Origin: Polyangiaceae bacterium | GTDB lineage: Bacteria > Myxococcota_A > Polyangia > Polyangiales > Polyangiaceae | Direction of reading: 5' to 3' | NCBI GenBank assembly: GCA_025937835.1 | Contig: JAICQO010000020.1 | Coordinates: 1-64,000, forward strand | DNA length: 64,000 nt | In this document: in pieces, positions 1-64,000 of the stretch | How positions within the stretch are numbered: position 1 is the stretch's first letter | Layout of the letters: each line of letters opens with the position of its first letter | The notes under the pieces: generated by a model | Database searches by the model: none | Told to the model about the DNA's origin: nothing | What the model saw: the letters and a program-made list of their open reading frames with translations, nothing else | Program-made: the position numbers and the translations under genes

Positions 1-909
1 GCCGCCGGCGGTCACAATCTGCTCTTCGTCGGTCCGCCCGGCGGCGGCAAGACGCTGCTCGCTCGCCTCTTGCCGAGCATCTTGCCCCCGCTCACCTTCG
101 ACGAAGCCATCGAATGCACCAACCTGCACAGCGTCGCCGGGCTGCTGCCGGCCGAGCAGGGCGTGGTCTCGGTCCGGCCGTTCCGCGCGCCGCACCACTC
201 GGTGAGCGAGGCCGGCCTGGTCGGAGGCGGCGAGTTTCCTCGGCCCGGTGAGGTGAGCCTTGCCCACCACGGCGTGTTGTTCCTGGACGAGCTCGCCGAG
301 TTTCGCCGCAGCACGCTCGAAGCGTTGCGCCAGCCGCTCGAAGACGGGCAGGTCTGCATCGCACGCGCCCGGAGCCGCGCCTGGTTTCCCGCGCGCCCGA
401 CCGTGGTCTGCGCCCTGAACCCCTGCCCTTGCGGCTACTACGGACACCGGCGCCGGAGCTGCCGCTGCACGGACGAAGCGCGGCAGCGCTACCGCGCGCG
501 GCTCTCGGGACCGCTGCTCGACCGCCTCGACATCCACGTCGCGGTTCCGCCGGTGGAGGTCGCCGCCTTGCTCGGCGAGCGGCGCGGCGAGTCGTCGCGG
601 CAGGTCCGGGCTCGCGTCCTCGCCGCGCGGGAAATCCAGCGCCGGCGCTCGCTCGCGCTCGACGGATGTTTTCGTTTGAACGCCCTGCTCACGGCGCGCG
701 ACCTCGAGCGCGTCGCGGCGCTCGACCAGAAAAGCCAGCGCCTGATCGAGATCGCCGTGACGCGGCTCGGCCTCTCCGCGCGCGCCTTCGTCAAGGTGCT
801 GCGCGTCGCGCGCACGATCGCCGACCTCGAGAACGAAGAGCGCGTGCGCGAGCCGCACGTGGCCGAGGCGATCCAGGGACGCCTGTTCGAGCGCGAGTCG
901 CTGCGCTGA
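1..909 (+). CDS. comM: YifB/ComM family Mg-chelatase-like AAA ATPase (5' truncated by window start)
   Basis: Frame is open from base 1 (AAGGHNLLFVGPPGGGKTLLARLLPSILPPL...), with RPFRAPHHSVSEAGLVGGG and CALNPCPCGYYGH motifs typical of YifB/ComM. Confidence 0.93.
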   Translation, partial: AAGGHNLLFVGPPGGGKTLLARLLPSILPPLTFDEAIECTNLHSVAGLLPAEQGVVSVRPFRAPHHSVSEAGLVGGGEFPRPGEVSLAHHGVLFLDELAEFRRSTLEALRQPLEDGQVCIARARSRAWFPARPTVVCALNPCPCGYYGHRRRSCRCTDEARQRYRARLSGPLLDRLDIHVAVPPVEVAALLGERRGESSRQVRARVLAAREIQRRRSLALDGCFRLNALLTARDLERVAALDQKSQRLIEIAVTRLGLSARAFVKVLRVARTIADLENEERVREPHVAEAIQGRLFERESLR

Positions 910-929
910 CTATCGAATACGCGCGCGGT

Positions 930-1448
930 CTACTTGCACACGAATGGACCGGCGCAGGGGTCGTCGGGGTTCTGGCTGGAGCAGAGCCCGCTCTCGCAAT
1001 CGGAGCCGCGGCGACAACGCTGTCCGCGCCGGCAGGGCGCGCACTGCGATCCGCCGCAGTCGATGTCCGTTTCCGGGCCATGCAACTGGCCATCCGCACA
1101 ACGGCGCGCGCAGCGCTCGGCCTCATCTGGCAAGAGACACAGCCCGCACGCGCAGACCGCGGGAGCCTCGCAGTCTCCGGGGATGCAGCTGATCGTGGGC
1201 AAGCAAGGGCCGCACGCGCCGCCGCAATCGACGTCGGTCTCGTCCGCGTTTGCGATGCCATCGAAGCAATGTTCTTCGCAGGCGTTTGGCTGGGGAGAAC
1301 CAGCATCACCGCCGACGACGAGGACGACCGATTCTCCTCCCGCACCGGCACCCGCAGGTCCCGGCCCTTCTTCGTCGAAGCCGGCGCCCAACACCTGCCC
1401 GCCGCAGGCACCCAACAAGACCCACCCACCGATGCTCGCTACCCGCAT
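930..1448 (-). CDS. Cys-rich secreted/lipoprotein with DxDCGG..C..C repeats
   Basis: In-frame Met (MRVASIGGWVLLGACGG, lipobox-like) followed by repeated TDVDCGGACGPC / TDIDCGGSQCAPC motifs common in myxobacterial surface proteins. Confidence 0.7.
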   Translation of the reverse strand: MRVASIGGWVLLGACGGQVLGAGFDEEGPGPAGAGAGGESVVLVVGGDAGSPQPNACEEHCFDGIANADETDVDCGGACGPCLPTISCIPGDCEAPAVCACGLCLLPDEAERCARRCADGQLHGPETDIDCGGSQCAPCRRGQRCRRGSDCESGLCSSQNPDDPCAGPFVCK

Positions 1449-1587
1449 TGCTTCCCGCCTCGAGTCTCGCTCCTTCACGGGGGTGTTCCCAATCTCGAAA
1501 CGGTTCCTACGTCGCTCGGCTTTGCGGCCGGACCTCACGAAGGGCATGGACGGGGCCAGGTCCCCCCGCTAAAGAGGCAAATCCTCG

Positions 1588-2493
1588 ATGGAGCGGCTCG
1601 CACGCGTCGTCGCTGCCCTGTGCGTGCTCGTCACGCTGACGACGACTGCCGCCGCCGAGCCGGTGTTGTCGCCCGCAGCGCCCCCGCCGACCCGAGACCA
1701 GCGCGGCGGTCCGCCGCTCGAGTGGCGCTGGGGGAAGTTCTCGACCCTCGACTACGTGCTCACGCTCGGCGGCGCGGGCATGACGCTCGCCGGCTCGATC
1801 ATCAAGCCGCGCTCCGAGCACTCCCTGACGGGCGGGATGTGGTTCGACGAAGACGCTCGCAGCGCTTTGCGCCAGGATGACGCGCAGTCGCGGTACATGT
1901 TCCGTGACGCCTCGGACGTCGGCCTGTCGCTCGCCGTGACCTGGCCGTTCTTCGCCGATTCGCTGGTCACCGCTTGGTGGTACCGCGGCAGCCGCGACGT
2001 GGCCGAGCAGATGGCGCTGATCGATCTACAAACGCTGGCGCTGGTCGGCGCGGTGCACAGCACGACCACGGTGCTCGTGAGCCGTGAGCGCCCCTTCGGC
2101 CGCCATTGCGGGACCTCGGACGTGCCCGGAGAGGCGCTCGATTGCGAAGGCAGCTTTCACTACCGGAGCTTTTTCAGCGGTCATGCGGCGTTCAGCTTCA
2201 CCGGCGCGGCGCTGATCTGCGCGCATCACGCACAGCTCGAGCTGCTCGGGCCGCCGTGGGACGCGCTCAGCTGCGCGACCGGCTATGCCGTGGCCGCGAC
2301 CACCGCGACGTTCCGCATGGTCGCCGACGTGCATTACGCGAGCGACGTCCTCACCGGCGCGCTGATCGGCACGCTCTTCGGTTACGGCATCCCGCTCCTG
2401 CATTATCGCACCCGGCCGGACACCGACCATCTGGGCGTCCGCTTGCAGCTGGTGCCGGCCGCGGGCGGGCTCGGCGTGGCGGGTGCGTTTTGA
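1588..2493 (+). CDS. PAP2 superfamily membrane phosphatase
   Basis: SGHAAFSFTGA and ADVHYASDVLTGALIGT PAP2 motifs, signal peptide. Confidence 0.85.
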   Translation: MERLARVVAALCVLVTLTTTAAAEPVLSPAAPPPTRDQRGGPPLEWRWGKFSTLDYVLTLGGAGMTLAGSIIKPRSEHSLTGGMWFDEDARSALRQDDAQSRYMFRDASDVGLSLAVTWPFFADSLVTAWWYRGSRDVAEQMALIDLQTLALVGAVHSTTTVLVSRERPFGRHCGTSDVPGEALDCEGSFHYRSFFSGHAAFSFTGAALICAHHAQLELLGPPWDALSCATGYAVAATTATFRMVADVHYASDVLTGALIGTLFGYGIPLLHYRTRPDTDHLGVRLQLVPAAGGLGVAGAF

Positions 2494-3407
2494 GAGCGAG
2501 CCTCGCCCTCACGGTGCTCGCACTACCGGCGCTGTGCTGCGTGCCGGATCGCGCTTCGGCACAAGAAACCTCGCCTGCGAAAGCGCAGGTTCCCGAGCCG
2601 CCCCCGCAACCACCGTCGCCGGACGTCCGCCCGCCGCTCGGCCTGTTTCCGATCGACGAAGATGCGCTGATCGATCCGCGCATGAGGCGCTCTTGGGCGA
2701 CGGCTCCGCCGCGGGCGTTCGTGTCCACGGCGTTCGACTTCGGCTTCGTGTACGCGCGCCCGCGTGTGTCGCTCGGCTACGGCAGGCCGTTCACTTCGTG
2801 GGTCGGAATCGACGCCAACCCGATCGCGTCGGGCGCAGGGCTCGGCGCCTACGGCGGCTTGCGCTTCGAGATCCCGTACTTCGATCTGCGCGTGGGAACG
2901 CGGTATTTCTGGGCGTTTCGCCACACGTACCTCGACACCGAGCCGAGCTACGAGCGGCTCGATCTCGAGACCAGCGAGGGAACGCGCGCCAAGACCGTCA
3001 CCTATGAAGCCGAGGCCGACGCCGCGATTCCGGCAGGGCCCGGCCGGCTCTTGCTGCGCGCCAGCATCTCCTACGTGGACAACGTTCCGGAAGGCCAGAG
3101 CGTGTTCGAGGAAACGCTACGCATCATCGTCGAGCCGCCGCTCGTGTGGCGCGCGCGCGTGGGCTACGCCTTCACCTTCGGCGAGCGCTCACAACACGGC
3201 ATCGGCCTGGTCGCGGATTTCCTCGACGTGCCGAAGCGCGACGACTCGAAGACCGTCCGCGCAGGTCCCGTGCTGCGCATGGCGCTGTCCCGGCGCGTCG
3301 AGGTCCGCGGCTCGTTCGTCGTGCCGCTCGTGAGCCCCGACCGGCTCGGCCTCGTCGGCGGCGATTTCACCGAGCTCGGGGTGCGCTACCGCTGGGCGAG
3401 CGAATGA
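2490..3407 (+). CDS. Putative outer-membrane/secreted beta-rich protein
   Basis: TTG start overlapping the PAP2 stop (TTGA); signal peptide (LRASLALTVLALPALCCVPDRASAQ) and alternating aromatic beta-strand pattern. Confidence 0.65.
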   Translation: MRASLALTVLALPALCCVPDRASAQETSPAKAQVPEPPPQPPSPDVRPPLGLFPIDEDALIDPRMRRSWATAPPRAFVSTAFDFGFVYARPRVSLGYGRPFTSWVGIDANPIASGAGLGAYGGLRFEIPYFDLRVGTRYFWAFRHTYLDTEPSYERLDLETSEGTRAKTVTYEAEADAAIPAGPGRLLLRASISYVDNVPEGQSVFEETLRIIVEPPLVWRARVGYAFTFGERSQHGIGLVADFLDVPKRDDSKTVRAGPVLRMALSRRVEVRGSFVVPLVSPDRLGLVGGDFTELGVRYRWASE

Positions 3408-3462
3408 GCGACGTTCGCGCGCGCCGCGGGAACCCCGCGGAGCCTCGGGTGTCTCTCGCTCG

Positions 3463-4707
3463 GTGATCGAAGAACTGATCGAGCTCGCGCAGGCTGCCCC
3501 GGACGCGAGAAGCTTCGAGGCGGCGATTTTACGGCGATTGCAGGCGCGGATCGGCTTCGAGGTGGGGTTCTTCTCGGTGCGAGGGGCGGAATCGTACCCC
3601 AGCGCCGTGGGCCTCGAACGCGCGTTGCTCGAGCTCGCCGTCGAGCGCAGCGACACCTACGCGCGCGAGCTTTTGCCCGTGAAGCGGGCCGCGCTTTCTG
3701 CCCGCGGCGTGGCCGTGGACACGGAGGTGCTCGGCGAGACCCGCGTCCGCCAGCAGGCCTACCATCGCGAGCTCGCGTCACGCGTGAACGGACGCCATTC
3801 GCTGCTCGCGTACCTTCCCTGGCGCGGCGATACCCTGGGCATGTTGATGCTGGGCCGCACGGGTGGCGCCTTTTCTGCGCGGGCTCGCGAACAGGTCGAA
3901 GCCTGCTTGCCGGCGCTGGGCGCGGCGCGCGCTGCGTTCGGACTGCCGTTTCACGCGAAGCCCCTCACCGCGCCGAAGCCGCCCGGGCTACTCCAGCGTC
4001 TCGGGTTGGGGAGCCGCGTGTATGCGGAGGCGGCGACACCGAGCGGACGCATCGTGGTCCGCGACCGCGGGGAATATCGGGAGATGGTCGCGCTCGATCG
4101 CGACGGCGCGGAGCTCGTCTGGACGCGAGCCCGGCGCTCCGATCCGCGGAGCTCGGGGTGGCCGTACGTCGATCTGTTTCACGTCGCTGCGGCGCGGGCC
4201 CGGCGCCGCGAGCGCGCCCTGTTCATCGGCGCGGGCGGCGCCGTGGCGCTTCAGCAATTCGCGGCAGTCTATCCGGGCATCGAGCTCGATCTAGTCGAGC
4301 GCGAGGCCGGCGTGATCGAGCTTGCGCGGGCCTTCTTCGGTCTCGACACGCTGCCCCGGCTGCGCGTCACGATCGACGACGGCGCGGCGTTCGTGGCTCG
4401 AGCAGCGCCGGAGTCGTGGGACATTGCCCTGGTGGACGCGTTCGACGCTCGCAGCGCCGAGCAGCCGTTCCTCGAGGCCCCTTTCCTCGCGTCGCTGGCC
4501 CGCGCGCTGCGCCCGAACGCCGCGCTGGCCCTGAACTGGATCGGCGCTCTCGACGCGCCCGCGCTAGAGGCCCTGGTTCAGCGGCTCGAGCGTTGCTTCG
4601 AGGGAGTGCAACTGCTCCCCGTGGTCCGCGCCGGAGCCCTGGATCCTCGAGCTTTGCGCAACGTCGTGATCGTCGCGTTGCGGCGCTCCGCTATTCGAAG
4701 CCCTTGA
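3463..4707 (+). CDS. Spermidine-synthase-like SAM-dependent methyltransferase fold protein
   Basis: C-terminal ALFIGAGGAVALQQFAAVYPGIELDLVEREAGVIELARAFFG...DIALVDAFDA Rossmann pattern; GTG start. Confidence 0.7.
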   Translation: MIEELIELAQAAPDARSFEAAILRRLQARIGFEVGFFSVRGAESYPSAVGLERALLELAVERSDTYARELLPVKRAALSARGVAVDTEVLGETRVRQQAYHRELASRVNGRHSLLAYLPWRGDTLGMLMLGRTGGAFSARAREQVEACLPALGAARAAFGLPFHAKPLTAPKPPGLLQRLGLGSRVYAEAATPSGRIVVRDRGEYREMVALDRDGAELVWTRARRSDPRSSGWPYVDLFHVAAARARRRERALFIGAGGAVALQQFAAVYPGIELDLVEREAGVIELARAFFGLDTLPRLRVTIDDGAAFVARAAPESWDIALVDAFDARSAEQPFLEAPFLASLARALRPNAALALNWIGALDAPALEALVQRLERCFEGVQLLPVVRAGALDPRALRNVVIVALRRSAIRSP

Positions 4708-5422
4708 GGTGCACGATGTACCACTCCCCGCGCCACGAGATCAGCGAGGTGATCTCGAACGCCAGCGATTTTCCCTGGTCGGTCTCGAGCCGGAGCTTCG
4801 AGCGCAGCACGCGGAAGTAACCCACCCGGTTGCCCTCGGAACCCGGCTTCATCCAGCGCACGCCCGCTTCGGGGATCTCGAGCCCCGTCACTTTCAGGAC
4901 CTGCACGTTGGCGCCGATCGCGCGGTGGTACTCGTGGATGTTGCGCTCGAAGGCCGCGACGAGGCGCAGCTTCCAATCGCGCGCCGGCTTCGCGATGTCT
5001 TTCACCTGCTCGTAGGCCACGACCGGAAAGAACGCAGGCAGGGCGATAGCCGGATCGTCCTTCACGATTGCCTCGGCCAGAAGCTCGAGCTTCTGCGCCA
5101 GCGCCGCGCTGTCGGCGCGTGGTCGATCTTCGGTCTGCGGCAGGGCCTTGCCGTCGGGACCGAGCAGCGGATCGACGGGAGCGGGCGGTGCCGCCGGCTC
5201 GGACTCCGAAGCGACCGCCGCGGGCGCGCTCTCGGCAGGTGAAGCTTCTCGAGCGCTCGGCAAGGCCGCCGGCGACGCCACGGGCACCGCCACAATGGGC
5301 TCGCTCGCGCTCGTGACGGCGCTCGCCCCGCCGCGCGGATGCTGGCAGCCGAGCAGGAGCGCAGCAAAAATCCAGGGGGTCGGTTGCGGGCTTCTTGCGA
5401 CCATTCCCGCACAGGATCCCAA
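4691..5422 (-). CDS. Hypothetical lipoprotein
   Basis: FAALLLGCQHP lipobox, A/P/S-rich linker and a globular C-terminus; convergent with the upstream gene. Confidence 0.6.
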   Translation of the reverse strand: MGSCAGMVARSPQPTPWIFAALLLGCQHPRGGASAVTSASEPIVAVPVASPAALPSAREASPAESAPAAVASESEPAAPPAPVDPLLGPDGKALPQTEDRPRADSAALAQKLELLAEAIVKDDPAIALPAFFPVVAYEQVKDIAKPARDWKLRLVAAFERNIHEYHRAIGANVQVLKVTGLEIPEAGVRWMKPGSEGNRVGYFRVLRSKLRLETDQGKSLAFEITSLISWRGEWYIVHLKGFE

Positions 5423-5461
5423 ACCGCGTTCGTTCGGGCCCAGAAAGCGGTCGCCGAGGCC

Positions 5462-5788
5462 TCAGTGGCCGGATGCGCCGCCGGTCTCGTGCTTCGTATC
5501 TACGGCTCCGCCGACGCGCTTCTTCGGGTCGTGGTGCAGACCGTGTTCGTCCGCCTTCCAGCCCGGTGCCAGGCCTGGCTCGTTGCCGACCACCGCGCCC
5601 TCTTCCAACCGGTCGCCGGGGGGAACGCCGTCCGCCCCGACCGGCTGGCTCTCGGCCGTGTCGGGAGGCGGCGGCTGGTAGTCCAGGCTCGGCGACCTGA
5701 CGGGTGCATCGGGATTGCCCGCTGCGCAGGCCGACAGCCAAACAGCCAAGCCAGCCAGCCGAACCAAACCCGAAAGAGTGTGAGACAT
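5462..5788 (-). CDS. Small hypothetical lipoprotein
   Basis: MSHTLSGLVRLAGLAVWLSACAAG signal/lipobox. Confidence 0.55.
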   Translation of the reverse strand: MSHTLSGLVRLAGLAVWLSACAAGNPDAPVRSPSLDYQPPPPDTAESQPVGADGVPPGDRLEEGAVVGNEPGLAPGWKADEHGLHHDPKKRVGGAVDTKHETGGASGH

Positions 5789-5836
5789 GGGGCGCTCCTG
5801 ACCTTCCGTTCCGAGCAATCCCCGTGCCGAAACGCT

Positions 5837-6511
5837 TCAGCGCGGCGGGGCAGGGACGAGGTCTGCGAAAATGAACCCGTCGCGCTCGACGATCTTTCCC
5901 GATTCAATCGCGATGCGCCGCGAGAACATCGGACCGTCGTACGCAAACGTGTGAAATTCACCACGCTCTCCGCAGGGATCGACGGCGGGCGGGAGCTCCC
6001 GCAACAGCTGCAGCTCGAACTCACGCCCCGCAAAGCTCGCGCAGAGCTGCTTCGGATCGACACACGTGAGGCGGGCACGCAGCCCCCCGCTCAGCATGTC
6101 GCGAGCGAGCTCCGGCGTCGGCAGCGCCCACAGCGGAAACACCGGCTCGATCCCCGTACCCGAGAGCTTCTGTTCCCGATAGGCGCGAACGTCCTCGAGG
6201 AACAGATCGCCGAACGCCATGCGCGTCACCCCCAGGTCGGTGGCTCGCTCCAGCGCGCCGCGCATCGCCGTCTCGTATTCCTCGTTACTACACGGCGAAG
6301 GGATCGGCACGACGATGAGCGGCAAGCCGGTTGACTCCGCCTGCTGCTTCAAGAGCTCGTGGCGCACCGCGTGCATCGCGACTCGATCGTGCAACTGGTT
6401 CAACGTCGTGAGCAGGCCGACCACTTCGAGGTCGCCGCGCTGCCGGAGCACGTGCAGCGCCCAGGCACTATCCTTGCCACTACTCCACGAAAGAAGCGCA
6501 CGCGGCCGCAT
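5837..6511 (-). CDS. Dph6-related ATP pyrophosphatase (diphthine-ammonia ligase-like)
   Basis: LLSWSSGKDSAWAL PP-loop and FGDLFLEDVRAYRE / FPLW motifs typical of the family. Confidence 0.87.
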   Translation of the reverse strand: MRPRALLSWSSGKDSAWALHVLRQRGDLEVVGLLTTLNQLHDRVAMHAVRHELLKQQAESTGLPLIVVPIPSPCSNEEYETAMRGALERATDLGVTRMAFGDLFLEDVRAYREQKLSGTGIEPVFPLWALPTPELARDMLSGGLRARLTCVDPKQLCASFAGREFELQLLRELPPAVDPCGERGEFHTFAYDGPMFSRRIAIESGKIVERDGFIFADLVPAPPR

Positions 6512-6545
6512 TCCGAGCCTCCGTGACAGACCACTAGCAACCCCA

Positions 6546-6574
6546 TTGACAGCGCGCACGGCTGCGAAGAAAAC
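6546..6574 (+). promoter_or_regulatory. Possible sigma-70 type promoter for the mepA-like gene
   Basis: Perfect TTGACA at 6546-6551 with a weak GAAAAC about 17 bp downstream, just ahead of the 6587 start. Confidence 0.3.
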
Positions 6575-6586
6575 TCGGCGTTTCTC

Positions 6587-7351
6587 GTGTCGCGCCGCTC
6601 TTCGATTCTCCGCTGGGCCCTCGGCTCGGCCTTGTGCCTGGCCTCCGGCGCCGCGTTCGCCCGCTACTCGAATGCCGACCTACCGCCCGCCTTCCAGAAG
6701 GCGCCGTTCTTGAAAATGTCGCTGTCGGTGGGGTCGCCGATCGAAGGCTTTCAGCTGCGCGCCAAGCGCTTGCGCGCGACGGAGTCGCTAGCGCTGAAGA
6801 ACGCCGAGCGCAGGACGGCGTACGGGCACCCCTCGCTGGTGCTGATGCTGCAACGCAGCGCCAAGCAGATGGCCCGCGAGGCGAGCGGCGCAGTGCTGCT
6901 GGTCGGCGACTTGTCGAACGAGAACGGGGGACCGCTCGCCGGCCACCGCTCGCACCAGAGCGGGCGGGATGCGGACGTCGGCTTCTTCGTGACGGACGCC
7001 AAGGGCCGCCCCAAGCGGCTCGACCATTTCGTGGCCTTCGGCGCCGACGGCAAGGCCAAGGACGGCAGCGGCCTGCTCTTCGACGACTACCGGAACTGGC
7101 TCTTGATCCAGATGTGGCTCAAGGACTCGCGCGCCGGCATCAAGTACGTCTTCGTGGCCAAGCCCTTGCGCCAGCGCCTGTTGCACTTCGCAAGCTCTCG
7201 TCCCGCGTTCAAGAAGTACGCGGGTGCGGCCGCCGCGCTCTTGCTCCAGCCCAGCAACTCCGCAGCCCACGACGACCACTTTCACGTGCGCATCACCTGC
7301 CCCAAAGGCCAGGAAAAGCTGTGCGTCGAGCGCGTTGCGGTCAGCGACTAG
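6587..7351 (+). CDS. mepA: Penicillin-insensitive murein endopeptidase (MepA/LAS-type)
   Basis: HRSHQSGRDADVGFF and HDDHFHVRITCP zinc-site motifs; signal peptide. Confidence 0.87.
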   Translation: MSRRSSILRWALGSALCLASGAAFARYSNADLPPAFQKAPFLKMSLSVGSPIEGFQLRAKRLRATESLALKNAERRTAYGHPSLVLMLQRSAKQMAREASGAVLLVGDLSNENGGPLAGHRSHQSGRDADVGFFVTDAKGRPKRLDHFVAFGADGKAKDGSGLLFDDYRNWLLIQMWLKDSRAGIKYVFVAKPLRQRLLHFASSRPAFKKYAGAAAALLLQPSNSAAHDDHFHVRITCPKGQEKLCVERVAVSD

Positions 7352-8337
7352 CGAATCGCGTTGCTGCGAACGAAGTCGACGATCTCCTGAACGTAGCCGA
7401 AGGCGACGCTGACGACCGTGTCCGCGCTGCCGTAGTACAGCGCCAGCCGCCCCGTTGCTCCGTCGATCAGAGCCCCACACGGAAAGACCACGTTCGGGAC
7501 GTTGCCGACGCTCTCGTAGAGAGTGCTCGGGGTCAAAAGGTACGGATCCGCGCGCGCGATCACACGCCACGGCTCGTCCAGATCGAGCAACGCGGCACCG
7601 GCGCTGTACACGAAGCCGTTACAGGTCGTGACCACGCCATGATAGATGAGCAGCCAGCCCTCCGAGGTCTCGATCGGCGCGGGTCCCGCGCCGATCTTCG
7701 TGCTCTGCCAGCCGTTTTCTTGCTTGATCGGCGACATCACGTGGCGGTGGCGCCCCCAGTGCACGAGATCCGGGCTCCGGCTCAGATAAATCTCGCCGAA
7801 CGGCGTGTGGCCGTTGTCGCTCGGGCGGCTCAACAAGCAATAGTCCCCGAGGATGCGCCGCGGGAACAGCACACCGTTGCGGTTGAACGGCAAGAGCGCG
7901 TTCTCGAGCTGATGGAAGGTCTCGAAGTCGTCGGTGTAGCCAAGGCCGATCGTCGGCCCGTGATAACCGTTGCACCACATCACGTACACGCGCCCGTCGA
8001 TGCGCACGAGCCGGGGGTCGTAGCCGTAGCTGAACTTTCCGATCTCGGGGTCGTCGCACACGAACTGAATCGGCTGCTCCTCGAGCTTCCAGTCGAGCCC
8101 GTCGCGGCTGCGCCCGGCGTGCAGCTGCATGCGCCGAGACCGGTTGTCGACCCGAAAAACTCCGGCAAATCCGCCGTCGAACGGGATCACCGCGCTGTTG
8201 TGGACGTAGGTCGAGGCCGCGATCGCGCGCGCCGGAACGACCGGGTTCCGATCGTAGCGCCAGAGCACGTCCTGCGATCCTTGCGGACGCTCTTGCCAGG
8301 GGATGTTCGGGAGCGGCTCGGCACGCACTTCGGTCAT
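7348..8337 (-). CDS. Glycoside hydrolase family 130-like beta-mannoside phosphorylase
   Basis: 330-codon ORF from ATG at 8337; NPVVPA, YGYDPRLVRIDGRVYVMWC, GAGPAPIETSEGWLLIYHG and LYYGSADT motifs. The longer 7348..9864 ORF runs antisense to the next gene and is over-extended. Confidence 0.82.
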   Translation of the reverse strand: MTEVRAEPLPNIPWQERPQGSQDVLWRYDRNPVVPARAIAASTYVHNSAVIPFDGGFAGVFRVDNRSRRMQLHAGRSRDGLDWKLEEQPIQFVCDDPEIGKFSYGYDPRLVRIDGRVYVMWCNGYHGPTIGLGYTDDFETFHQLENALLPFNRNGVLFPRRILGDYCLLSRPSDNGHTPFGEIYLSRSPDLVHWGRHRHVMSPIKQENGWQSTKIGAGPAPIETSEGWLLIYHGVVTTCNGFVYSAGAALLDLDEPWRVIARADPYLLTPSTLYESVGNVPNVVFPCGALIDGATGRLALYYGSADTVVSVAFGYVQEIVDFVRSNAIR

Positions 8338-8388
8338 GGCGGAGGCAATCTTTAGCATTGCTGCCTTCGGCGTGGCACGCTGCTGGCG

Positions 8389-9543
8389 GTGAGTCGCAGC
8401 GTGGCCTGGCCGTCGATCCTCGCGTGGTCGCTCTTCGGCGCCGCGCTCGTGTCGTGGCCTTCGCCCGCTACCAGCAGCGACCGCCTGCCGGGAGCCCCAA
8501 CGGAAGGCCCGGCGAGGATTCCGCTGCCGCATCTGCCGCCGATCCCGACTTTGCCGCCCGCGCCGGCAGAGGATCGGGCCGTGGTTCCGATCGTGCCGTT
8601 CGTGCACGCGCCGCTGCTCGGCGATCCGTGTCGCGACGAGAACAGCCGCGAACCGAGCGTGCTGCGCGAGCCCGGCGGACCGAAGCGCTACTTCTCGGTC
8701 GACGGCTACGTCGCGAAACGGATGATCGTGACGCGCGAGCTCGGGGGCGTGACGCGGCGGCATTGCATTTCGGTGGCCTGGCCACCCGGCGACAAGAACA
8801 CCGCGGGCAAGCCGTGCCGCGTCGCAGCGGGCATCGACGCGGCCTGGTTCCGCGCGCTCGAAAACACGCTGGCGCGCATCCCCTGGAGCCACGTCGAGCT
8901 CATCCGAAGGTTCGTGATCGACGACCGCCCGACGGGTCACGGCGTCGCGCCCTACGACCGCAAGGCCGCGGACGACGCCCGCGACGGACACACGATCTGG
9001 CTCTCGTCCCACCTGTTCCGCGATCCCAATCACTCCGTGCGCGGCAACTACGGAACGTATTGGGCCTACCACGTCAACGTCGACGGCGTGGCGTTCGACG
9101 GGAAGAAGCCGAATCACCAGCTGTTCAGCCCGGTGCTGTTGCACGAGATCGGGCACACCGTGATGTACCATCTGGTGAACGCGGAGGCGGATCCGGTCAG
9201 TACGCCGGAGTGCGCGAGGACCTGCGCCGACACGCCCGAGGGCTGTTCGGCGCTTCCGCCCGACCATCGCGAGCGCGGCTGCATCAGCACTTACTGCCGG
9301 CCCTTCGACTACCCGGGCAGCACCGAGAACTGGGCGGAGCTCTATCGGTTCCACTACCAGAGCTCGACCACGCGCGCGCTCCTGACCCGCGCGGGCGCTA
9401 CCTGCCGCGGCGAGCTCGCGCGCATCGACAACGACGGCGGCAGCGTCGTGCCCCCGCCGTGGGAGCGCGGGCTCCCGGACATCGCGCGGTTCCGGCCGAG
9501 CCACTGGAAGAGCTGCAAAGGCCGTCCCTGTAAGCCGTGGTAG
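8389..9543 (+). CDS. Secreted HEXXH-containing putative zinc metalloprotease-like protein
   Basis: Signal peptide; LLHEIGHTVMYHL (HEXXH) with downstream ENWAELYRFHYQ. Confidence 0.65.
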   Translation: MSRSVAWPSILAWSLFGAALVSWPSPATSSDRLPGAPTEGPARIPLPHLPPIPTLPPAPAEDRAVVPIVPFVHAPLLGDPCRDENSREPSVLREPGGPKRYFSVDGYVAKRMIVTRELGGVTRRHCISVAWPPGDKNTAGKPCRVAAGIDAAWFRALENTLARIPWSHVELIRRFVIDDRPTGHGVAPYDRKAADDARDGHTIWLSSHLFRDPNHSVRGNYGTYWAYHVNVDGVAFDGKKPNHQLFSPVLLHEIGHTVMYHLVNAEADPVSTPECARTCADTPEGCSALPPDHRERGCISTYCRPFDYPGSTENWAELYRFHYQSSTTRALLTRAGATCRGELARIDNDGGSVVPPPWERGLPDIARFRPSHWKSCKGRPCKPW

Positions 9544-9553
9544 CGTCGGCGCC

Positions 9554-11446
<1,893 letters not shown>

Positions 11447-11459
11447 CGCTGGCCAATCG

Positions 11460-12740
11460 CTATTCGAAATAGAACACGCTGCTCTCGTTGGCGGCGCCAC
11501 CGCCCTGCCTCGTCGCGCCGCCCAGTAGGTAGACCCGGTCGTCGATCACGGCTGCGCCGTAGCCGTGGCGCGGAACTGCCATCGTTCCGAGCAGCTCCCA
11601 AGAATCGGTCACGGGATCGTAAGCGTCGATTTGCGGGAACACGCCGCTCGGAGCGTCATCGTTGCCCTCGCCGCCGAAGATCAACAGGCGTCCAGCGAGC
11701 ACGGCTCCGGCGACGCCGCCGCGGGCCGGGTCGATCGGCGCCTTTTCGCTCCAGCTCCCGGCTTCCGGATCGTACGCGTAGGTCTTGGGCTCGACGCCCG
11801 CGATGCCGTCCACGCGGCCGCCGGCCACGTAGATGGTGCCTCGGATCGCACCCGCGGCGCAGTGCTCGCGCCGCTCCGGGAACTTCGGCAGTGTCTCCCA
11901 AGAATCCGCCGCGGCGTCGTAGCGCGTGACCGTATCGCGGCTCATGCCCATGTGCGCGCCGCCAATCACGTACAGATAATTGCCGTCGACTGCGACGCAC
12001 GACGCGGCGCGTTCAGTGCCCGACGGCATCGGCTCGACCTCCGTCCACGAGTCCGCTTTCGCGTCGTAAGCGAAGGTTTGCGTGGTCGCACCGCTCATGC
12101 CGGTGATGTAGAAGCCCGCGACGTAGATCTTCCCGTTCACCGTCCCCGCATTGCCGTGATTCAGGGGCGCCGGAAACTTCGCGACCTGGCGCCAGCGGTC
12201 GGTGCTCGGATCATAGGCCTGGACCTGATCGGTGATCTGGTTCGCTGCATAGCCGCCGATCACGTAGCCTTCGCCGTCCAGCGCTGCGACGGAGTGCTCC
12301 TGGAGGATCTGAGCCAGCTCGGACAGCGCTTTTTCGGCGGGCTTGCCCGTGACGGCCGGCGCGCCGCCATTCGAGCCTCCCGAGCCGCCTTCCGCCGAAG
12401 ACCCAGCCGTCGAGCCGCCCCCGCCTTCGGCTTTGCCACCGCTGCCAACGCCTCCGCCGGTCGTGCCACCCGCTGGAGCCACGCCGCCGGACGCGCTGCT
12501 TCCCGCGACGGGGCTGTTCGGGCTACCACCCTTGCTGTTGGCGCCGCCTGTCGGCCCGTTGCCGCCCGTCGTCGACGAGGGCGCACCGCCGGAGCTCGTG
12601 CCACCGATGGGTGCGCCGCCGCCGTTCGTGTTCAGCGTTCCCGCGGAGCCGCCGCTACCGGAGTCGGAGCCCTTCTCCGAACAAGCGGGCAACGCCAGCA
12701 ACCAGGCGAAGATCGAGCCCCACGGGCCGCGCGTCGTCAC
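11460..12740 (-). CDS. Kelch-repeat lipoprotein
   Basis: Repeated YDPxTDRW..A.FPAPLNHGNAGTVNGKIYVAGG blocks after a Gly/Ser-rich linker; lipobox LALPACSE. Confidence 0.88.
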   Translation of the reverse strand: MTTRGPWGSIFAWLLALPACSEKGSDSGSGGSAGTLNTNGGGAPIGGTSSGGAPSSTTGGNGPTGGANSKGGSPNSPVAGSSASGGVAPAGGTTGGGVGSGGKAEGGGGSTAGSSAEGGSGGSNGGAPAVTGKPAEKALSELAQILQEHSVAALDGEGYVIGGYAANQITDQVQAYDPSTDRWRQVAKFPAPLNHGNAGTVNGKIYVAGFYITGMSGATTQTFAYDAKADSWTEVEPMPSGTERAASCVAVDGNYLYVIGGAHMGMSRDTVTRYDAAADSWETLPKFPERREHCAAGAIRGTIYVAGGRVDGIAGVEPKTYAYDPEAGSWSEKAPIDPARGGVAGAVLAGRLLIFGGEGNDDAPSGVFPQIDAYDPVTDSWELLGTMAVPRHGYGAAVIDDRVYLLGGATRQGGGAANESSVFYFE

Positions 12741-12854
12741 ACAGCGACGCTAGCACCGCCGCCGGCGACGTCAGCGCGGATCTGCCAGCTTGAAATGCTC
12801 AGTCCGATTCGATCCGACATCGGTGTCTTGTTGGCCGCGCTCGGTTAGCATTGG

Positions 12855-14216
12855 GTGGCGGACATGCCCCGAGTCGCGCGGAAGATCTTGCTGTGCCTGC
12901 TGCTGGCGGCCGCGAAAGCACAGGCGAACGGCCGCTTTCCCGAGACCAATCAGCTCGTGGTCGAGCCCGGCAATCCCGATCACGCCGTGGTGCGCGCCAC
13001 GTTCGGGCTGCTCGTGACGCGCGATCACGGAGCGAGCTGGCACCTGGTCTGCGAAGACGCCTTCGGGCCACAAAATACCGATCCTCCTCTGACGCTGCTA
13101 CCCGGCGGAGTGATGGTGCTCGGTCTCGAAGACGGCGTCTCCCGGAGCGACGCGCTCGGCTGCAGCTTCGCGCGCGCGAACGGCTTCGGCTTGGACCAAC
13201 GGGTCAGAGACGTGACGGCCTCCGTTGCAGAGCCGGGGACTGCGTGGGTGCTCACGGTCGACGACGCGGCTTCGAGTCTCTGGCTCTCGAGCGACGCCGC
13301 CGATTCGTTCAGCCAGGTGGCCACCTTCGCGGGTGTTTCCGCGGTGACCCTGGACGTCGCGCCGACCAACCCGGACGTGATTTACGTGAGCGGCGTCGAG
13401 CGCGACCAAGGCGTGCTCTTACGTTCGCGCGATCGCGGGGCGGCGTTCGAGCCCTTTCCGATCCCCGGCGCGAGCGGCTCCAAGGTGCCGTACATCGCCG
13501 CGATCGATCCCACCGACGAAAACACCGTTTATGTCCGGACCTACGGCATTCCGGGAGCGCTGCTCCAGACGCGAGACGGCGGGGAGTCGTTCTCGAAGAA
13601 TCCGTTCGAGATGCGGACTCCGGTGCAAGGCTTCGCGCTCTCCGGTGACGGCTCGATCCTCGTCGCCAGTAACCCCTTCGACGGCACGTTTCGGGCCGAT
13701 CGCGAGCGCTTCGAGTTCGAACGAGTGCGCTGCGGGGGCGCTTCCTGTCTCGGCTTCGCGGGCGAAGATTTGCTCGGCTGCGGGAGCGAGTCGCTCGACG
13801 GCTTCGTGATCGGCATCTCTCGCGATCAGGGTGTGACCTTCTCACGGCTGCTCGCGCAGAGCTGTATCCCGGGCCCCGTCGGATGCCCGGAAGCGAGCGG
13901 CGTCGCGAGCGAATGCGCCAACACCTGGCCGGACCTGCGAGCGCGGCTCGGCGCCGAGCGCTGTGAACCCGTCGACGTCGCGCCGAGTTCTGCTTGTTCT
14001 GCGGCGAGCGGCGCGGGTGGCGGCGGATCCGCTCCCGAGATCGCGGGCGCGGGTGGAGGAAAAGAAGCTCCACGACCCGCAGCGGACGAGAGCTCCGATG
14101 CAGGCTGCGGTTGCCGCGCGGTCGCGCCTGGCGGCCGCTCGGGGCTCTCGGCGTTCCTGCTTTCGTTGCTGCTCGCGCGCTTGGCTCGTCAGCGCGCCCG
14201 CGCGCCTCGAAACTGA
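12855..14216 (+). CDS. BNR/sialidase-like beta-propeller protein with MYXO-CTERM-type tail
   Basis: BNR-like repeats (LVTRDHGASWHLV, SRDRGAAFEPF, TRDGGESFSK); C-terminal DAGCGCRAV...GLSAFLLSLLLARLARQRARAPRN. Confidence 0.8.
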   Translation: MADMPRVARKILLCLLLAAAKAQANGRFPETNQLVVEPGNPDHAVVRATFGLLVTRDHGASWHLVCEDAFGPQNTDPPLTLLPGGVMVLGLEDGVSRSDALGCSFARANGFGLDQRVRDVTASVAEPGTAWVLTVDDAASSLWLSSDAADSFSQVATFAGVSAVTLDVAPTNPDVIYVSGVERDQGVLLRSRDRGAAFEPFPIPGASGSKVPYIAAIDPTDENTVYVRTYGIPGALLQTRDGGESFSKNPFEMRTPVQGFALSGDGSILVASNPFDGTFRADRERFEFERVRCGGASCLGFAGEDLLGCGSESLDGFVIGISRDQGVTFSRLLAQSCIPGPVGCPEASGVASECANTWPDLRARLGAERCEPVDVAPSSACSAASGAGGGGSAPEIAGAGGGKEAPRPAADESSDAGCGCRAVAPGGRSGLSAFLLSLLLARLARQRARAPRN

Positions 14217-14950
14217 ACCCACCCGAGCGCCGCCGCCACGAACGCCCAGCCGATGCTGGCGTGACCGAGCAGGAGATGCCCCCGATGAGCGCTCGCGCAG
14301 TGGTATTCGAGCACGCTCGCCGCGACCAGGCCGAGCGCGCCGCCGAGCAGCGCAGCGTCGCTCGGGCCCAGGCGATCTCGCCGCTCGAGCAGCACGAACA
14401 GGCCGAGCAGCGGCAGCGAAAATGCGCCCCCGTACAGGAAGCACAACCCTGGAGAAGCCAGCTCCCCCGTGTCGGTGGCAGTGACGGCCCAGAGCAGCGC
14501 CGGCAGCCCTGCCGCTACGGCCAGCGTGCCGAGCTTCTGAAAACCCGGCGTGGCCCGCGCAGAGGCGAATGACACGGCGCAAGCCAATACGAATGCAGCG
14601 GCGAACGGCGCCACCCAGTCGCCGCGCCCCGGGCTCGGGCGAAGCCAGACCTGAAGTACGGGCAGCAGCGCAGCCCCGGCGCACGCGAGCAGCACGCGCT
14701 GCCACGTCGGCAACGAGCGCAGGGTCGCGCGCAGACCGCGCTCCTCGGCGATGTCCGCGGCGACCTGCGCCTCGAACGCCGGATCGAGCGAAAAGGCGGG
14801 CTCCCGCACCGAGAGCAACCTCCCGACCGCCGGCGTAGCCAAAAGCTCGCGGCATGCCGCACATTCGGCGACGTGTCGGTCGACGTCGGCACCGGCGGGG
14901 CGTTCACCGCGGCGAAAGGCGTCTCGAAGCTCGGCGCAGGACACGATCAT
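14189..14950 (-). CDS. Anti-sigma factor: ZAS-type zinc finger plus multi-pass (NrsF/DUF1109-like) membrane domain
   Basis: HVAECAACRELL zinc-finger motif and several TM helices; 4-bp overlap with the upstream sigma gene. Confidence 0.75.
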   Translation of the reverse strand: MIVSCAELRDAFRRGERPAGADVDRHVAECAACRELLATPAVGRLLSVREPAFSLDPAFEAQVAADIAEERGLRATLRSLPTWQRVLLACAGAALLPVLQVWLRPSPGRGDWVAPFAAAFVLACAVSFASARATPGFQKLGTLAVAAGLPALLWAVTATDTGELASPGLCFLYGGAFSLPLLGLFVLLERRDRLGPSDAALLGGALGLVAASVLEYHCASAHRGHLLLGHASIGWAFVAAALGWVQFRGARAR

Positions 14951-15510
14951 GGTTCTATGCCGCTCTCCGGCGCGAGGTTACCGAGGCCGAGACCCGTCAG
15001 CGCCTCTTTGAGCCGGACGTACCCCCGATGAGCGCGAACTTTCGCGGCGGTGGTGGAGATCCCGAGCGCTTGCCCGACTTCCTGGAACGACAGCTCGTCG
15101 AACCAATGCAACTCGATCACCTCGCGTTGTTGCCGGGGAAGGCTCGAGAGCACGCGTCGGAGCGCCCGTGCGCGATCCTCCCGCTCGGGATCCACCGCGT
15201 CCACCCCCGGCTCGGGGCTCTGGTCGAGCGGTTGAGTCGGCCGTCGCTTGCGCCCGCGCAGGTACTCCCGCTTCAAATTGAGGGCGATCGTGTAGACCCA
15301 GGGCTTGAGTCGCCGGCTCAAGTCGAAGTCGTTGCGGGCACGGTGGATCTGCAAAAACGTTTGCTGCACCAGGTCTTGAGCCTCCGATTGCGAAGACAGC
15401 TCGCGCCGCATCAGGCGCAGCAGAGCGGATGCATAGCGGCGAAACAGCTCGTGAAACGCCGACGCGTCGCCTCGGACATACGCCAGCATCAACTCTTCGT
15501 CGCTCTGCAT
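14947..15510 (-). CDS. ECF RNA polymerase sigma factor
   Basis: AQDLVQQTFLQIHRAR...WVYTIALNLKREYLRGRKRR region 2 and LPRQQREVIELHWFDELSFQEVGQALGIS region 4. Confidence 0.93.
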   Translation of the reverse strand: MQSDEELMLAYVRGDASAFHELFRRYASALLRLMRRELSSQSEAQDLVQQTFLQIHRARNDFDLSRRLKPWVYTIALNLKREYLRGRKRRPTQPLDQSPEPGVDAVDPEREDRARALRRVLSSLPRQQREVIELHWFDELSFQEVGQALGISTTAAKVRAHRGYVRLKEALTGLGLGNLAPESGIEP

Positions 15511-15614
15511 TACGCAATCACTCGATTGCCGCCTCGCGTCGGTATTACCCGGAACGCGGCAGCATTGCGAGCACGAGTTTCACGACCACGGCAGTTTGGA
15601 CTAGGCTCTCGGCC

Positions 15615-18074
15615 GTGGATGGCAACGTCCGAGACAGGGCCGTGGCCTTGCTCCAAGCGCTCCCGGCCGATGCCGGAGTCGAGCAGGTGTCGGGAGCGGT
15701 ACGCGCGCTCGCCCAGGCCGAACCGAGCGAGCGGGATCGGGCAGCGAGCGAGAGCGAGCGCCACGAAAGCGAGCCGCGTTTCCGGCTGATCTTCGAGAGC
15801 TCGGCGCTCGGAATCGCGCTGGTGGACGTGGCCGGGCACCTGGTCCGCGCCAACCGCGCGCTCGGGACCATGCTGCGCTGCGAAGCCTCCGAGCTTACCG
15901 GCAAGAGCTTCGCCGAGATCACCCACCCCGACGACATCGCACTCGACTACGAGCTCTACCTCGAGCTCTTGCAGGGAAAACGCACGCACTACCAGATCGA
16001 GAAGCGCTACCGACGCAAGGACGGCACGATCGCCTGGGGAAGACTCACGGCGTCGCTCGTGCAGGGTGAACGAGGCACGGGTGTGTTCGGCATCGGCCTG
16101 GTCGAGGACATCACCGAGATCCGCGCGGCACGCGAAGAGCAGAACCGGCTGGTGCTCGCGCTGAACGATCGGGTGCGCGAGCTCACCGCGCTGCACCGCA
16201 CGGCGCGCCTGCTCCAGGACGATGCCCTGCCCGCGTCGATCCTGTTCACGCGCGTGGCGTCGCTCTTGCCGCAAGCCTTCGAGGATCCGGAGCACACCGC
16301 CGCGCGGATCCGCTACGGCAATCTCAGCACCACCACCCCGGGCTACCGTGAATCGCAGGCGAGGCTCGGCTCGAGCTTCCGGACCATCGACGACGAGCAG
16401 GGCTCGATCGAGGTGGAGTTCCACGGCCCGCTGCGCGACGGTGCCGCTGCCTTCCGCGCCGAGGAGCGCACGCTGCTGGACTCGCTCGCCGAGATGTTGC
16501 GAGCGACGCTCGACCGGCGCCTCGCCGATCAGGCCCGGCGCCGCAGCGACGAGCGGCTGAACCTGGCCCTCTCGGCGACCGGCCTCGGCTTGTGGGAATG
16601 GGACCTGGCGACGGACCGCATGATCTGGTCGGAGCAGATGGAGCGCCTCGCAGGGCTCGAGCCCGGAACGTTTCCCGGCACCTTCGGCGCGTTCACGAGC
16701 CTCACCCACCCGGACGATCGCGCGGTCGTGCAAGCGATGCTCACCGCTGCGATCCACGACGCGAGCCGCGCGGATCGCTGCGAGGCTGAGTTCCGCTTCG
16801 CGACGCTCGGCCAGGGCGAGCGCTGGGTGGCCGCGAAGGGCCGCGTGCTGCGAGACGACGAGGGGCGACCGCTCCGGCTGATCGGCGTCGGGCTCGACAT
16901 CACGAGCCGCCGCACTCTGGAAGACCAGCTGCACCAGGCCCAGAAGATGGAGGCCATCGGCAGGCTCGCGGGCGGCGTCGCCCACGACTTCAACAACCTT
17001 TTGACGGTGATCGCCGGTAACTGCGAGCTCTTGCTGACCGACCTCTCCGAGGACGAGGGCTCGTGCCAGCTCATCACCGAGGTGCGCGAAGCGGCCGAGC
17101 GCGCGGGTGCCCTCACCCGACAGCTCTTGGCGTTCAGCCGTAAAAACGTCGTGCAACCGACGGTCATCGACCTGCGTCACGCGCTCTCGCAGCTCGAGGG
17201 CATGCTGCGCCGCCTGATCGGAGAGAACATCGAGCTCGACACGCGCGTCGCGGCCGACGCCGGGCACGTCCGCGCCGACGCGAGCCAGCTCGAGCAGGTG
17301 CTGTTGAACTTGGTCGTGAACGCGCGCGACGCCATGCCGAACGGCGGCAAGCTCACGATCGAGGTCGAAAACGTCACGCTGGACGAGGCCGCGGCAAAAA
17401 AGGCGACCGGGGCGCGCGCCGGAGAGTACGCCGTGCTGACCGTCACGGATACCGGCAGCGGGATGGACTTGGCCACACAAGCCCGGATTTTCGAGCCATT
17501 TTTTACGACCAAGGCGCTCGACAAGGGCACCGGCCTGGGCCTGTCGGTGGCCTTCGGGATCGTGCGCCAGAGCGACGGCCACATCACGGTCGAAAGCGAG
17601 CCGGGTCGCGGCTCGAGCTTCCGCGTCTACCTGCCGCGCGTGGACGAGACCGCGCGCGCCACGGCACCGCCGTCACCGCCGAAGGCGCTCCCGCGCGGAC
17701 GAGAGGCCGTGCTCGTGGTCGAAGACGAGGTGATGCTGCGCAAGATCGTGCGCACGGTGCTGCTGGCGCAAGGCTACCGCGTGTTCGACGCAGCGGGAGG
17801 CCGCGAAGCGCTGGCGCTGCTCGCTGCCACGGGAAGCATCGATCTGCTGGTGACCGACGTGGTGTTGCCGGGCATGTCGGGACGGGAAATCGTCGAGGCC
17901 GTACGAAAGCTACGGCCCGAGGTGGCCGTGCTGTTCATCTCCGGTTACGCCGACGACGCGCTGATCCAGGAAGGCGTGCGGAAGTCGGAGGTGAGCTTCC
18001 TGCAGAAGCCCTTTTCACCGTCCGTCCTCGCCCACAAAGTGCGAGAAGTGCTGGACGCACGCCGCGCTCGCTAA
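15615..18074 (+). CDS. Hybrid sensor histidine kinase (PAS-PAS-HisKA-HATPase-REC)
   Basis: PAS motifs, GGVAHDFNNLLTVI H-box, N/G boxes (NLVVNARDAMPNGG, GTGLGLSVAFGIV) and C-terminal REC (VLVVEDEVMLRKI...LLVTDVVLPGMSG). GTG start at 15615. Confidence 0.93.
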   Translation: MDGNVRDRAVALLQALPADAGVEQVSGAVRALAQAEPSERDRAASESERHESEPRFRLIFESSALGIALVDVAGHLVRANRALGTMLRCEASELTGKSFAEITHPDDIALDYELYLELLQGKRTHYQIEKRYRRKDGTIAWGRLTASLVQGERGTGVFGIGLVEDITEIRAAREEQNRLVLALNDRVRELTALHRTARLLQDDALPASILFTRVASLLPQAFEDPEHTAARIRYGNLSTTTPGYRESQARLGSSFRTIDDEQGSIEVEFHGPLRDGAAAFRAEERTLLDSLAEMLRATLDRRLADQARRRSDERLNLALSATGLGLWEWDLATDRMIWSEQMERLAGLEPGTFPGTFGAFTSLTHPDDRAVVQAMLTAAIHDASRADRCEAEFRFATLGQGERWVAAKGRVLRDDEGRPLRLIGVGLDITSRRTLEDQLHQAQKMEAIGRLAGGVAHDFNNLLTVIAGNCELLLTDLSEDEGSCQLITEVREAAERAGALTRQLLAFSRKNVVQPTVIDLRHALSQLEGMLRRLIGENIELDTRVAADAGHVRADASQLEQVLLNLVVNARDAMPNGGKLTIEVENVTLDEAAAKKATGARAGEYAVLTVTDTGSGMDLATQARIFEPFFTTKALDKGTGLGLSVAFGIVRQSDGHITVESEPGRGSSFRVYLPRVDETARATAPPSPPKALPRGREAVLVVEDEVMLRKIVRTVLLAQGYRVFDAAGGREALALLAATGSIDLLVTDVVLPGMSGREIVEAVRKLRPEVAVLFISGYADDALIQEGVRKSEVSFLQKPFSPSVLAHKVREVLDARRAR

Positions 18075-18092
18075 CCCGAGTTGGGGGTTCGG

Positions 18093-18878
18093 CTACGGAC
18101 AGACGAACGCGATGTCGTCGACCTCGAAGTCGAAGGTCTGGCGCCCCGCGACCTGGAACCGAACGCCGAAAATCGTCTCCGAAAGTTCTCCGTAGAGGAC
18201 CTCCGACCAGCCCACCTGTTCGAGCTCCGACCAGCCGAACTGGTAGTAGGTCCAGTCTTCCTGGAGCTCGAGATCAGCGCCGAAATAGTCGTCGCACTGC
18301 CGCTCCACCTCGCAGCCGCCGTGATCGTCGCAGGTAGCCTCGAGGTTGCACACGTCGCCGAACGGCGAAGTGTTGACGTCGGTCACGTCGAAGCGCAGCT
18401 GGGGAGTCGCATCGGGAGCGCGCCTCGCCCAGAAGGAGATCCCGGCGTACGGCGACGCATCGTACGGCTTCTGCGCGTTGAGCTCGAACCCCACGCCGGC
18501 GCCCCAGCGCTCGAAGCCGTGCCCGTTCGAGCCGATGCCGTAATTGCTGTCTTCACGCGGCGGGTCGAGCTCGATCATCGGGAAGCGCTGCACGTTGGTC
18601 GGCGGCGTCTGCTCGCCTCCCGGCGTGAGATCGTTGAAAGCGAACCAGTTACCCGAGCGCTCGCCGTACTCGAGGATCGCCGGGTGCCGGTCCTCCATGT
18701 CGTCGATCATCTCGAGCTCGGCGCCGCCGGCGCACAAATGCCGATCGGCGGAGGGCGGCCGCTCGGGCGCGGGTTCACCGCCCAGGCTCTGATCCTGGCC
18801 GCAGCCCGAGAGCGCTGCGGCGAACGAGCCGAGCGCGCAGACGAGGCGAAGGCGCTGCGTGGGCTCAGGGCCGCGCAT
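18093..18878 (-). CDS. Hypothetical lipoprotein with carbohydrate-binding (CBM11/CIA30-like) fold
   Basis: FAAALSGCGQDQ lipobox; MIDDMED...YAGISFWARRAPD...FDFEVDDIAFVCP jelly-roll-like pattern. Confidence 0.65.
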   Translation of the reverse strand: MRGPEPTQRLRLVCALGSFAAALSGCGQDQSLGGEPAPERPPSADRHLCAGGAELEMIDDMEDRHPAILEYGERSGNWFAFNDLTPGGEQTPPTNVQRFPMIELDPPREDSNYGIGSNGHGFERWGAGVGFELNAQKPYDASPYAGISFWARRAPDATPQLRFDVTDVNTSPFGDVCNLEATCDDHGGCEVERQCDDYFGADLELQEDWTYYQFGWSELEQVGWSEVLYGELSETIFGVRFQVAGRQTFDFEVDDIAFVCP

Positions 18879-19788
18879 CGGCAGGCCGGACCAGTGCTTC
18901 GAGCGACGCCGCCTTGCGGCTGCCCGGGTGCTTGGCGATGAAGTCCCGCGCCAGGGCGCGCGCGGCGCCGGTGCGGCCTGCGCGCTCGAGCGCCTGGATC
19001 TCGAGGAATTGCGCCTCGGGCGCCAGCACGCCGCTGCGCTTCTCGCCCGCGTACTCCTCGAGCACGGAGAGCGAGCCGAGCGCGTCCCCGGCCGTGAGCG
19101 CGGAGCGCGCGCGGTCGAGCAACGCCACCTCCACCGCGAGCGTGGCGCTCTTCGCGGCAGGCGCGGGCGCGGGCGCGGAAACCGCTACCGCGGGAGCAGC
19201 CTTTTGCGGCGCGACGCGCTGGGTGCGCCTGGGCGGCGCCGCCGCGACGGACGGCTCGTTCAGGAGCGCGAACTGCGCCGTCACCCCCGCGGGCTCGGGC
19301 CCCGGCTCCGAAACGACGGCCGGGGGCTCGGCGTTTTCGAGCGGCTTCAGCCGAGGCGCCCGCTCGGGCGCGCGCGGTGCTGCGGGAGCGGCCGGAACGG
19401 CGTGCACGTTGTCGTGGCCGCGGCTGCTCGGCAGCCCGACGCTCGTGTAGTAGCCGCCCATCACCGCCACGCCGGCGAGCATGCCGATCGCGGCCTGCTT
19501 GGCGAGCACGACGAAGGTGACCCCCGCGGCTTGAGGCAGCGCGGCCGGCGCACCGAGGGCGGCGGCCGCCTGCGCGGTGCCCAATGCGCTCGCCGAGCCC
19601 GCCGCGCTCGCAGACGCAGCCCCCGCCGCGACGCCGATGGCACCACCACCCACCAGTGCACCGACTCCCAGCGCCGCTGCCGCTTTCGACAGCGAGCGGG
19701 CCTCGGGCGCGTCGTCGTTCGCGGAGCGCAGCAACGCGACCGCGAAATCATCCGACTGGGCGTCGATCAGACGCCGGAGCTCCGTCAC
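18865..19788 (-). CDS. Membrane protein with TPR-like C-terminus, possible ECF-linked regulator
   Basis: Central hydrophobic Ala/Gly segments, C-terminal helical repeat; 4-bp overlap with the upstream ECF sigma gene. Confidence 0.6.
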   Translation of the reverse strand: MTELRRLIDAQSDDFAVALLRSANDDAPEARSLSKAAAALGVGALVGGGAIGVAAGAASASAAGSASALGTAQAAAALGAPAALPQAAGVTFVVLAKQAAIGMLAGVAVMGGYYTSVGLPSSRGHDNVHAVPAAPAAPRAPERAPRLKPLENAEPPAVVSEPGPEPAGVTAQFALLNEPSVAAAPPRRTQRVAPQKAAPAVAVSAPAPAPAAKSATLAVEVALLDRARSALTAGDALGSLSVLEEYAGEKRSGVLAPEAQFLEIQALERAGRTGAARALARDFIAKHPGSRKAASLEALVRPADARP

Positions 19789-20471
19789 GGCGAGCCTCCT
19801 TCGAACACTCCGCGAGCTTTCAGGCGCTTGCTGGCGGCGAGAAACAGCTCGCGCGCGCGACGCAGGCGCGACGAGACGGTCCCCACCTTGGTGTCGGTGA
19901 GCTCCGCGATCTCGGGAACGCTCAGACCCTCGAGCTCGAAAAGCACGAAGGCGGTGCGGATGTCCGGAGGAAACCGCTCCAGGACTTCGTCGAGCACCTC
20001 GCGCAGCCGCTTCTGCTCGATCAGGCGATCGGCGCTCGGGACCGGGTCCGTCTGATCGTCGAGCACGCGATCGTCCAGCACCTCACGCCGTGCGCGGTGC
20101 GCGCGCCGGAAATTGGCGGCTACACGCAGGGACGCGCTCAGCAGGTAATTCCGCTCGCGCCCCTCCTCGATGAACTCGAGCTTGCGAGACAGCACGATGA
20201 ACACCTCTTGGGCCGCGTCGTCCACGCGGTCGGCGTCGATGCCGACACGGCGCAGGGTGCGCCAGACGGTGCCGTAGTGCTTCTTCAGCAGCTCGGCGAG
20301 CAGCGCGTCGCGCGCGGCGACGGACAAGGTGCGCACCGACACGGGCGCCTCGAGCGGGGACGGCGAGGCTGCGACGCCCGAGTCCCGATCCCCCTCGGTC
20401 AGCCGCGGGGCCGCCTCGCTTGCCGGCACTTGGCTCGGCAGGCAGGCACCGACGGGCATCGAGAGCGTCAC
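19785..20471 (-). CDS. ECF RNA polymerase sigma factor
   Basis: DDAAQEVFIVLSRKL...NYLLSASLRVAANFRRAHRARRE and FPPDIRTAFVLFELEGLSVPEIAELTDTKVGTVSSRLRRARE. Confidence 0.88.
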   Translation of the reverse strand: MTLSMPVGACLPSQVPASEAAPRLTEGDRDSGVAASPSPLEAPVSVRTLSVAARDALLAELLKKHYGTVWRTLRRVGIDADRVDDAAQEVFIVLSRKLEFIEEGRERNYLLSASLRVAANFRRAHRARREVLDDRVLDDQTDPVPSADRLIEQKRLREVLDEVLERFPPDIRTAFVLFELEGLSVPEIAELTDTKVGTVSSRLRRARELFLAASKRLKARGVFEGGSP

Positions 20472-20504
20472 GAAAGCCAGTATGTGATGCGATCCCCCGC
20501 CCGA

Positions 20505-21608
20505 TCAGAAAAAAAGCAGGCCGAGGCCGACCCCACCGGAGAATCCGGCCACGGGCACCTCGTGCAGCTCGGTGTCGGGCTCGAACAGAAAGCGATCCCG
20601 GCGAAACGGCAGCAAAATGCCGGCTTCGACCCCGAGGGCGAGCGGGCCAAACACGCGAAGCTCGCCCGAAAATTCGACTCCCGCCGCCGTCCAGAACACC
20701 GATTTCTCGTCGCTGGGCTCGATCTGGGACCCGGCTCCGTGCAGGCGTCCGGCATCGAGATATGCGCATGGCCGAATATTCCAGGTGCGATCGAATCCAA
20801 AGCGCACCGGGCACCCCTGAAGGCGCGCCGTGATCCAGTCGAACTCCGCGAGGCCGCGCTCCGCGTCGATCTCGCCGCTCTGGGAAAAGATCCCCGACAG
20901 CCGCAGACGCGGCGACCACAGCGACGGACCCGTCACGGCGAGCTCTGCGTGTGCGCCGAGGCCGAGCGTCGCGCCCGGCATGACCGCGGTCTGAACCGTG
21001 ACGCGCTGCCCGACGCCGAAGCCGAGCCCGGGCTTCGCGTTCGCTGGCGCGGCAGAGCTCGGCTCGGCTCGCTCCTGCTCCTGCTTCTGCTTCGGCGGCT
21101 CGCGCCTCGGAATCACTCGTTTGGGTGATTCGCGCCTCGGCCGCGGTGGGGGCGATGACTGCGGCTCTCTGCGGTTGCGCATGCGCCGAGCAAGCGGGAT
21201 CTCGCGATCGGGCCGCGCCAGCGGATCGACGGTGAGCGCGGCGATCAGTGCCATCGCCGACAAGACCTCCTCGCAATCCCCCCCCGGCACCTCACGCACG
21301 GAGACGAGGCCGTCGTTCTCGCGCAGCGTGAGCCGTCCCTCGATGCCCTCTGCAGAGGGGGCGAGCTCGACGCTCAGCACGAGCGCGGCCTCGCCCGAGT
21401 CGGCGAGCCGGAGGCGATCCGTGCGCTTCAGCACTTCGTCCTCGAACGCGGCGGCGCTACCGCAACCCGCCGCAGTGGAGAACGTGACCCGGAACGGCTG
21501 CGGTTCTGCCGCGGCCGGTTCGGCGAACGCCAGGCTGACCAGGCCCGCGCCACCCAGCACCAAGAGCGCCTGGTGGATTCGAAGCAGGGCGGGTCGAACT
21601 GCGATCAT
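20505..21608 (-). CDS. Hypothetical secreted/outer-membrane protein
   Basis: In-frame Met at 21608 (MIAVRPALLRIHQALLVLGGAGLVSLAFAEPAAAEPQ signal peptide); beta-rich C-terminus ending in F. Confidence 0.6.
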   Translation of the reverse strand: MIAVRPALLRIHQALLVLGGAGLVSLAFAEPAAAEPQPFRVTFSTAAGCGSAAAFEDEVLKRTDRLRLADSGEAALVLSVELAPSAEGIEGRLTLRENDGLVSVREVPGGDCEEVLSAMALIAALTVDPLARPDREIPLARRMRNRREPQSSPPPRPRRESPKRVIPRREPPKQKQEQERAEPSSAAPANAKPGLGFGVGQRVTVQTAVMPGATLGLGAHAELAVTGPSLWSPRLRLSGIFSQSGEIDAERGLAEFDWITARLQGCPVRFGFDRTWNIRPCAYLDAGRLHGAGSQIEPSDEKSVFWTAAGVEFSGELRVFGPLALGVEAGILLPFRRDRFLFEPDTELHEVPVAGFSGGVGLGLLFF

Positions 21609-21853
21609 CGAGAGGCTACGGGCTGGCCAGAAGCGCCGAACATGCCAGAGATCGCGTATTCTCGGCCAGCTCTTCGGGGGGGCCGGCTCGGGGCGCCTGC
21701 CCACGAAGGCACCGGACAGGACTCCGGGGAGCTGGACAAACGCCCGTGTGCTGCCCACTTACGCACACTTCCTGGCGCGACTTTGCGAGTACTCGACTTC
21801 ACCGACCGTGACGCGTGCGCTACCCTACGCGAGGACGGTTGAAAGGCGGCCCG

Positions 21854-23137
21854 ATGTTGAAGAAGCGCTCGCTCGGTTTGGCGGTCTCGCTGCCCGTGCT
21901 GGTTTTAGGCCTCGGCTGCAGCGATGACGCGAAGGACGACGGCGGGTCCGGTCCGGGCGGCCCCGCGCCCCCGGTCGGAGCCGGCGGTGGCAGCCCGGTG
22001 GTGATCCCCGGGACCTCGGGCAACGGCGGGATGTCGAGCTTCGACGGCGGATCCACGCCGCTCACGCCGGAAGAAGCCGACGTGATCCGGACTCAGCAAT
22101 GCGCGAGCTGGGTGACCGAAGTCGAGGTGGTGCCCGCGATGCTGCAGCTGGTGGTCGACGTCTCGTCGTCGATGAAAGAAAAAGCCCCGGGCTCAGCAGG
22201 CAAGAGCCGCTGGGACGTCGCGCGCGACGCGCTGCTCGAGGCGATCGTCGGCGTCGGCGGCGAGGGCCTGCCGGCGAGCGTGTCCGCCGGTATGTTGCTC
22301 TACCCGAACCTGGAGACCGGCGTCTCGACCATGCCGCAAGATCCCGGGTTGTGCGTGAACCGCGAGCCGATGGTGCTCCCGGAAGAGCTCGGCCCCGCCA
22401 ACAGCGAGCAACGCCAGAGGATCCGCCAAGGCATCGAGGGCGCGCAGCTGTTGTTCAGCACACCCACCGAGGATGCCTACGACATCGCGCTGAACGAGTC
22501 GCTCCTACCGACGCGCTTCAGCGGACAAAAGTTCATGCTGCTCATCACCGACGGCGAACCGACGGTCAACGGGCAGTGCTGGACCGAGAGCGGCGGTATC
22601 AGCGGCGGCGTCGACCCGCAGCCGATCGTCGACATGATCGAAAACGCCGCGGCCGCGGAGGACGTGAAGACCTTTTTGATCGGCGTCCCGGGCAGCGAGC
22701 CCAACCGGCGCTGGATGTCGCAAGCAGCGATCCTGGGCGGCACGGCCCCGCCCGGCTGCTCTGCCGACGGCGGCCCGAGGGGCGACGCTTACTGTCATTT
22801 CGACATGACCACGGCGCCGGACTTCGCAGCCGCGCTGCGCGCCGGCCTGAACACCGTGCTTGGCGTGGTGTCACCGTGTAGCTTCTCGTTCGCGGAACCG
22901 CCGGATGGGATGACCATCGATCCCAGCAAGATCAACGTACTGCTCAGCGACGGCAGCGGGGACACGCTGATCGTGCGCGACGATGTCGGGGATTGCACCG
23001 AGGGCTGGCAGCTCACCGCGGACGACAGGATCCTGCTCTGCCCCGACACCTGCGAGCGGGTGCAGTCGAACCCCGGCATCACCGTGGACCTCACCTTCGG
23101 CTGCAAGAGCTTCCGCGAGCCGCCGATCGTCGAGTGA
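21854..23137 (+). CDS. von Willebrand factor A domain lipoprotein
   Basis: LVVDVSSSMKEKA MIDAS (DxSxS), MLLITDGEPTVNG; lipobox VLGLGCSDD. Confidence 0.85.
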   Translation: MLKKRSLGLAVSLPVLVLGLGCSDDAKDDGGSGPGGPAPPVGAGGGSPVVIPGTSGNGGMSSFDGGSTPLTPEEADVIRTQQCASWVTEVEVVPAMLQLVVDVSSSMKEKAPGSAGKSRWDVARDALLEAIVGVGGEGLPASVSAGMLLYPNLETGVSTMPQDPGLCVNREPMVLPEELGPANSEQRQRIRQGIEGAQLLFSTPTEDAYDIALNESLLPTRFSGQKFMLLITDGEPTVNGQCWTESGGISGGVDPQPIVDMIENAAAAEDVKTFLIGVPGSEPNRRWMSQAAILGGTAPPGCSADGGPRGDAYCHFDMTTAPDFAAALRAGLNTVLGVVSPCSFSFAEPPDGMTIDPSKINVLLSDGSGDTLIVRDDVGDCTEGWQLTADDRILLCPDTCERVQSNPGITVDLTFGCKSFREPPIVE

Positions 23138-23224
23138 CGCCGCTCACCTGCCCGGAGCCCTAAGGAACGCCGAAGCCAAAACCCAAAATCGCCGGCCGTG
23201 GTGGAAGCTTGAGAGGGCGTCGGC

Positions 23225-24871
23225 TCAGGCGCGGATGCCGGGAAGCACGTTGCCAATCGCGCTCATGTCGTAGTCGACCGCGAAGGCATCCGAGGGTTTG
23301 CCCGTAGTCACGGTGTCGCCGTAGCCCTTGCCCGAATCCGTTTCGTAGTCGCTCGGCTCGAGCCCGAAAGCCTGCAGCAGCGTGACCATCAAGCGATTGT
23401 AGGGTACGCCCTCGATCACCATGCCGTTGTGCTGGCTGAACTTCACGTTCCGATCCCAGTCGATGTAGTCGATGTAGCGACCCGTCTTCAGGTATCCGCC
23501 CGCACCACCCGCGAGCACGGTCGGAATGCTGTAGTTCAGGTGGTTCATCCCGAGCTCGTTGCCCCAGAACACCACGGAGTTGTCGAGGTAGGTGCTGTCA
23601 CCGTCCTCCGCCACGTCGAGCTTCTCGAGGATCGGCGTGAAGACTTCGCGCGCGATCCACTCGTTGATCGAGATCACCTTGGAGCGCTGCTCCATCTGGT
23701 CCCAGTCGTGGGCCGCGCGGTGCCAATCGGTGGGGTTCGGATTGCCTTCGCAGCTCGCGCAGCTGTGCTCGAAGCCCTGGTCTGAGCCACCCGACTTACC
23801 GACGGCCTTGTACACGTCGAGCGTCACGATCCGCGTCATGTCGCACCGCACGGCCGCCACCAGCAGATCGATCATCAGCTCGTAGGACTTGCGCAGCGTC
23901 GCCACGTCGACGCCCTGATTTTGAACCGAGGGTGGCGCCGTGGGCGGCTCGCAGCCCGTGCTCGGGCCGCCGGAGCCACCGCCAAGGCGCGCCTCGAGCT
24001 CCGCCATCAGCGAGACGTGGCGCTCGAGCGTCTCCTTGTCGGCCGCGGAGAGGGTCGGGTTCTTCGAAAGCTGCCGATAGTCCTCGATCACACGATCGAC
24101 CAGCAGCTTGTTCGGGTCTTCGGCTGGCGGCTCGCCGCCGGACGGGGCCTGAAAACTCTTGAACAGGCGGTCGAACACCACCTTGGGGTTGGTGTCGGCC
24201 TGAACCTGCGTGATCGAGCCGCCGCGCTTGCCGTTGTCCGTGAAGGAAAACGTGTTCGAACGCCCGGGCGAGAGGTGCAGGCTACGCGTGGCCGGCGGGC
24301 TCGGGTACACCTTCGGTGAATACGCGAGCACCTGGTCGATCGTCGGGACGTCCTTCAACGAGGACGCGGTGTCCGAGATGCTCCCGCCCTTGTAGTAGCC
24401 GAGCATCCCGCCGTCGTTGTGGTTGGTGTCCGGCAAGAAATCGAGGCCGCGCAGCACGAGCAGCTTCTCTGCGAACCGAGCCAACTCGGCGCCCAGGATC
24501 CGCGAAAACCCCTCGCCTGCAAAGTCCGAAAGCGGCGCCCACTTGCCGGTATAAGCGTTGCCGTTCGAGTGACGGCCGCTGCTCTCGGCGAGCGGTTCGG
24601 ATAGCGCGAGCGTGCCGTCTTCCTTGCCGTTGCCGCCGCCGCTCTCGTCGCCCTTGTACTTGCGGAGTGTGTAGCCGCTCACGGCGCGAGACGGGTAAAA
24701 GTCTCGGATGTTCTGGGTGCTGTAGCTCTTGATCGCGATCAGCCGACGCGGCGGCGCGGCGCTCTGTGCTCGCACCTCGCGCGGCAACAGCGACTCGAGG
24801 AACGGCAGCGAGAGGAGCGCGCCGCCCGCTCCCTGCAAGAAGAACCGCCGCTTCAGCCGATTGACTCTCAT
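23225..24871 (-). CDS. DUF1552 domain protein with Tat-like signal
   Basis: LKRRFFLQGAGGALLSLPFLESLLP; overall composition and pairing with a DUF1592 gene. 4-bp overlap with upstream gene. Confidence 0.85.
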   Translation of the reverse strand: MRVNRLKRRFFLQGAGGALLSLPFLESLLPREVRAQSAAPPRRLIAIKSYSTQNIRDFYPSRAVSGYTLRKYKGDESGGGNGKEDGTLALSEPLAESSGRHSNGNAYTGKWAPLSDFAGEGFSRILGAELARFAEKLLVLRGLDFLPDTNHNDGGMLGYYKGGSISDTASSLKDVPTIDQVLAYSPKVYPSPPATRSLHLSPGRSNTFSFTDNGKRGGSITQVQADTNPKVVFDRLFKSFQAPSGGEPPAEDPNKLLVDRVIEDYRQLSKNPTLSAADKETLERHVSLMAELEARLGGGSGGPSTGCEPPTAPPSVQNQGVDVATLRKSYELMIDLLVAAVRCDMTRIVTLDVYKAVGKSGGSDQGFEHSCASCEGNPNPTDWHRAAHDWDQMEQRSKVISINEWIAREVFTPILEKLDVAEDGDSTYLDNSVVFWGNELGMNHLNYSIPTVLAGGAGGYLKTGRYIDYIDWDRNVKFSQHNGMVIEGVPYNRLMVTLLQAFGLEPSDYETDSGKGYGDTVTTGKPSDAFAVDYDMSAIGNVLPGIRA

Positions 24872-26784
24872 GGGATCACCGCGCGCTTCTTGAACGAAGG
24901 GTGCAGCGCGATGCTGCGCAATGCCTGGCGTAGGCTGCCAGCGGGTCCCGCTGCCTCCGCGATCGCAGCGACCGTGCAAGAGTCGCTCGCGGTCTCGTAG
25001 CGACGCCGGCTGTACCTGAAATACTGCCGCGCGAAACACTCCGTGGCCCTCGGGCTCGCGGCGATCGCCTGGCTGAACGCCAGCGGATCCGCCGCGGGCA
25101 CGAGCTTTCCATCGATCACGAGCTCAACCTGTGAGTCAACGGGCACCACGGCCGCCACGCTGCCGTCGTCTTCGAAGATGGTCTCGCTGGTTCGATAACG
25201 ACCGAGGGCGTCGTAGGCTTCGAGCGCGAACCCGAGCGGATTGATCAAGGAGTGACAGCCGGCGCACTCGTTCGGCGAGGTCTTGGTCTCGAAGCGCTCG
25301 CGCGTGCTGCGGTTCGGGTCGGCGGGCGGCAGCGCCAAGGCCTCGGCGGGCAGGTTCGAGGGCGGGGACAGAGCCTGGCAAAACACGTGCTTCAGCACGA
25401 ACGCGCCGCGCTTCACCGGATTCGTGAGCTCGTTGCCCTCGACGAGCGCCGCGGCGCGCGTCAGCAAACCGCCGCGCTCCCCGGCCGGAAACCGCGGCGG
25501 CAGCCCCGTGCCGCTCCAGGCCTCGATCCCGTAAAGCTCCGCGAGCCGCTCGGAGCGCACGAACGTCAGATCGCTCGTGAGCAATGCCGCGTAGTTCCCC
25601 TCGGATTGAAAGGTCGTGTAGTCGATCAGCGTGTCGAACTCGTCGAGCATGTCGGCGAACAACTCGAGATCGGGGTCCACGCCCTCGGAGAAGCTCCGGA
25701 AGCTCGGCGTGCTGGCGAAGCCGGCGAAACCGGGCAGCTGGTACCACTCCTCGTAAAAGCGGAAGATCGTCCGTTTGGTGCGCGGATCGTCGAGCAAGCG
25801 CTCGACGGCGACCGCGTAGCCTTCGTCCGTCGCGAGCTCGCCGGAGTCGGCCGCTTGGCGCAGCTCGACGTCGGGCGCCCCGCGCAAGAAATGGAACGAG
25901 AGGCGCTGCGCGAGCTCGTGAGGGGTGAGCGCGTAGTCGTCGCCCCGAGCTTCGCCGAGCTCGACTTGATAGAGGAACCCGGGCGCGAGCAGCAGCGAGA
26001 ACGTGATCCGCCGGAACGCCTCTGCGGCGGCGACATCCTCGGCGAGCGCGGCGTAACGCTCGACCTCGGCGTCCGTGAGCGGCCGCCGGAGCGCCTCGGC
26101 ACCAAAACCGCTGACGAAGTCGCGCACGCAGGCCGCGCTCGGCGTGGCTGCGACCGCGCAGTCTCCGGCCAGCGCCGCGAGCTTGCCGGCGTCGGCGGTC
26201 ATGCGCCTCGCGAGCGCGTCCGCGACGCCGTAGTACGCGTCCACGTGACGCTGGGTGACGCGGGCGTCCATGTCCGAGAACAGCGACTCGTTCTCGCCAT
26301 CGGGTGGCAACTGCGCGAGCTCGTCTTCGATGCCCGTGAGCTCCGCTTCGAGCTCGCGCGCCGTGAGCAGCTCGGCGAGTGAGCGCTCTAGATCTGCGCG
26401 CCCGAGCCGCCGCAGCGGCGAAAGGCCGTTCGGGACGCTCTCGTCGCAGGCGATCGCAACGCTGCCGGGCTGGCCGCCGCTTTCGCCAGGCTCTCCCGGC
26501 GCGGAACCACCCGCGGCGCTGCTGGGCGCACCACCCAGAGCAGCCGTTCCCCCGCGTGAGCTCTGCCCGCCGCGCGTGCTCGCGGCTCCACCGACGGCGG
26601 AAGCTCCGCCCGCCTCCGGCTCACCGGGCGTTCGCGGTTCGCCGGGATCCGAACCGTCGATTCGATCGGCCGGGCTGCCGCCCTCGCCGACCGCGCCTTC
26701 GGAACACGCGAAAAGCGCGCAGAGTCCAGCGATCGCCGCCACGATCGGGACCCTCCCGCGCGAAAAACCATCGCGATGGCTCAC
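24868..26784 (-). CDS. DUF1592 (DUF1588/1595/1585-type) lipoprotein with CXXCH motif
   Basis: RLGRADLERSLAELL, FYEEWYQLPGFA, RGGLLTRAAALVEGNELTNPVKRGAFVLKHVFCQ, ETKTSPNECAGCHSLINPLGFALEAYDALGRYR. Confidence 0.88.
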   Translation of the reverse strand: MSHRDGFSRGRVPIVAAIAGLCALFACSEGAVGEGGSPADRIDGSDPGEPRTPGEPEAGGASAVGGAASTRGGQSSRGGTAALGGAPSSAAGGSAPGEPGESGGQPGSVAIACDESVPNGLSPLRRLGRADLERSLAELLTARELEAELTGIEDELAQLPPDGENESLFSDMDARVTQRHVDAYYGVADALARRMTADAGKLAALAGDCAVAATPSAACVRDFVSGFGAEALRRPLTDAEVERYAALAEDVAAAEAFRRITFSLLLAPGFLYQVELGEARGDDYALTPHELAQRLSFHFLRGAPDVELRQAADSGELATDEGYAVAVERLLDDPRTKRTIFRFYEEWYQLPGFAGFASTPSFRSFSEGVDPDLELFADMLDEFDTLIDYTTFQSEGNYAALLTSDLTFVRSERLAELYGIEAWSGTGLPPRFPAGERGGLLTRAAALVEGNELTNPVKRGAFVLKHVFCQALSPPSNLPAEALALPPADPNRSTRERFETKTSPNECAGCHSLINPLGFALEAYDALGRYRTSETIFEDDGSVAAVVPVDSQVELVIDGKLVPAADPLAFSQAIAASPRATECFARQYFRYSRRRYETASDSCTVAAIAEAAGPAGSLRQALRSIALHPSFKKRAVIP

Positions 26785-27008
26785 GCATCAAACGACCCCC
26801 GCCTCCCCAGGCACGGGTCAGAAAAATCCGAGACTCGCGTTTCTGCGAAATGCATGAAATTCTTCGAGCGGAGGGAAATTTTGAGCCGCCGTCCAGCCGC
26901 CCGGGGACATCTACATCGGATGCCGACACCACGGTTCGAGCATGACGGCGCTGCTTCCTTCCCTCCTCCACCCCGAGCGGCGGCTCGCGGGCAAACCCTT
27001 GATGGATC

Positions 27009-27587
27009 GTGGTAGCCGGCTCGACATCCACCACGCGCTCGGGGGCAGGCCCGACCGACGCCGCGCTGGTCGTCGCCGCGCGGGCGGGCGAGCGCTGGGC
27101 GCAAGAAGCGCTGTTTCAGCGCCACTGCCGGCTGGTGATCGCGCTTTCCCAGCGCCTGTTGCCGCACTCGGCCGACGCGGACGACCTGGTCCAGGACGCC
27201 TTCGTCTTTGCCTTCCACCGCCTGGACTCGTTACAGAATCCTCAGGCGTTCGCAGCATGGATCGCGTCGATCGTGGTTCGCACGGCCAGCAAGCGGCTCC
27301 GGCGGCAGCGGCTTCTCACCCGTCTGGGTTTGCAGCGCAACGAACCGATAGACCTCGACGCGGTGGTCTCCCCCTCGGCGCCGCCCGAAGTGGTGAGCGA
27401 GCTCAAGGCCGTCTACGCCCTGCTCGATCGCCTGCCGGCCGAGCAGCGCATCGCCCTGGTGCTACGCCGGGTCGAGGGCATGGAGCTTGCCGAAATCGCC
27501 ACCGCCATGAAGCTCAGTCTGGCCACCGTCAAACGTCGCTTGGTGCTCGCGGAAGCGCGGCTCGAGCGCGAGCGGGAGCGGGGGTAG
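27009..27587 (+). CDS. ECF RNA polymerase sigma factor
   Basis: ADDLVQDAFVFAFHRLDSLQNPQAFAAWIASIVVRTASKRLRRQR and LPAEQRIALVLRRVEGMELAEIATAMKLSLATVKRRL. Confidence 0.92.
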   Translation: MVAGSTSTTRSGAGPTDAALVVAARAGERWAQEALFQRHCRLVIALSQRLLPHSADADDLVQDAFVFAFHRLDSLQNPQAFAAWIASIVVRTASKRLRRQRLLTRLGLQRNEPIDLDAVVSPSAPPEVVSELKAVYALLDRLPAEQRIALVLRRVEGMELAEIATAMKLSLATVKRRLVLAEARLERERERG

Positions 27588-27591
27588 AGCC

Positions 27592-28722
27592 GTGAGCGAA
27601 TCGCGTGACTTGTCGCGCCACGTGCAGGTCGACGTCTCGCCGGCCCGCGTCGCGCGCGTCTGGCAAGCGATCGCGCCGCGCCTCGAGCAGACGCCGTCGC
27701 GCGCGCGCCGCTGGCTCGCGCCGTTGGCCGTCGCGGGCGGGCTTTCGTTCGCGGCTGCCGGCGCCGCCCTGCTCGTCGAGCGCGGCCCCGATCCGAGCTC
27801 GGTCTGGGAAAACGCGGCGCTCGAGAGCGCGGGCGACTCGATCTCCGTGAAGCTCGAAGACAGCTCGCGCATCGAGCTCGCGGCACAGTCGCGGATCGAG
27901 CTCGCCGAGAGCAAGGCGGATGCCGTCAAGCTGCGCTTGCGGCGGGGCTCGGTGCGCTGCGACGTCACGCACCGAGAAGGCCGTCGCTTCTCGGTCGAGG
28001 CCCTCGGTGTCGAGGTGCGGGTCGTCGGCACGCTGTTCAACGTGGCGATCGCCGAGGGCGAGCGCCGGGTCGACGTCTCCGTCGAGCGCGGCAGCGTCGA
28101 GGTTCGCGCGCTGGACGAGACCGGCGCGTACCGGCGGATCTCGGCCGGAGAGCGCTGGTCCGTGGATTTGCCGTCGCTCTCGCCCGCGCCGTCGGCCAGC
28201 GCAGAGCCCGCCGCGCCAGCGCCCGCGCCCAGCATCGATCCGGCCGAATCCCGACCCAATCGGCCGAAAGACGAGCTTCGCTCCGCCGAACCCGCGCCGT
28301 CGACGGCCGACCGCGGTGACGCGGATCCAGCGAGCGATCCGAACACGGCCACGGCTCGCGAGTTGTTCGATCTGGCGAACCTGGCGCGGCGTTCCGGCGA
28401 TCTGGCGGCTGCCGCGCGCGCTTACGAGCTCTTGCTGTCGAAGTATCCCAACGACGGTCGCGCAGGCCTCGCGGCGTTCGAGCTCGGGCGGCTGCGCCTC
28501 GAGCGGCTCGGCAACCCGGCGGGCGCGGTGACCGCGCTCGAGCGCGCCATGGCCAAGGCCCCGAGCCCCAGCTTGCGCGAAGACGCGATGGCGCGCCTGG
28601 TTCAAGCCTACGCCGCGCTCGGCGACGGCGCGCGCTGCCGCCGTACGCGAGACCGCTACCTGTCGGAGTATCCGGGTGGCGTCCACACCAACGCCGTAAA
28701 GAGTCGTTGCGCGGGACATTGA
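27592..28722 (+). CDS. FecR-domain regulator with C-terminal TPR-like region
   Basis: LRRGSVRCDVTHREGRRFSVEALGVEVRVVGTLFNVAI FecR pattern; adjacent to the ECF sigma gene. Confidence 0.83.
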   Translation: MSESRDLSRHVQVDVSPARVARVWQAIAPRLEQTPSRARRWLAPLAVAGGLSFAAAGAALLVERGPDPSSVWENAALESAGDSISVKLEDSSRIELAAQSRIELAESKADAVKLRLRRGSVRCDVTHREGRRFSVEALGVEVRVVGTLFNVAIAEGERRVDVSVERGSVEVRALDETGAYRRISAGERWSVDLPSLSPAPSASAEPAAPAPAPSIDPAESRPNRPKDELRSAEPAPSTADRGDADPASDPNTATARELFDLANLARRSGDLAAAARAYELLLSKYPNDGRAGLAAFELGRLRLERLGNPAGAVTALERAMAKAPSPSLREDAMARLVQAYAALGDGARCRRTRDRYLSEYPGGVHTNAVKSRCAGH

Positions 28723-28756
28723 CGTAGCCCCAGAGAGTCGGTCATACCCGGGAGGC

Positions 28757-29776
28757 GTGCGCCCGCTTTCGCTCGCCCTCTGCCTTGCCTGCGCCCTGGG
28801 GGCCGGGACGCTCCGCGCCAACGCGCAGGGAGCGAGCTGCCCCGGCGGCCGCCGCTGGGTCGCGCTGTCGTTCACCGGGAGCTTTCCCGAGGGGTTCGAG
28901 CGCGCGGTCGCGCAGGATTTGACGGCGGGCCTCGCCGCGCGCGGTATCCGCGTGTGTCGACCGGAAGCGCGCGACGACGCGAGCGAGGCACCGCTCGCGG
29001 ACATCCGCCTGTCGGCCGAGCGCGAACAAACCGTGGGCGTGAGCGTCGAGGTTCGCGATTCCGTCACGCAGAAGCGCGTCGGTCGCGACATCGATCTGAC
29101 GCGCGTGCCGGCTGACGGCCGCGCTTTCGCCGCGGCGCTGGCGGCCGACGAGCTGCTTCAAGCGAGCTGGGTCGAGCTCGCCCTGGAGCGCGGCAAGAAG
29201 GCCGAGGCCGCGCCGCCGCCGGAGGTGCAGAGAACGGTCGAGACGGCGCTGCGCGCGGGACGCAGGCTGCCCTTGCCGCGGCTCGGCGCGCGCGCGGCCG
29301 CCGAGCACTTCGCGGGCGGGCAACTGCACTACGGCGCTGACGCAACCTTCGAAGCGCCCCTCAGCGCGTGGTTGCGGTTCGCGCTGTCGCTCGGCGCGCG
29401 GCAGGGGCAGAGCGTGGACTCCGAGCGCGGCGAAATCCTGTCGAGCGCGCTCGGCGCGGAGCTGCGCTTCGAGCTCGTCTACTACTCACGGCCGAGCTTC
29501 GAGGCCTGGTTCGCCGCGGGCATGCGCGGTAGCCGCGTGCGCTTCGAAGGACGCGCCGCGGCTGGCTCCGTCGACGCGGACTACACGGGGCTCAGCTTGT
29601 TCGCGCGCGTGGGACCGGGGGCGGCGCTGCGCGTTGCGGGCCCGTTGTGGCTCGGGCTGAACGCCGCGGCCGGCGCGCCGCTCTGCGCGATCGAGGCCGA
29701 CGACGGCCAAGAAGCGGCGACAGCCGTCGCGGGCCTCGAGCTCTCGGCCGCGCTCGGACTGGGAGTGGAGCTGTGA
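28757..29776 (+). CDS. Hypothetical secreted protein
   Basis: Signal peptide MRPLSLALCLACALGAGTLRANAQG; beta-rich C-terminal half; follows the FecR gene. Confidence 0.6.
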   Translation: MRPLSLALCLACALGAGTLRANAQGASCPGGRRWVALSFTGSFPEGFERAVAQDLTAGLAARGIRVCRPEARDDASEAPLADIRLSAEREQTVGVSVEVRDSVTQKRVGRDIDLTRVPADGRAFAAALAADELLQASWVELALERGKKAEAAPPPEVQRTVETALRAGRRLPLPRLGARAAAEHFAGGQLHYGADATFEAPLSAWLRFALSLGARQGQSVDSERGEILSSALGAELRFELVYYSRPSFEAWFAAGMRGSRVRFEGRAAAGSVDADYTGLSLFARVGPGAALRVAGPLWLGLNAAAGAPLCAIEADDGQEAATAVAGLELSAALGLGVEL

Positions 29777-30987
29777 CGTCGTCGCGCCTCCTGCTGCTGC
29801 TCGCGCTCTCGGCGCCGGCCTGCTCCGAGAGCGGTCAGGTGCTGGGCCCGGCACCCGCGCCGAGCGATACGACCGCGCCCCCGTCGGAACCCACCACGCT
29901 CGCCGCAACGCTCGTCACGACGGGCTTCTCGCACACCTGCGCGCTCGCGCTCGGCTCGATCTATTGCTGGGGCTCGAACGAGCTCGGTCAGCTCGGAAAT
30001 AGCGACCCCGCCGACGCCCTGGAACCCCTACCGGTCGCTGGCAACGAGCGCTACCAGAACCTGTGCGCCGGCAACGAGCACACCTGCGGCCTCACCGATC
30101 TGGGCGAGGTGTTTTGCTGGGGCTCGAACCAGCGCGGTCAGCTCGGTCAGGGTGATCGTCGCAATCTCTCGCGCGCGACGCGCGTTGCGCTTCCGGGCAA
30201 CGCCACTCAGCTCAGCTGCGGCTTCGCGCACAGCTGCGCGCTGCTCGGAACCGGCGAAGCCTGGTGCTGGGGCAAGAACGGCGAGGGTGAGCTCGGCCTC
30301 GACGACCCGTACCCGGGCAACATGCAGGAGAACGCCGACGCCCTCGAGCCGGTCCGCGTCGGCGACGCGACCTACCGCTCGATCGGTCCCGGCGACGGGC
30401 ACACCTGCTTGGTGCGCAGCGACGGCGCCCTGTTCTGCACCGGCCGCAACAGCCAACATCAGCTCGGCTCGGCGAGCGACCAGATCCAGGAGCGGGTCCT
30501 GCTCCGGCTCGGCACGGACTCGGATTGGGTCCACGTCGTCTCCGGCCAGCAATATTCGTGCGGGCTGCGCGCGGATCGCACGCTCTGGTGTTGGGGCTCG
30601 AACACGTCTTTTCAGGACGAAGCCGGCTCTCCGCTCGGTATCCCCGCCCCGGAGTCGATCAGCCCGACGCGCGTTCCCGGCGGAGATTGGCTGAGCGTCG
30701 CGGCCCACACCTTCCACACCTGCGCCATCGGTCGAGACGCGAGCGTCTGGTGTTGGGGCCGCAACGCCGAGGGCCAGCTCGACTCCGACGACACCTCTTT
30801 GCGCGTGGGACCGGTCGAGCTCGGACGCCGTGCGACCAGCATCGATGTGGGCGTGTTCACGACCTGCCTCGTCGACAGTGCGGGCGTCGTCGCCTGCACG
30901 GGAAAAAACGAAAACGGCGAGCTCGGCACCGGAGATCGCGAGCGGCACTACGCGCTCACGGACGTACCGCTACGCGCTCCGCAGTAA
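29773..30987 (+). CDS. RCC1-repeat (BLIP-II-like) lipoprotein
   Basis: GTG start overlapping the upstream stop; lipobox ALSAPACSES; repeated HTCAL...IYCWGSNELGQLG units. Confidence 0.9.
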   Translation: MTSSRLLLLLALSAPACSESGQVLGPAPAPSDTTAPPSEPTTLAATLVTTGFSHTCALALGSIYCWGSNELGQLGNSDPADALEPLPVAGNERYQNLCAGNEHTCGLTDLGEVFCWGSNQRGQLGQGDRRNLSRATRVALPGNATQLSCGFAHSCALLGTGEAWCWGKNGEGELGLDDPYPGNMQENADALEPVRVGDATYRSIGPGDGHTCLVRSDGALFCTGRNSQHQLGSASDQIQERVLLRLGTDSDWVHVVSGQQYSCGLRADRTLWCWGSNTSFQDEAGSPLGIPAPESISPTRVPGGDWLSVAAHTFHTCAIGRDASVWCWGRNAEGQLDSDDTSLRVGPVELGRRATSIDVGVFTTCLVDSAGVVACTGKNENGELGTGDRERHYALTDVPLRAPQ

Positions 30988-30989
30988 GC

Positions 30990-33917
30990 TCAGAAATCGC
31001 ACCAGTTCGTCGGCGCGTCGGCGCCGAACGAGTACGGGCGCGCCTGCTTGATCAACAGCGTCCGCTCCGGACCCATCAACTTGAACTCGATGTCGATCGC
31101 GAACCACGAGACCTCCTGCTCGGGGTCGAGCACGCTCCGGAAGTGTTCGTGGATTTGCGTCAAATTGCAGGAGAGCGCCTCGATTTCTTCCAGCGCCATC
31201 ACTGGTTCGTCGGGGCTGAACGAGGAGTGCGTGTGCTGCTCGAGGCGTAGCCAGCCGTTCGACTGAAACGTGAACTGGTCGCTGGCAATACCCGGTGCGG
31301 GGTTCGTGACCAGCGCTTCGCCGACCTGGGCGTTGATGTAGTAGCGGTCACCGCGGGTCGGATCGAGCACGTCGCGGCTCACGGCCACGCCGTTGACGCG
31401 CTCCGAGCGGAACGCCGGGTGGATCAGCACGCCCATGCCCACCTGGCTCTGATCCACGTTGTAATAGCTGCGCTCGTCGTAGGCGCGGGTCGTGAACAAG
31501 CTCGCCCACACCTGGAGGACCGCCGCTTCGACCTGGTCCGGCACCTCGTCGGCGTCGAGGCCGACCGAGTCGTACAGACCGGCGCCGTTGAAGCCCGACA
31601 GATCTTCCGTATTGCTGCTGCTCCTAAAGCGCATCGCCTGGTCCGGGCAGCGCTCGCTGATGCCGCGTTGCACCTCGGCGAGCAGCTCGGGGTCGACCGG
31701 GTGACCCTGCACGAGCGCGCGGACCTCGGCCAGTCCCTGCTCGCGGATCAGCGGATCAGCCAGAAAATCGGCGTCCTGTTCGAGCTCGTCCAGCCGAGCC
31801 CGCGCTCCGCTCGCGAGGTAGTGCTCGCGGGAATGGACCAGCGGTATCGCGAACGCACCGCGCGGGGTCTCGACGGTGCGCCCCGTGCAGAACGGCACGC
31901 GCTGGAGCTCTGCGAGCTGCGCGGCCTTGCCGCCGAGCGAGGGGATGTCCGCCACCGAGTGCTCCTCCAAGAGCTTTATCCCGCGCACGCTCTCGTCGAG
32001 CCGCGGCACGAGCGGGTCGCCCTCGGGGCTGCGGCTCTCCCAAAAAGCCAGCGCTTCCTCGCGATCCGCGAGCTCGACGCTGAAGTCGGATCCGGTCACT
32101 TCCAGGCGCACCAGCTCCCCGAGCAGCGGCGCGATGCGCGGATCCGAGCGCGCATTCCGGAGCGCCATGTTCGGTGTCCCTCGCCCGCGGCTCAGGATGT
32201 TCACGTGCGCGAGCGGCGTCTGGAACGACTCGGTGATGAGGCCCCCGATCAGGGGGATGTCGTTCGGCACCTGATCGGTGATCACGATGTCGCGAGGGCC
32301 GAGCGAGGTCTGCCGCAGCTCGTCGGAGTCGACGAACCGAAGCGTGCCGTAGGCGAGCGCCGGCGTGAGCGGCTGGAACGTCACCCCTCGAAAGGGCGCG
32401 TTCGGCCCGACGATCGGCACCTCGCCTTCGATGGCACGGATCCGCTCCACCTGATCGGGCGTCTGAGGCCGGATCAGCCAGTCCCTCGGGTTCTTCACGT
32501 GCTTCATGACCGTGAAGAACGCGTGCTTCATCTGGGGAGCAGAGATCGTATCGCCTGGCGCAAACTGCAGGGTCGAAATCCCGGAACCAGCGTGACGGAC
32601 CAGAGTTCCGAGCAGGTAACGGCGGCCTTCGACCTGGAAGTAGTTCTTATCGCTGAAGGCGTACCAGCCCTCCGCGAATTGCTGAGCCTCCACCGGATCG
32701 CAGCGATCGAGGTGCGGCAACCCCTCGACGCGTTCGCGGATGAACATGTAGTGGAGGTCCCAGTCCGCAGAGTTCAAGAACGTGACGACGTCCCCTCCCT
32801 CCATGTCGATCACGAACTCCACCGACTCCGTGCCGAGACCGTGACGGCCGGCAGCCAGCGCCTCGAAGTCCCCGTCGGCCAAGAGCCCGCGCGTGTGGTC
32901 CCCGAGCTCGCGCGAGGGGCTCGCTTCGCAGTCTTCGTTCGGCTCTCCGGGCGTATCGTTCGCGCAAAACCGGAACACGCTGTCGTCGCCTTCGCCCCGC
33001 GCGAGCACCGCCCCGTCCGGCCAATTCATGAAATCGACACGGCCGGATGTGCCGCCGGCGTTGGCCCAGACCGTGACCACGCCCTCGAAGCTCGGGTCGT
33101 CCGCGATCTCTCCGAGGTTCGCCTCGCCGAGCTCGACACTCACGCGCTCGCCCGGTTCGAGCTCCGTGTCCGGCAAGGCGACCGTGGTGCCGGCCTCGCG
33201 AGCCGGCCAGGGCAAACCAAAGCGGTGCGGCGCGACGCCGAGCGCGTAGTCCGAGAGCGTCAGCGTCTCGCCGGAGGTATTCAAGAGCTCGACGAACCGC
33301 GCCGGGCGCAGCGCAAGCTCGGTGATCGCGAGCGGCGTTGGCAAGCTCTTCGGGGCACTCGCCCAGTCGAAGTCGGCGAACGTCAGATCGTCGGGATCGA
33401 CGAGCTCGGAATCGTTACCGCAGAGCTCGCCGTTGGGGCGCCCCGGCGTCGCCCATCCGCAATCGACGAAGTCGCCCGTGCCGTCCGGCAGGCGCAAAAA
33501 TGCGTGGTGTTCCTCGAGAGCGGGCACCTCCACCGCGTCGATGATCGCGCCGTCGCGCGCCACGAGCGCGAGCGGCTCACCCGACGCGGAAATCTTGAAC
33601 GGCAGGTGGTTCGGGCCCTGCTCCGGGCTGTCGTCGGCGAACAACAGGCGCACCTCGGAGGGGCCAAGCTTGCTGCTCGGCAGCGGGCGTTCACCGCTGC
33701 GATCACGGATCTGGAAGTGAGCGAGATCCACGGGCTCCGTGCCGATGTTGATCACCTCGACGTAGTCGTCCGCCTCGCCCAGCTCATCGAGCCAGGCCCC
33801 CTCGTTGTTCGAGACCACCTCGTTGATGCGCAAGGTGCGCGGGCTGTCCTGGAGCGCCGCTTCGGAACCGCAGCCAAGCGCCAGCAGCGCGCCGAGCAAT
33901 GAAAACCTCAGCCTCAT
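30990..33917 (-). CDS. Lipoprotein with lamin-tail-like domain(s), PEP-utiliser phosphohistidine-like domain and C-terminal PPDK_N/PEP-synthase-like ATP-binding domain
   Basis: LLALGCGSE lipobox; LRINEVVSNNEGAWLDELGEADDYVEVINIG LTD pattern; TPLAHVNILSRGRGTPNMALRNA; MRFRSSSNTEDLSGFNGAGLYDSVG; FAIDIEFKLMGPERTLLIKQARPYSF. Confidence 0.83.
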   Translation of the reverse strand: MRLRFSLLGALLALGCGSEAALQDSPRTLRINEVVSNNEGAWLDELGEADDYVEVINIGTEPVDLAHFQIRDRSGERPLPSSKLGPSEVRLLFADDSPEQGPNHLPFKISASGEPLALVARDGAIIDAVEVPALEEHHAFLRLPDGTGDFVDCGWATPGRPNGELCGNDSELVDPDDLTFADFDWASAPKSLPTPLAITELALRPARFVELLNTSGETLTLSDYALGVAPHRFGLPWPAREAGTTVALPDTELEPGERVSVELGEANLGEIADDPSFEGVVTVWANAGGTSGRVDFMNWPDGAVLARGEGDDSVFRFCANDTPGEPNEDCEASPSRELGDHTRGLLADGDFEALAAGRHGLGTESVEFVIDMEGGDVVTFLNSADWDLHYMFIRERVEGLPHLDRCDPVEAQQFAEGWYAFSDKNYFQVEGRRYLLGTLVRHAGSGISTLQFAPGDTISAPQMKHAFFTVMKHVKNPRDWLIRPQTPDQVERIRAIEGEVPIVGPNAPFRGVTFQPLTPALAYGTLRFVDSDELRQTSLGPRDIVITDQVPNDIPLIGGLITESFQTPLAHVNILSRGRGTPNMALRNARSDPRIAPLLGELVRLEVTGSDFSVELADREEALAFWESRSPEGDPLVPRLDESVRGIKLLEEHSVADIPSLGGKAAQLAELQRVPFCTGRTVETPRGAFAIPLVHSREHYLASGARARLDELEQDADFLADPLIREQGLAEVRALVQGHPVDPELLAEVQRGISERCPDQAMRFRSSSNTEDLSGFNGAGLYDSVGLDADEVPDQVEAAVLQVWASLFTTRAYDERSYYNVDQSQVGMGVLIHPAFRSERVNGVAVSRDVLDPTRGDRYYINAQVGEALVTNPAPGIASDQFTFQSNGWLRLEQHTHSSFSPDEPVMALEEIEALSCNLTQIHEHFRSVLDPEQEVSWFAIDIEFKLMGPERTLLIKQARPYSFGADAPTNWCDF

Positions 33918-34071
33918 CTCAGTGACCGCTCGAAGAATCTTCCCGGATGAGCAGGATGCGTGCCAGTCGAAACTGCTATTTTCGGTTTGGTTTCGCTGCG
34001 TTCCTGGGTCGCGGTCGTGGCACAGCGCGACTCGCCAGTCACACCCGGTTCTCGAGACGGCTCGCGCGAGG

Positions 34072-36042
<1,971 letters not shown>

Positions 36043-36047
36043 CGCTT

Positions 36048-36662
36048 TCAGGCGCCGATCAGGTACTTGAGACGACCGACGATGACGTCGAGCGCCTCGG
36101 CGTTTTCCCCGCCCTCTGGCACGATCAGGTGGGCAAAGCGCCGGCTGGGTGCGACGTGCAGCACGTGCATCGGACGCACACTGCCGAAGTACTGGTTCTC
36201 GACCGAGCCGATGTCGCGCTCTCGCTCCACGATGTCGCGGCGGATCCTCCGCATCAGCCGGATGTCGTCGTCGGTGTCGACGAAGATCCGAAGGTCGAAC
36301 ACGCTTCTGAGCGCTTCTACCGCAAACAGCAGGATCCCTTCGACGACGACCACTCGACAGGGTTCGATGCGCCGCAGCTCACGGGCTCGGGTGTGCGTGC
36401 CGAAGTCGTACTGCGGGCAGTCCGCCGCGATCCCGCGCTTCAACTGGAGCAGGTCGTCGGCGAGCCGCTGATTGTCGATGGCGGCGGGCTCGTCGTAGTT
36501 GATCGCCTCGCGCTCCGCTTCGGAGATCCCGGAACGGTCGTGATAGTACCAGTCCTGCTGGATCAACGCGGCGTGACCGGGGATGGACTCGGTGATGCGA
36601 GCCGCGAGCGTGGTCTTGCCGCTGCCAGTGCCGCCCGCGATGCCGATGAGGAGGGTGGTCAT
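36048..36662 (-). CDS. udk: Uridine kinase
   Basis: IGIAGGTGSGKTTLA P-loop, QQDWYYHD, YDFGTHTR, VVEGILLF. Confidence 0.93.
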   Translation of the reverse strand: MTTLLIGIAGGTGSGKTTLAARITESIPGHAALIQQDWYYHDRSGISEAEREAINYDEPAAIDNQRLADDLLQLKRGIAADCPQYDFGTHTRARELRRIEPCRVVVVEGILLFAVEALRSVFDLRIFVDTDDDIRLMRRIRRDIVERERDIGSVENQYFGSVRPMHVLHVAPSRRFAHLIVPEGGENAEALDVIVGRLKYLIGA

Positions 36663-37156
36663 GGGGTTTCGGAGAGGCGGGAGAGCTTTTCCAGGCGCTC
36701 GCCCGTGATGCGGCACAGCTGCCACTCCCGCAGCCGCTCGGCGCCGACGTGCTCGTAGAAGCCGATCGCCTTCTCGTTCCAGTCGAGCACCGCCCACTCC
36801 AGGCGCCCCGCGCCCCGCTCGACGGCAACCCCGGCAACGGCGGCCAGCAAGGCCCGGCCCGTACCACGCCCCCGCGCGGCCGGTCGCACGTAGATGTCCT
36901 CGAGGTAGATGCCGGCCCGCGTCAAGAACGTCGAGTAGGAGGAGAAGAACAGCGCAAACCCGACGGCGCTGCCGTCGAGCTCGGCAAGCAGCGCCTCGGC
37001 GCGCGGCGCGGTGCCGAACAAGTCGCGCGCCAGCCCGTCGGCGCTGCCCGTAACCAAATGCTCGAGCTGCTCGAAAACAGCGAGCTCCCGGATCATCTCG
37101 AACAACACGGACTCGTCGCCGGGCCGCGCCGGACGGATCGCCAAACCGGAGTGCAC
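36659..37156 (-). CDS. GNAT family N-acetyltransferase
   Basis: AIRPARPGDESVLFEMIRELAVFEQLE...IYLEDIYVRPAARGRGTGRALLAAVAGVAVERGAGRLEWAVLDWNEKAIGFYEHVGA. Confidence 0.9.
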   Translation of the reverse strand: MHSGLAIRPARPGDESVLFEMIRELAVFEQLEHLVTGSADGLARDLFGTAPRAEALLAELDGSAVGFALFFSSYSTFLTRAGIYLEDIYVRPAARGRGTGRALLAAVAGVAVERGAGRLEWAVLDWNEKAIGFYEHVGAERLREWQLCRITGERLEKLSRLSETP

Positions 37157-37197
37157 GCTCGACCCCTGCCCCGTTCGGCGCGCGCTGGCAAGCGGCC

Positions 37198-37977
37198 TCA
37201 CGGAGACGCTGGGGCCGGGAACGCACCCGTCGGCGGCGCGGCAGACGGTGTCGGCGCGGGTGTCGGCACCCCTGGCTGCGCGGGAACTGCCGGCGCGGGC
37301 GGCTGCGCCGAGGGCGCGGGTGGCTGCGCCGAGGGCGCGGGTGGCTGCGCCGAGGGCGCGGGCGCGGGCGAAGGTGCCGCCGGGGGCGGGCTCGGCGCGA
37401 GCGGCGGATCGGCGGGAACGGCGGGTGGTGTCGCTGAAATGGCTGGGGTCGGCGTAAGCGCGGGCGCGGGCGCCGGTGGCGGCGGGCGATATCCGGCCGG
37501 AGCGATCGTGAGCTCGATCGACTGCACGGCAGGGTCGCAGCGCGACTCGCCTGGAACGAGCAGCGGCGTCGTCGCCGTGACGTAACCCGGAAGCTCGGCG
37601 CGAACCGTCCAGTTTCCGCGCGGCACAGCCGCGTGATAGCAGGACCGGAAGACCAGCTCGCTGCCTCCCGCATCGACCGCGGTCACTCGCGCGGAGCAGG
37701 TGAGCTGCCCGGATGCGGCGTCGGTCAGCCGCAGCGACACGCGGTCGTAACAAGACGACGTCAGCGCGGCCGCACCACCGAACGCGACCGCGGCGCCCGC
37801 GCCCGCCGCCGCTGCAACGCACCCCGTCACCATTGGCAGCAGCGGGAGGAAGAGCAACACCCGCGTGTCAGCGATTACTTGTCTCCAGTTGAGCCGCCGT
37901 GTCCCGCACATGGCGTTTGCCGGCGTCAGCATGACACGAAAGTCGCGGTCGAGGTGCGCGGCGTTCGGAAGCAGCAC
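37198..37977 (-). CDS. PEGA-like lipoprotein with Pro/Ala-rich tail (start uncertain)
   Basis: VTGCVAAAAG lipobox; WTVRAELPGYVTATTPLLVPG; SAQPPAP repeats. Confidence 0.6.
   Translation of the reverse strand: MLLPNAAHLDRDFRVMLTPANAMCGTRRLNWRQVIADTRVLLFLPLLPMVTGCVAAAAGAGAAVAFGGAAALTSSCYDRVSLRLTDAASGQLTCSARVTAVDAGGSELVFRSCYHAAVPRGNWTVRAELPGYVTATTPLLVPGESRCDPAVQSIELTIAPAGYRPPPPAPAPALTPTPAISATPPAVPADPPLAPSPPPAAPSPAPAPSAQPPAPSAQPPAPSAQPPAPAVPAQPGVPTPAPTPSAAPPTGAFPAPASP
37301..37363. repeat. 21-bp tandem repeat, 3 copies, encoding APSAQPP
   Basis: ggctgcgccgagggcgcgggt at 37301, 37322 and 37343 (last copy ends in c). Confidence 0.95.
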
Positions 37978-38001
37978 GCAAATATTCCGTCAACCGCTCG
38001 C

Positions 38002-38017
38002 TGGCACGCACGATGCA
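38002..38017 (+). promoter_or_regulatory. Candidate sigma-54 (RpoN) promoter upstream of a small ORF and recA
   Basis: TGGCACGCACGATGCA has exact GG-N10-GC spacing and 15/16 agreement with TGGYACRNNNNTTGCW. Confidence 0.5.
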
Positions 38018-38034
38018 CTTATGTATTGCCAACC

Positions 38035-38178
38035 ATGGCAACAGTGCTTCGAGCTCTTCTCTGGACGGCGGTCGTCGTGGCCCCGGGTGGAGTGCTGCTC
38101 CTGCCTTTGCTCGTGATGGACGCCAAGCGCCGCCAGGATGGCGCTGCAGCGGCCAACGACAACACCGGCCCGCTGTAA
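38035..38178 (+). CDS. Small single-TM protein (47 aa) upstream of recA
   Basis: MATVLRALLWTAVVVAPGGVLLLPLLVMDAKRRQDGAAAANDNTGPL. No convincing Shine-Dalgarno. Confidence 0.35.
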   Translation: MATVLRALLWTAVVVAPGGVLLLPLLVMDAKRRQDGAAAANDNTGPL

Positions 38179-38218
38179 ACATCGCCCCGGCGGGTGGCTC
38201 GCCACGCCGCTGGCCGCC

Positions 38219-38238
38219 AGCCGCTCGCCGGCTGTTTT
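38219..38238 (+). terminator. Weak terminator/attenuator-like hairpin between small ORF and recA
   Basis: AGCCG-ctcgc-CGGCT followed by GTTTT. Confidence 0.25.
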
Positions 38239-38316
38239 CCGGGCTTTTCGCTGCGGCACGACCCCTGCGATCCGCGTTCCCCGTCTGCACGAGCAGCGAA
38301 AGGAACCAACGGAGTC

Positions 38317-39342
38317 ATGCGCGACGATCAACGCAAACGGCAGGAGGCGGTCCGTGAGGCCGTCACGAACATCGAAAAGGCCTACGGGCAGGGGGCGATC
38401 ATGCGCCTGGGCGAGCGAGCGCTCGAACCCATCGCCGTGATCCCGACCGGGTCCCTGGCGCTCGACGAAGCCCTCGGCGTCGGAGGCTTGCCTCGGGGTC
38501 GCATCGTCGAGGTCTTCGGGCCGGAATCCAGTGGTAAAACCACGCTGCTGCTCCATGCCATCGCGCAGGCACAAGCGGCCGGCGGCATCGCCGCTTTCAT
38601 CGACGCCGAGCACGCCTTCGACCTGCGCTACGCGCGGGGTATCGGCGTCGATATCGGCAAGCTCCTGGTCTCGCAGCCCGACTGCGGAGAACAGGCGCTC
38701 GAAATCGCGGAGTTGCTCACCCGCTCGGGTGCGGTCGATCTGGTGGTGATTGACTCGGTGGCAGCCCTGGTGCCCAAGGCGGAAATCGAGGGCGACATGG
38801 GCGACTCCCACATGGGTCTCCAGGCCCGGCTCATGAGTCAGGCGCTGCGCAAGCTCACAGCCATCGCCAGCAAGACCAACACCACGATCGCCTTCATCAA
38901 TCAGCTGCGACAGAAGATCGGCGTCGTGTTCGGCAACCCCGAGACGACGACCGGCGGCAACGCCCTCAAGTTCTACGCCAGCGTCCGGCTCGACGTACGG
39001 CGCCTCGCCAAGATCAGCGTCGGCGAGAGCGCCGTGGGCAATCGAACCAAGGTCAAGGTCGTGAAGAACAAGGTCGCGCCGCCCTTCACCGAGGCGGAGT
39101 TCGACATCCGTTGGGGTACGGGCATCGACGCCGGAGCGGACCTGGTGGAAACGGCGCTGGCAGCGGGTGTGCTCGAGAAGAGCGGCTCGCACCTGTCGTT
39201 CGGCGGTAAAGCGATCGGCCAGGGGCGCGACCGAGCCCGCGATGCGCTGGTCGCGAACCCGGAGCTCCACACCGCGGTGCACAAGGCCACGCTCGACGCG
39301 TTGCCGTCGCAACAGCGGCGGGAGAAGCCGAAAGCCGCCTGA
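38317..39342 (+). CDS. recA: Recombinase RecA
   Basis: [13 protein letters not shown] Walker [51 protein letters not shown] upstream of ATG. Confidence 0.97.
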
Positions 39343-39346
39343 CGGC

Positions 39347-40186
39347 TCAGTGGTAGGTGACGGTGAACAGGGCGCCGGGGACCAGGGCGTGGGCTTTCAC
39401 GTCCACGAAGTCGTCGGAGTCGGACTTCAGGTTCGCGTTTGCATACACCACGCGCGCCACGCCTCCGATGCTCCACTGGTCCGCGACGAACACCTCGTAG
39501 CCGCCACCGACCATCAATCCGAGCCCAACGCCGCTGTACTTGTCCGGCGGAAAGGCCAGGTCGTCGTCGGCCTCGTCAGCGGTGATGACGCCGAAGCCGA
39601 CCGCCCCTTGAAAATGCAGGCCGAGCTCGGGATTCGGATACACGTCCACGAATGGCCCGATCACACCGACGGTGGTGCCTGCACCGTCCGCGGTGATCTC
39701 CGCCCCGCCTTCCTCCAACTCGTAGGAGGTGGTCGGCGTGTTCGCGCTGTAGATGCCGCCTCCGATCACGAGGCCGGGGATCGGAGTCCCGCCGAACGCG
39801 AGCTCCGACAAGACCGAGAACCCGGACGTCTTCCCTTCCAGATCCGTGTCGACGTCGGGCTCGACCTTCCCGATCAAACCGCCAAAGCCCAGACCCGCCC
39901 GGAAGTAGAACCCATCGTGCACCTCGACGCCGCGCGACGGCACCGGCGGCGGCGTGACGCTCACGGGCGGGGTCGGCTCCACCGGTGCTCCTGCGAGAGG
40001 AGGCGGCGGGCTGGCAGGCGCGGCCGTCGCTTCCACTGGCGGAGCTGGCGGCGGAGCTTCGGACGGCGCGGGCGGCGGCTGAACGGGCGGCGGAACCGCG
40101 CCCTGCGCGGCGGCGGATCCGGCAATCGCCGTCACGAAACCCGAGATTGAAGCTGCCAGAGCCAATCTAAAGCGCACGTCCCTCAT
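39347..40186 (-). CDS. Outer-membrane beta-barrel protein with Pro-rich N-terminus
   Basis: Signal peptide, PPAPSEAPPPAPP linker, strand-rich FYFRAGLGFGGLIG...VGLGLMVGGGYEVFVADQWSIGGVARVVYANAN. Confidence 0.75.
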   Translation of the reverse strand: MRDVRFRLALAASISGFVTAIAGSAAAQGAVPPPVQPPPAPSEAPPPAPPVEATAAPASPPPPLAGAPVEPTPPVSVTPPPVPSRGVEVHDGFYFRAGLGFGGLIGKVEPDVDTDLEGKTSGFSVLSELAFGGTPIPGLVIGGGIYSANTPTTSYELEEGGAEITADGAGTTVGVIGPFVDVYPNPELGLHFQGAVGFGVITADEADDDLAFPPDKYSGVGLGLMVGGGYEVFVADQWSIGGVARVVYANANLKSDSDDFVDVKAHALVPGALFTVTYH

Positions 40187-40290
40187 GGTCCAGCTTGTTA
40201 GTACGCCTCGAAACGAGACGTCAAAGAACCGGGCGGAGCGCGCGTTTCTCGCGCTTTCTTTCGATCGGCGCTAGCACGCTAACCCCTGCC

Positions 40291-41019
40291 ATGCGCCGCT
40301 TCGCCTCCATCCTCCTGCTCGCCGGCTCGTTCGCGACGAGCAGCTCGGCTTTCGGGTCGAACAAGTACCTCGAGATCCCGGCCACCGAGGACGTCGAGTC
40401 GTCGAGGGCGCACCACTACGCCAACCTCAGCAACCCCGAGGCGTTCGCGGAGCTCGACCGGCGCGGCATCGCCTACGTGCCCGCCACCCCGCCGATGCCG
40501 GGCGTCCGCGCGCCGATCCGCCTCAAGGGGCCGCTGAACGGCGTGTGGATTCATTCGTCCCTACCCGAGCCCGAGCGGGCGACGACTCCGTTCGAGATCC
40601 TCGACGCACGCCTGGCGCTGGCGCTCGACGACTTCACGGCCCTGCTCGCGCGCCACGGGATCGTCGAGATCGTCCATTTCACGATGTACCGCCCGGCCGG
40701 GACCAAAACCGATGACCCGAACGGGCCCCAGTCACGCCACCCCGGCGGCATGGCGATCGACGTGGGGGGCATGAAAAAGAAGAACGGCCAGTGGCTGGCT
40801 GTCGGCCCCCAGTGGCCCGCACACATAGGAGCCCAGACCTGCGGCCGCGGCGCGCGCTCGCTCAAGAGCCGCGCGGCCCGGGAGCTCGTCAGCATCGTCT
40901 GCGAAGCCTCCGATCTGCGGATCTTCCACTACATGCTCACCCCGCACTTCGATCCCGCTCACGCCGACCACCTGCACCTCGAGATCAAGCCCGGGGTCAA
41001 GTGGTTCCTCGTCAACTAG
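40291..41019 (+). CDS. Extensin-like C-terminal domain family protein
   Basis: MYRPAGTKTDDPNGPQSRHPGGMAIDVGGM and FHYMLTPHFDPAHADHLHLEIKPG; signal peptide. Confidence 0.8.
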   Translation: MRRFASILLLAGSFATSSSAFGSNKYLEIPATEDVESSRAHHYANLSNPEAFAELDRRGIAYVPATPPMPGVRAPIRLKGPLNGVWIHSSLPEPERATTPFEILDARLALALDDFTALLARHGIVEIVHFTMYRPAGTKTDDPNGPQSRHPGGMAIDVGGMKKKNGQWLAVGPQWPAHIGAQTCGRGARSLKSRAARELVSIVCEASDLRIFHYMLTPHFDPAHADHLHLEIKPGVKWFLVN

Positions 41020-41091
41020 CCTGTCGCCCGCGTCGGCACCAGCGAAGATCCACGCTTCCGCGAGCCACTCGCATCTGCTAAACGCGCCATA

Positions 41092-42474
41092 ATGCGGCTG
41101 GCGCGGCTGATCGGTCCCGAGCTCGCGACGTTCGTGCGCGAGTGTCCGGATCAGCTGCCGGAGCTGATCGACGAGATCCACCCGGAGGACATCGCCGACA
41201 TCGTCAGCGAGTTCGACGAGGAGCACGCGATCGAGCTGCTCACCCATCTGCCGGCGGACTACGCCGCGCAGGTGTTCGCGCGCCTCGACGAAGAGGTGCA
41301 GGGCGTGCTCGCCTCGAAGATGGAGCTGCGCTCGGCCGTGCGCATCGCCGGCGAGATGGACGCCGACGACGCCGCCGACTTCTTCAGCATCCTGCCGCCG
41401 AAGCTCGGCGAGCCGCTGCTCGAAGAGCTCGAGAAGGTCTCGCCGCAGGCCGCCGAAGAGATCACCGAGCTGCGCCGCTGGCCCGAGCGCAGCGCCGGCG
41501 GTCTGATGACGACCGACTACATCAGCGTCGGTCCCAGGCTCACGATCGGCGAGGCCGTCGAGGAAGTGCGCAAGGACGCGCGGGATGCCGAGACGGTCGA
41601 GACCATCTACGTCGTCGATTCGAACCACCGCCTGCTCGGCTACCTGACGCTCAGGAGCCTGCTGCTGTCCGACACGACCGATCCGGTGACGGACGTGATG
41701 CACAGCAACGTGATCAGCGTCCCGCCCGATCTCGACCAGGAAGACGTGGCCAAGGTGCTGGCCAAGTACGACTTGCACACTCTGCCGGTGGTCGCGCCGA
41801 CGCAAGAGATGCTGGGCGTCATCACCTCCGACGACATCCTCGACGTGGTCGTCGAAGAGCAGGGCGAGGACGTCCAGAAGATGGGCGCCATCGCCCCCAT
41901 CCAGGAGGGTTACTTCGACGCGGGCATCGGCGAGTACCTGAAGAAGCGCGCGCCCTGGCTGGTGGTGTTGTTCGTCGGTGGCTTCTTCACGACCACTGCC
42001 ATGAAGCAGTTCGATCACATGCTGGCTGCCGTGGCCCAGCTCGCGTTCTACGTGCCGCTGCTCGTGTCGGCGGGAGGCAACTCGGGCTCGCAGTCGTCCA
42101 CGCTCGTGATCCGCGGTCTGGCGGTCGGTGACATCCAGAGCCGCGACTGGTGGCGGGTGCTCCAGCGCGAGTTCATCCAGGGGGTGGTGCTCGGCGCCAT
42201 GCTCGGGGCGCTGGGCGTGCTTCGGGTGGCGATCGCCGGCGATGGGATGAGCTTCGCCTTCCTGATCGCTTTCACCATTTTGTGCATCGTGGTGATGGGC
42301 TGCGTGGTGGGCGGAATGCTGCCTCTGCTGCTCAGTCGGCTGGGGCTCGACCCCGCGACCAGCTCGAACCCCTTCATCGCCACGCTCGTCGACGTGCTCG
42401 GGATCGTGATTTACTTGCGCGCGGCCCAGTGGCTGCTGGCCGGGGCCCTCGCGACCGGACACGCTGGAAGTTGA
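41092..42474 (+). CDS. mgtE: Magnesium transporter MgtE
   Basis: N domain (HPEDIADIVSEFDEEHAIELLTHLPADYAAQVFARLDEE), CBS pair, SAGGNSGSQSSTLVIRGLAVGDI. Confidence 0.96.
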   Translation: MRLARLIGPELATFVRECPDQLPELIDEIHPEDIADIVSEFDEEHAIELLTHLPADYAAQVFARLDEEVQGVLASKMELRSAVRIAGEMDADDAADFFSILPPKLGEPLLEELEKVSPQAAEEITELRRWPERSAGGLMTTDYISVGPRLTIGEAVEEVRKDARDAETVETIYVVDSNHRLLGYLTLRSLLLSDTTDPVTDVMHSNVISVPPDLDQEDVAKVLAKYDLHTLPVVAPTQEMLGVITSDDILDVVVEEQGEDVQKMGAIAPIQEGYFDAGIGEYLKKRAPWLVVLFVGGFFTTTAMKQFDHMLAAVAQLAFYVPLLVSAGGNSGSQSSTLVIRGLAVGDIQSRDWWRVLQREFIQGVVLGAMLGALGVLRVAIAGDGMSFAFLIAFTILCIVVMGCVVGGMLPLLLSRLGLDPATSSNPFIATLVDVLGIVIYLRAAQWLLAGALATGHAGS

Positions 42475-42526
42475 CAGCCGGAGTGCCCCCGCGATGATAG
42501 GCAGGCCGACGGCGGGCCGCCCCTGA

Positions 42527-45016
42527 ATGCCGACCCTCAGTTCCAACATCGTGAAGCGCGAGGTGGCGTCTCCCAAAGACGTCGAGCTGGCCCTCGCCCG
42601 CCAGTCTCTGCACGGCGGCGATCTGATCACGAACCTGCTCGAGGTCGCGAACCTGAACGAGGAGCGGCTGCTGCGTACGATCGCCGAGAGCCTCGGGCTC
42701 GAAGCCGCGCCTGCCGGCGAGCTGCCTCCGTCGGGCGACGGCCTGCTGCGTCTGGTTCCGTCGGACGTCGCGCGCCGTCACGGCTTCTTCCCACTGTCGG
42801 AAGAGGACGGCGCATTGGTCGTCGCGGTCAGCGAACCGCTCGGGAGTGACGCCGAGAGCGACCTCGAATTCTCCCTGGGCCTCAAGGTGGTCCAGAAGGC
42901 CGCAATACTCGTGAGGGTGAAGCAAGCGCTGGCTCGGGATTACGGCGTGCCGCTCGATCGCCGCTTCGCTCGCGTCGTGGCCCGGCTCGACGGCAAGCCC
43001 GATCCGAGCCCCAGCGTCCCGCCCGGGCCCGTCGCCCGCCGCGAGCCGACGCTGCCGCCCGAGGCGCTGCCCGAGCAGGCCGCGCGCCGGAGCTCGAGCG
43101 CTTCCCTGGATTTTCGGGCGCTCGCGGGCAAGGGTCCCCGCTACTCGGCCCCGCGCCGGCGGATCGGCCCGTACACCGTGGCGATGGCCGAGCACGACCT
43201 GTTCGAGGCCTCGCAGCGCGACCAGGTCGTGACCACGTTCTTCGATTTCGCGTCGCAGTACTTCGAGTACGCGGCGCTGTTCGTGGTCCAGGGGGACCTC
43301 GCCGAGGGTCGCGACGCCCACGGCTCGGGCGCTCCGCGCACGAAGGTGCAGGGCATCGGCGTGCCGCTCGATCTTCCGAGCTCGTTGTCCGCGTTGGTCT
43401 CGGGGCGCGAGCCCTTCCGGCTATCTCGCTTCGCGCCCTCCGGCATCGACGGCGCCATGGTGAAAGACCTCGAGCGCAAGCCGGGCCCGCTCGTGCTGCT
43501 GGTGCCGGTGCGCGTCCGCGATCGCGCCGTGCTCGTGCTCTACGGCGATCACGGCGACCAAGACGTGAGGCTCGAGGCCGTGGGCGACGTGATCTCGTTC
43601 TTGCCGCTGGTGAGCGCGGCGCTCGAGCGCGTGATCTTGAAGCGCAAGGGCATCGCTCCGCGGCCCTCGATACCGCCGCGCTCGATCCGGCCCGGGGAAC
43701 CGTCGCGGGTCTCCGTGCCTCCGACGCGGATGCTCCACTCCGAGCCGCCCCGCCCGCTCGACCATTCCCCGACTCCCCGCCCCGTCCTCTCGGTCGGGCC
43801 GGCCCTGCGCCACCCGACGCCCGCCCCGGTCTCGCTCGCCCCGCCGCTCGCCGACCCTGACGCTTCGCAGGTGATCGCCGCGGCAACCGGCGCCACGCCA
43901 CCCTGGTCGAGCGCTCCGGGTCCGGTCGATGTGCCGCCCCCGCCCCCGCCGCCGTTTCTCGACCCACAGGAAGAGGCGCCCGCGCGGGACAGCGGCGACT
44001 TCTCGGCGAACGAGCTCGGCACCAAGCCCGGCGTCGGCTCCGAGTCGAGCGATGCCGCGCCGGACAGCTCGCAGCGCCCGCCGCCGCCCCCGCCGCTGGA
44101 AGAAGCAGCGCCTTCGCCGGGCGCGCGCGACGCCAGAGAAGACCTCGCCGCGTACGCAGGCCCGAGCGCGACGGAGCTGCTCCAGTCGCTCGTGTCGGGC
44201 GATCCTCGCGCCGCCGATCGCCTGGTGAGCCTGGGCCTCAGCGCAGTGCCGGTGCTGATCGGCGCACTCCCAGGGCCTATCACCTCCGAGCTTCGCCGCG
44301 GCCCGGGCGACGGCCCTCCGCGCGCCTCCGACTGCGGCCCGCTGCTCAAGGTTTTGGTCCGGATCGGGCCCAAAGCCGCGAGCATGGTCGCCGTTCGCGC
44401 GAGCGACACCGATCCGGTGATCCGCGCCTGGGCGACGCGCCTGCTCGGCGAAATGCCGAGCGCGGACTCGGCCGAAGCCGTTGCCCTGCGCTTCCTCGAT
44501 CAAGACATCGAGGTGCGCCGCGCCGCGCTCGCAGCGGGTCGCATGCTGCACAGCCATCCGACCGCGTCCGAGTCGCTGTCCAATGCACTCTCCGACGTGC
44601 TCGGCGACCCCGGCAAGTCCGACGAGGTCCGGCACATGGCCATCGAGGCCATCGCCGACCTGCGCGAAGCGCGCGCCATTCCGGGGCTGATCCGCGCGCT
44701 CGAGTCGGGCTCGAACGAGATCCGCCGCTCGGCGCACTGGGCGCTCGTCGTGCTCACTCGACAAGACTTCAAGGACGACCCCGCGTTCTGGGAAGCGTGG
44801 TGGCTCGAGAACTCCACGCGCCATCGGATCGAGTGGCTGATCGACGCGCTGATGCATCCCGAGCAAGAGATCCGACGCGCCGCCGGCGACGAGCTCAAGA
44901 GCTCGACCAAGGAGTACTTCGGCTACTACGACGATCTCTCGCCGCGCGAGCGCGAGCGCGCCCAGGGCCGTTACCGCGACTGGTGGACCAGCAAAGGAAA
45001 GTTGCGCTTCCACTGA
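42527..45016 (+). CDS. MshEN (GspE N-terminal)-like domain protein with Pro-rich linker and C-terminal HEAT-like repeats
   Basis: N-term LARQSLHGGDLITNLLEVANLNEERLLRTIAESLGLEA...VPSDVARRHGFFPLSEEDGALVVAVSEP; C-term VRHMAIEAIADLREARAIPGLIRALESGSNEIRRSAHWAL; no ATPase P-loop seen. Confidence 0.8.
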   Translation: MPTLSSNIVKREVASPKDVELALARQSLHGGDLITNLLEVANLNEERLLRTIAESLGLEAAPAGELPPSGDGLLRLVPSDVARRHGFFPLSEEDGALVVAVSEPLGSDAESDLEFSLGLKVVQKAAILVRVKQALARDYGVPLDRRFARVVARLDGKPDPSPSVPPGPVARREPTLPPEALPEQAARRSSSASLDFRALAGKGPRYSAPRRRIGPYTVAMAEHDLFEASQRDQVVTTFFDFASQYFEYAALFVVQGDLAEGRDAHGSGAPRTKVQGIGVPLDLPSSLSALVSGREPFRLSRFAPSGIDGAMVKDLERKPGPLVLLVPVRVRDRAVLVLYGDHGDQDVRLEAVGDVISFLPLVSAALERVILKRKGIAPRPSIPPRSIRPGEPSRVSVPPTRMLHSEPPRPLDHSPTPRPVLSVGPALRHPTPAPVSLAPPLADPDASQVIAAATGATPPWSSAPGPVDVPPPPPPPFLDPQEEAPARDSGDFSANELGTKPGVGSESSDAAPDSSQRPPPPPPLEEAAPSPGARDAREDLAAYAGPSATELLQSLVSGDPRAADRLVSLGLSAVPVLIGALPGPITSELRRGPGDGPPRASDCGPLLKVLVRIGPKAASMVAVRASDTDPVIRAWATRLLGEMPSADSAEAVALRFLDQDIEVRRAALAAGRMLHSHPTASESLSNALSDVLGDPGKSDEVRHMAIEAIADLREARAIPGLIRALESGSNEIRRSAHWALVVLTRQDFKDDPAFWEAWWLENSTRHRIEWLIDALMHPEQEIRRAAGDELKSSTKEYFGYYDDLSPRERERAQGRYRDWWTSKGKLRFH

Positions 45017-45130
45017 CGGCGTGGGGAGCCGTGCCACGGGAAAAGTTCGTGTGATTTCGCGGGTCGGGATCCTGAACGAGTGTCCGTCTCGACAGCCTCG
45101 GCAGGAGCGTGCGAAAAGCCGGGCTCCGTG

Positions 45131-45331
45131 ATGAACCAGCCCTCGCAGCTCGACCCGGCTCTGCGCGCCGCGAACCTGGCCCTCGCCGGACGTAAACACC
45201 GCGAGGTCGTGCGCCGAGCCGCCATCGAGCTCGGCAGCGTCGACTCGCGCCACGGGCCCTGGGAAGCCATCGCCGTGTTCTCGGTGGCGATGTTCTCCCT
45301 GCTGTTGGTGATCGGGCTGTGGTTCTGGTGA
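45131..45331 (+). CDS. Small C-terminally membrane-anchored protein
   Basis: MNQPSQLDPALRAANLALAGRKHREVVRRAAIELGSVDSRHGPWEAIAVFSVAMFSLLLVIGLWFW. Confidence 0.5.
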   Translation: MNQPSQLDPALRAANLALAGRKHREVVRRAAIELGSVDSRHGPWEAIAVFSVAMFSLLLVIGLWFW

Positions 45332-45358
45332 GGGGCCGCCTCCGCTCGGGCGCGCGGC

Positions 45359-45862
45359 TTACTCGCCCGCGTTCGCCATGCCCGATTTCTTCGCGCCCGT
45401 GAGATCCACGTCCCACTCCAGGGTGTGCTCGGGGCCGGTGTACGTGCGGACAATCACCGCCTCCATCGCGCGCAGCACGCATTTCCCGACCGTCGTGTCC
45501 GCGTAGGGTTCGCCGAGCCGCGCTTCCTTGACGCGGCCGTCGTTCGCGAACACGAGCGTGACGCGCGCTTTACCCTTGGGTGCCTTCTCGGTCACCGACT
45601 CGGGGCACGTCTCTGCGGAGCGGGATGCGCGCTTCAGCTCGAGCTCGGCAAACGGCTGATCCCACTGGCGCTTCTTCTCGTCTTCGGTGACCTCCGGCGC
45701 GGCGTAGTCGCTCGGATCTCTGCCGAGCTTCTCTTGCTCGGCCGCCAGCGCTTCCTGCTCTGCGACGATCTCGTCCGGCGACTTCGCGCCCTGACCTTCG
45801 CCGTACGAGGGGCCACAACCGATCAACGCCGTACCAATCAGTGCCAGAACGAGCCTGCTCAT
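45359..45862 (-). CDS. Lipoprotein with AgmX/PglI C-terminal-like domain
   Basis: MSRLVLALIGTALIGCGPS lipobox; RVTLVFANDGRVKEARLGEPYADTTVGKCVLRAMEAV. Confidence 0.7.
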   Translation of the reverse strand: MSRLVLALIGTALIGCGPSYGEGQGAKSPDEIVAEQEALAAEQEKLGRDPSDYAAPEVTEDEKKRQWDQPFAELELKRASRSAETCPESVTEKAPKGKARVTLVFANDGRVKEARLGEPYADTTVGKCVLRAMEAVIVRTYTGPEHTLEWDVDLTGAKKSGMANAGE

Positions 45863-45916
45863 GGGGCGCGATGTTATGCCGAGATTTCCGGGCTCGGCAA
45901 CGGCAATCAAGGGCGC

Positions 45917-47281
45917 TTACAAATCCGTGATTTCGTAGTCCTTGATCTTGTAGAGCAGCGCGCGATGGCTGATTTCCAGCACTTCCGCGGCGCGCGTGCG
46001 GTTGCCCTTGGTCTTCTGCAGGGCCCGGCGGATGAGGATCTCTTCGATGACGCGCATCGTCTTCTTCACGCTCAGCTCACCACTCGCCAGGTGTAGCTGC
46101 ACGGCGTCGCGCGCCTCGCGGATCCGCTCCGGCAGGTCGGCGGCGACGATCTGCTCGCCCTCCGAAAGGACCATCGCGCGCTCGATGGTATTCTCGAGCT
46201 CCCGAACGTTTCCAGGCCAGGCGTACTCGTAGAGCAGGCGCCGCGCCTCGGTGTCGATACCGCGGATGCCTGTCCCGAGCCGCGTATTGTTCTTCGCCAC
46301 GAAGTGTTCGATGAGCAGCGGCACGTCGTCGCGTCGCTCGCGGAGCGGCGGCACGTGGATGTGCAGCACGTTGAGCCGATAGAACAAATCTTCGCGAAAG
46401 CGGCCGGCCTTGGTCTCCGCCGCCACGTCGCGGTGAGTCGCAGCCACGATCCGCACGTCTACCTGCACGTCCCGAGCTTCGCCGAGGCGCCGGATCTTCT
46501 CGTCTTCGAGCACGCGTAGCAGCTTCACCTGCAGACCGAGCGGCAGCTCGCCGATCTCGTCCAGGAACAGCGTACCCGTGTGCGCCTCCTCGAACAGCCC
46601 GCGCCGATCCTGAACGGCATCGGTGAATGCGCCTTTTTTGTGCCCGAACAGCTCGCTCTCGAGCAGGTTCTCCGGAATCGCCCCGCAGTTGACGGCGACG
46701 AACGGTCCGCCGCGCCGGCTCGAGCGGCGGTGCACCGCACGCGCCACGAGCTCCTTGCCCGTTCCGCTCTCACCGGTCACCAGCACGGTCGTCTTGTAGT
46801 CGGCGATCTTGGCGATGGTGCGGAAGATCTCCTGCATGCTCCCGCTCTTGGCGAGGATGTCCTCGAAGCGGTGTTCCTTGCGGATCTCGTCTCGCAGCGC
46901 GCGGTTCTCGCGGCGCAAGGTCTCGCGCTCCTCGGCCTTGCGCAGGGTCAGCACCACTTCGTCCGGCTTGAACGGCTTCTGGACGTAGTCGTAGGCGCCG
47001 GCCTTCATGGCCTCGATCGCCATGTCCATGTTCCCGTAAGCGCTCATCACGATCACGGTGGCGTCGTTGCCCTTGGCGCGCAGCGTCTCGAGTAGATCGA
47101 GCCCGCCCATCTTCGGCATGCGCACGTCCGTGAGCACCACGTCGGGCCCGAACGAATCCACGAGCGCGAGCCCCTCCTCGCCGCTGGCAGCGGTTTCGAC
47201 CTCGTAACCGTGCCTTCGCAACAAGGTGCGGAGCACCAACCTCAAATTTTCTTCGTCGTCGACGACAAGGACCCGGCGCAC
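45917..47281 (-). CDS. NtrC-family sigma-54-dependent response regulator
   Basis: REC domain ([13 protein letters not shown]...[13 protein letters not shown]), [30 protein letters not shown] (GAFTGA-like), C-terminal Fis HTH ([26 protein letters not shown]). Confidence 0.96.
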
Positions 47282-47380
47282 TGTGCAAAAAATGCTAACT
47301 TCGGCGCTTCCGGTCCGCAACCAAGTTCAGATCTGCCGCGAATCGCTCATTGCGGCGCGGTTTCTGATACAGGGCAGGCC

Positions 47381-48601
47381 ATGTGGTGCGGCATCGACCA
47401 GCTCTACGGTGGCTCTCTGGCAGCTCTTCGCCGACGCCTGCGCGGCGCCCGCTTGGGGGTGTTGACCCATGCGGCCGCCCTCGATCGGCGCGGCCAGCAC
47501 TGCCTTTCGGTGCTCGACGAGCTGGGCGTCGCTCCGCGTTTGGTCTTCGCGCCGGAGCACGGGCTGCACGGCGCCGCGCAGGCGGAAGAGCCGGTGGCTG
47601 GCGCTCCCGCGCCCGAAGGTGGAGCACGCCCGCCGATCGTGAGCCTTTACGGCAGCACCAAGGCCGACCTCACCCCCACCGCGGAGGACCTGGCGGAGCT
47701 CGACCTGCTCGTGATCGACCTCGCCGACGTCGGCAGCCGTTACTACACGTACGTGTGGACGGCGCTGATCGCAGCGCGCGCCGCCCGCGAGCGCGGCATT
47801 CACGTGGTGGTGCTCGATCGCCCGAACCCGCTCTCCGGCGATCCGACGACGATCGAGGGCGCGCCGCAAGCCGAAGGCTACACCTCGTTCGTCGGCCTCG
47901 AGCCGCTGCCGATCCGGCACGCGCTCACGCTCGGTGAGATCCTCGCGCTGTTCTTCGAACGCGACGGCTCCCCGCTCGGCCCGGAGGGAGCGCTGTCCGT
48001 CGTCGGCACACTCGGTTGGGAACGCCACCGCACCGCCGAAGCCTGGGGTCGCCCGTTCGTGATGCCCTCGCCCAACATGCCGACGCTCGAGACCGCTCTC
48101 GTCTACCCGGGCGGTTGCCTGATCGAAGGCACGAACCTCTCGGAGGGGCGCGGCACCACGGCCCCCTTTCAGATCGTGGGAGCGCCTTTCCTCGACGCCG
48201 AGCGTTTGGCGCAGGAGCTCACCCAGGTGGGCGTGCTGGGCGCGTGGGTCCGTCCCATCCATTTCAAGCCGAGCTTCGACAAGCACGCCGGCGTCACCTG
48301 CCACGGCGTGATGCTCCACGTCACGAACCCGAGGTTGTTCCGTCCCGTCGCGACCTACCTGACCTTGATCTCGCTCGCACGCCGGATGGCGCCCGAGGCC
48401 TTCGCCTTCCGCGACACGCCGTACGAGTTCGAGACCGATCGACCCGCCTTCGATTTGCTGACCGGCTCCGATCGCGCGCGCCGCCTCATCCTCGAGGGGG
48501 CGCCTGCCGAGGACGTGGTGGCGGAGGTGGCGCCGATCGATCCGAAGCTCCGGGAGAGCGTGGCTGAGGCGGAAGCTCGGCTCGGGCGCGCGCTTTCGTA
48601 G
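47381..48601 (+). CDS. DUF1343 / NamZ-type exo-beta-N-acetylmuramidase family protein
   Basis: GVLTHAAALDRRGQ...VFAPEHGLHGAAQAEE...DLADVGSRYYTYVWT...LDRPNPLSG...MPSPNMPTLETALVYPGGCLIEGTNLSEGRGTTAPFQIVGAPF. Confidence 0.92.
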   Translation: MWCGIDQLYGGSLAALRRRLRGARLGVLTHAAALDRRGQHCLSVLDELGVAPRLVFAPEHGLHGAAQAEEPVAGAPAPEGGARPPIVSLYGSTKADLTPTAEDLAELDLLVIDLADVGSRYYTYVWTALIAARAARERGIHVVVLDRPNPLSGDPTTIEGAPQAEGYTSFVGLEPLPIRHALTLGEILALFFERDGSPLGPEGALSVVGTLGWERHRTAEAWGRPFVMPSPNMPTLETALVYPGGCLIEGTNLSEGRGTTAPFQIVGAPFLDAERLAQELTQVGVLGAWVRPIHFKPSFDKHAGVTCHGVMLHVTNPRLFRPVATYLTLISLARRMAPEAFAFRDTPYEFETDRPAFDLLTGSDRARRLILEGAPAEDVVAEVAPIDPKLRESVAEAEARLGRALS

Positions 48602-50039
48602 CCCTGGCTCCTACCGCCGTCGCGACCCGGTTGCGTCCCTGCTGCTTGGCCGCGTAAAGCGCGCCGTCAGCCGCTTCGACCAGCTCAGCGGCCGACATTC
48701 CGCGCGAGTAGGCGGCCACGCCGAAGCTCGCGCTGACGCGCACGGGAGTCTCGATCGCCTCGACCGCGCGCCGCAAGCGTTCGGCGAGCGACGCTCCGGT
48801 CGCTTCGTCCACGTCCACCAGGAGCACGGCGAACTCCTCGCCGCCGTAGCGGGCAACCTGATCGACGCGACGCACCTCCCTCGCCAGCGCGGCGGCCAGG
48901 TGGACGAGCACCCGGTCGCCGATCGGGTGGCCGAGCGTGTCGTTGATGCGCTTGAAGTGATCCGCGTCGACCATGCACAGCACGAACGCCCGGCCGCGCT
49001 CCCCTTCGGCGACCAGCTGATTCAACCGCTCCCGAAACGCGCGCTGGTTGGCGATCCCGGTGAGCTCGTCGGTGGTGGCGAGCTCGGCGAGGCGCGCCTC
49101 GATCCGCTTCAACTCGGTGATGTCCGCGGCGATCCCCAGGATTTCTTTGGGGCGTTTGTCGCGATACCGCGAGAAGACGTTCTCCCGGGCGCGCAGCCAG
49201 CGGTACTCGCCATCGACTCCCCGCACCCGGTAGGTAAGCTCGGTGTAACCGTCGTCGCTCATCGTGTCGAACTCGGAGAAATGTCCGAGAACAGCCGGCA
49301 AATCCTGGGGATGGATGATGGTCGCAGGCAAACCGTCGCCGAGCACCTCGATCTCTTCCTGCGTGTAGCCGAGCAGCGCGGCAGCGTTCCGGTTCGCGTA
49401 CACGTTCTTGCGCGACGCGAGCTCGAGCACGTAAATCACCTCCGGCGAGGTGTGCGCAATCCGCTCGAACAGGTGTCGATTTCGTTCTGCTTCCTGGAGC
49501 GCGGCATCGACCGCGTACGCCTGCTTCTCCAGGATCTGCTGGTTGCGGCGTAGCTCGAGCTCGTCCATCACGATCCCCGCAAGGCTCTCCAGCACCCCAA
49601 GCTGTTCCGCGCTCACGGCTCGCGGCGCCTGGTCGAGCACGCACAAGCACCCCAATTTGTGGCCGTCCGGCGTACGAAGCGGAACGCCGGCGTAAAAGCG
49701 CACGTGCGGCTCTCCCGAGACCTCCGGGTTCTCCGAAAATCGCGGATCTTCCCGGGCATCGTTCACGACCAGCGGCGCATCTCCGAGGCTCGCCCGAGCG
49801 CAGAACCCGCCGTCTCGGCTGGTCGACGAGGCGCCGCCGCCGCTCGCGGCCTTGCACCACTGCCGGTCTCGGTCGACGAACGTGAGCCGTGCCATCGGCG
49901 CGTGGAGGAGCCGGGCAGCGAGCCCCACGATGCGATCGAAGGCTGCCTCGGACGGCGTGTCCAGGATCTCGTAGCTACGGAGGGCGCGGAGCCGGGAAGC
50001 TTCGTCCGGCGAGACGGGGGCAGTCACGCCCCCATTCAA
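48486..50039 (-). CDS. Diguanylate cyclase (GAF-PAS-GGDEF)
   Basis: GAF (LRSYEILDTPSEAAFDRIVGLAARLL), PAS, TTDELTGIANQRAF, VARYGGEEFAVLLVDVD. Confidence 0.93.
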   Translation of the reverse strand: MNGGVTAPVSPDEASRLRALRSYEILDTPSEAAFDRIVGLAARLLHAPMARLTFVDRDRQWCKAASGGGASSTSRDGGFCARASLGDAPLVVNDAREDPRFSENPEVSGEPHVRFYAGVPLRTPDGHKLGCLCVLDQAPRAVSAEQLGVLESLAGIVMDELELRRNQQILEKQAYAVDAALQEAERNRHLFERIAHTSPEVIYVLELASRKNVYANRNAAALLGYTQEEIEVLGDGLPATIIHPQDLPAVLGHFSEFDTMSDDGYTELTYRVRGVDGEYRWLRARENVFSRYRDKRPKEILGIAADITELKRIEARLAELATTDELTGIANQRAFRERLNQLVAEGERGRAFVLCMVDADHFKRINDTLGHPIGDRVLVHLAAALAREVRRVDQVARYGGEEFAVLLVDVDEATGASLAERLRRAVEAIETPVRVSASFGVAAYSRGMSAAELVEAADGALYAAKQQGRNRVATAVGARATKARARAELPPQPRSPGASDRSAPPPPPRPRQAPPRG

Positions 50040-50357
50040 TCACGCCTCGGACCATTTGAGCAGCACCACCCCCAGGAGTAAAAAGCCGACCGGGATCAGC
50101 CGCCGCACCGTCACCGGCTCGTCGAATGCGACCACTCCGACCGCGAACGCCCCGAGCGCGCCGATCCCCGTCCAGATCGGGTACGCCGTGCCGAGTGGAA
50201 TGCTCTTCAGGGACAGGGAAAGCAGGATGAAGCTCGCCGCGAGCGTCGCGAGCGTGACCAGCGTCGGACCAGGCTTCGTGAAGCCTTGCGATTGCTTCAT
50301 CGAAAAAGCCCAGACCACCTCGAGGGCGCCCGCGAGAACCAACCAGAACCAAGCCAT
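50040..50357 (-). CDS. gdx: SMR family transporter, Gdx/SugE-type guanidinium exporter
   Basis: MAWFWLVLAGALEVVWAFSMKQSQGFTKPGP...LSLKSIPLGTAYPIWTGIGALGAF; GGAG 7 nt upstream of ATG; associated riboswitch. Confidence 0.9.
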   Translation of the reverse strand: MAWFWLVLAGALEVVWAFSMKQSQGFTKPGPTLVTLATLAASFILLSLSLKSIPLGTAYPIWTGIGALGAFAVGVVAFDEPVTVRRLIPVGFLLLGVVLLKWSEA

Positions 50358-50375
50358 GACCACTCTCCAAACGGA

Positions 50376-50430
50376 AGGTCAGGTCGTCCTGACAGAAATT
50401 GCCCGGGATGGGGAGGTCGTCCTCGGGACC
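50376..50430 (-). promoter_or_regulatory. Guanidine-II (mini-ykkC) riboswitch
   Basis: On the - strand: GAGG-ACGA-CCTC (50413-50424) and GTCAGG-ACGA-CCTGAC (50378-50393), two hairpins with ACGR loops, followed by a GGAG SD (50365-50368) and the SMR exporter start at 50357. Confidence 0.9.
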
Positions 50431-50577
50431 CAAGTTAGCAAAAGGCGAACGGTAAGCCAGCCCGCGCAGGGTCTGCGCGGAGCGCGTTCCCGGCGCAACG
50501 GCGACGCGAAAGCGCGCGACGCCGGCAGCGAAACCCGGGCGGTGCTGCCGGCACGATGGTTGCTGTTCGGGCGAAGG

Positions 50578-51474
50578 ATGCTGCGCCCCCCGGTAGCGCT
50601 CGCGCTCTCTCTGGTTTGCATCCCGGCTCTCGGGGCGCCGCGCGCGGCCGAGGAGCGAGCCCAGCCGGCGCTGTCACTTGCGGTCGTCGGCGGGACCTAC
50701 GCAGCGGCGGCGACGTACACCTACTTCTCCTGGTACGGGCGCTCCGAGAACTCGGACACACTCACTTTTCGCGACGAGGGGTTCTTCGGCTACGACACGT
50801 ACGCAGGCGGCGCCGACAGGCTCGGTCATGCATGGTGCAACTACGTGCTGACGCGCGGCATCGGCGGCGTCCTCGGCTGGGGAGGTCATTCGAAGGCCGT
50901 CTCGCTCGCGACTTCGACCAGCCTGGCCTTCGGCTTCTTCCTCTTTGATCGAGCTGAAAGACGGGTACGAGCCGCAGTATGGCTTCTCCTTGGTGATTTG
51001 CTGTTCAACGCCGGCGGCAACGCGTTCGCCGTGGGAGCGGAGCTGCTTCCGGAGCTCGATGATTTCATGGCCTTCCGCCTGAGTTACTGGCCAAGCAAGT
51101 CATTCGTGCGGCAACTGAACGCGGGTGGCGCCTTGAACGTCGCCGAGGACTACAGCGGCCAGGCCTTCCTGGTTTCGTATCACCTGTCTTCGATCCAAGC
51201 GCTGCGGGAGGGGTTGGCTTGGCCGCAGTTCGCGGACCTGACGGTGGGCTATCGAGCGCTCCACTACGAGCCCTCGAGCGCGAGCCGAGCGCGCACCCAG
51301 GAGTTGTTCCGCGGACTGTCGCTGAATCTGCAGCAGGTGATCGATCGCATTCACGGCGGCGCGCCCGCGCGAGCGCCGGCCGGCGTTCGAGCCGCGCGCT
51401 TTGCGACCCAGGTGCTCGCGCCGCCGTTCACGACGCTGGAGCTCGCGTCCGCGTCGCGCAGGCGCTCCGACTAG
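50578..51474 (+). CDS. DUF2279 family protein
   Basis: FFGYDTYAGGADRLGHAWCNYVLTRGIGGVLGWGGHSK; signal peptide MLRPPVALALSLVCIPALG. Confidence 0.7.
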   Translation: MLRPPVALALSLVCIPALGAPRAAEERAQPALSLAVVGGTYAAAATYTYFSWYGRSENSDTLTFRDEGFFGYDTYAGGADRLGHAWCNYVLTRGIGGVLGWGGHSKAVSLATSTSLAFGFFLFDRAERRVRAAVWLLLGDLLFNAGGNAFAVGAELLPELDDFMAFRLSYWPSKSFVRQLNAGGALNVAEDYSGQAFLVSYHLSSIQALREGLAWPQFADLTVGYRALHYEPSSASRARTQELFRGLSLNLQQVIDRIHGGAPARAPAGVRAARFATQVLAPPFTTLELASASRRRSD

Positions 51475-51483
51475 CGCGTTGGG

Positions 51484-51990
51484 TCACCACGGCGAGCCGC
51501 GGACCAGCATCACTCCTGCCGCGACCAGCACCAGCGCGAGGATTGCGTTCACGCGACCGAGCAAGGCGGCATGGCGCCGCGAGGCTGCGGCCTCCCGAGA
51601 GCGCGGATGCCGGGCGATCAGGGCGGTCGCTCGAGGCCCGAGCACGAAATCATGGATCGCGCTCACGCCCAGGACGAGCGAGAACGCGACGAGCTTCGTG
51701 AGCAAGATCCTCCCGAAGGGTGTTGCCCAGAAGACGGCGCTCGAGAGCGACGCCAGCGTGACGCCGCGCATCGAGAGATTGAAACTGCCGGTGACGAGCA
51801 GGAGCGCGAAGCACACCCAACCTACGCTGCGAAACCTCCTTCCCGTCTCGCTCAATAGCGTTCCCGCAGGCGCCCCGGGCGTCCGGCGCAGCCACGGCAC
51901 GAGCACCAGCACGAGAAATGCCATCCCGCCGAGCCAGATCGACGCTGCCAGGATGTGGATCCAGACCGATACCAGGTACAGCGTCTGCAT
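51484..51990 (-). CDS. CopD-like membrane protein
   Basis: LYLVSVWIHILAASIWLGGMAFLVLVLVPWL...LLVTGSFNLSMRG...ILLTKLVAFSLVLGVSAIHDFVLGP. Confidence 0.8.
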   Translation of the reverse strand: MQTLYLVSVWIHILAASIWLGGMAFLVLVLVPWLRRTPGAPAGTLLSETGRRFRSVGWVCFALLLVTGSFNLSMRGVTLASLSSAVFWATPFGRILLTKLVAFSLVLGVSAIHDFVLGPRATALIARHPRSREAAASRRHAALLGRVNAILALVLVAAGVMLVRGSPW

Positions 51991-53189
51991 CAGCCGGCTT
52001 TTCCGTCGACGCGCGGCTGCGTCAGGATCGGAGCGTAGACCCACACGAACAACGCAAACGACAGCGTCCACAGCGCGCCCGCGACCCACAGGCTTTCGAG
52101 GTAACGGCCGGGCGCGAGCCACGGCCCCAGCACGCGGGCGAGGGCCGCCACCGTGATCGCGAGAAACGCCGCGCTCACACTTTTCGGCACCGCGAGCGGC
52201 CGGCCCGTGTGACCGAGCGAGACGCGCGCCATCATGCCCAGAGTCAGCGATCCGAGCGCGCCCACCGTGAGCGCATGTAGGGCCAGCACATTGCCACTGG
52301 CACGCAGCAGCAAGCCGAGAGGGATCCAGGCGTAACCCACGTGCAAAATCCACAACAAGGGCTGCCCGAACGTGAAGCGCGCACCCCAGTGCACCGCGCG
52401 CGCGATCGTCAGCACGCACGCAACGCCCCCAATCCACGAAATGGCCCCACCGGACAGCGCGAGGGCATCCGCCGCGGTGAGCGCCACGAGCGCCGCGACG
52501 GCCGCTAGATCCAGTGCGGGGATCGAGCGCACCGAGGCGACTCCGGTGGCATTGCGCGTGAACATCGGAAAAACGCGCCCCGCCATCAGCGCGAGCAGCA
52601 CCACGATCAGGTCGACCGTGACGAGCGCCGCCCGGTGAGCGGTCCCCGGAGGCAGCAGGCCGAGCGGCTCGGCGTGCATCGCGGCATTGGTCGTGAACAG
52701 CAGGAGCAGCAGCCCGAGCATCACGAAGTTCCGACGGTTCTTCGCCAGAACCAGCGGTCTACCGATGGCAATCGCCACCGCCGGAAGGAAGGCTAGATCG
52801 ATGGCCGCGACGGCTCCCGGGGGAAGCGTGGCCGCCATCAAAAGACCGACCCGACCCGCCAGCCACAGCCCGCACAGCCCGAGCAGCGCGCGGCCCGTGA
52901 CCGTCTCGCGCTGCGTCCAGTTGCCGACCGCTGTTAGCAGGAAGCCGGCGATCACCGCCGAGGCATAGCCGAACAACATCTCGTGCGCGTGCCAGCTCGC
53001 AGGCGGAAGGTACGCGCCCGGAGCGAACCTTCCGCTCAAAACCAACAGCCAGAGCGGGATGATCAGCGACGCAAAGATTGCAGCCAACAGAAAGAACGGG
53101 CGAAAACCCTTCGCCGCAAGGGCTCGCAGCGGAGCCGAGTCGGGCCTGGAAATCGCGGGTTGCCCGTACATTTGGAGTGAACGCGCCAT
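51990..53189 (-). CDS. nnrS: NnrS family protein
   Basis: GFRPFFLLAAIFA...WHAHEMLFGYASAVIAGFLLTAVGNWTQRETVTG...GRVFPMFTRNATG...HALTVGALGSLTLGMMARVSLGHTGR. Confidence 0.95.
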   Translation of the reverse strand: MARSLQMYGQPAISRPDSAPLRALAAKGFRPFFLLAAIFASLIIPLWLLVLSGRFAPGAYLPPASWHAHEMLFGYASAVIAGFLLTAVGNWTQRETVTGRALLGLCGLWLAGRVGLLMAATLPPGAVAAIDLAFLPAVAIAIGRPLVLAKNRRNFVMLGLLLLLFTTNAAMHAEPLGLLPPGTAHRAALVTVDLIVVLLALMAGRVFPMFTRNATGVASVRSIPALDLAAVAALVALTAADALALSGGAISWIGGVACVLTIARAVHWGARFTFGQPLLWILHVGYAWIPLGLLLRASGNVLALHALTVGALGSLTLGMMARVSLGHTGRPLAVPKSVSAAFLAITVAALARVLGPWLAPGRYLESLWVAGALWTLSFALFVWVYAPILTQPRVDGKAG

Positions 53190-53246
53190 GCGCCGAGCTC
53201 ACCGTGCAAGACGCGTGCGGAGCAAAGCGCGTGCGCGCGCTCAGGC

Positions 53247-53558
53247 TCAGCCCGAGAACCCGAGCGCTCGGGCGCGCTCCTCGGCCGTGCCGAGCGGTTC
53301 GCTCTTGCGATTCACGACCGGCAGGACCCTCGAGCGCTCGGCGTTGATCGTCAGCCACGAGCCGAGATCCGCGGGAAGCAACCCTTCCTCGTAAATCGCC
53401 TCGACCGGGCACTCCGGCACGCACGCCCCGCAGTCGATGCACTGCGCGGGATCGATGTAGAGCATCTCGGCGTCGCCGTGGAAGCAATCGACCGGGCAAA
53501 CGGCGACGCAATCCGTGTAGCGGCAGCGCTGGCAGTTCTCGGTGACGACGAACGTCAT
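53247..53558 (-). CDS. fdxA: 7Fe-type ferredoxin (FdxA-like)
   Basis: TFVVTENCQRCRYTDCVAVCPVDCFHGDAEMLYIDPAQCIDCGACVPECPVEAIY. Confidence 0.94.
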   Translation of the reverse strand: MTFVVTENCQRCRYTDCVAVCPVDCFHGDAEMLYIDPAQCIDCGACVPECPVEAIYEEGLLPADLGSWLTINAERSRVLPVVNRKSEPLGTAEERARALGFSG

Positions 53559-54283
53559 CGAGTCGCTTCCAAGAGCGCAGGACTCGGCGACCAGTCGGCG
53601 CCGCTCAACCCGTGAAGCCGGGGCAAGTCTCCGATCGTGAAGCCGTCGACGTCGGTGGCCACCGTCCGCTCGCGCTCCCAGCGCGCGAGCACGCGGATCG
53701 CGGTTTCGAACGAGGTCGAGACCATGTCTGCGAGCTCCTGGCGAGATAGCGGCACGCCGATCCGCAAGCTCCCGTCGTCGAGCTCGTCGCCGAACTGGTC
53801 ATAGAGCTTGAGCAAGAGTGTCGCGAGCCGCGCCTCGACCGAGCCGGCGCTCAGCACGTCGATCTTGTCGTGAAGCGCCGTGAACTTCTGCTCGAAGGCG
53901 CAAAACAGATTCAGCGCCAGCTGAGGGTCGCTGTGGACCGCAGAAAGCACGAGCTCGCGCGGGATCGAGACCAACACGACGTTCGCCGTGGCCGGAACGG
54001 CGGCGTTCTGGTACGGCACGCCCTTCACCAGCACGAGCTCGCCGAGGATGGTCGGCGTGCCGAACAGGCCGCACAGCGAGGTGCGCCCGCGCGCGGCGGG
54101 CCGCGTCAGCTTGACGAGCCCGCTCTTGACGAGGAGCAGCGCTTCCGGCGACTCGCCAACCCGCCAGATCATCGAACCGCGGGCGTAGGTCTTGGTGCGC
54201 GAGGCGGTCGCGAGCTGCTCGAACACTTCGGAATCGACGCCCTTGAAGAGCGCGGTGCGTTCGAGGAAATCGTGAAGGGCCAT
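53555..54283 (-). CDS. Crp/Fnr family transcriptional regulator
   Basis: cNMP-fold (FKGVDSEVFEQLATASRTKTYARGSMIWRVGE) and VPLSRQELADMVSTSFETAIRVLARWERE HTH; 4-bp overlap with fdxA. Confidence 0.92.
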   Translation of the reverse strand: MALHDFLERTALFKGVDSEVFEQLATASRTKTYARGSMIWRVGESPEALLLVKSGLVKLTRPAARGRTSLCGLFGTPTILGELVLVKGVPYQNAAVPATANVVLVSIPRELVLSAVHSDPQLALNLFCAFEQKFTALHDKIDVLSAGSVEARLATLLLKLYDQFGDELDDGSLRIGVPLSRQELADMVSTSFETAIRVLARWERERTVATDVDGFTIGDLPRLHGLSGADWSPSPALLEATR

Positions 54284-54370
54284 GTCTTCGCCGGCGTGTA
54301 AAAGAGCGCTCTGCGAGAAAGCGCTCTCACGCCGTCCTCCGTAGCCTAGGACCCGTTTCGGCCGCGTGCC

Positions 54371-54384
54371 ATGATGGACGTCAT
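54371..54384. promoter_or_regulatory. Candidate FNR/Crp-type operator (ATGAT-N4-GTCAT)
   Basis: Imperfect 5-4-5 dyad in the divergent crp/HiPIP intergenic region. Confidence 0.3.
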
Positions 54385-54503
54385 GTAAGCGGGTCGCTGG
54401 GGCTTGCGTCGGGGATTTACGGTCAGTAGACCTCCGGGCGTCACGGTGCTGCCGCTTGGCTCCGCATTTGCGGGCGAAAAACGGCGGCAGGGAAAGGATT
54501 TCC

Positions 54504-54863
54504 ATGACCAGGAACGGAACGAGGGACTCCCTCGATCAAGACGGGTCCACTCCGGCGATGAGCCGGCGCGTGGCGCTCGGGCGGATGGTAGCGCTCCCAC
54601 TGGTAGCCGCGCTCCCCGCCGGGCTCGCCGCCTGCAACCGCGGCCCGAAATGCGACGACACGACGGGGCTCTCACCCGAAGACATCAAGGTACGCAAGGA
54701 AGTCGCGGTCTACGAGGAGAAATCCTCCGACGTCACGCGCTACTGCAAGGACTGCCTCCAGTACACCCCAGCGGGCGACAACGCTTGCGGCGGCTGCAAG
54801 GTCGTGAAGGGTCCGATCAATCCCGAAGGGACCTGCAAGCTCTTCGTGGCAAAGCCGTCCTGA
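54504..54863 (+). CDS. High-potential iron-sulfur protein (HiPIP)-like
   Basis: RYCKDCLQYTPAGDNACGGCKVVKGPINPEGTCKLF matches HiPIP CxxCxQY...C...G..C spacing; N-terminal export-like segment. Confidence 0.78.
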   Translation: MTRNGTRDSLDQDGSTPAMSRRVALGRMVALPLVAALPAGLAACNRGPKCDDTTGLSPEDIKVRKEVAVYEEKSSDVTRYCKDCLQYTPAGDNACGGCKVVKGPINPEGTCKLFVAKPS

Positions 54864-54874
54864 AATAGAGCGCG

Positions 54875-57136
54875 ATGACCGACAGCGGATGGAAACCGGT
54901 GCTCGCCGGCCTGGCGCCGGAGGCGTGGGAGAGCGAGATCGACGTCTACGAGACCCAGCTCGTCCTCAAGAAGCGGGGCAAGATCGACGATCGCTTGTTC
55001 GCGGAGACTCGACTGCGTCGCGGCGCCTACGGGCAACGCTACGACAATGGCAAGCGGCACGACGGCGTCGAGTCGCGCGAGCTGATCTACCCGCAAAAAG
55101 ACCTGCACAAGGGGCCGGAGACGCTGTGGGACGCGCCGGGTATGCAGCGCATCAAGCTGCCCTTCGGCGGGGTGACGGCCAAGCAACTCGGCGTACTTTC
55201 GGAGCTCGCCGAGGAGTACTCCGATCAGATCCTGCACGTCACGACGCGCCAGGATATTCAGCTCCATTTCGTGCACATCGAGGACACGCCGGATCTGATG
55301 CGCCGCCTCGCCGCCGTCGGCGTCACGACGCGTGAAGCCTGCGGCAACTCGGTGCGCAACGTCACGGCCTGCCCGATCGCGGGCGTGTGCCGCGACGAAC
55401 CGTTCGACGTGACGCCCTATGCCCGCGCGTTGGCGTTCTTCCTGCTCGGGCACGAGTCCGGTCAGGACATGGGGCGCAAGTTCAAGATCGCGTTCTCGGG
55501 CTGCTCTCAGCACGCCTGCGGGCTCACCGGTTTCCACGACATCGGCTGCATCGCGCGCCTGCGCGGCGAGGAGCGCGGTTTCGAGTTCTACGTGGGCGGC
55601 GGGCTCGGGCCGGTCCCGCACGCAGCGGAGCTGCTCGATCCGTTCGTGCCGGAGACCGAGCTATTTCCGCTGTCCGAGGCGGTCTGCCGCGTGTTTTCGA
55701 GGCTCGGCGAGCGCGCCAACCGCTCGCGCGCGCGACTGAAGTTCTTGCTGAAGAAGCTCGGGATCGACGAGTTCCGCCGCCTGGTTCTGGAAGAGCGGGC
55801 CAAGCTCAAGCCCGATCCACGCTGGACGAGCTTCTTGAGCCGCTTGAACGAGGGCGCCGAAGCTCCGAGGCCGCGCTCCGTCGAGCAGAACGGCGAGAGC
55901 GAAGGCCCCGCCGAGGGCTTCGAGGAGTGGCGTCGCACCAACGTCTACGAGCAGCGGCAACCCGGCTACTTCGCCGCGACCATCCAGCTCCCGCTCGGCG
56001 ACTTCACGCCCGATCAGGCGAGAGCGATCGTCGATCTGATGCAGCGCTACACGGGCGACACCCTGCGGACCACGGTCGAGCAAAACCTGCTCCTGCGCTG
56101 GGTGACCGAGGAGGATCTGCCGCGGGTGCATCGCGAGCTCGTAGCAATCGGGCTCGCTGAATCGGGAGCGAGCGGCGTCTCCGACGTCACGTCGTGCCCG
56201 GGAACCGACACTTGCAAGCTCGGCATTTCCTCGTCGCGTGGCCTCGCCCGTGAGCTCCGCCGAAGGCTCGGCGCGGCGCAGAGCGAGCTGCCAGCCGAGG
56301 CCCGAGGCCTGCACATCAAGTGCAGCGGCTGCTTCAACTCCTGCGGGCAGCACCACGTCGCCGACATCGGTTTTCTCGGCGTGAGCCGCAACGTCAACGG
56401 CCGGCGCGTGCCTCACTTTCAGCTGGTCGTCGGCGGTCGCTGGCAGGGCAATGCGCGCACCTTCGGCCTGGCCATCGGCGCCATTCCGTCCAAGAACGTG
56501 CCGCAGGTGGTCGACCGGCTCACGGCTGAGTTCGCCAAGGGCCACACCGAGGGGGAGTCGTTCGAAGCCTGGATCGCGCGGGTCGGACGCAAATCGGTGA
56601 AGGCGCTGGTCCAGGATCTGGTCGACGTGCCGAGCTTCGAGTCCGATCCCGACTTTTACCGCGACTGGGGCGACCCGCGCATCTACACCACCGGTGATCA
56701 GGGCGTCGGCGAATGCGCGGGCGAGGTCGTGTCACCGATCGACTTCGCGCTCGCGGCTTGCGAGCGCCAGATCTTCGAGGCGCAGCTGTTGCTCGACGCA
56801 CAGAAGCCCCACGACGCCGCGGGTCGTGCTCGCGCGGCGATGACCGACGCGGCGTTCTGGCTGGCCCGCGAGCGCTCGCCCGAGCTCTCCCAGGAGCAGC
56901 CTGAGGACATCCTTCGCGAGTTCCGGGTGCACTTGGCGGACACCGGCGCCTTCGACGCAGCCTCCGTCGGCGGGCGCTTCGCGCATTACCTGTTCCGCGC
57001 GCACGAGGTCGACCTTTCGACGGTGACCTCGCGTGCCGCGCACGAGCTGATCGAGGAAGCCCAGCTGTTCGTGGACGCCGCGCACCAGTACCACGTGCGC
57101 CGGAGCACCCTCACCGCCCCCGAGCCGGCTCGCTGA
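54875..57136 (+). CDS. Nitrite/sulfite reductase (siroheme-4Fe4S) with C-terminal helical HEPN-like extension
   Basis: NVTACPIAGVC...FSGCSQHACG in the N-half and VTSCPGTDTCKLG...IKCSGCFNSCGQHHVADIGFLG in the C-half. Confidence 0.92.
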   Translation: MTDSGWKPVLAGLAPEAWESEIDVYETQLVLKKRGKIDDRLFAETRLRRGAYGQRYDNGKRHDGVESRELIYPQKDLHKGPETLWDAPGMQRIKLPFGGVTAKQLGVLSELAEEYSDQILHVTTRQDIQLHFVHIEDTPDLMRRLAAVGVTTREACGNSVRNVTACPIAGVCRDEPFDVTPYARALAFFLLGHESGQDMGRKFKIAFSGCSQHACGLTGFHDIGCIARLRGEERGFEFYVGGGLGPVPHAAELLDPFVPETELFPLSEAVCRVFSRLGERANRSRARLKFLLKKLGIDEFRRLVLEERAKLKPDPRWTSFLSRLNEGAEAPRPRSVEQNGESEGPAEGFEEWRRTNVYEQRQPGYFAATIQLPLGDFTPDQARAIVDLMQRYTGDTLRTTVEQNLLLRWVTEEDLPRVHRELVAIGLAESGASGVSDVTSCPGTDTCKLGISSSRGLARELRRRLGAAQSELPAEARGLHIKCSGCFNSCGQHHVADIGFLGVSRNVNGRRVPHFQLVVGGRWQGNARTFGLAIGAIPSKNVPQVVDRLTAEFAKGHTEGESFEAWIARVGRKSVKALVQDLVDVPSFESDPDFYRDWGDPRIYTTGDQGVGECAGEVVSPIDFALAACERQIFEAQLLLDAQKPHDAAGRARAAMTDAAFWLARERSPELSQEQPEDILREFRVHLADTGAFDAASVGGRFAHYLFRAHEVDLSTVTSRAAHELIEEAQLFVDAAHQYHVRRSTLTAPEPAR

Positions 57137-57240
57137 CGCCGCCGCTCACGACGGCTCGGGGTCGTCGCCGCGCAGAATCTGCATCCGGCGGGCGCTCCCC
57201 GAAATCACTGCGCTCCCTCCAGCCCCTGATGCGCGTCAGC

Positions 57241-57271
57241 GTACCGGTTTTACGCCGGTACGGCTCTTGCT
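57241..57271 (+). promoter_or_regulatory. Sigma-54-type promoter overlapped by palindromic operator-like element
   Basis: Perfect inverted repeat GTACCGG-N7-CCGGTAC (57241-57261) overlapping CGGTACGGCTCTTGCT (57256-57271; GG-N10-GC, 15/16 vs TGGYACRNNNNTTGCW). Confidence 0.6.
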
Positions 57272-57297
57272 GGTGTCCGTCGCTCGAGGGAACCTCC

Positions 57298-57609
57298 GTG
57301 ACTCACGAGACGACTCACCCGAAGCCGAATTACCCGGTCTGGACCTGCAGCTCGACCCAATCGCTCGGCACTGCCCTGCTCCGCCTGGAGACGGCTCGCG
57401 AGCTCGCCCTGGTCAGGCTCCAGCGCGCGGACCCGACGACACACGCTCGCTGGACCGCACAGGAGCGCAAGGTCGAACGCTTCCTCGACGAGTGCGAGCG
57501 GCTTCTCGCCGTACTGGGGGAAGGTGCCGTGCCCGCTGCCGCGGCGGGGATCCGCTCGCTCGAGCTCGAGGTCTGCGAGTTCATCGGCGCTCCGCCCGTG
57601 CATCACTGA
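57298..57609 (+). CDS. Small hypothetical helical protein (103 aa)
   Basis: GTG start with GAGGG 7 nt upstream and a sigma-54-like promoter at suitable distance. Confidence 0.55.
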   Translation: MTHETTHPKPNYPVWTCSSTQSLGTALLRLETARELALVRLQRADPTTHARWTAQERKVERFLDECERLLAVLGEGAVPAAAAGIRSLELEVCEFIGAPPVHH

Positions 57610-57650
57610 ATACCAGCGAGCGGGCAGCTGTTTCGGAGCCCGACAGCCGC

Positions 57651-58589
57651 TCAGAGGTGCTGGCCGAGCCAGGCCAACGTCTCTCGTGTTACCGCCGAGT
57701 GCGACAAGACGCTGTCATGGGTGGCGCCGGGAACGACGACGAGCCTGGCGCGTGGCCCCGCCAGCGCCTCGAGCTTCTGGCTGTGCCGGAGTTGCACCTG
57801 CCGGTCCGCGTCGCCGTGGATCAGGAGCAGCGGGGCCGCGCCGAGCGCGATGCTGTTCTCGGGTCCGGCGCGATCCGGATCGAAGCTCGAGATGCGACCT
57901 GCATCGTCGAGCGCCGCTTGAAACCAGCGATCCGGAAGCCACTTGAGCGGGCCGCGCAGATATTTCGATTGGTAGTCGCGCACCACCTCACGGACCGATG
58001 CAAACGGCGAGACGGCGATCGCCGTCTTCACGCGCCGATCGCGAGCAGCGACGTCGAGGGACACCGCGGCGCCGTACGAAAAGCCGAAGACCCCGACGGG
58101 CCCGAGTCGGATCCCGCCGGCCTCGAGCGCGTCGAGGACCTGACTCACGTCGCGGGCTTCGTCTTGCCCGTAAGTGAGGTACCGCCCGCTCGACGCACCG
58201 TGGCCCCGCAGATCGAGCAGAACGGCGCGGTAGCCGGCGCCGCACAGCGTGTCCGCCATTCCCGAGAGCGAGCGTCGATCCATGCGGATGCCGTGCAGGA
58301 GCACGATCGTACCTCGCGGCTCGGCCGCCCGAGGCTCGACGACCCAGACCGCAAGCTTCGCCGGGTTCGGGCCGACACTCACGGACCAGTCTCGGACAGC
58401 TCGGCCGAGAAGCGCCGGCGGTGGCTGCCGGTGCTGGGCCCGGATCACGGCGTTCGGCGCGAGAGCCATCGAAAAGGCGAGCGCGTCCGTCGCCAGCAGG
58501 TAGACGAGCACGAAAGCGACAGCGCTCTGGGCGGTGATCATCAGCCACCGCTCCCGACCCGTCACCAGAGCTTCGAAACGCCGCCGCAC
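57651..58589 (-). CDS. Alpha/beta hydrolase (membrane-anchored)
   Basis: GTIVLLHGIRMDRRSLSGM...LLDLRGHGASSG...VGVFGFSYGAAVSL...LLLIHGDADRQV...GATHDSVL. Confidence 0.9.
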   Translation of the reverse strand: MRRRFEALVTGRERWLMITAQSAVAFVLVYLLATDALAFSMALAPNAVIRAQHRQPPPALLGRAVRDWSVSVGPNPAKLAVWVVEPRAAEPRGTIVLLHGIRMDRRSLSGMADTLCGAGYRAVLLDLRGHGASSGRYLTYGQDEARDVSQVLDALEAGGIRLGPVGVFGFSYGAAVSLDVAARDRRVKTAIAVSPFASVREVVRDYQSKYLRGPLKWLPDRWFQAALDDAGRISSFDPDRAGPENSIALGAAPLLLIHGDADRQVQLRHSQKLEALAGPRARLVVVPGATHDSVLSHSAVTRETLAWLGQHL

Positions 58590-58637
58590 GTTGGAACGGA
58601 GTCTAGCTCGAAACCCAGGACCCGCTCGTGGCCCGGG

Positions 58638-59057
58638 TCACGGTGCGGAGCGGCGCTGCTGTCGGAAGCCGAACCCGGATGTCCGATGCCAGTACCAGAG
58701 CCCGCCAGCGCTCGTCGCAAACACGGCAAGCTCCCAGAGCAACACGGCTTCGCGCGTCGTCGGACGAATGCCCGCGATCCATTCCGTCGCGAGCACCGTG
58801 AACGGAACGTGTTCGCGAAAGCCACCACCGGCGAACCACAGCTCCCGAGCAATCGTGGTCAGGAAGCACTCGCCGAGCAGCGCGCGGGAGGCCACGGAAA
58901 CGACCACGAAGGTCATGGCGAAGCCCATGTAGGCACGACTCAGCTTCGGGAAACGATGCCAGAACAACAGCGGCATACCGAGCCCCCAGATCAGCATCGA
59001 CGCGACGTGCACGATGTCGGTTGCCGCGGCCAGAAAGCGCCAGAGTGCGAGCTCCAC
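58638..59057 (-). CDS. Hypothetical multi-pass membrane protein
   Basis: MELALWRFLAAATDIVHVASMLIWGLGMPLLFWHRFPKLSRAYMGFAMTFVVVSVASRALLGECFLTTIARELW; several TM segments. Confidence 0.65.
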   Translation of the reverse strand: MELALWRFLAAATDIVHVASMLIWGLGMPLLFWHRFPKLSRAYMGFAMTFVVVSVASRALLGECFLTTIARELWFAGGGFREHVPFTVLATEWIAGIRPTTREAVLLWELAVFATSAGGLWYWHRTSGFGFRQQRRSAP

Positions 59058-59219
59058 GAGCTCTTTCGAAGCAGCTCTCGTGCCATCTCACTCGGCGGCG
59101 CCGTCGCTTGGGGCACACGCCGGGATTGCGCCCGCGGGGGTGCGACTGCAAATCTTGCGCTCTCGAAGCGCCAGGTCGCGCGCAGGGCTGCGGATTGACG
59201 GCGCTACACGCGGGGCACG

Positions 59220-59660
59220 ATGCTTGCTCCCGCGAATCACATGCAACACCCACCCCGCCTGGTGCGCGATCTGATGACTTCGACGGTAGTAACGCTAGGG
59301 CGGAACGACGCGCTGCGCAGCGCCGACGACATCATGCGCCTGGGTCGGATCCGTCATCTGCCGATCGTCGACGAGGAGGGCAAGCTGGTCGGAATCGTCA
59401 GCCAGCGCGACCTGTTTCATAGCGGTCTGGTCCGAGCACTCGGCTACGGCACGCGCGCCCACACCCGCGCGCTGGACTCGCTCGACGTGAAGGAAGCCAT
59501 GCACACCGAGGTGGTCACGCTGGGCCCGAGCGCGCCGCTCGCCCAAGCCGCCAAGCTGATGCTCGAGCGCAAGATCGGCTGCGTGGTGATCGTCGAAGAC
59601 TCACAGGTCGTCGGCATCCTGACCGAGAGCGACTTCGTGCGGCTGGCGCTGGAAGCGTGA
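59220..59660 (+). CDS. CBS-domain protein
   Basis: VRDLMTSTVVTLGRNDALRSADDIMRLGRIRHLPIVDEEGKLVGIVSQRDL and a second CBS repeat. Confidence 0.92.
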   Translation: MLAPANHMQHPPRLVRDLMTSTVVTLGRNDALRSADDIMRLGRIRHLPIVDEEGKLVGIVSQRDLFHSGLVRALGYGTRAHTRALDSLDVKEAMHTEVVTLGPSAPLAQAAKLMLERKIGCVVIVEDSQVVGILTESDFVRLALEA

Positions 59661-59676
59661 GGAGCGCGCAGCCCGC

Positions 59677-60636
59677 TCAGAAGCGGACGTTCACGCTCGG
59701 TGGCTGGATTTCGGCTTCAGCCTTGACAAGCTCGACGGTGAGCTTGACCACCGCCGTTCCGTGGCGCGTCAGGTTGAGCTCGGGGATCGCCGTCAGATCG
59801 GCGCGCGGCACGACCTGGTCCGCCTTCAGGGCGCGCACGATCTCCGGCGGGCCCACCACCGTGACATCGACGGTGCGTGGCACCACCGTGGCGCCGACGA
59901 CACCGACCACCTCGACCGGCCGATTCTCGAATTTGGCCTCGCTCAGCCGCCGCGCGATCACGACGCTGACCGCCGCCGAGGTCGGACCGATGAAGCGCAC
60001 GCGTGAAGGCGGGGCGTCGATCGCGATCCGGCGGCGATGCGTGCCCTCGCTCAGCCCGGACACGTCGAAGGGAGCGAGCCGCGCAAACTGCATCACCTCG
60101 ATCAAGCTCGTCGGTCCGCGGACCGTGATGGTCGGCGGATCCACCTCGGGCTCGCCCTTGATCACGTAGCCGCTCGCAGGTTGCCCCGAGATCGACGCCT
60201 GCACCGGGATCTGCCGGGAAATCACGTCCTCCCAGTCGAGGTCGATGCTGGGCGGATCGATGATGGTGATGCGCGCGTCCTCAACGTTGAACATGCTGGG
60301 GTCGAACACGATCTGCTTTCTGTGACCCTGGCGCAGGTCGATCTCGACCGGCGGAATGCGCGCCTGGTTGAGCTCGTCGAGCGCACGCGCCGGGCCACGC
60401 AGCGTGACGTGGATGGTGGGCGGCATCTGCGTCATCAGCTCGCGGTTCGCGTCTTCGGGCGGCGGCCGTGTCACCACGCCGACCTCGATCGTGCGCTGCT
60501 GCTCGTCCTGCTGCCCGTAGAGGAACGCGAACAGCCCGACCGCCAAACCGAGCGACAGGGCCTTCAGCCCGACGTTCTCGGTGAACGACTCCTTGATGAA
60601 TGTCAGTATCGCAGCCGGGATCGGGCTCATGCTCAC
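59677..60636 (-). CDS. cdaR: YbbR-repeat protein CdaR
   Basis: ENVGLKALSLGLAVGLFAFLYGQ followed by YbbR-like repeats; 4-bp overlap with cdaA. Confidence 0.88.
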   Translation of the reverse strand: MSMSPIPAAILTFIKESFTENVGLKALSLGLAVGLFAFLYGQQDEQQRTIEVGVVTRPPPEDANRELMTQMPPTIHVTLRGPARALDELNQARIPPVEIDLRQGHRKQIVFDPSMFNVEDARITIIDPPSIDLDWEDVISRQIPVQASISGQPASGYVIKGEPEVDPPTITVRGPTSLIEVMQFARLAPFDVSGLSEGTHRRRIAIDAPPSRVRFIGPTSAAVSVVIARRLSEAKFENRPVEVVGVVGATVVPRTVDVTVVGPPEIVRALKADQVVPRADLTAIPELNLTRHGTAVVKLTVELVKAEAEIQPPSVNVRF

Positions 60637-61736
60637 TCGCTGTGCGGCCCCGGCTCGGCCCCACCTTCGGGCTTGTCGGGATCGACGTGCGTCGGCGTGC
60701 GGATCGGAGCCGGAGTGCGCAGCGGAGCCGTGGAGCTCGGCGGGGTCCCGGGCATCGGCTGGCGGAGCAGGGACGACTCGCGCTGCGTGTTCGGCGGCAA
60801 CTCGGCGGGGGTCGAGTCTGCGACCAGGCTGATCCGGTGGTGCATGATCTCGGTGTCGCGCGCCGAGCGCGGATCGGGCACCGTGCGGGTGGGCTCCTGC
60901 GAATCCCGCTTGGTTTCTGGCTTGCGGCGCCCGCGCTTCTTCCGCACCTCGGGCCGGAACATGGCCTCGAGCATCGTGCGGAGCTTCGGCCCGTCCAGGT
61001 TCGAGGCGATGTTTCCGTTGAAGCAGAAGCTGATCGTGCCGCGCTCTTCGCTGACGATCACCACCACGGCGTCGGTCTCTTCCGTGATGCCGAGCGCGGC
61101 TCGATGCCGCGAGCCGAAGCTCTCGTCGACCACCCGGGCGTCGTTCATCGGGAAGAACACGCCGGCCTTGGCGATCCGGAAGTTACGGATCACGACCGCG
61201 CCGTCGTGCAGCTTGTTCATGCCTTCGGGCAAGAACAACGACACCAGCAGCTCGGGGCTGACCTGCGCGTCGAGCACGTGCCCCTTGTGGACGCCGACGA
61301 ACTCGTCGAGGTTCGCGTCTTGCTCGAAGGTGATGATGGCGCCGATGCGGTGGCGGGCGAGCTCGGTCGAGGCCTCGACCACCGCGTCGATCACGCGCAT
61401 TTCCTGGGAGCGCGATAGATTCCGCAGCCAGGCACGGCTGCCGACGCGCTGCAGGCCGCGGCGGATGTCGCTCTGAAACACCACGATGATGATCAGGAAT
61501 ACCTGCGCGATGAACGTGTTCAGGATACTGAACACCGTGACGAGCTGCAGGTAGCGCGCGCCCAGGTAAATCAAAAACACCACGCCGAGGCCGAGCCCGA
61601 CCTGCATGGCGCGCGTCCCGCGCAGCACGAGCAGCGCGCGGTACACGAGGTAGTAAACGAGAAAGATGTCGAACGCGTCGCGCAGCACGCGCAGGAAGGT
61701 CAGGTTCTCGAAATAGGTGCGGATGGTGTCAGGCAT
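60633..61736 (-). CDS. cdaA: Diadenylate cyclase CdaA with long Pro-rich C-terminal tail
   Basis: Three N-terminal TM segments; LHDGAVVIRN (DGA) and FGSRHRAALGITEETDAVVVIVSEERG (RHR) motifs. Confidence 0.95.
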   Translation of the reverse strand: MPDTIRTYFENLTFLRVLRDAFDIFLVYYLVYRALLVLRGTRAMQVGLGLGVVFLIYLGARYLQLVTVFSILNTFIAQVFLIIIVVFQSDIRRGLQRVGSRAWLRNLSRSQEMRVIDAVVEASTELARHRIGAIITFEQDANLDEFVGVHKGHVLDAQVSPELLVSLFLPEGMNKLHDGAVVIRNFRIAKAGVFFPMNDARVVDESFGSRHRAALGITEETDAVVVIVSEERGTISFCFNGNIASNLDGPKLRTMLEAMFRPEVRKKRGRRKPETKRDSQEPTRTVPDPRSARDTEIMHHRISLVADSTPAELPPNTQRESSLLRQPMPGTPPSSTAPLRTPAPIRTPTHVDPDKPEGGAEPGPHSE

Positions 61737-62616
61737 GCTGCACCTCCGCGGAGCCTTTGGGCGCAGGGGCGAGCCCGAGCCGGATCGCCCGCTCGACCGC
61801 CAACGCCTGGCGCATGTCTCCCACGTCGTGCACGCGGAGCACCGACGCGCCGCGACTCGCGGCGGAAAGGCCGGCTGCCAGGCTCCCGGCCAGGCGTTTT
61901 TCCGGCGGCGCCTCGTCCGCGGCAGAGAGGAAGGATTTGCGGCTGGCCCCGACCACGACGGGCACGCCCTCGCCACACAGCCGAGAAAGCCCCGTGAGCA
62001 GGGCGTACGACTGACGCGCGCTCTTGGCGAAGCCGATCCCCGGATCCAACCAGACCTGGCCCTCGGGCATGCCGGCTGCGACGGCGCGGTCGCGGGCGCT
62101 GCGCCACTCGCCGAGCACGTCCCCGACGACGTCTCCGTACCCGTCTTCGGCGTATTGCGAGAAGCCGGCCATCCGCTGCATCGGGCCGCGCGAGTGCATG
62201 ACGATCAGCACCGCGCCGAAACGAGCGCTCACCGCCGCGAGCTCCGGATCGGCGAGGCAGGTAACGTCGTTCACGATCGAGGCGCCGAGCGACAACGCGC
62301 GCTCGGCGACCTCGGGGCTGCCCGTGTCGATCGACACGAGCGCGCCGCTCTCCACGGCGGCTCGCACGGCGCCCTCGACGCGTGCGATCTGTTCGGCGGC
62401 CGGGACGGGCTCGGCGCGGGGACGGGTCGACTCACCTCCGACATCGATGATGTCCGCCCCTTCGCGCAGCAGCTCGACCACGCGCTCTGCGATGGACTCG
62501 GCGTTCGAGTAACGGCCACCGTCGTAGAACGAGTCGGGCGTCACGTTGAGCACGCCCATGAGCGCGGCACCCCGCTCTCGACGGGCCTGCTCGACTCTGA
62601 GCGCGACGGGTCCCAC
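61729..62616 (-). CDS. folP: Dihydropteroate synthase
   Basis: MGVLNVTPDSFYDGGRY, GADIIDVGGESTRP, VSIDTGSPEVAERAL, VWLDPGIGFAKS, VVVGASRKSFL. Confidence 0.96.
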   Translation of the reverse strand: MGPVALRVEQARRERGAALMGVLNVTPDSFYDGGRYSNAESIAERVVELLREGADIIDVGGESTRPRAEPVPAAEQIARVEGAVRAAVESGALVSIDTGSPEVAERALSLGASIVNDVTCLADPELAAVSARFGAVLIVMHSRGPMQRMAGFSQYAEDGYGDVVGDVLGEWRSARDRAVAAGMPEGQVWLDPGIGFAKSARQSYALLTGLSRLCGEGVPVVVGASRKSFLSAADEAPPEKRLAGSLAAGLSAASRGASVLRVHDVGDMRQALAVERAIRLGLAPAPKGSAEVQHA

Positions 62617-62706
62617 ATGCTCGGCCTAGCAAGCCATGCTGCTGCGAGCAAGCCTGAAGTGGCCGATTTTCCGAGGATTTATCGAGTGTCCGCTTTTGCG
62701 CGAGAG

Positions 62707-63522
62707 CTAGCGCACTCCGACGATGAAGCCCCGAGCGACCCAGTCCGCGAACCACGTCGCAACTTCGCGCTCGACACTCGCTGCCTCTCTTTCACCGAGC
62801 GCGCACGCAGCTTCGCAGGCGTTGCCCAGACTCACACCGCGACTCAAAGCCTCGAGCAACGTGAACGGCGCGCGCCGCAGTCGGCAGTGAACGGTCGACA
62901 GCTCGCGCCGGTAAAGCACGAGCCGGGTGGGGCTCGGCTCGGGCAATGGCAGGTCCACCAGCGAGCCCTTCGCCGAAAGCAGGCGATTCCGTAGCTCGGG
63001 GACGGGGTACGACAGGTCGAGCAGTCGCAGCGCGGGCGAGAGCAGCAGCCGCGCCGAGGCGAGGGCCTCCTCGTCGAGCGTCGCCACCGACTCGGGAGCG
63101 AGCGGCGGCAGCGCCGGGGCATCGAACACCTCGATGTGAGCCCACTCGAGCCGAGCCATATCGAGGACCAACTCCCGCTGCGGGAGGAAGTCGGCGCTTT
63201 CCAGGAACGCTGGTAGTTTTTCGCCGAGGTCGCGCAGACTGAAGCTCGCGGGGGGCTGCGCCAGCAGGTACTCCTCCACCAAGCGCTCCCAGTCGGATTG
63301 CCCCAAGATCCCGGCGATCCCCGGGAAATCCTCGAGTAGCGACTGCGTGTGTCGCAGCCAGAATTGCTCTCGATAGATTTCTAGGTGGCGCGCGGGTGAG
63401 AAATGAGACGTCGCGTGAATCTCTCGCTCGGCCTGGGCAACGATCACGGGATCCCTGCTGAGATCGCGGCGGCGTCGCAGCGCGGCGCTGATGAAGTCCT
63501 GAAGCCGGTCCAGCTCGGACAC
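62707..63522 (-). CDS. DUF2063 / HvfC-like MNIO partner protein
   Basis: LDRLQDFISAALR...HLEIYREQFWLRHTQSLLEDFPGIAGILGQSDWERLVEEYL...LADLG-type DUF2063 pattern next to a DUF692 gene. Confidence 0.82.
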   Translation of the reverse strand: MSELDRLQDFISAALRRRRDLSRDPVIVAQAEREIHATSHFSPARHLEIYREQFWLRHTQSLLEDFPGIAGILGQSDWERLVEEYLLAQPPASFSLRDLGEKLPAFLESADFLPQRELVLDMARLEWAHIEVFDAPALPPLAPESVATLDEEALASARLLLSPALRLLDLSYPVPELRNRLLSAKGSLVDLPLPEPSPTRLVLYRRELSTVHCRLRRAPFTLLEALSRGVSLGNACEAACALGEREAASVEREVATWFADWVARGFIVGVR

Positions 63523-63523
63523 G

Positions 63524-64000
63524 CTAGGCCGCCTCGTGATCGGACTCTTTCCCGGCGCTTTCGCGGGGCCCGCCCTGCAGCCAACCCGGGTCCCGGACCG
63601 CTGGCTGGCCGCGCAGAGCGCACAGCGCCGCCCGCACGGCCTCTGCGTCGACCGAGGTCTCCCCGCGCGCGCGGGCCGCGAGCGCTCGGTCCCGCTCCGA
63701 GCGAGCTTGGTCGGCTTCAGCGAGCAGCACGTCGAGCTCGGGGATGGCGTCGTCCCACTCGATGAGCGTGGACACCGAGCCGATTCGCTCGATAGCCAGC
63801 CGGTACAAATCCCAAACCGGGGGCAAGATCGGCCCGCGGTGCGTGTCGATGATGTACTCGCCGACGTGGGTGTGCCCCGCGACGTGGATCTGAACCACGC
63901 GGTGTGCGGGAATGCCCTCCAGGAACTGAATGGGGTCGAGGCCGTGATTGTAGGACGAGACGTAAATGTTGTTCACGTCGAGCAACAACCCGATGTCGGC
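63524..64000 (-). CDS. DUF692 / MNIO (HvfB-like) protein, truncated by the window end
   Basis: LLLDVNNIYVSSYNHGLDPIQFLEGIPAHRVVQIHVAGHTHVGEYIIDTH; frame stays open to the window edge. Confidence 0.88.
   Translation of the reverse strand, partial: ADIGLLLDVNNIYVSSYNHGLDPIQFLEGIPAHRVVQIHVAGHTHVGEYIIDTHRGPILPPVWDLYRLAIERIGSVSTLIEWDDAIPELDVLLAEADQARSERDRALAARARGETSVDAEAVRAALCALRGQPAVRDPGWLQGGPRESAGKESDHEAA

Follow-up and report, generated by a model that had tools for sequence, protein, structure and literature searches.

A short-P1 guanidine-II element upstream of a Gdx-type exporter gene in a Polyangiaceae bacterium, predicted to activate translation

In the 64,000-nucleotide stretch of contig JAICQO010000020.1 that was analyzed here (the window), the minus-strand leader upstream of a gdx gene is very probably a guanidine-II (mini-ykkC) riboswitch that turns on translation of the Gdx guanidinium exporter. 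The leader reads ...CCCGAGGACGACCUCCCCAUCCCGGGCAAUUUCUGUCAGGACGACCUGACCUUCCGUUUGGAGAGUGGUCAUGGCUUGG, and its aptamer (50379-50428, minus strand) matches the Rfam guanidine-II model RF01068 over its full length (model positions 1-48 of 48, 30.1 bits). It is composed of the 4-bp hairpin P1, GAGG-ACGA-CCUC (50413-50424), a linker of 19 nt (50394-50412), and the 6-bp hairpin P2, GUCAGG-ACGA-CCUGAC (50378-50393). Both tetraloops are ACGA and thus of the ACGR type (50420-50417 and 50387-50384), GG...CC pairs adjoin both of them, and the stems are rich in G+C. The Shine-Dalgarno sequence GGAG (50365-50368) lies 9 nt 3' of P2 and 7 nt 5' of the AUG start codon at 50357. On re-reading the sequence, the bases and coordinates given for all these parts in the original prediction were found to be exact, and the over-extended plus-strand ORF that it placed across the element is also present, at 50056-51474 with a TTG start; in that ORF, the DUF2279 domain is carried by the part from 50578 onward alone. 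The search for a sigma-70-like promoter found none for the leader, and such a search is of little weight for this lineage. Like the guanidine-II element of E. coli gdx (RF01068), the window element has two ACGR hairpins with GG-CC closing pairs, lies just 5' of the gdx ribosome-binding site, and has a linker inside the range of 7-40 nt described for the class (PMC7544219). Altogether, the end-to-end match to RF01068, the Gdx-type gene downstream and the ACGR loops kept in related gdx leaders bear out the class assigned earlier: the element is an ordinary member of the known guanidine-II class.

The gene that follows the leader (gdx, 50040-50357, minus strand) encodes a 105-aa protein of the small multidrug resistance (SMR) family (Pfam PF00893, 1.9e-28). 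Its nearest solved structure is Gdx-Clo (6wk5, 4.8e-27, ungapped across 102 residues), with EmrE reaching only 5e-9, and the top NCBIfam model is SugE (NF008512, 1.6e-28), which at 99 bits stands 30 bits above every other SMR model and falls short of its equivalog cut-off of 126 bits. The protein has all five binding-site residues, namely E13, W16, S42, Y59 and W62; of these, W16 is a conserved feature of Gdx proteins, and Qac proteins have Gly or Ala at that position (PMC7695847, from which the residue roles were taken). We therefore labelled the protein Gdx-type and not a SugE equivalog, since the residues and the nearest structure fit while the NF008512 cut-off is missed. The Gdx subtype claimed for this gene beforehand thus agrees with both its structural neighbor and its site residues, and family membership supports guanidinium export as its predicted function. 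On the same strand, a GAF-PAS-GGDEF diguanylate cyclase gene (48489-50036) begins within approximately 15 nt of the gdx stop, so that the two genes may share a transcript headed by the riboswitch. In the related genomes G308, G005 and G289, no GGDEF gene was seen immediately 3' of gdx.

As for the switching step, guanidine is known to bind both ACGR loops of the class, which make a C-G kissing contact, and release of the Shine-Dalgarno sequence has been proposed (PMC5486947, PMC9300104); for the P. aeruginosa member, guanidine-dependent translation initiation has been shown (PMC9561414). What the sequence shows for the window leader is a two-hairpin aptamer with its conservation and covariation, placed immediately 5' of the ribosome-binding site of a Gdx gene; that it binds guanidinium, and which way it switches, we infer. 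The most likely step is translational ON-switching through an anti-Shine-Dalgarno sequence, CCUCC, made up of the P1 3' arm CCUC and the next C. Judging from this complementarity and from the models of other members, at low guanidinium CCUCC would pair with GGAG and little initiation would take place. At high guanidinium, each ACGR loop would take up one ion and P1 and P2 would make a loop-loop kissing contact through C-G pairs, as in other members; this would hold CCUCC inside P1, GGAG would be freed, and Gdx would be made and export guanidinium. As CCUCC is strongly complementary to the GGAG region, formation of P1 would be expected to exclude that Shine-Dalgarno pairing, and vice versa.

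It is rather unlikely that this guanidine-II switch uses instead an anti-Shine-Dalgarno sequence in the linker or in P0, an alternative that concerns the switching step only and would leave the identity of the element unaffected. Such an arrangement, in the linker or the 5' flank, has been published for E. coli and P. aeruginosa (PMC9094411, PMC9300104, PMC9561414). Of the two hairpins compared in the window leader, however, P1 gives the stronger predicted pairing with the GGAG region, at -12.8 kcal/mol through its loop and 3' arm against -7.8 kcal/mol for the equivalent part of P2, and the predicted fold of the 86-nt leader adopts the P1-GGAG pairing, in which GACGACCUCC of P1 pairs with the GGAG region. 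The preferred step, with CCUCC in the P1 3' arm, has also to be read against other folding results. The 86-nt fold is no more stable than shuffled sequences (z 0.04), predictions vary with the length folded, and P2 breaks in the prediction when longer coding sequence is included. Moreover, with P1 and P2 held, GGAG is still predicted to be mostly paired, in a small local UUCC/GGAG hairpin, so that folding prediction alone demonstrates no clean switch. When compared arm by arm, P1 and the ribosome-binding region showed no covariation, own pairing being no better than swapped; the same comparison gave a weak signal for P2, as 29 of 5000 swaps reached the own value.

We then turn to the strength of the covariance-model match. 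A scan of the whole window against Rfam at gathering cut-offs matched no RNA family. In the E-value scan, RF01068 aligned to 50428-50379 (minus strand) at 1.9 bits below its gathering cut-off of 32 bits, with the three outer P1 positions unpaired. The E-value of this match is 1.05e-3 for the entire 6.9 Mb genome, in which the next weaker candidate reaches 18.9 bits and the sole stronger match is a canonical element of 43.8 bits on another contig. The expectation that a search with this model would recover the element was thus borne out in that the match is full-length and clear of the genomic background, but not in that its score stays under the cut-off. Compared with gdx/sugE-associated members of RF01068, the window element differs in its score, in its P1 of only 4 bp, in the overlap of the anti-Shine-Dalgarno sequence with the P1 3' arm, and in a linker that may form a small hairpin.

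To place the short P1 in a broader context, genome contigs were scanned with the pattern GAGGACGRCCUCC followed by a second core and ATGGCNTGG, which returned at least 120 stretches; among the matches listed, most belong by record title to Alpha-, Beta- and Gammaproteobacteria, alongside a few Bacteroidota and a single Archangium MAG. The short-P1 arrangement upstream of gdx is thus shared by more than 100 genomes besides that of the window. Leaders examined numbered 123, those of the window, G005 and G308 included; P1 has 4 bp in 43 of them and 5 bp in 54, and pairs 3-6 of P2 show several standard pair types. With 43 of 123 leaders sharing it, a P1 as short as that in the window is nothing unusual. 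Seven short-P1 leaders score above the RF01068 cut-off, at 32.6-39.2 bits (L052, L076, L091, L111, L134, L175 and L178). No report at that cut-off was obtained for L056 (G005), L100, L109, L110 and L139 despite their short-P1 form, nor for L090, whose P1 has 5 bp. The scores of short-P1 leaders hence straddle the cut-off, and missing it is common for genuine-looking members.

Conservation was assessed in related genomes, in which an SMR match was found in 19 of 59, counting the window's own. The gdx gene of G005, from the same genus, shows the highest identity after that of the window itself (63% over 76 aa); its leader has AGAGGACGACCUCCCCGAUUCGUCGGGUAGCCAACGCUGGGACGACCCAGU before the gene, and that of G308, from the same family, has GCGAGGACGACCUCCCCC...CCGGGACGGCCCGG. 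All 12 core bases of P1 are identical in the window, G005 and G308. The P2 arms of the three leaders are GUCAGG/CCUGAC, GCUGGG/CCCAGU and CCGGG/CCCGG, respectively, and all of them pair, which makes the changes compensatory. The absence of both ACGR loops from orthologous leaders had been named as evidence against the class; in G005, the closest orthologue, both are kept. Another genome of the family, G289, carries a canonical guanidine-II element with a long P1 before gdx (48.2 bits). A looser pattern, in which the cores of the two hairpins are combined with ATGGCNTGG, matched five times in 318 genomes of the class, and four of the matches are the gdx leaders described above. The pattern GGACGACCTCC-N5-30-GGACGRCC alone gave 27 matches in the 318 genomes, mostly due to chance; since a reversed-pattern control gave nearly as many, it was used solely together with gene context. 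RF01068 matches at L005, L032 and L034-L036 in the class were discounted, as they sit in coding-like GAGGACGAC repeats. In G005, gdx (L056/L010; L056 1587-1850) is interrupted by unrelated sequence after its third transmembrane segment and encodes only 87 aa, owing either to a genuine truncation or to a joint in the assembly; its riboswitch is intact.

These comparisons bear on whether the window element could be a decayed, non-functional remnant whose P1 shrank to 4 bp as regulation was lost, as the score under the Rfam cut-off and the short P1 might suggest. We consider this quite improbable: a P1 of exactly 4 bp occurs in 43 of the 123 gdx-type leaders, six leaders with such a P1 (L076, L091, L111, L134, L175 and L178) pass the cut-off, and the invariant loops and P1, together with the compensatory changes in P2, point to constraint and not to decay. 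That the element is a chance pair of hairpins, or the transcription terminator of another gene, can be practically dismissed. A simple terminator scan does list P2, and its tail is partly T-rich, but the tail CTTCCGTTTG has no U-run, the ACGA loops recur in other genomes with the same number, spacing and place 20 nt 5' of the gdx start, and the window holds one copy of the core pair GGACGRCC-N8-38-GGACGRCC where dinucleotide shuffles predict 0.04. The paired hairpins at 50424-50378 (minus strand) exceed chance.

A guanidine-II leader is nevertheless missing before most of the relatives' SMR genes. Among the leaders of 20 such genes that were inspected, the two-hairpin motif was recognized by eye only in G005, and guanidine-III was present in three. 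The guanidine-III elements (RF01763, 58-62 bits) precede the SMR genes of G027, G048 and G026 (L011, L013 and L020), relatives at family or order level. They share with the window the type of gene and presumably the ligand, whereas guanidine-III is a pseudoknot class with another RNA architecture, absent at the window locus. Different riboswitch classes thus precede the same kind of gene in these relatives.

We also examined the linker, which has been called poorly conserved (PMC9561414) and is modelled as unpaired in Rfam RF01068. In the window, its first 11 nt can form CCC-AUCCC-GGG (50412-50402, minus strand), a weak form, followed by 8 nt to P2; in G005, the corresponding hairpin is CCCGA-UUCG-UCGGG. 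The 123 leaders had been collected with CCUCC in P1 as a requirement; 71% of them have a small hairpin that begins no more than 2 nt from P1, as do 65% of 34 dissimilar linkers, compared with 13% in shuffles and 38% when 5' arms were swapped between leaders (maximum 56% in 300 trials). GGG is found in 69 of 118 linkers of gdx leaders versus 15 in shuffles. The arms are diverse (CCCA/UGGG, CUCA/UGAG, ACGCUU/AAGCGU, CGCGGC/GCCGCG), and the spacing to P2 is 7-9 nt in most leaders. A fixed-column covariation test was mixed, with a strong signal at linker lengths 22, 23 and 27 and none at 21. Among seven leaders not selected for CCUCC (six found by gene, plus G289), two have a clear linker hairpin, one a weak one and four none. 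Such a covarying hairpin in many gdx-type leaders, and weakly in the window, may be previously unreported, and we regard it as a modest lead. More specifically, we propose, tentatively and with slightly less than even confidence, that gdx-type guanidine-II leaders with linkers of at least approximately 17 nt carry a third covarying mini-hairpin just 3' of P1, usually 7-9 nt from P2, whose 5' arm would form with the P1 3' arm an anti-Shine-Dalgarno stretch, which P1 and the mini-hairpin would jointly mask in the ON state. If confirmed, the linker hairpin would give a sharper switching model for a well-studied small riboswitch.

Further guanidine-II elements were encountered in other contexts. 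Two genomes of the same genus share a conserved element of 37.7 bits (L006 and L007, 1501-1548); immediately 3' of it, no guanidine gene is evident. In L175, two elements (5042-5090 and 5528-5571) lie less than 500 bp apart, the first of them before gdx. In G256, an element of 37.8 bits (L033, 1501-1545) is located directly 5' of a 398-aa ORF for an apparent non-SMR membrane transporter. The gdx leaders of Sinorhizobium meliloti and Shinella (L217 and L215) have one clear GGACGGCC hairpin, and any partner is off consensus.

The 43.8-bit element of the window's own genome is found on contig C144, immediately 5' of a UAAP1 gene (TIGR03425, 3.4e-97), and apparent ABC transporter components flank it on the opposite side. 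Guanidine-II elements are known to occur in guanidine-utilization operons (PMC12186494). With a gdx switch and a guanidine-II element before UAAP1 in one genome, guanidine sensing spans export and probably breakdown. Overall, the Rfam cut-off misses short-P1 members of guanidine-II, the window element included, and this element adds a predicted guanidine-responsive exporter to a genome that already has a UAAP1-linked guanidine-II element.
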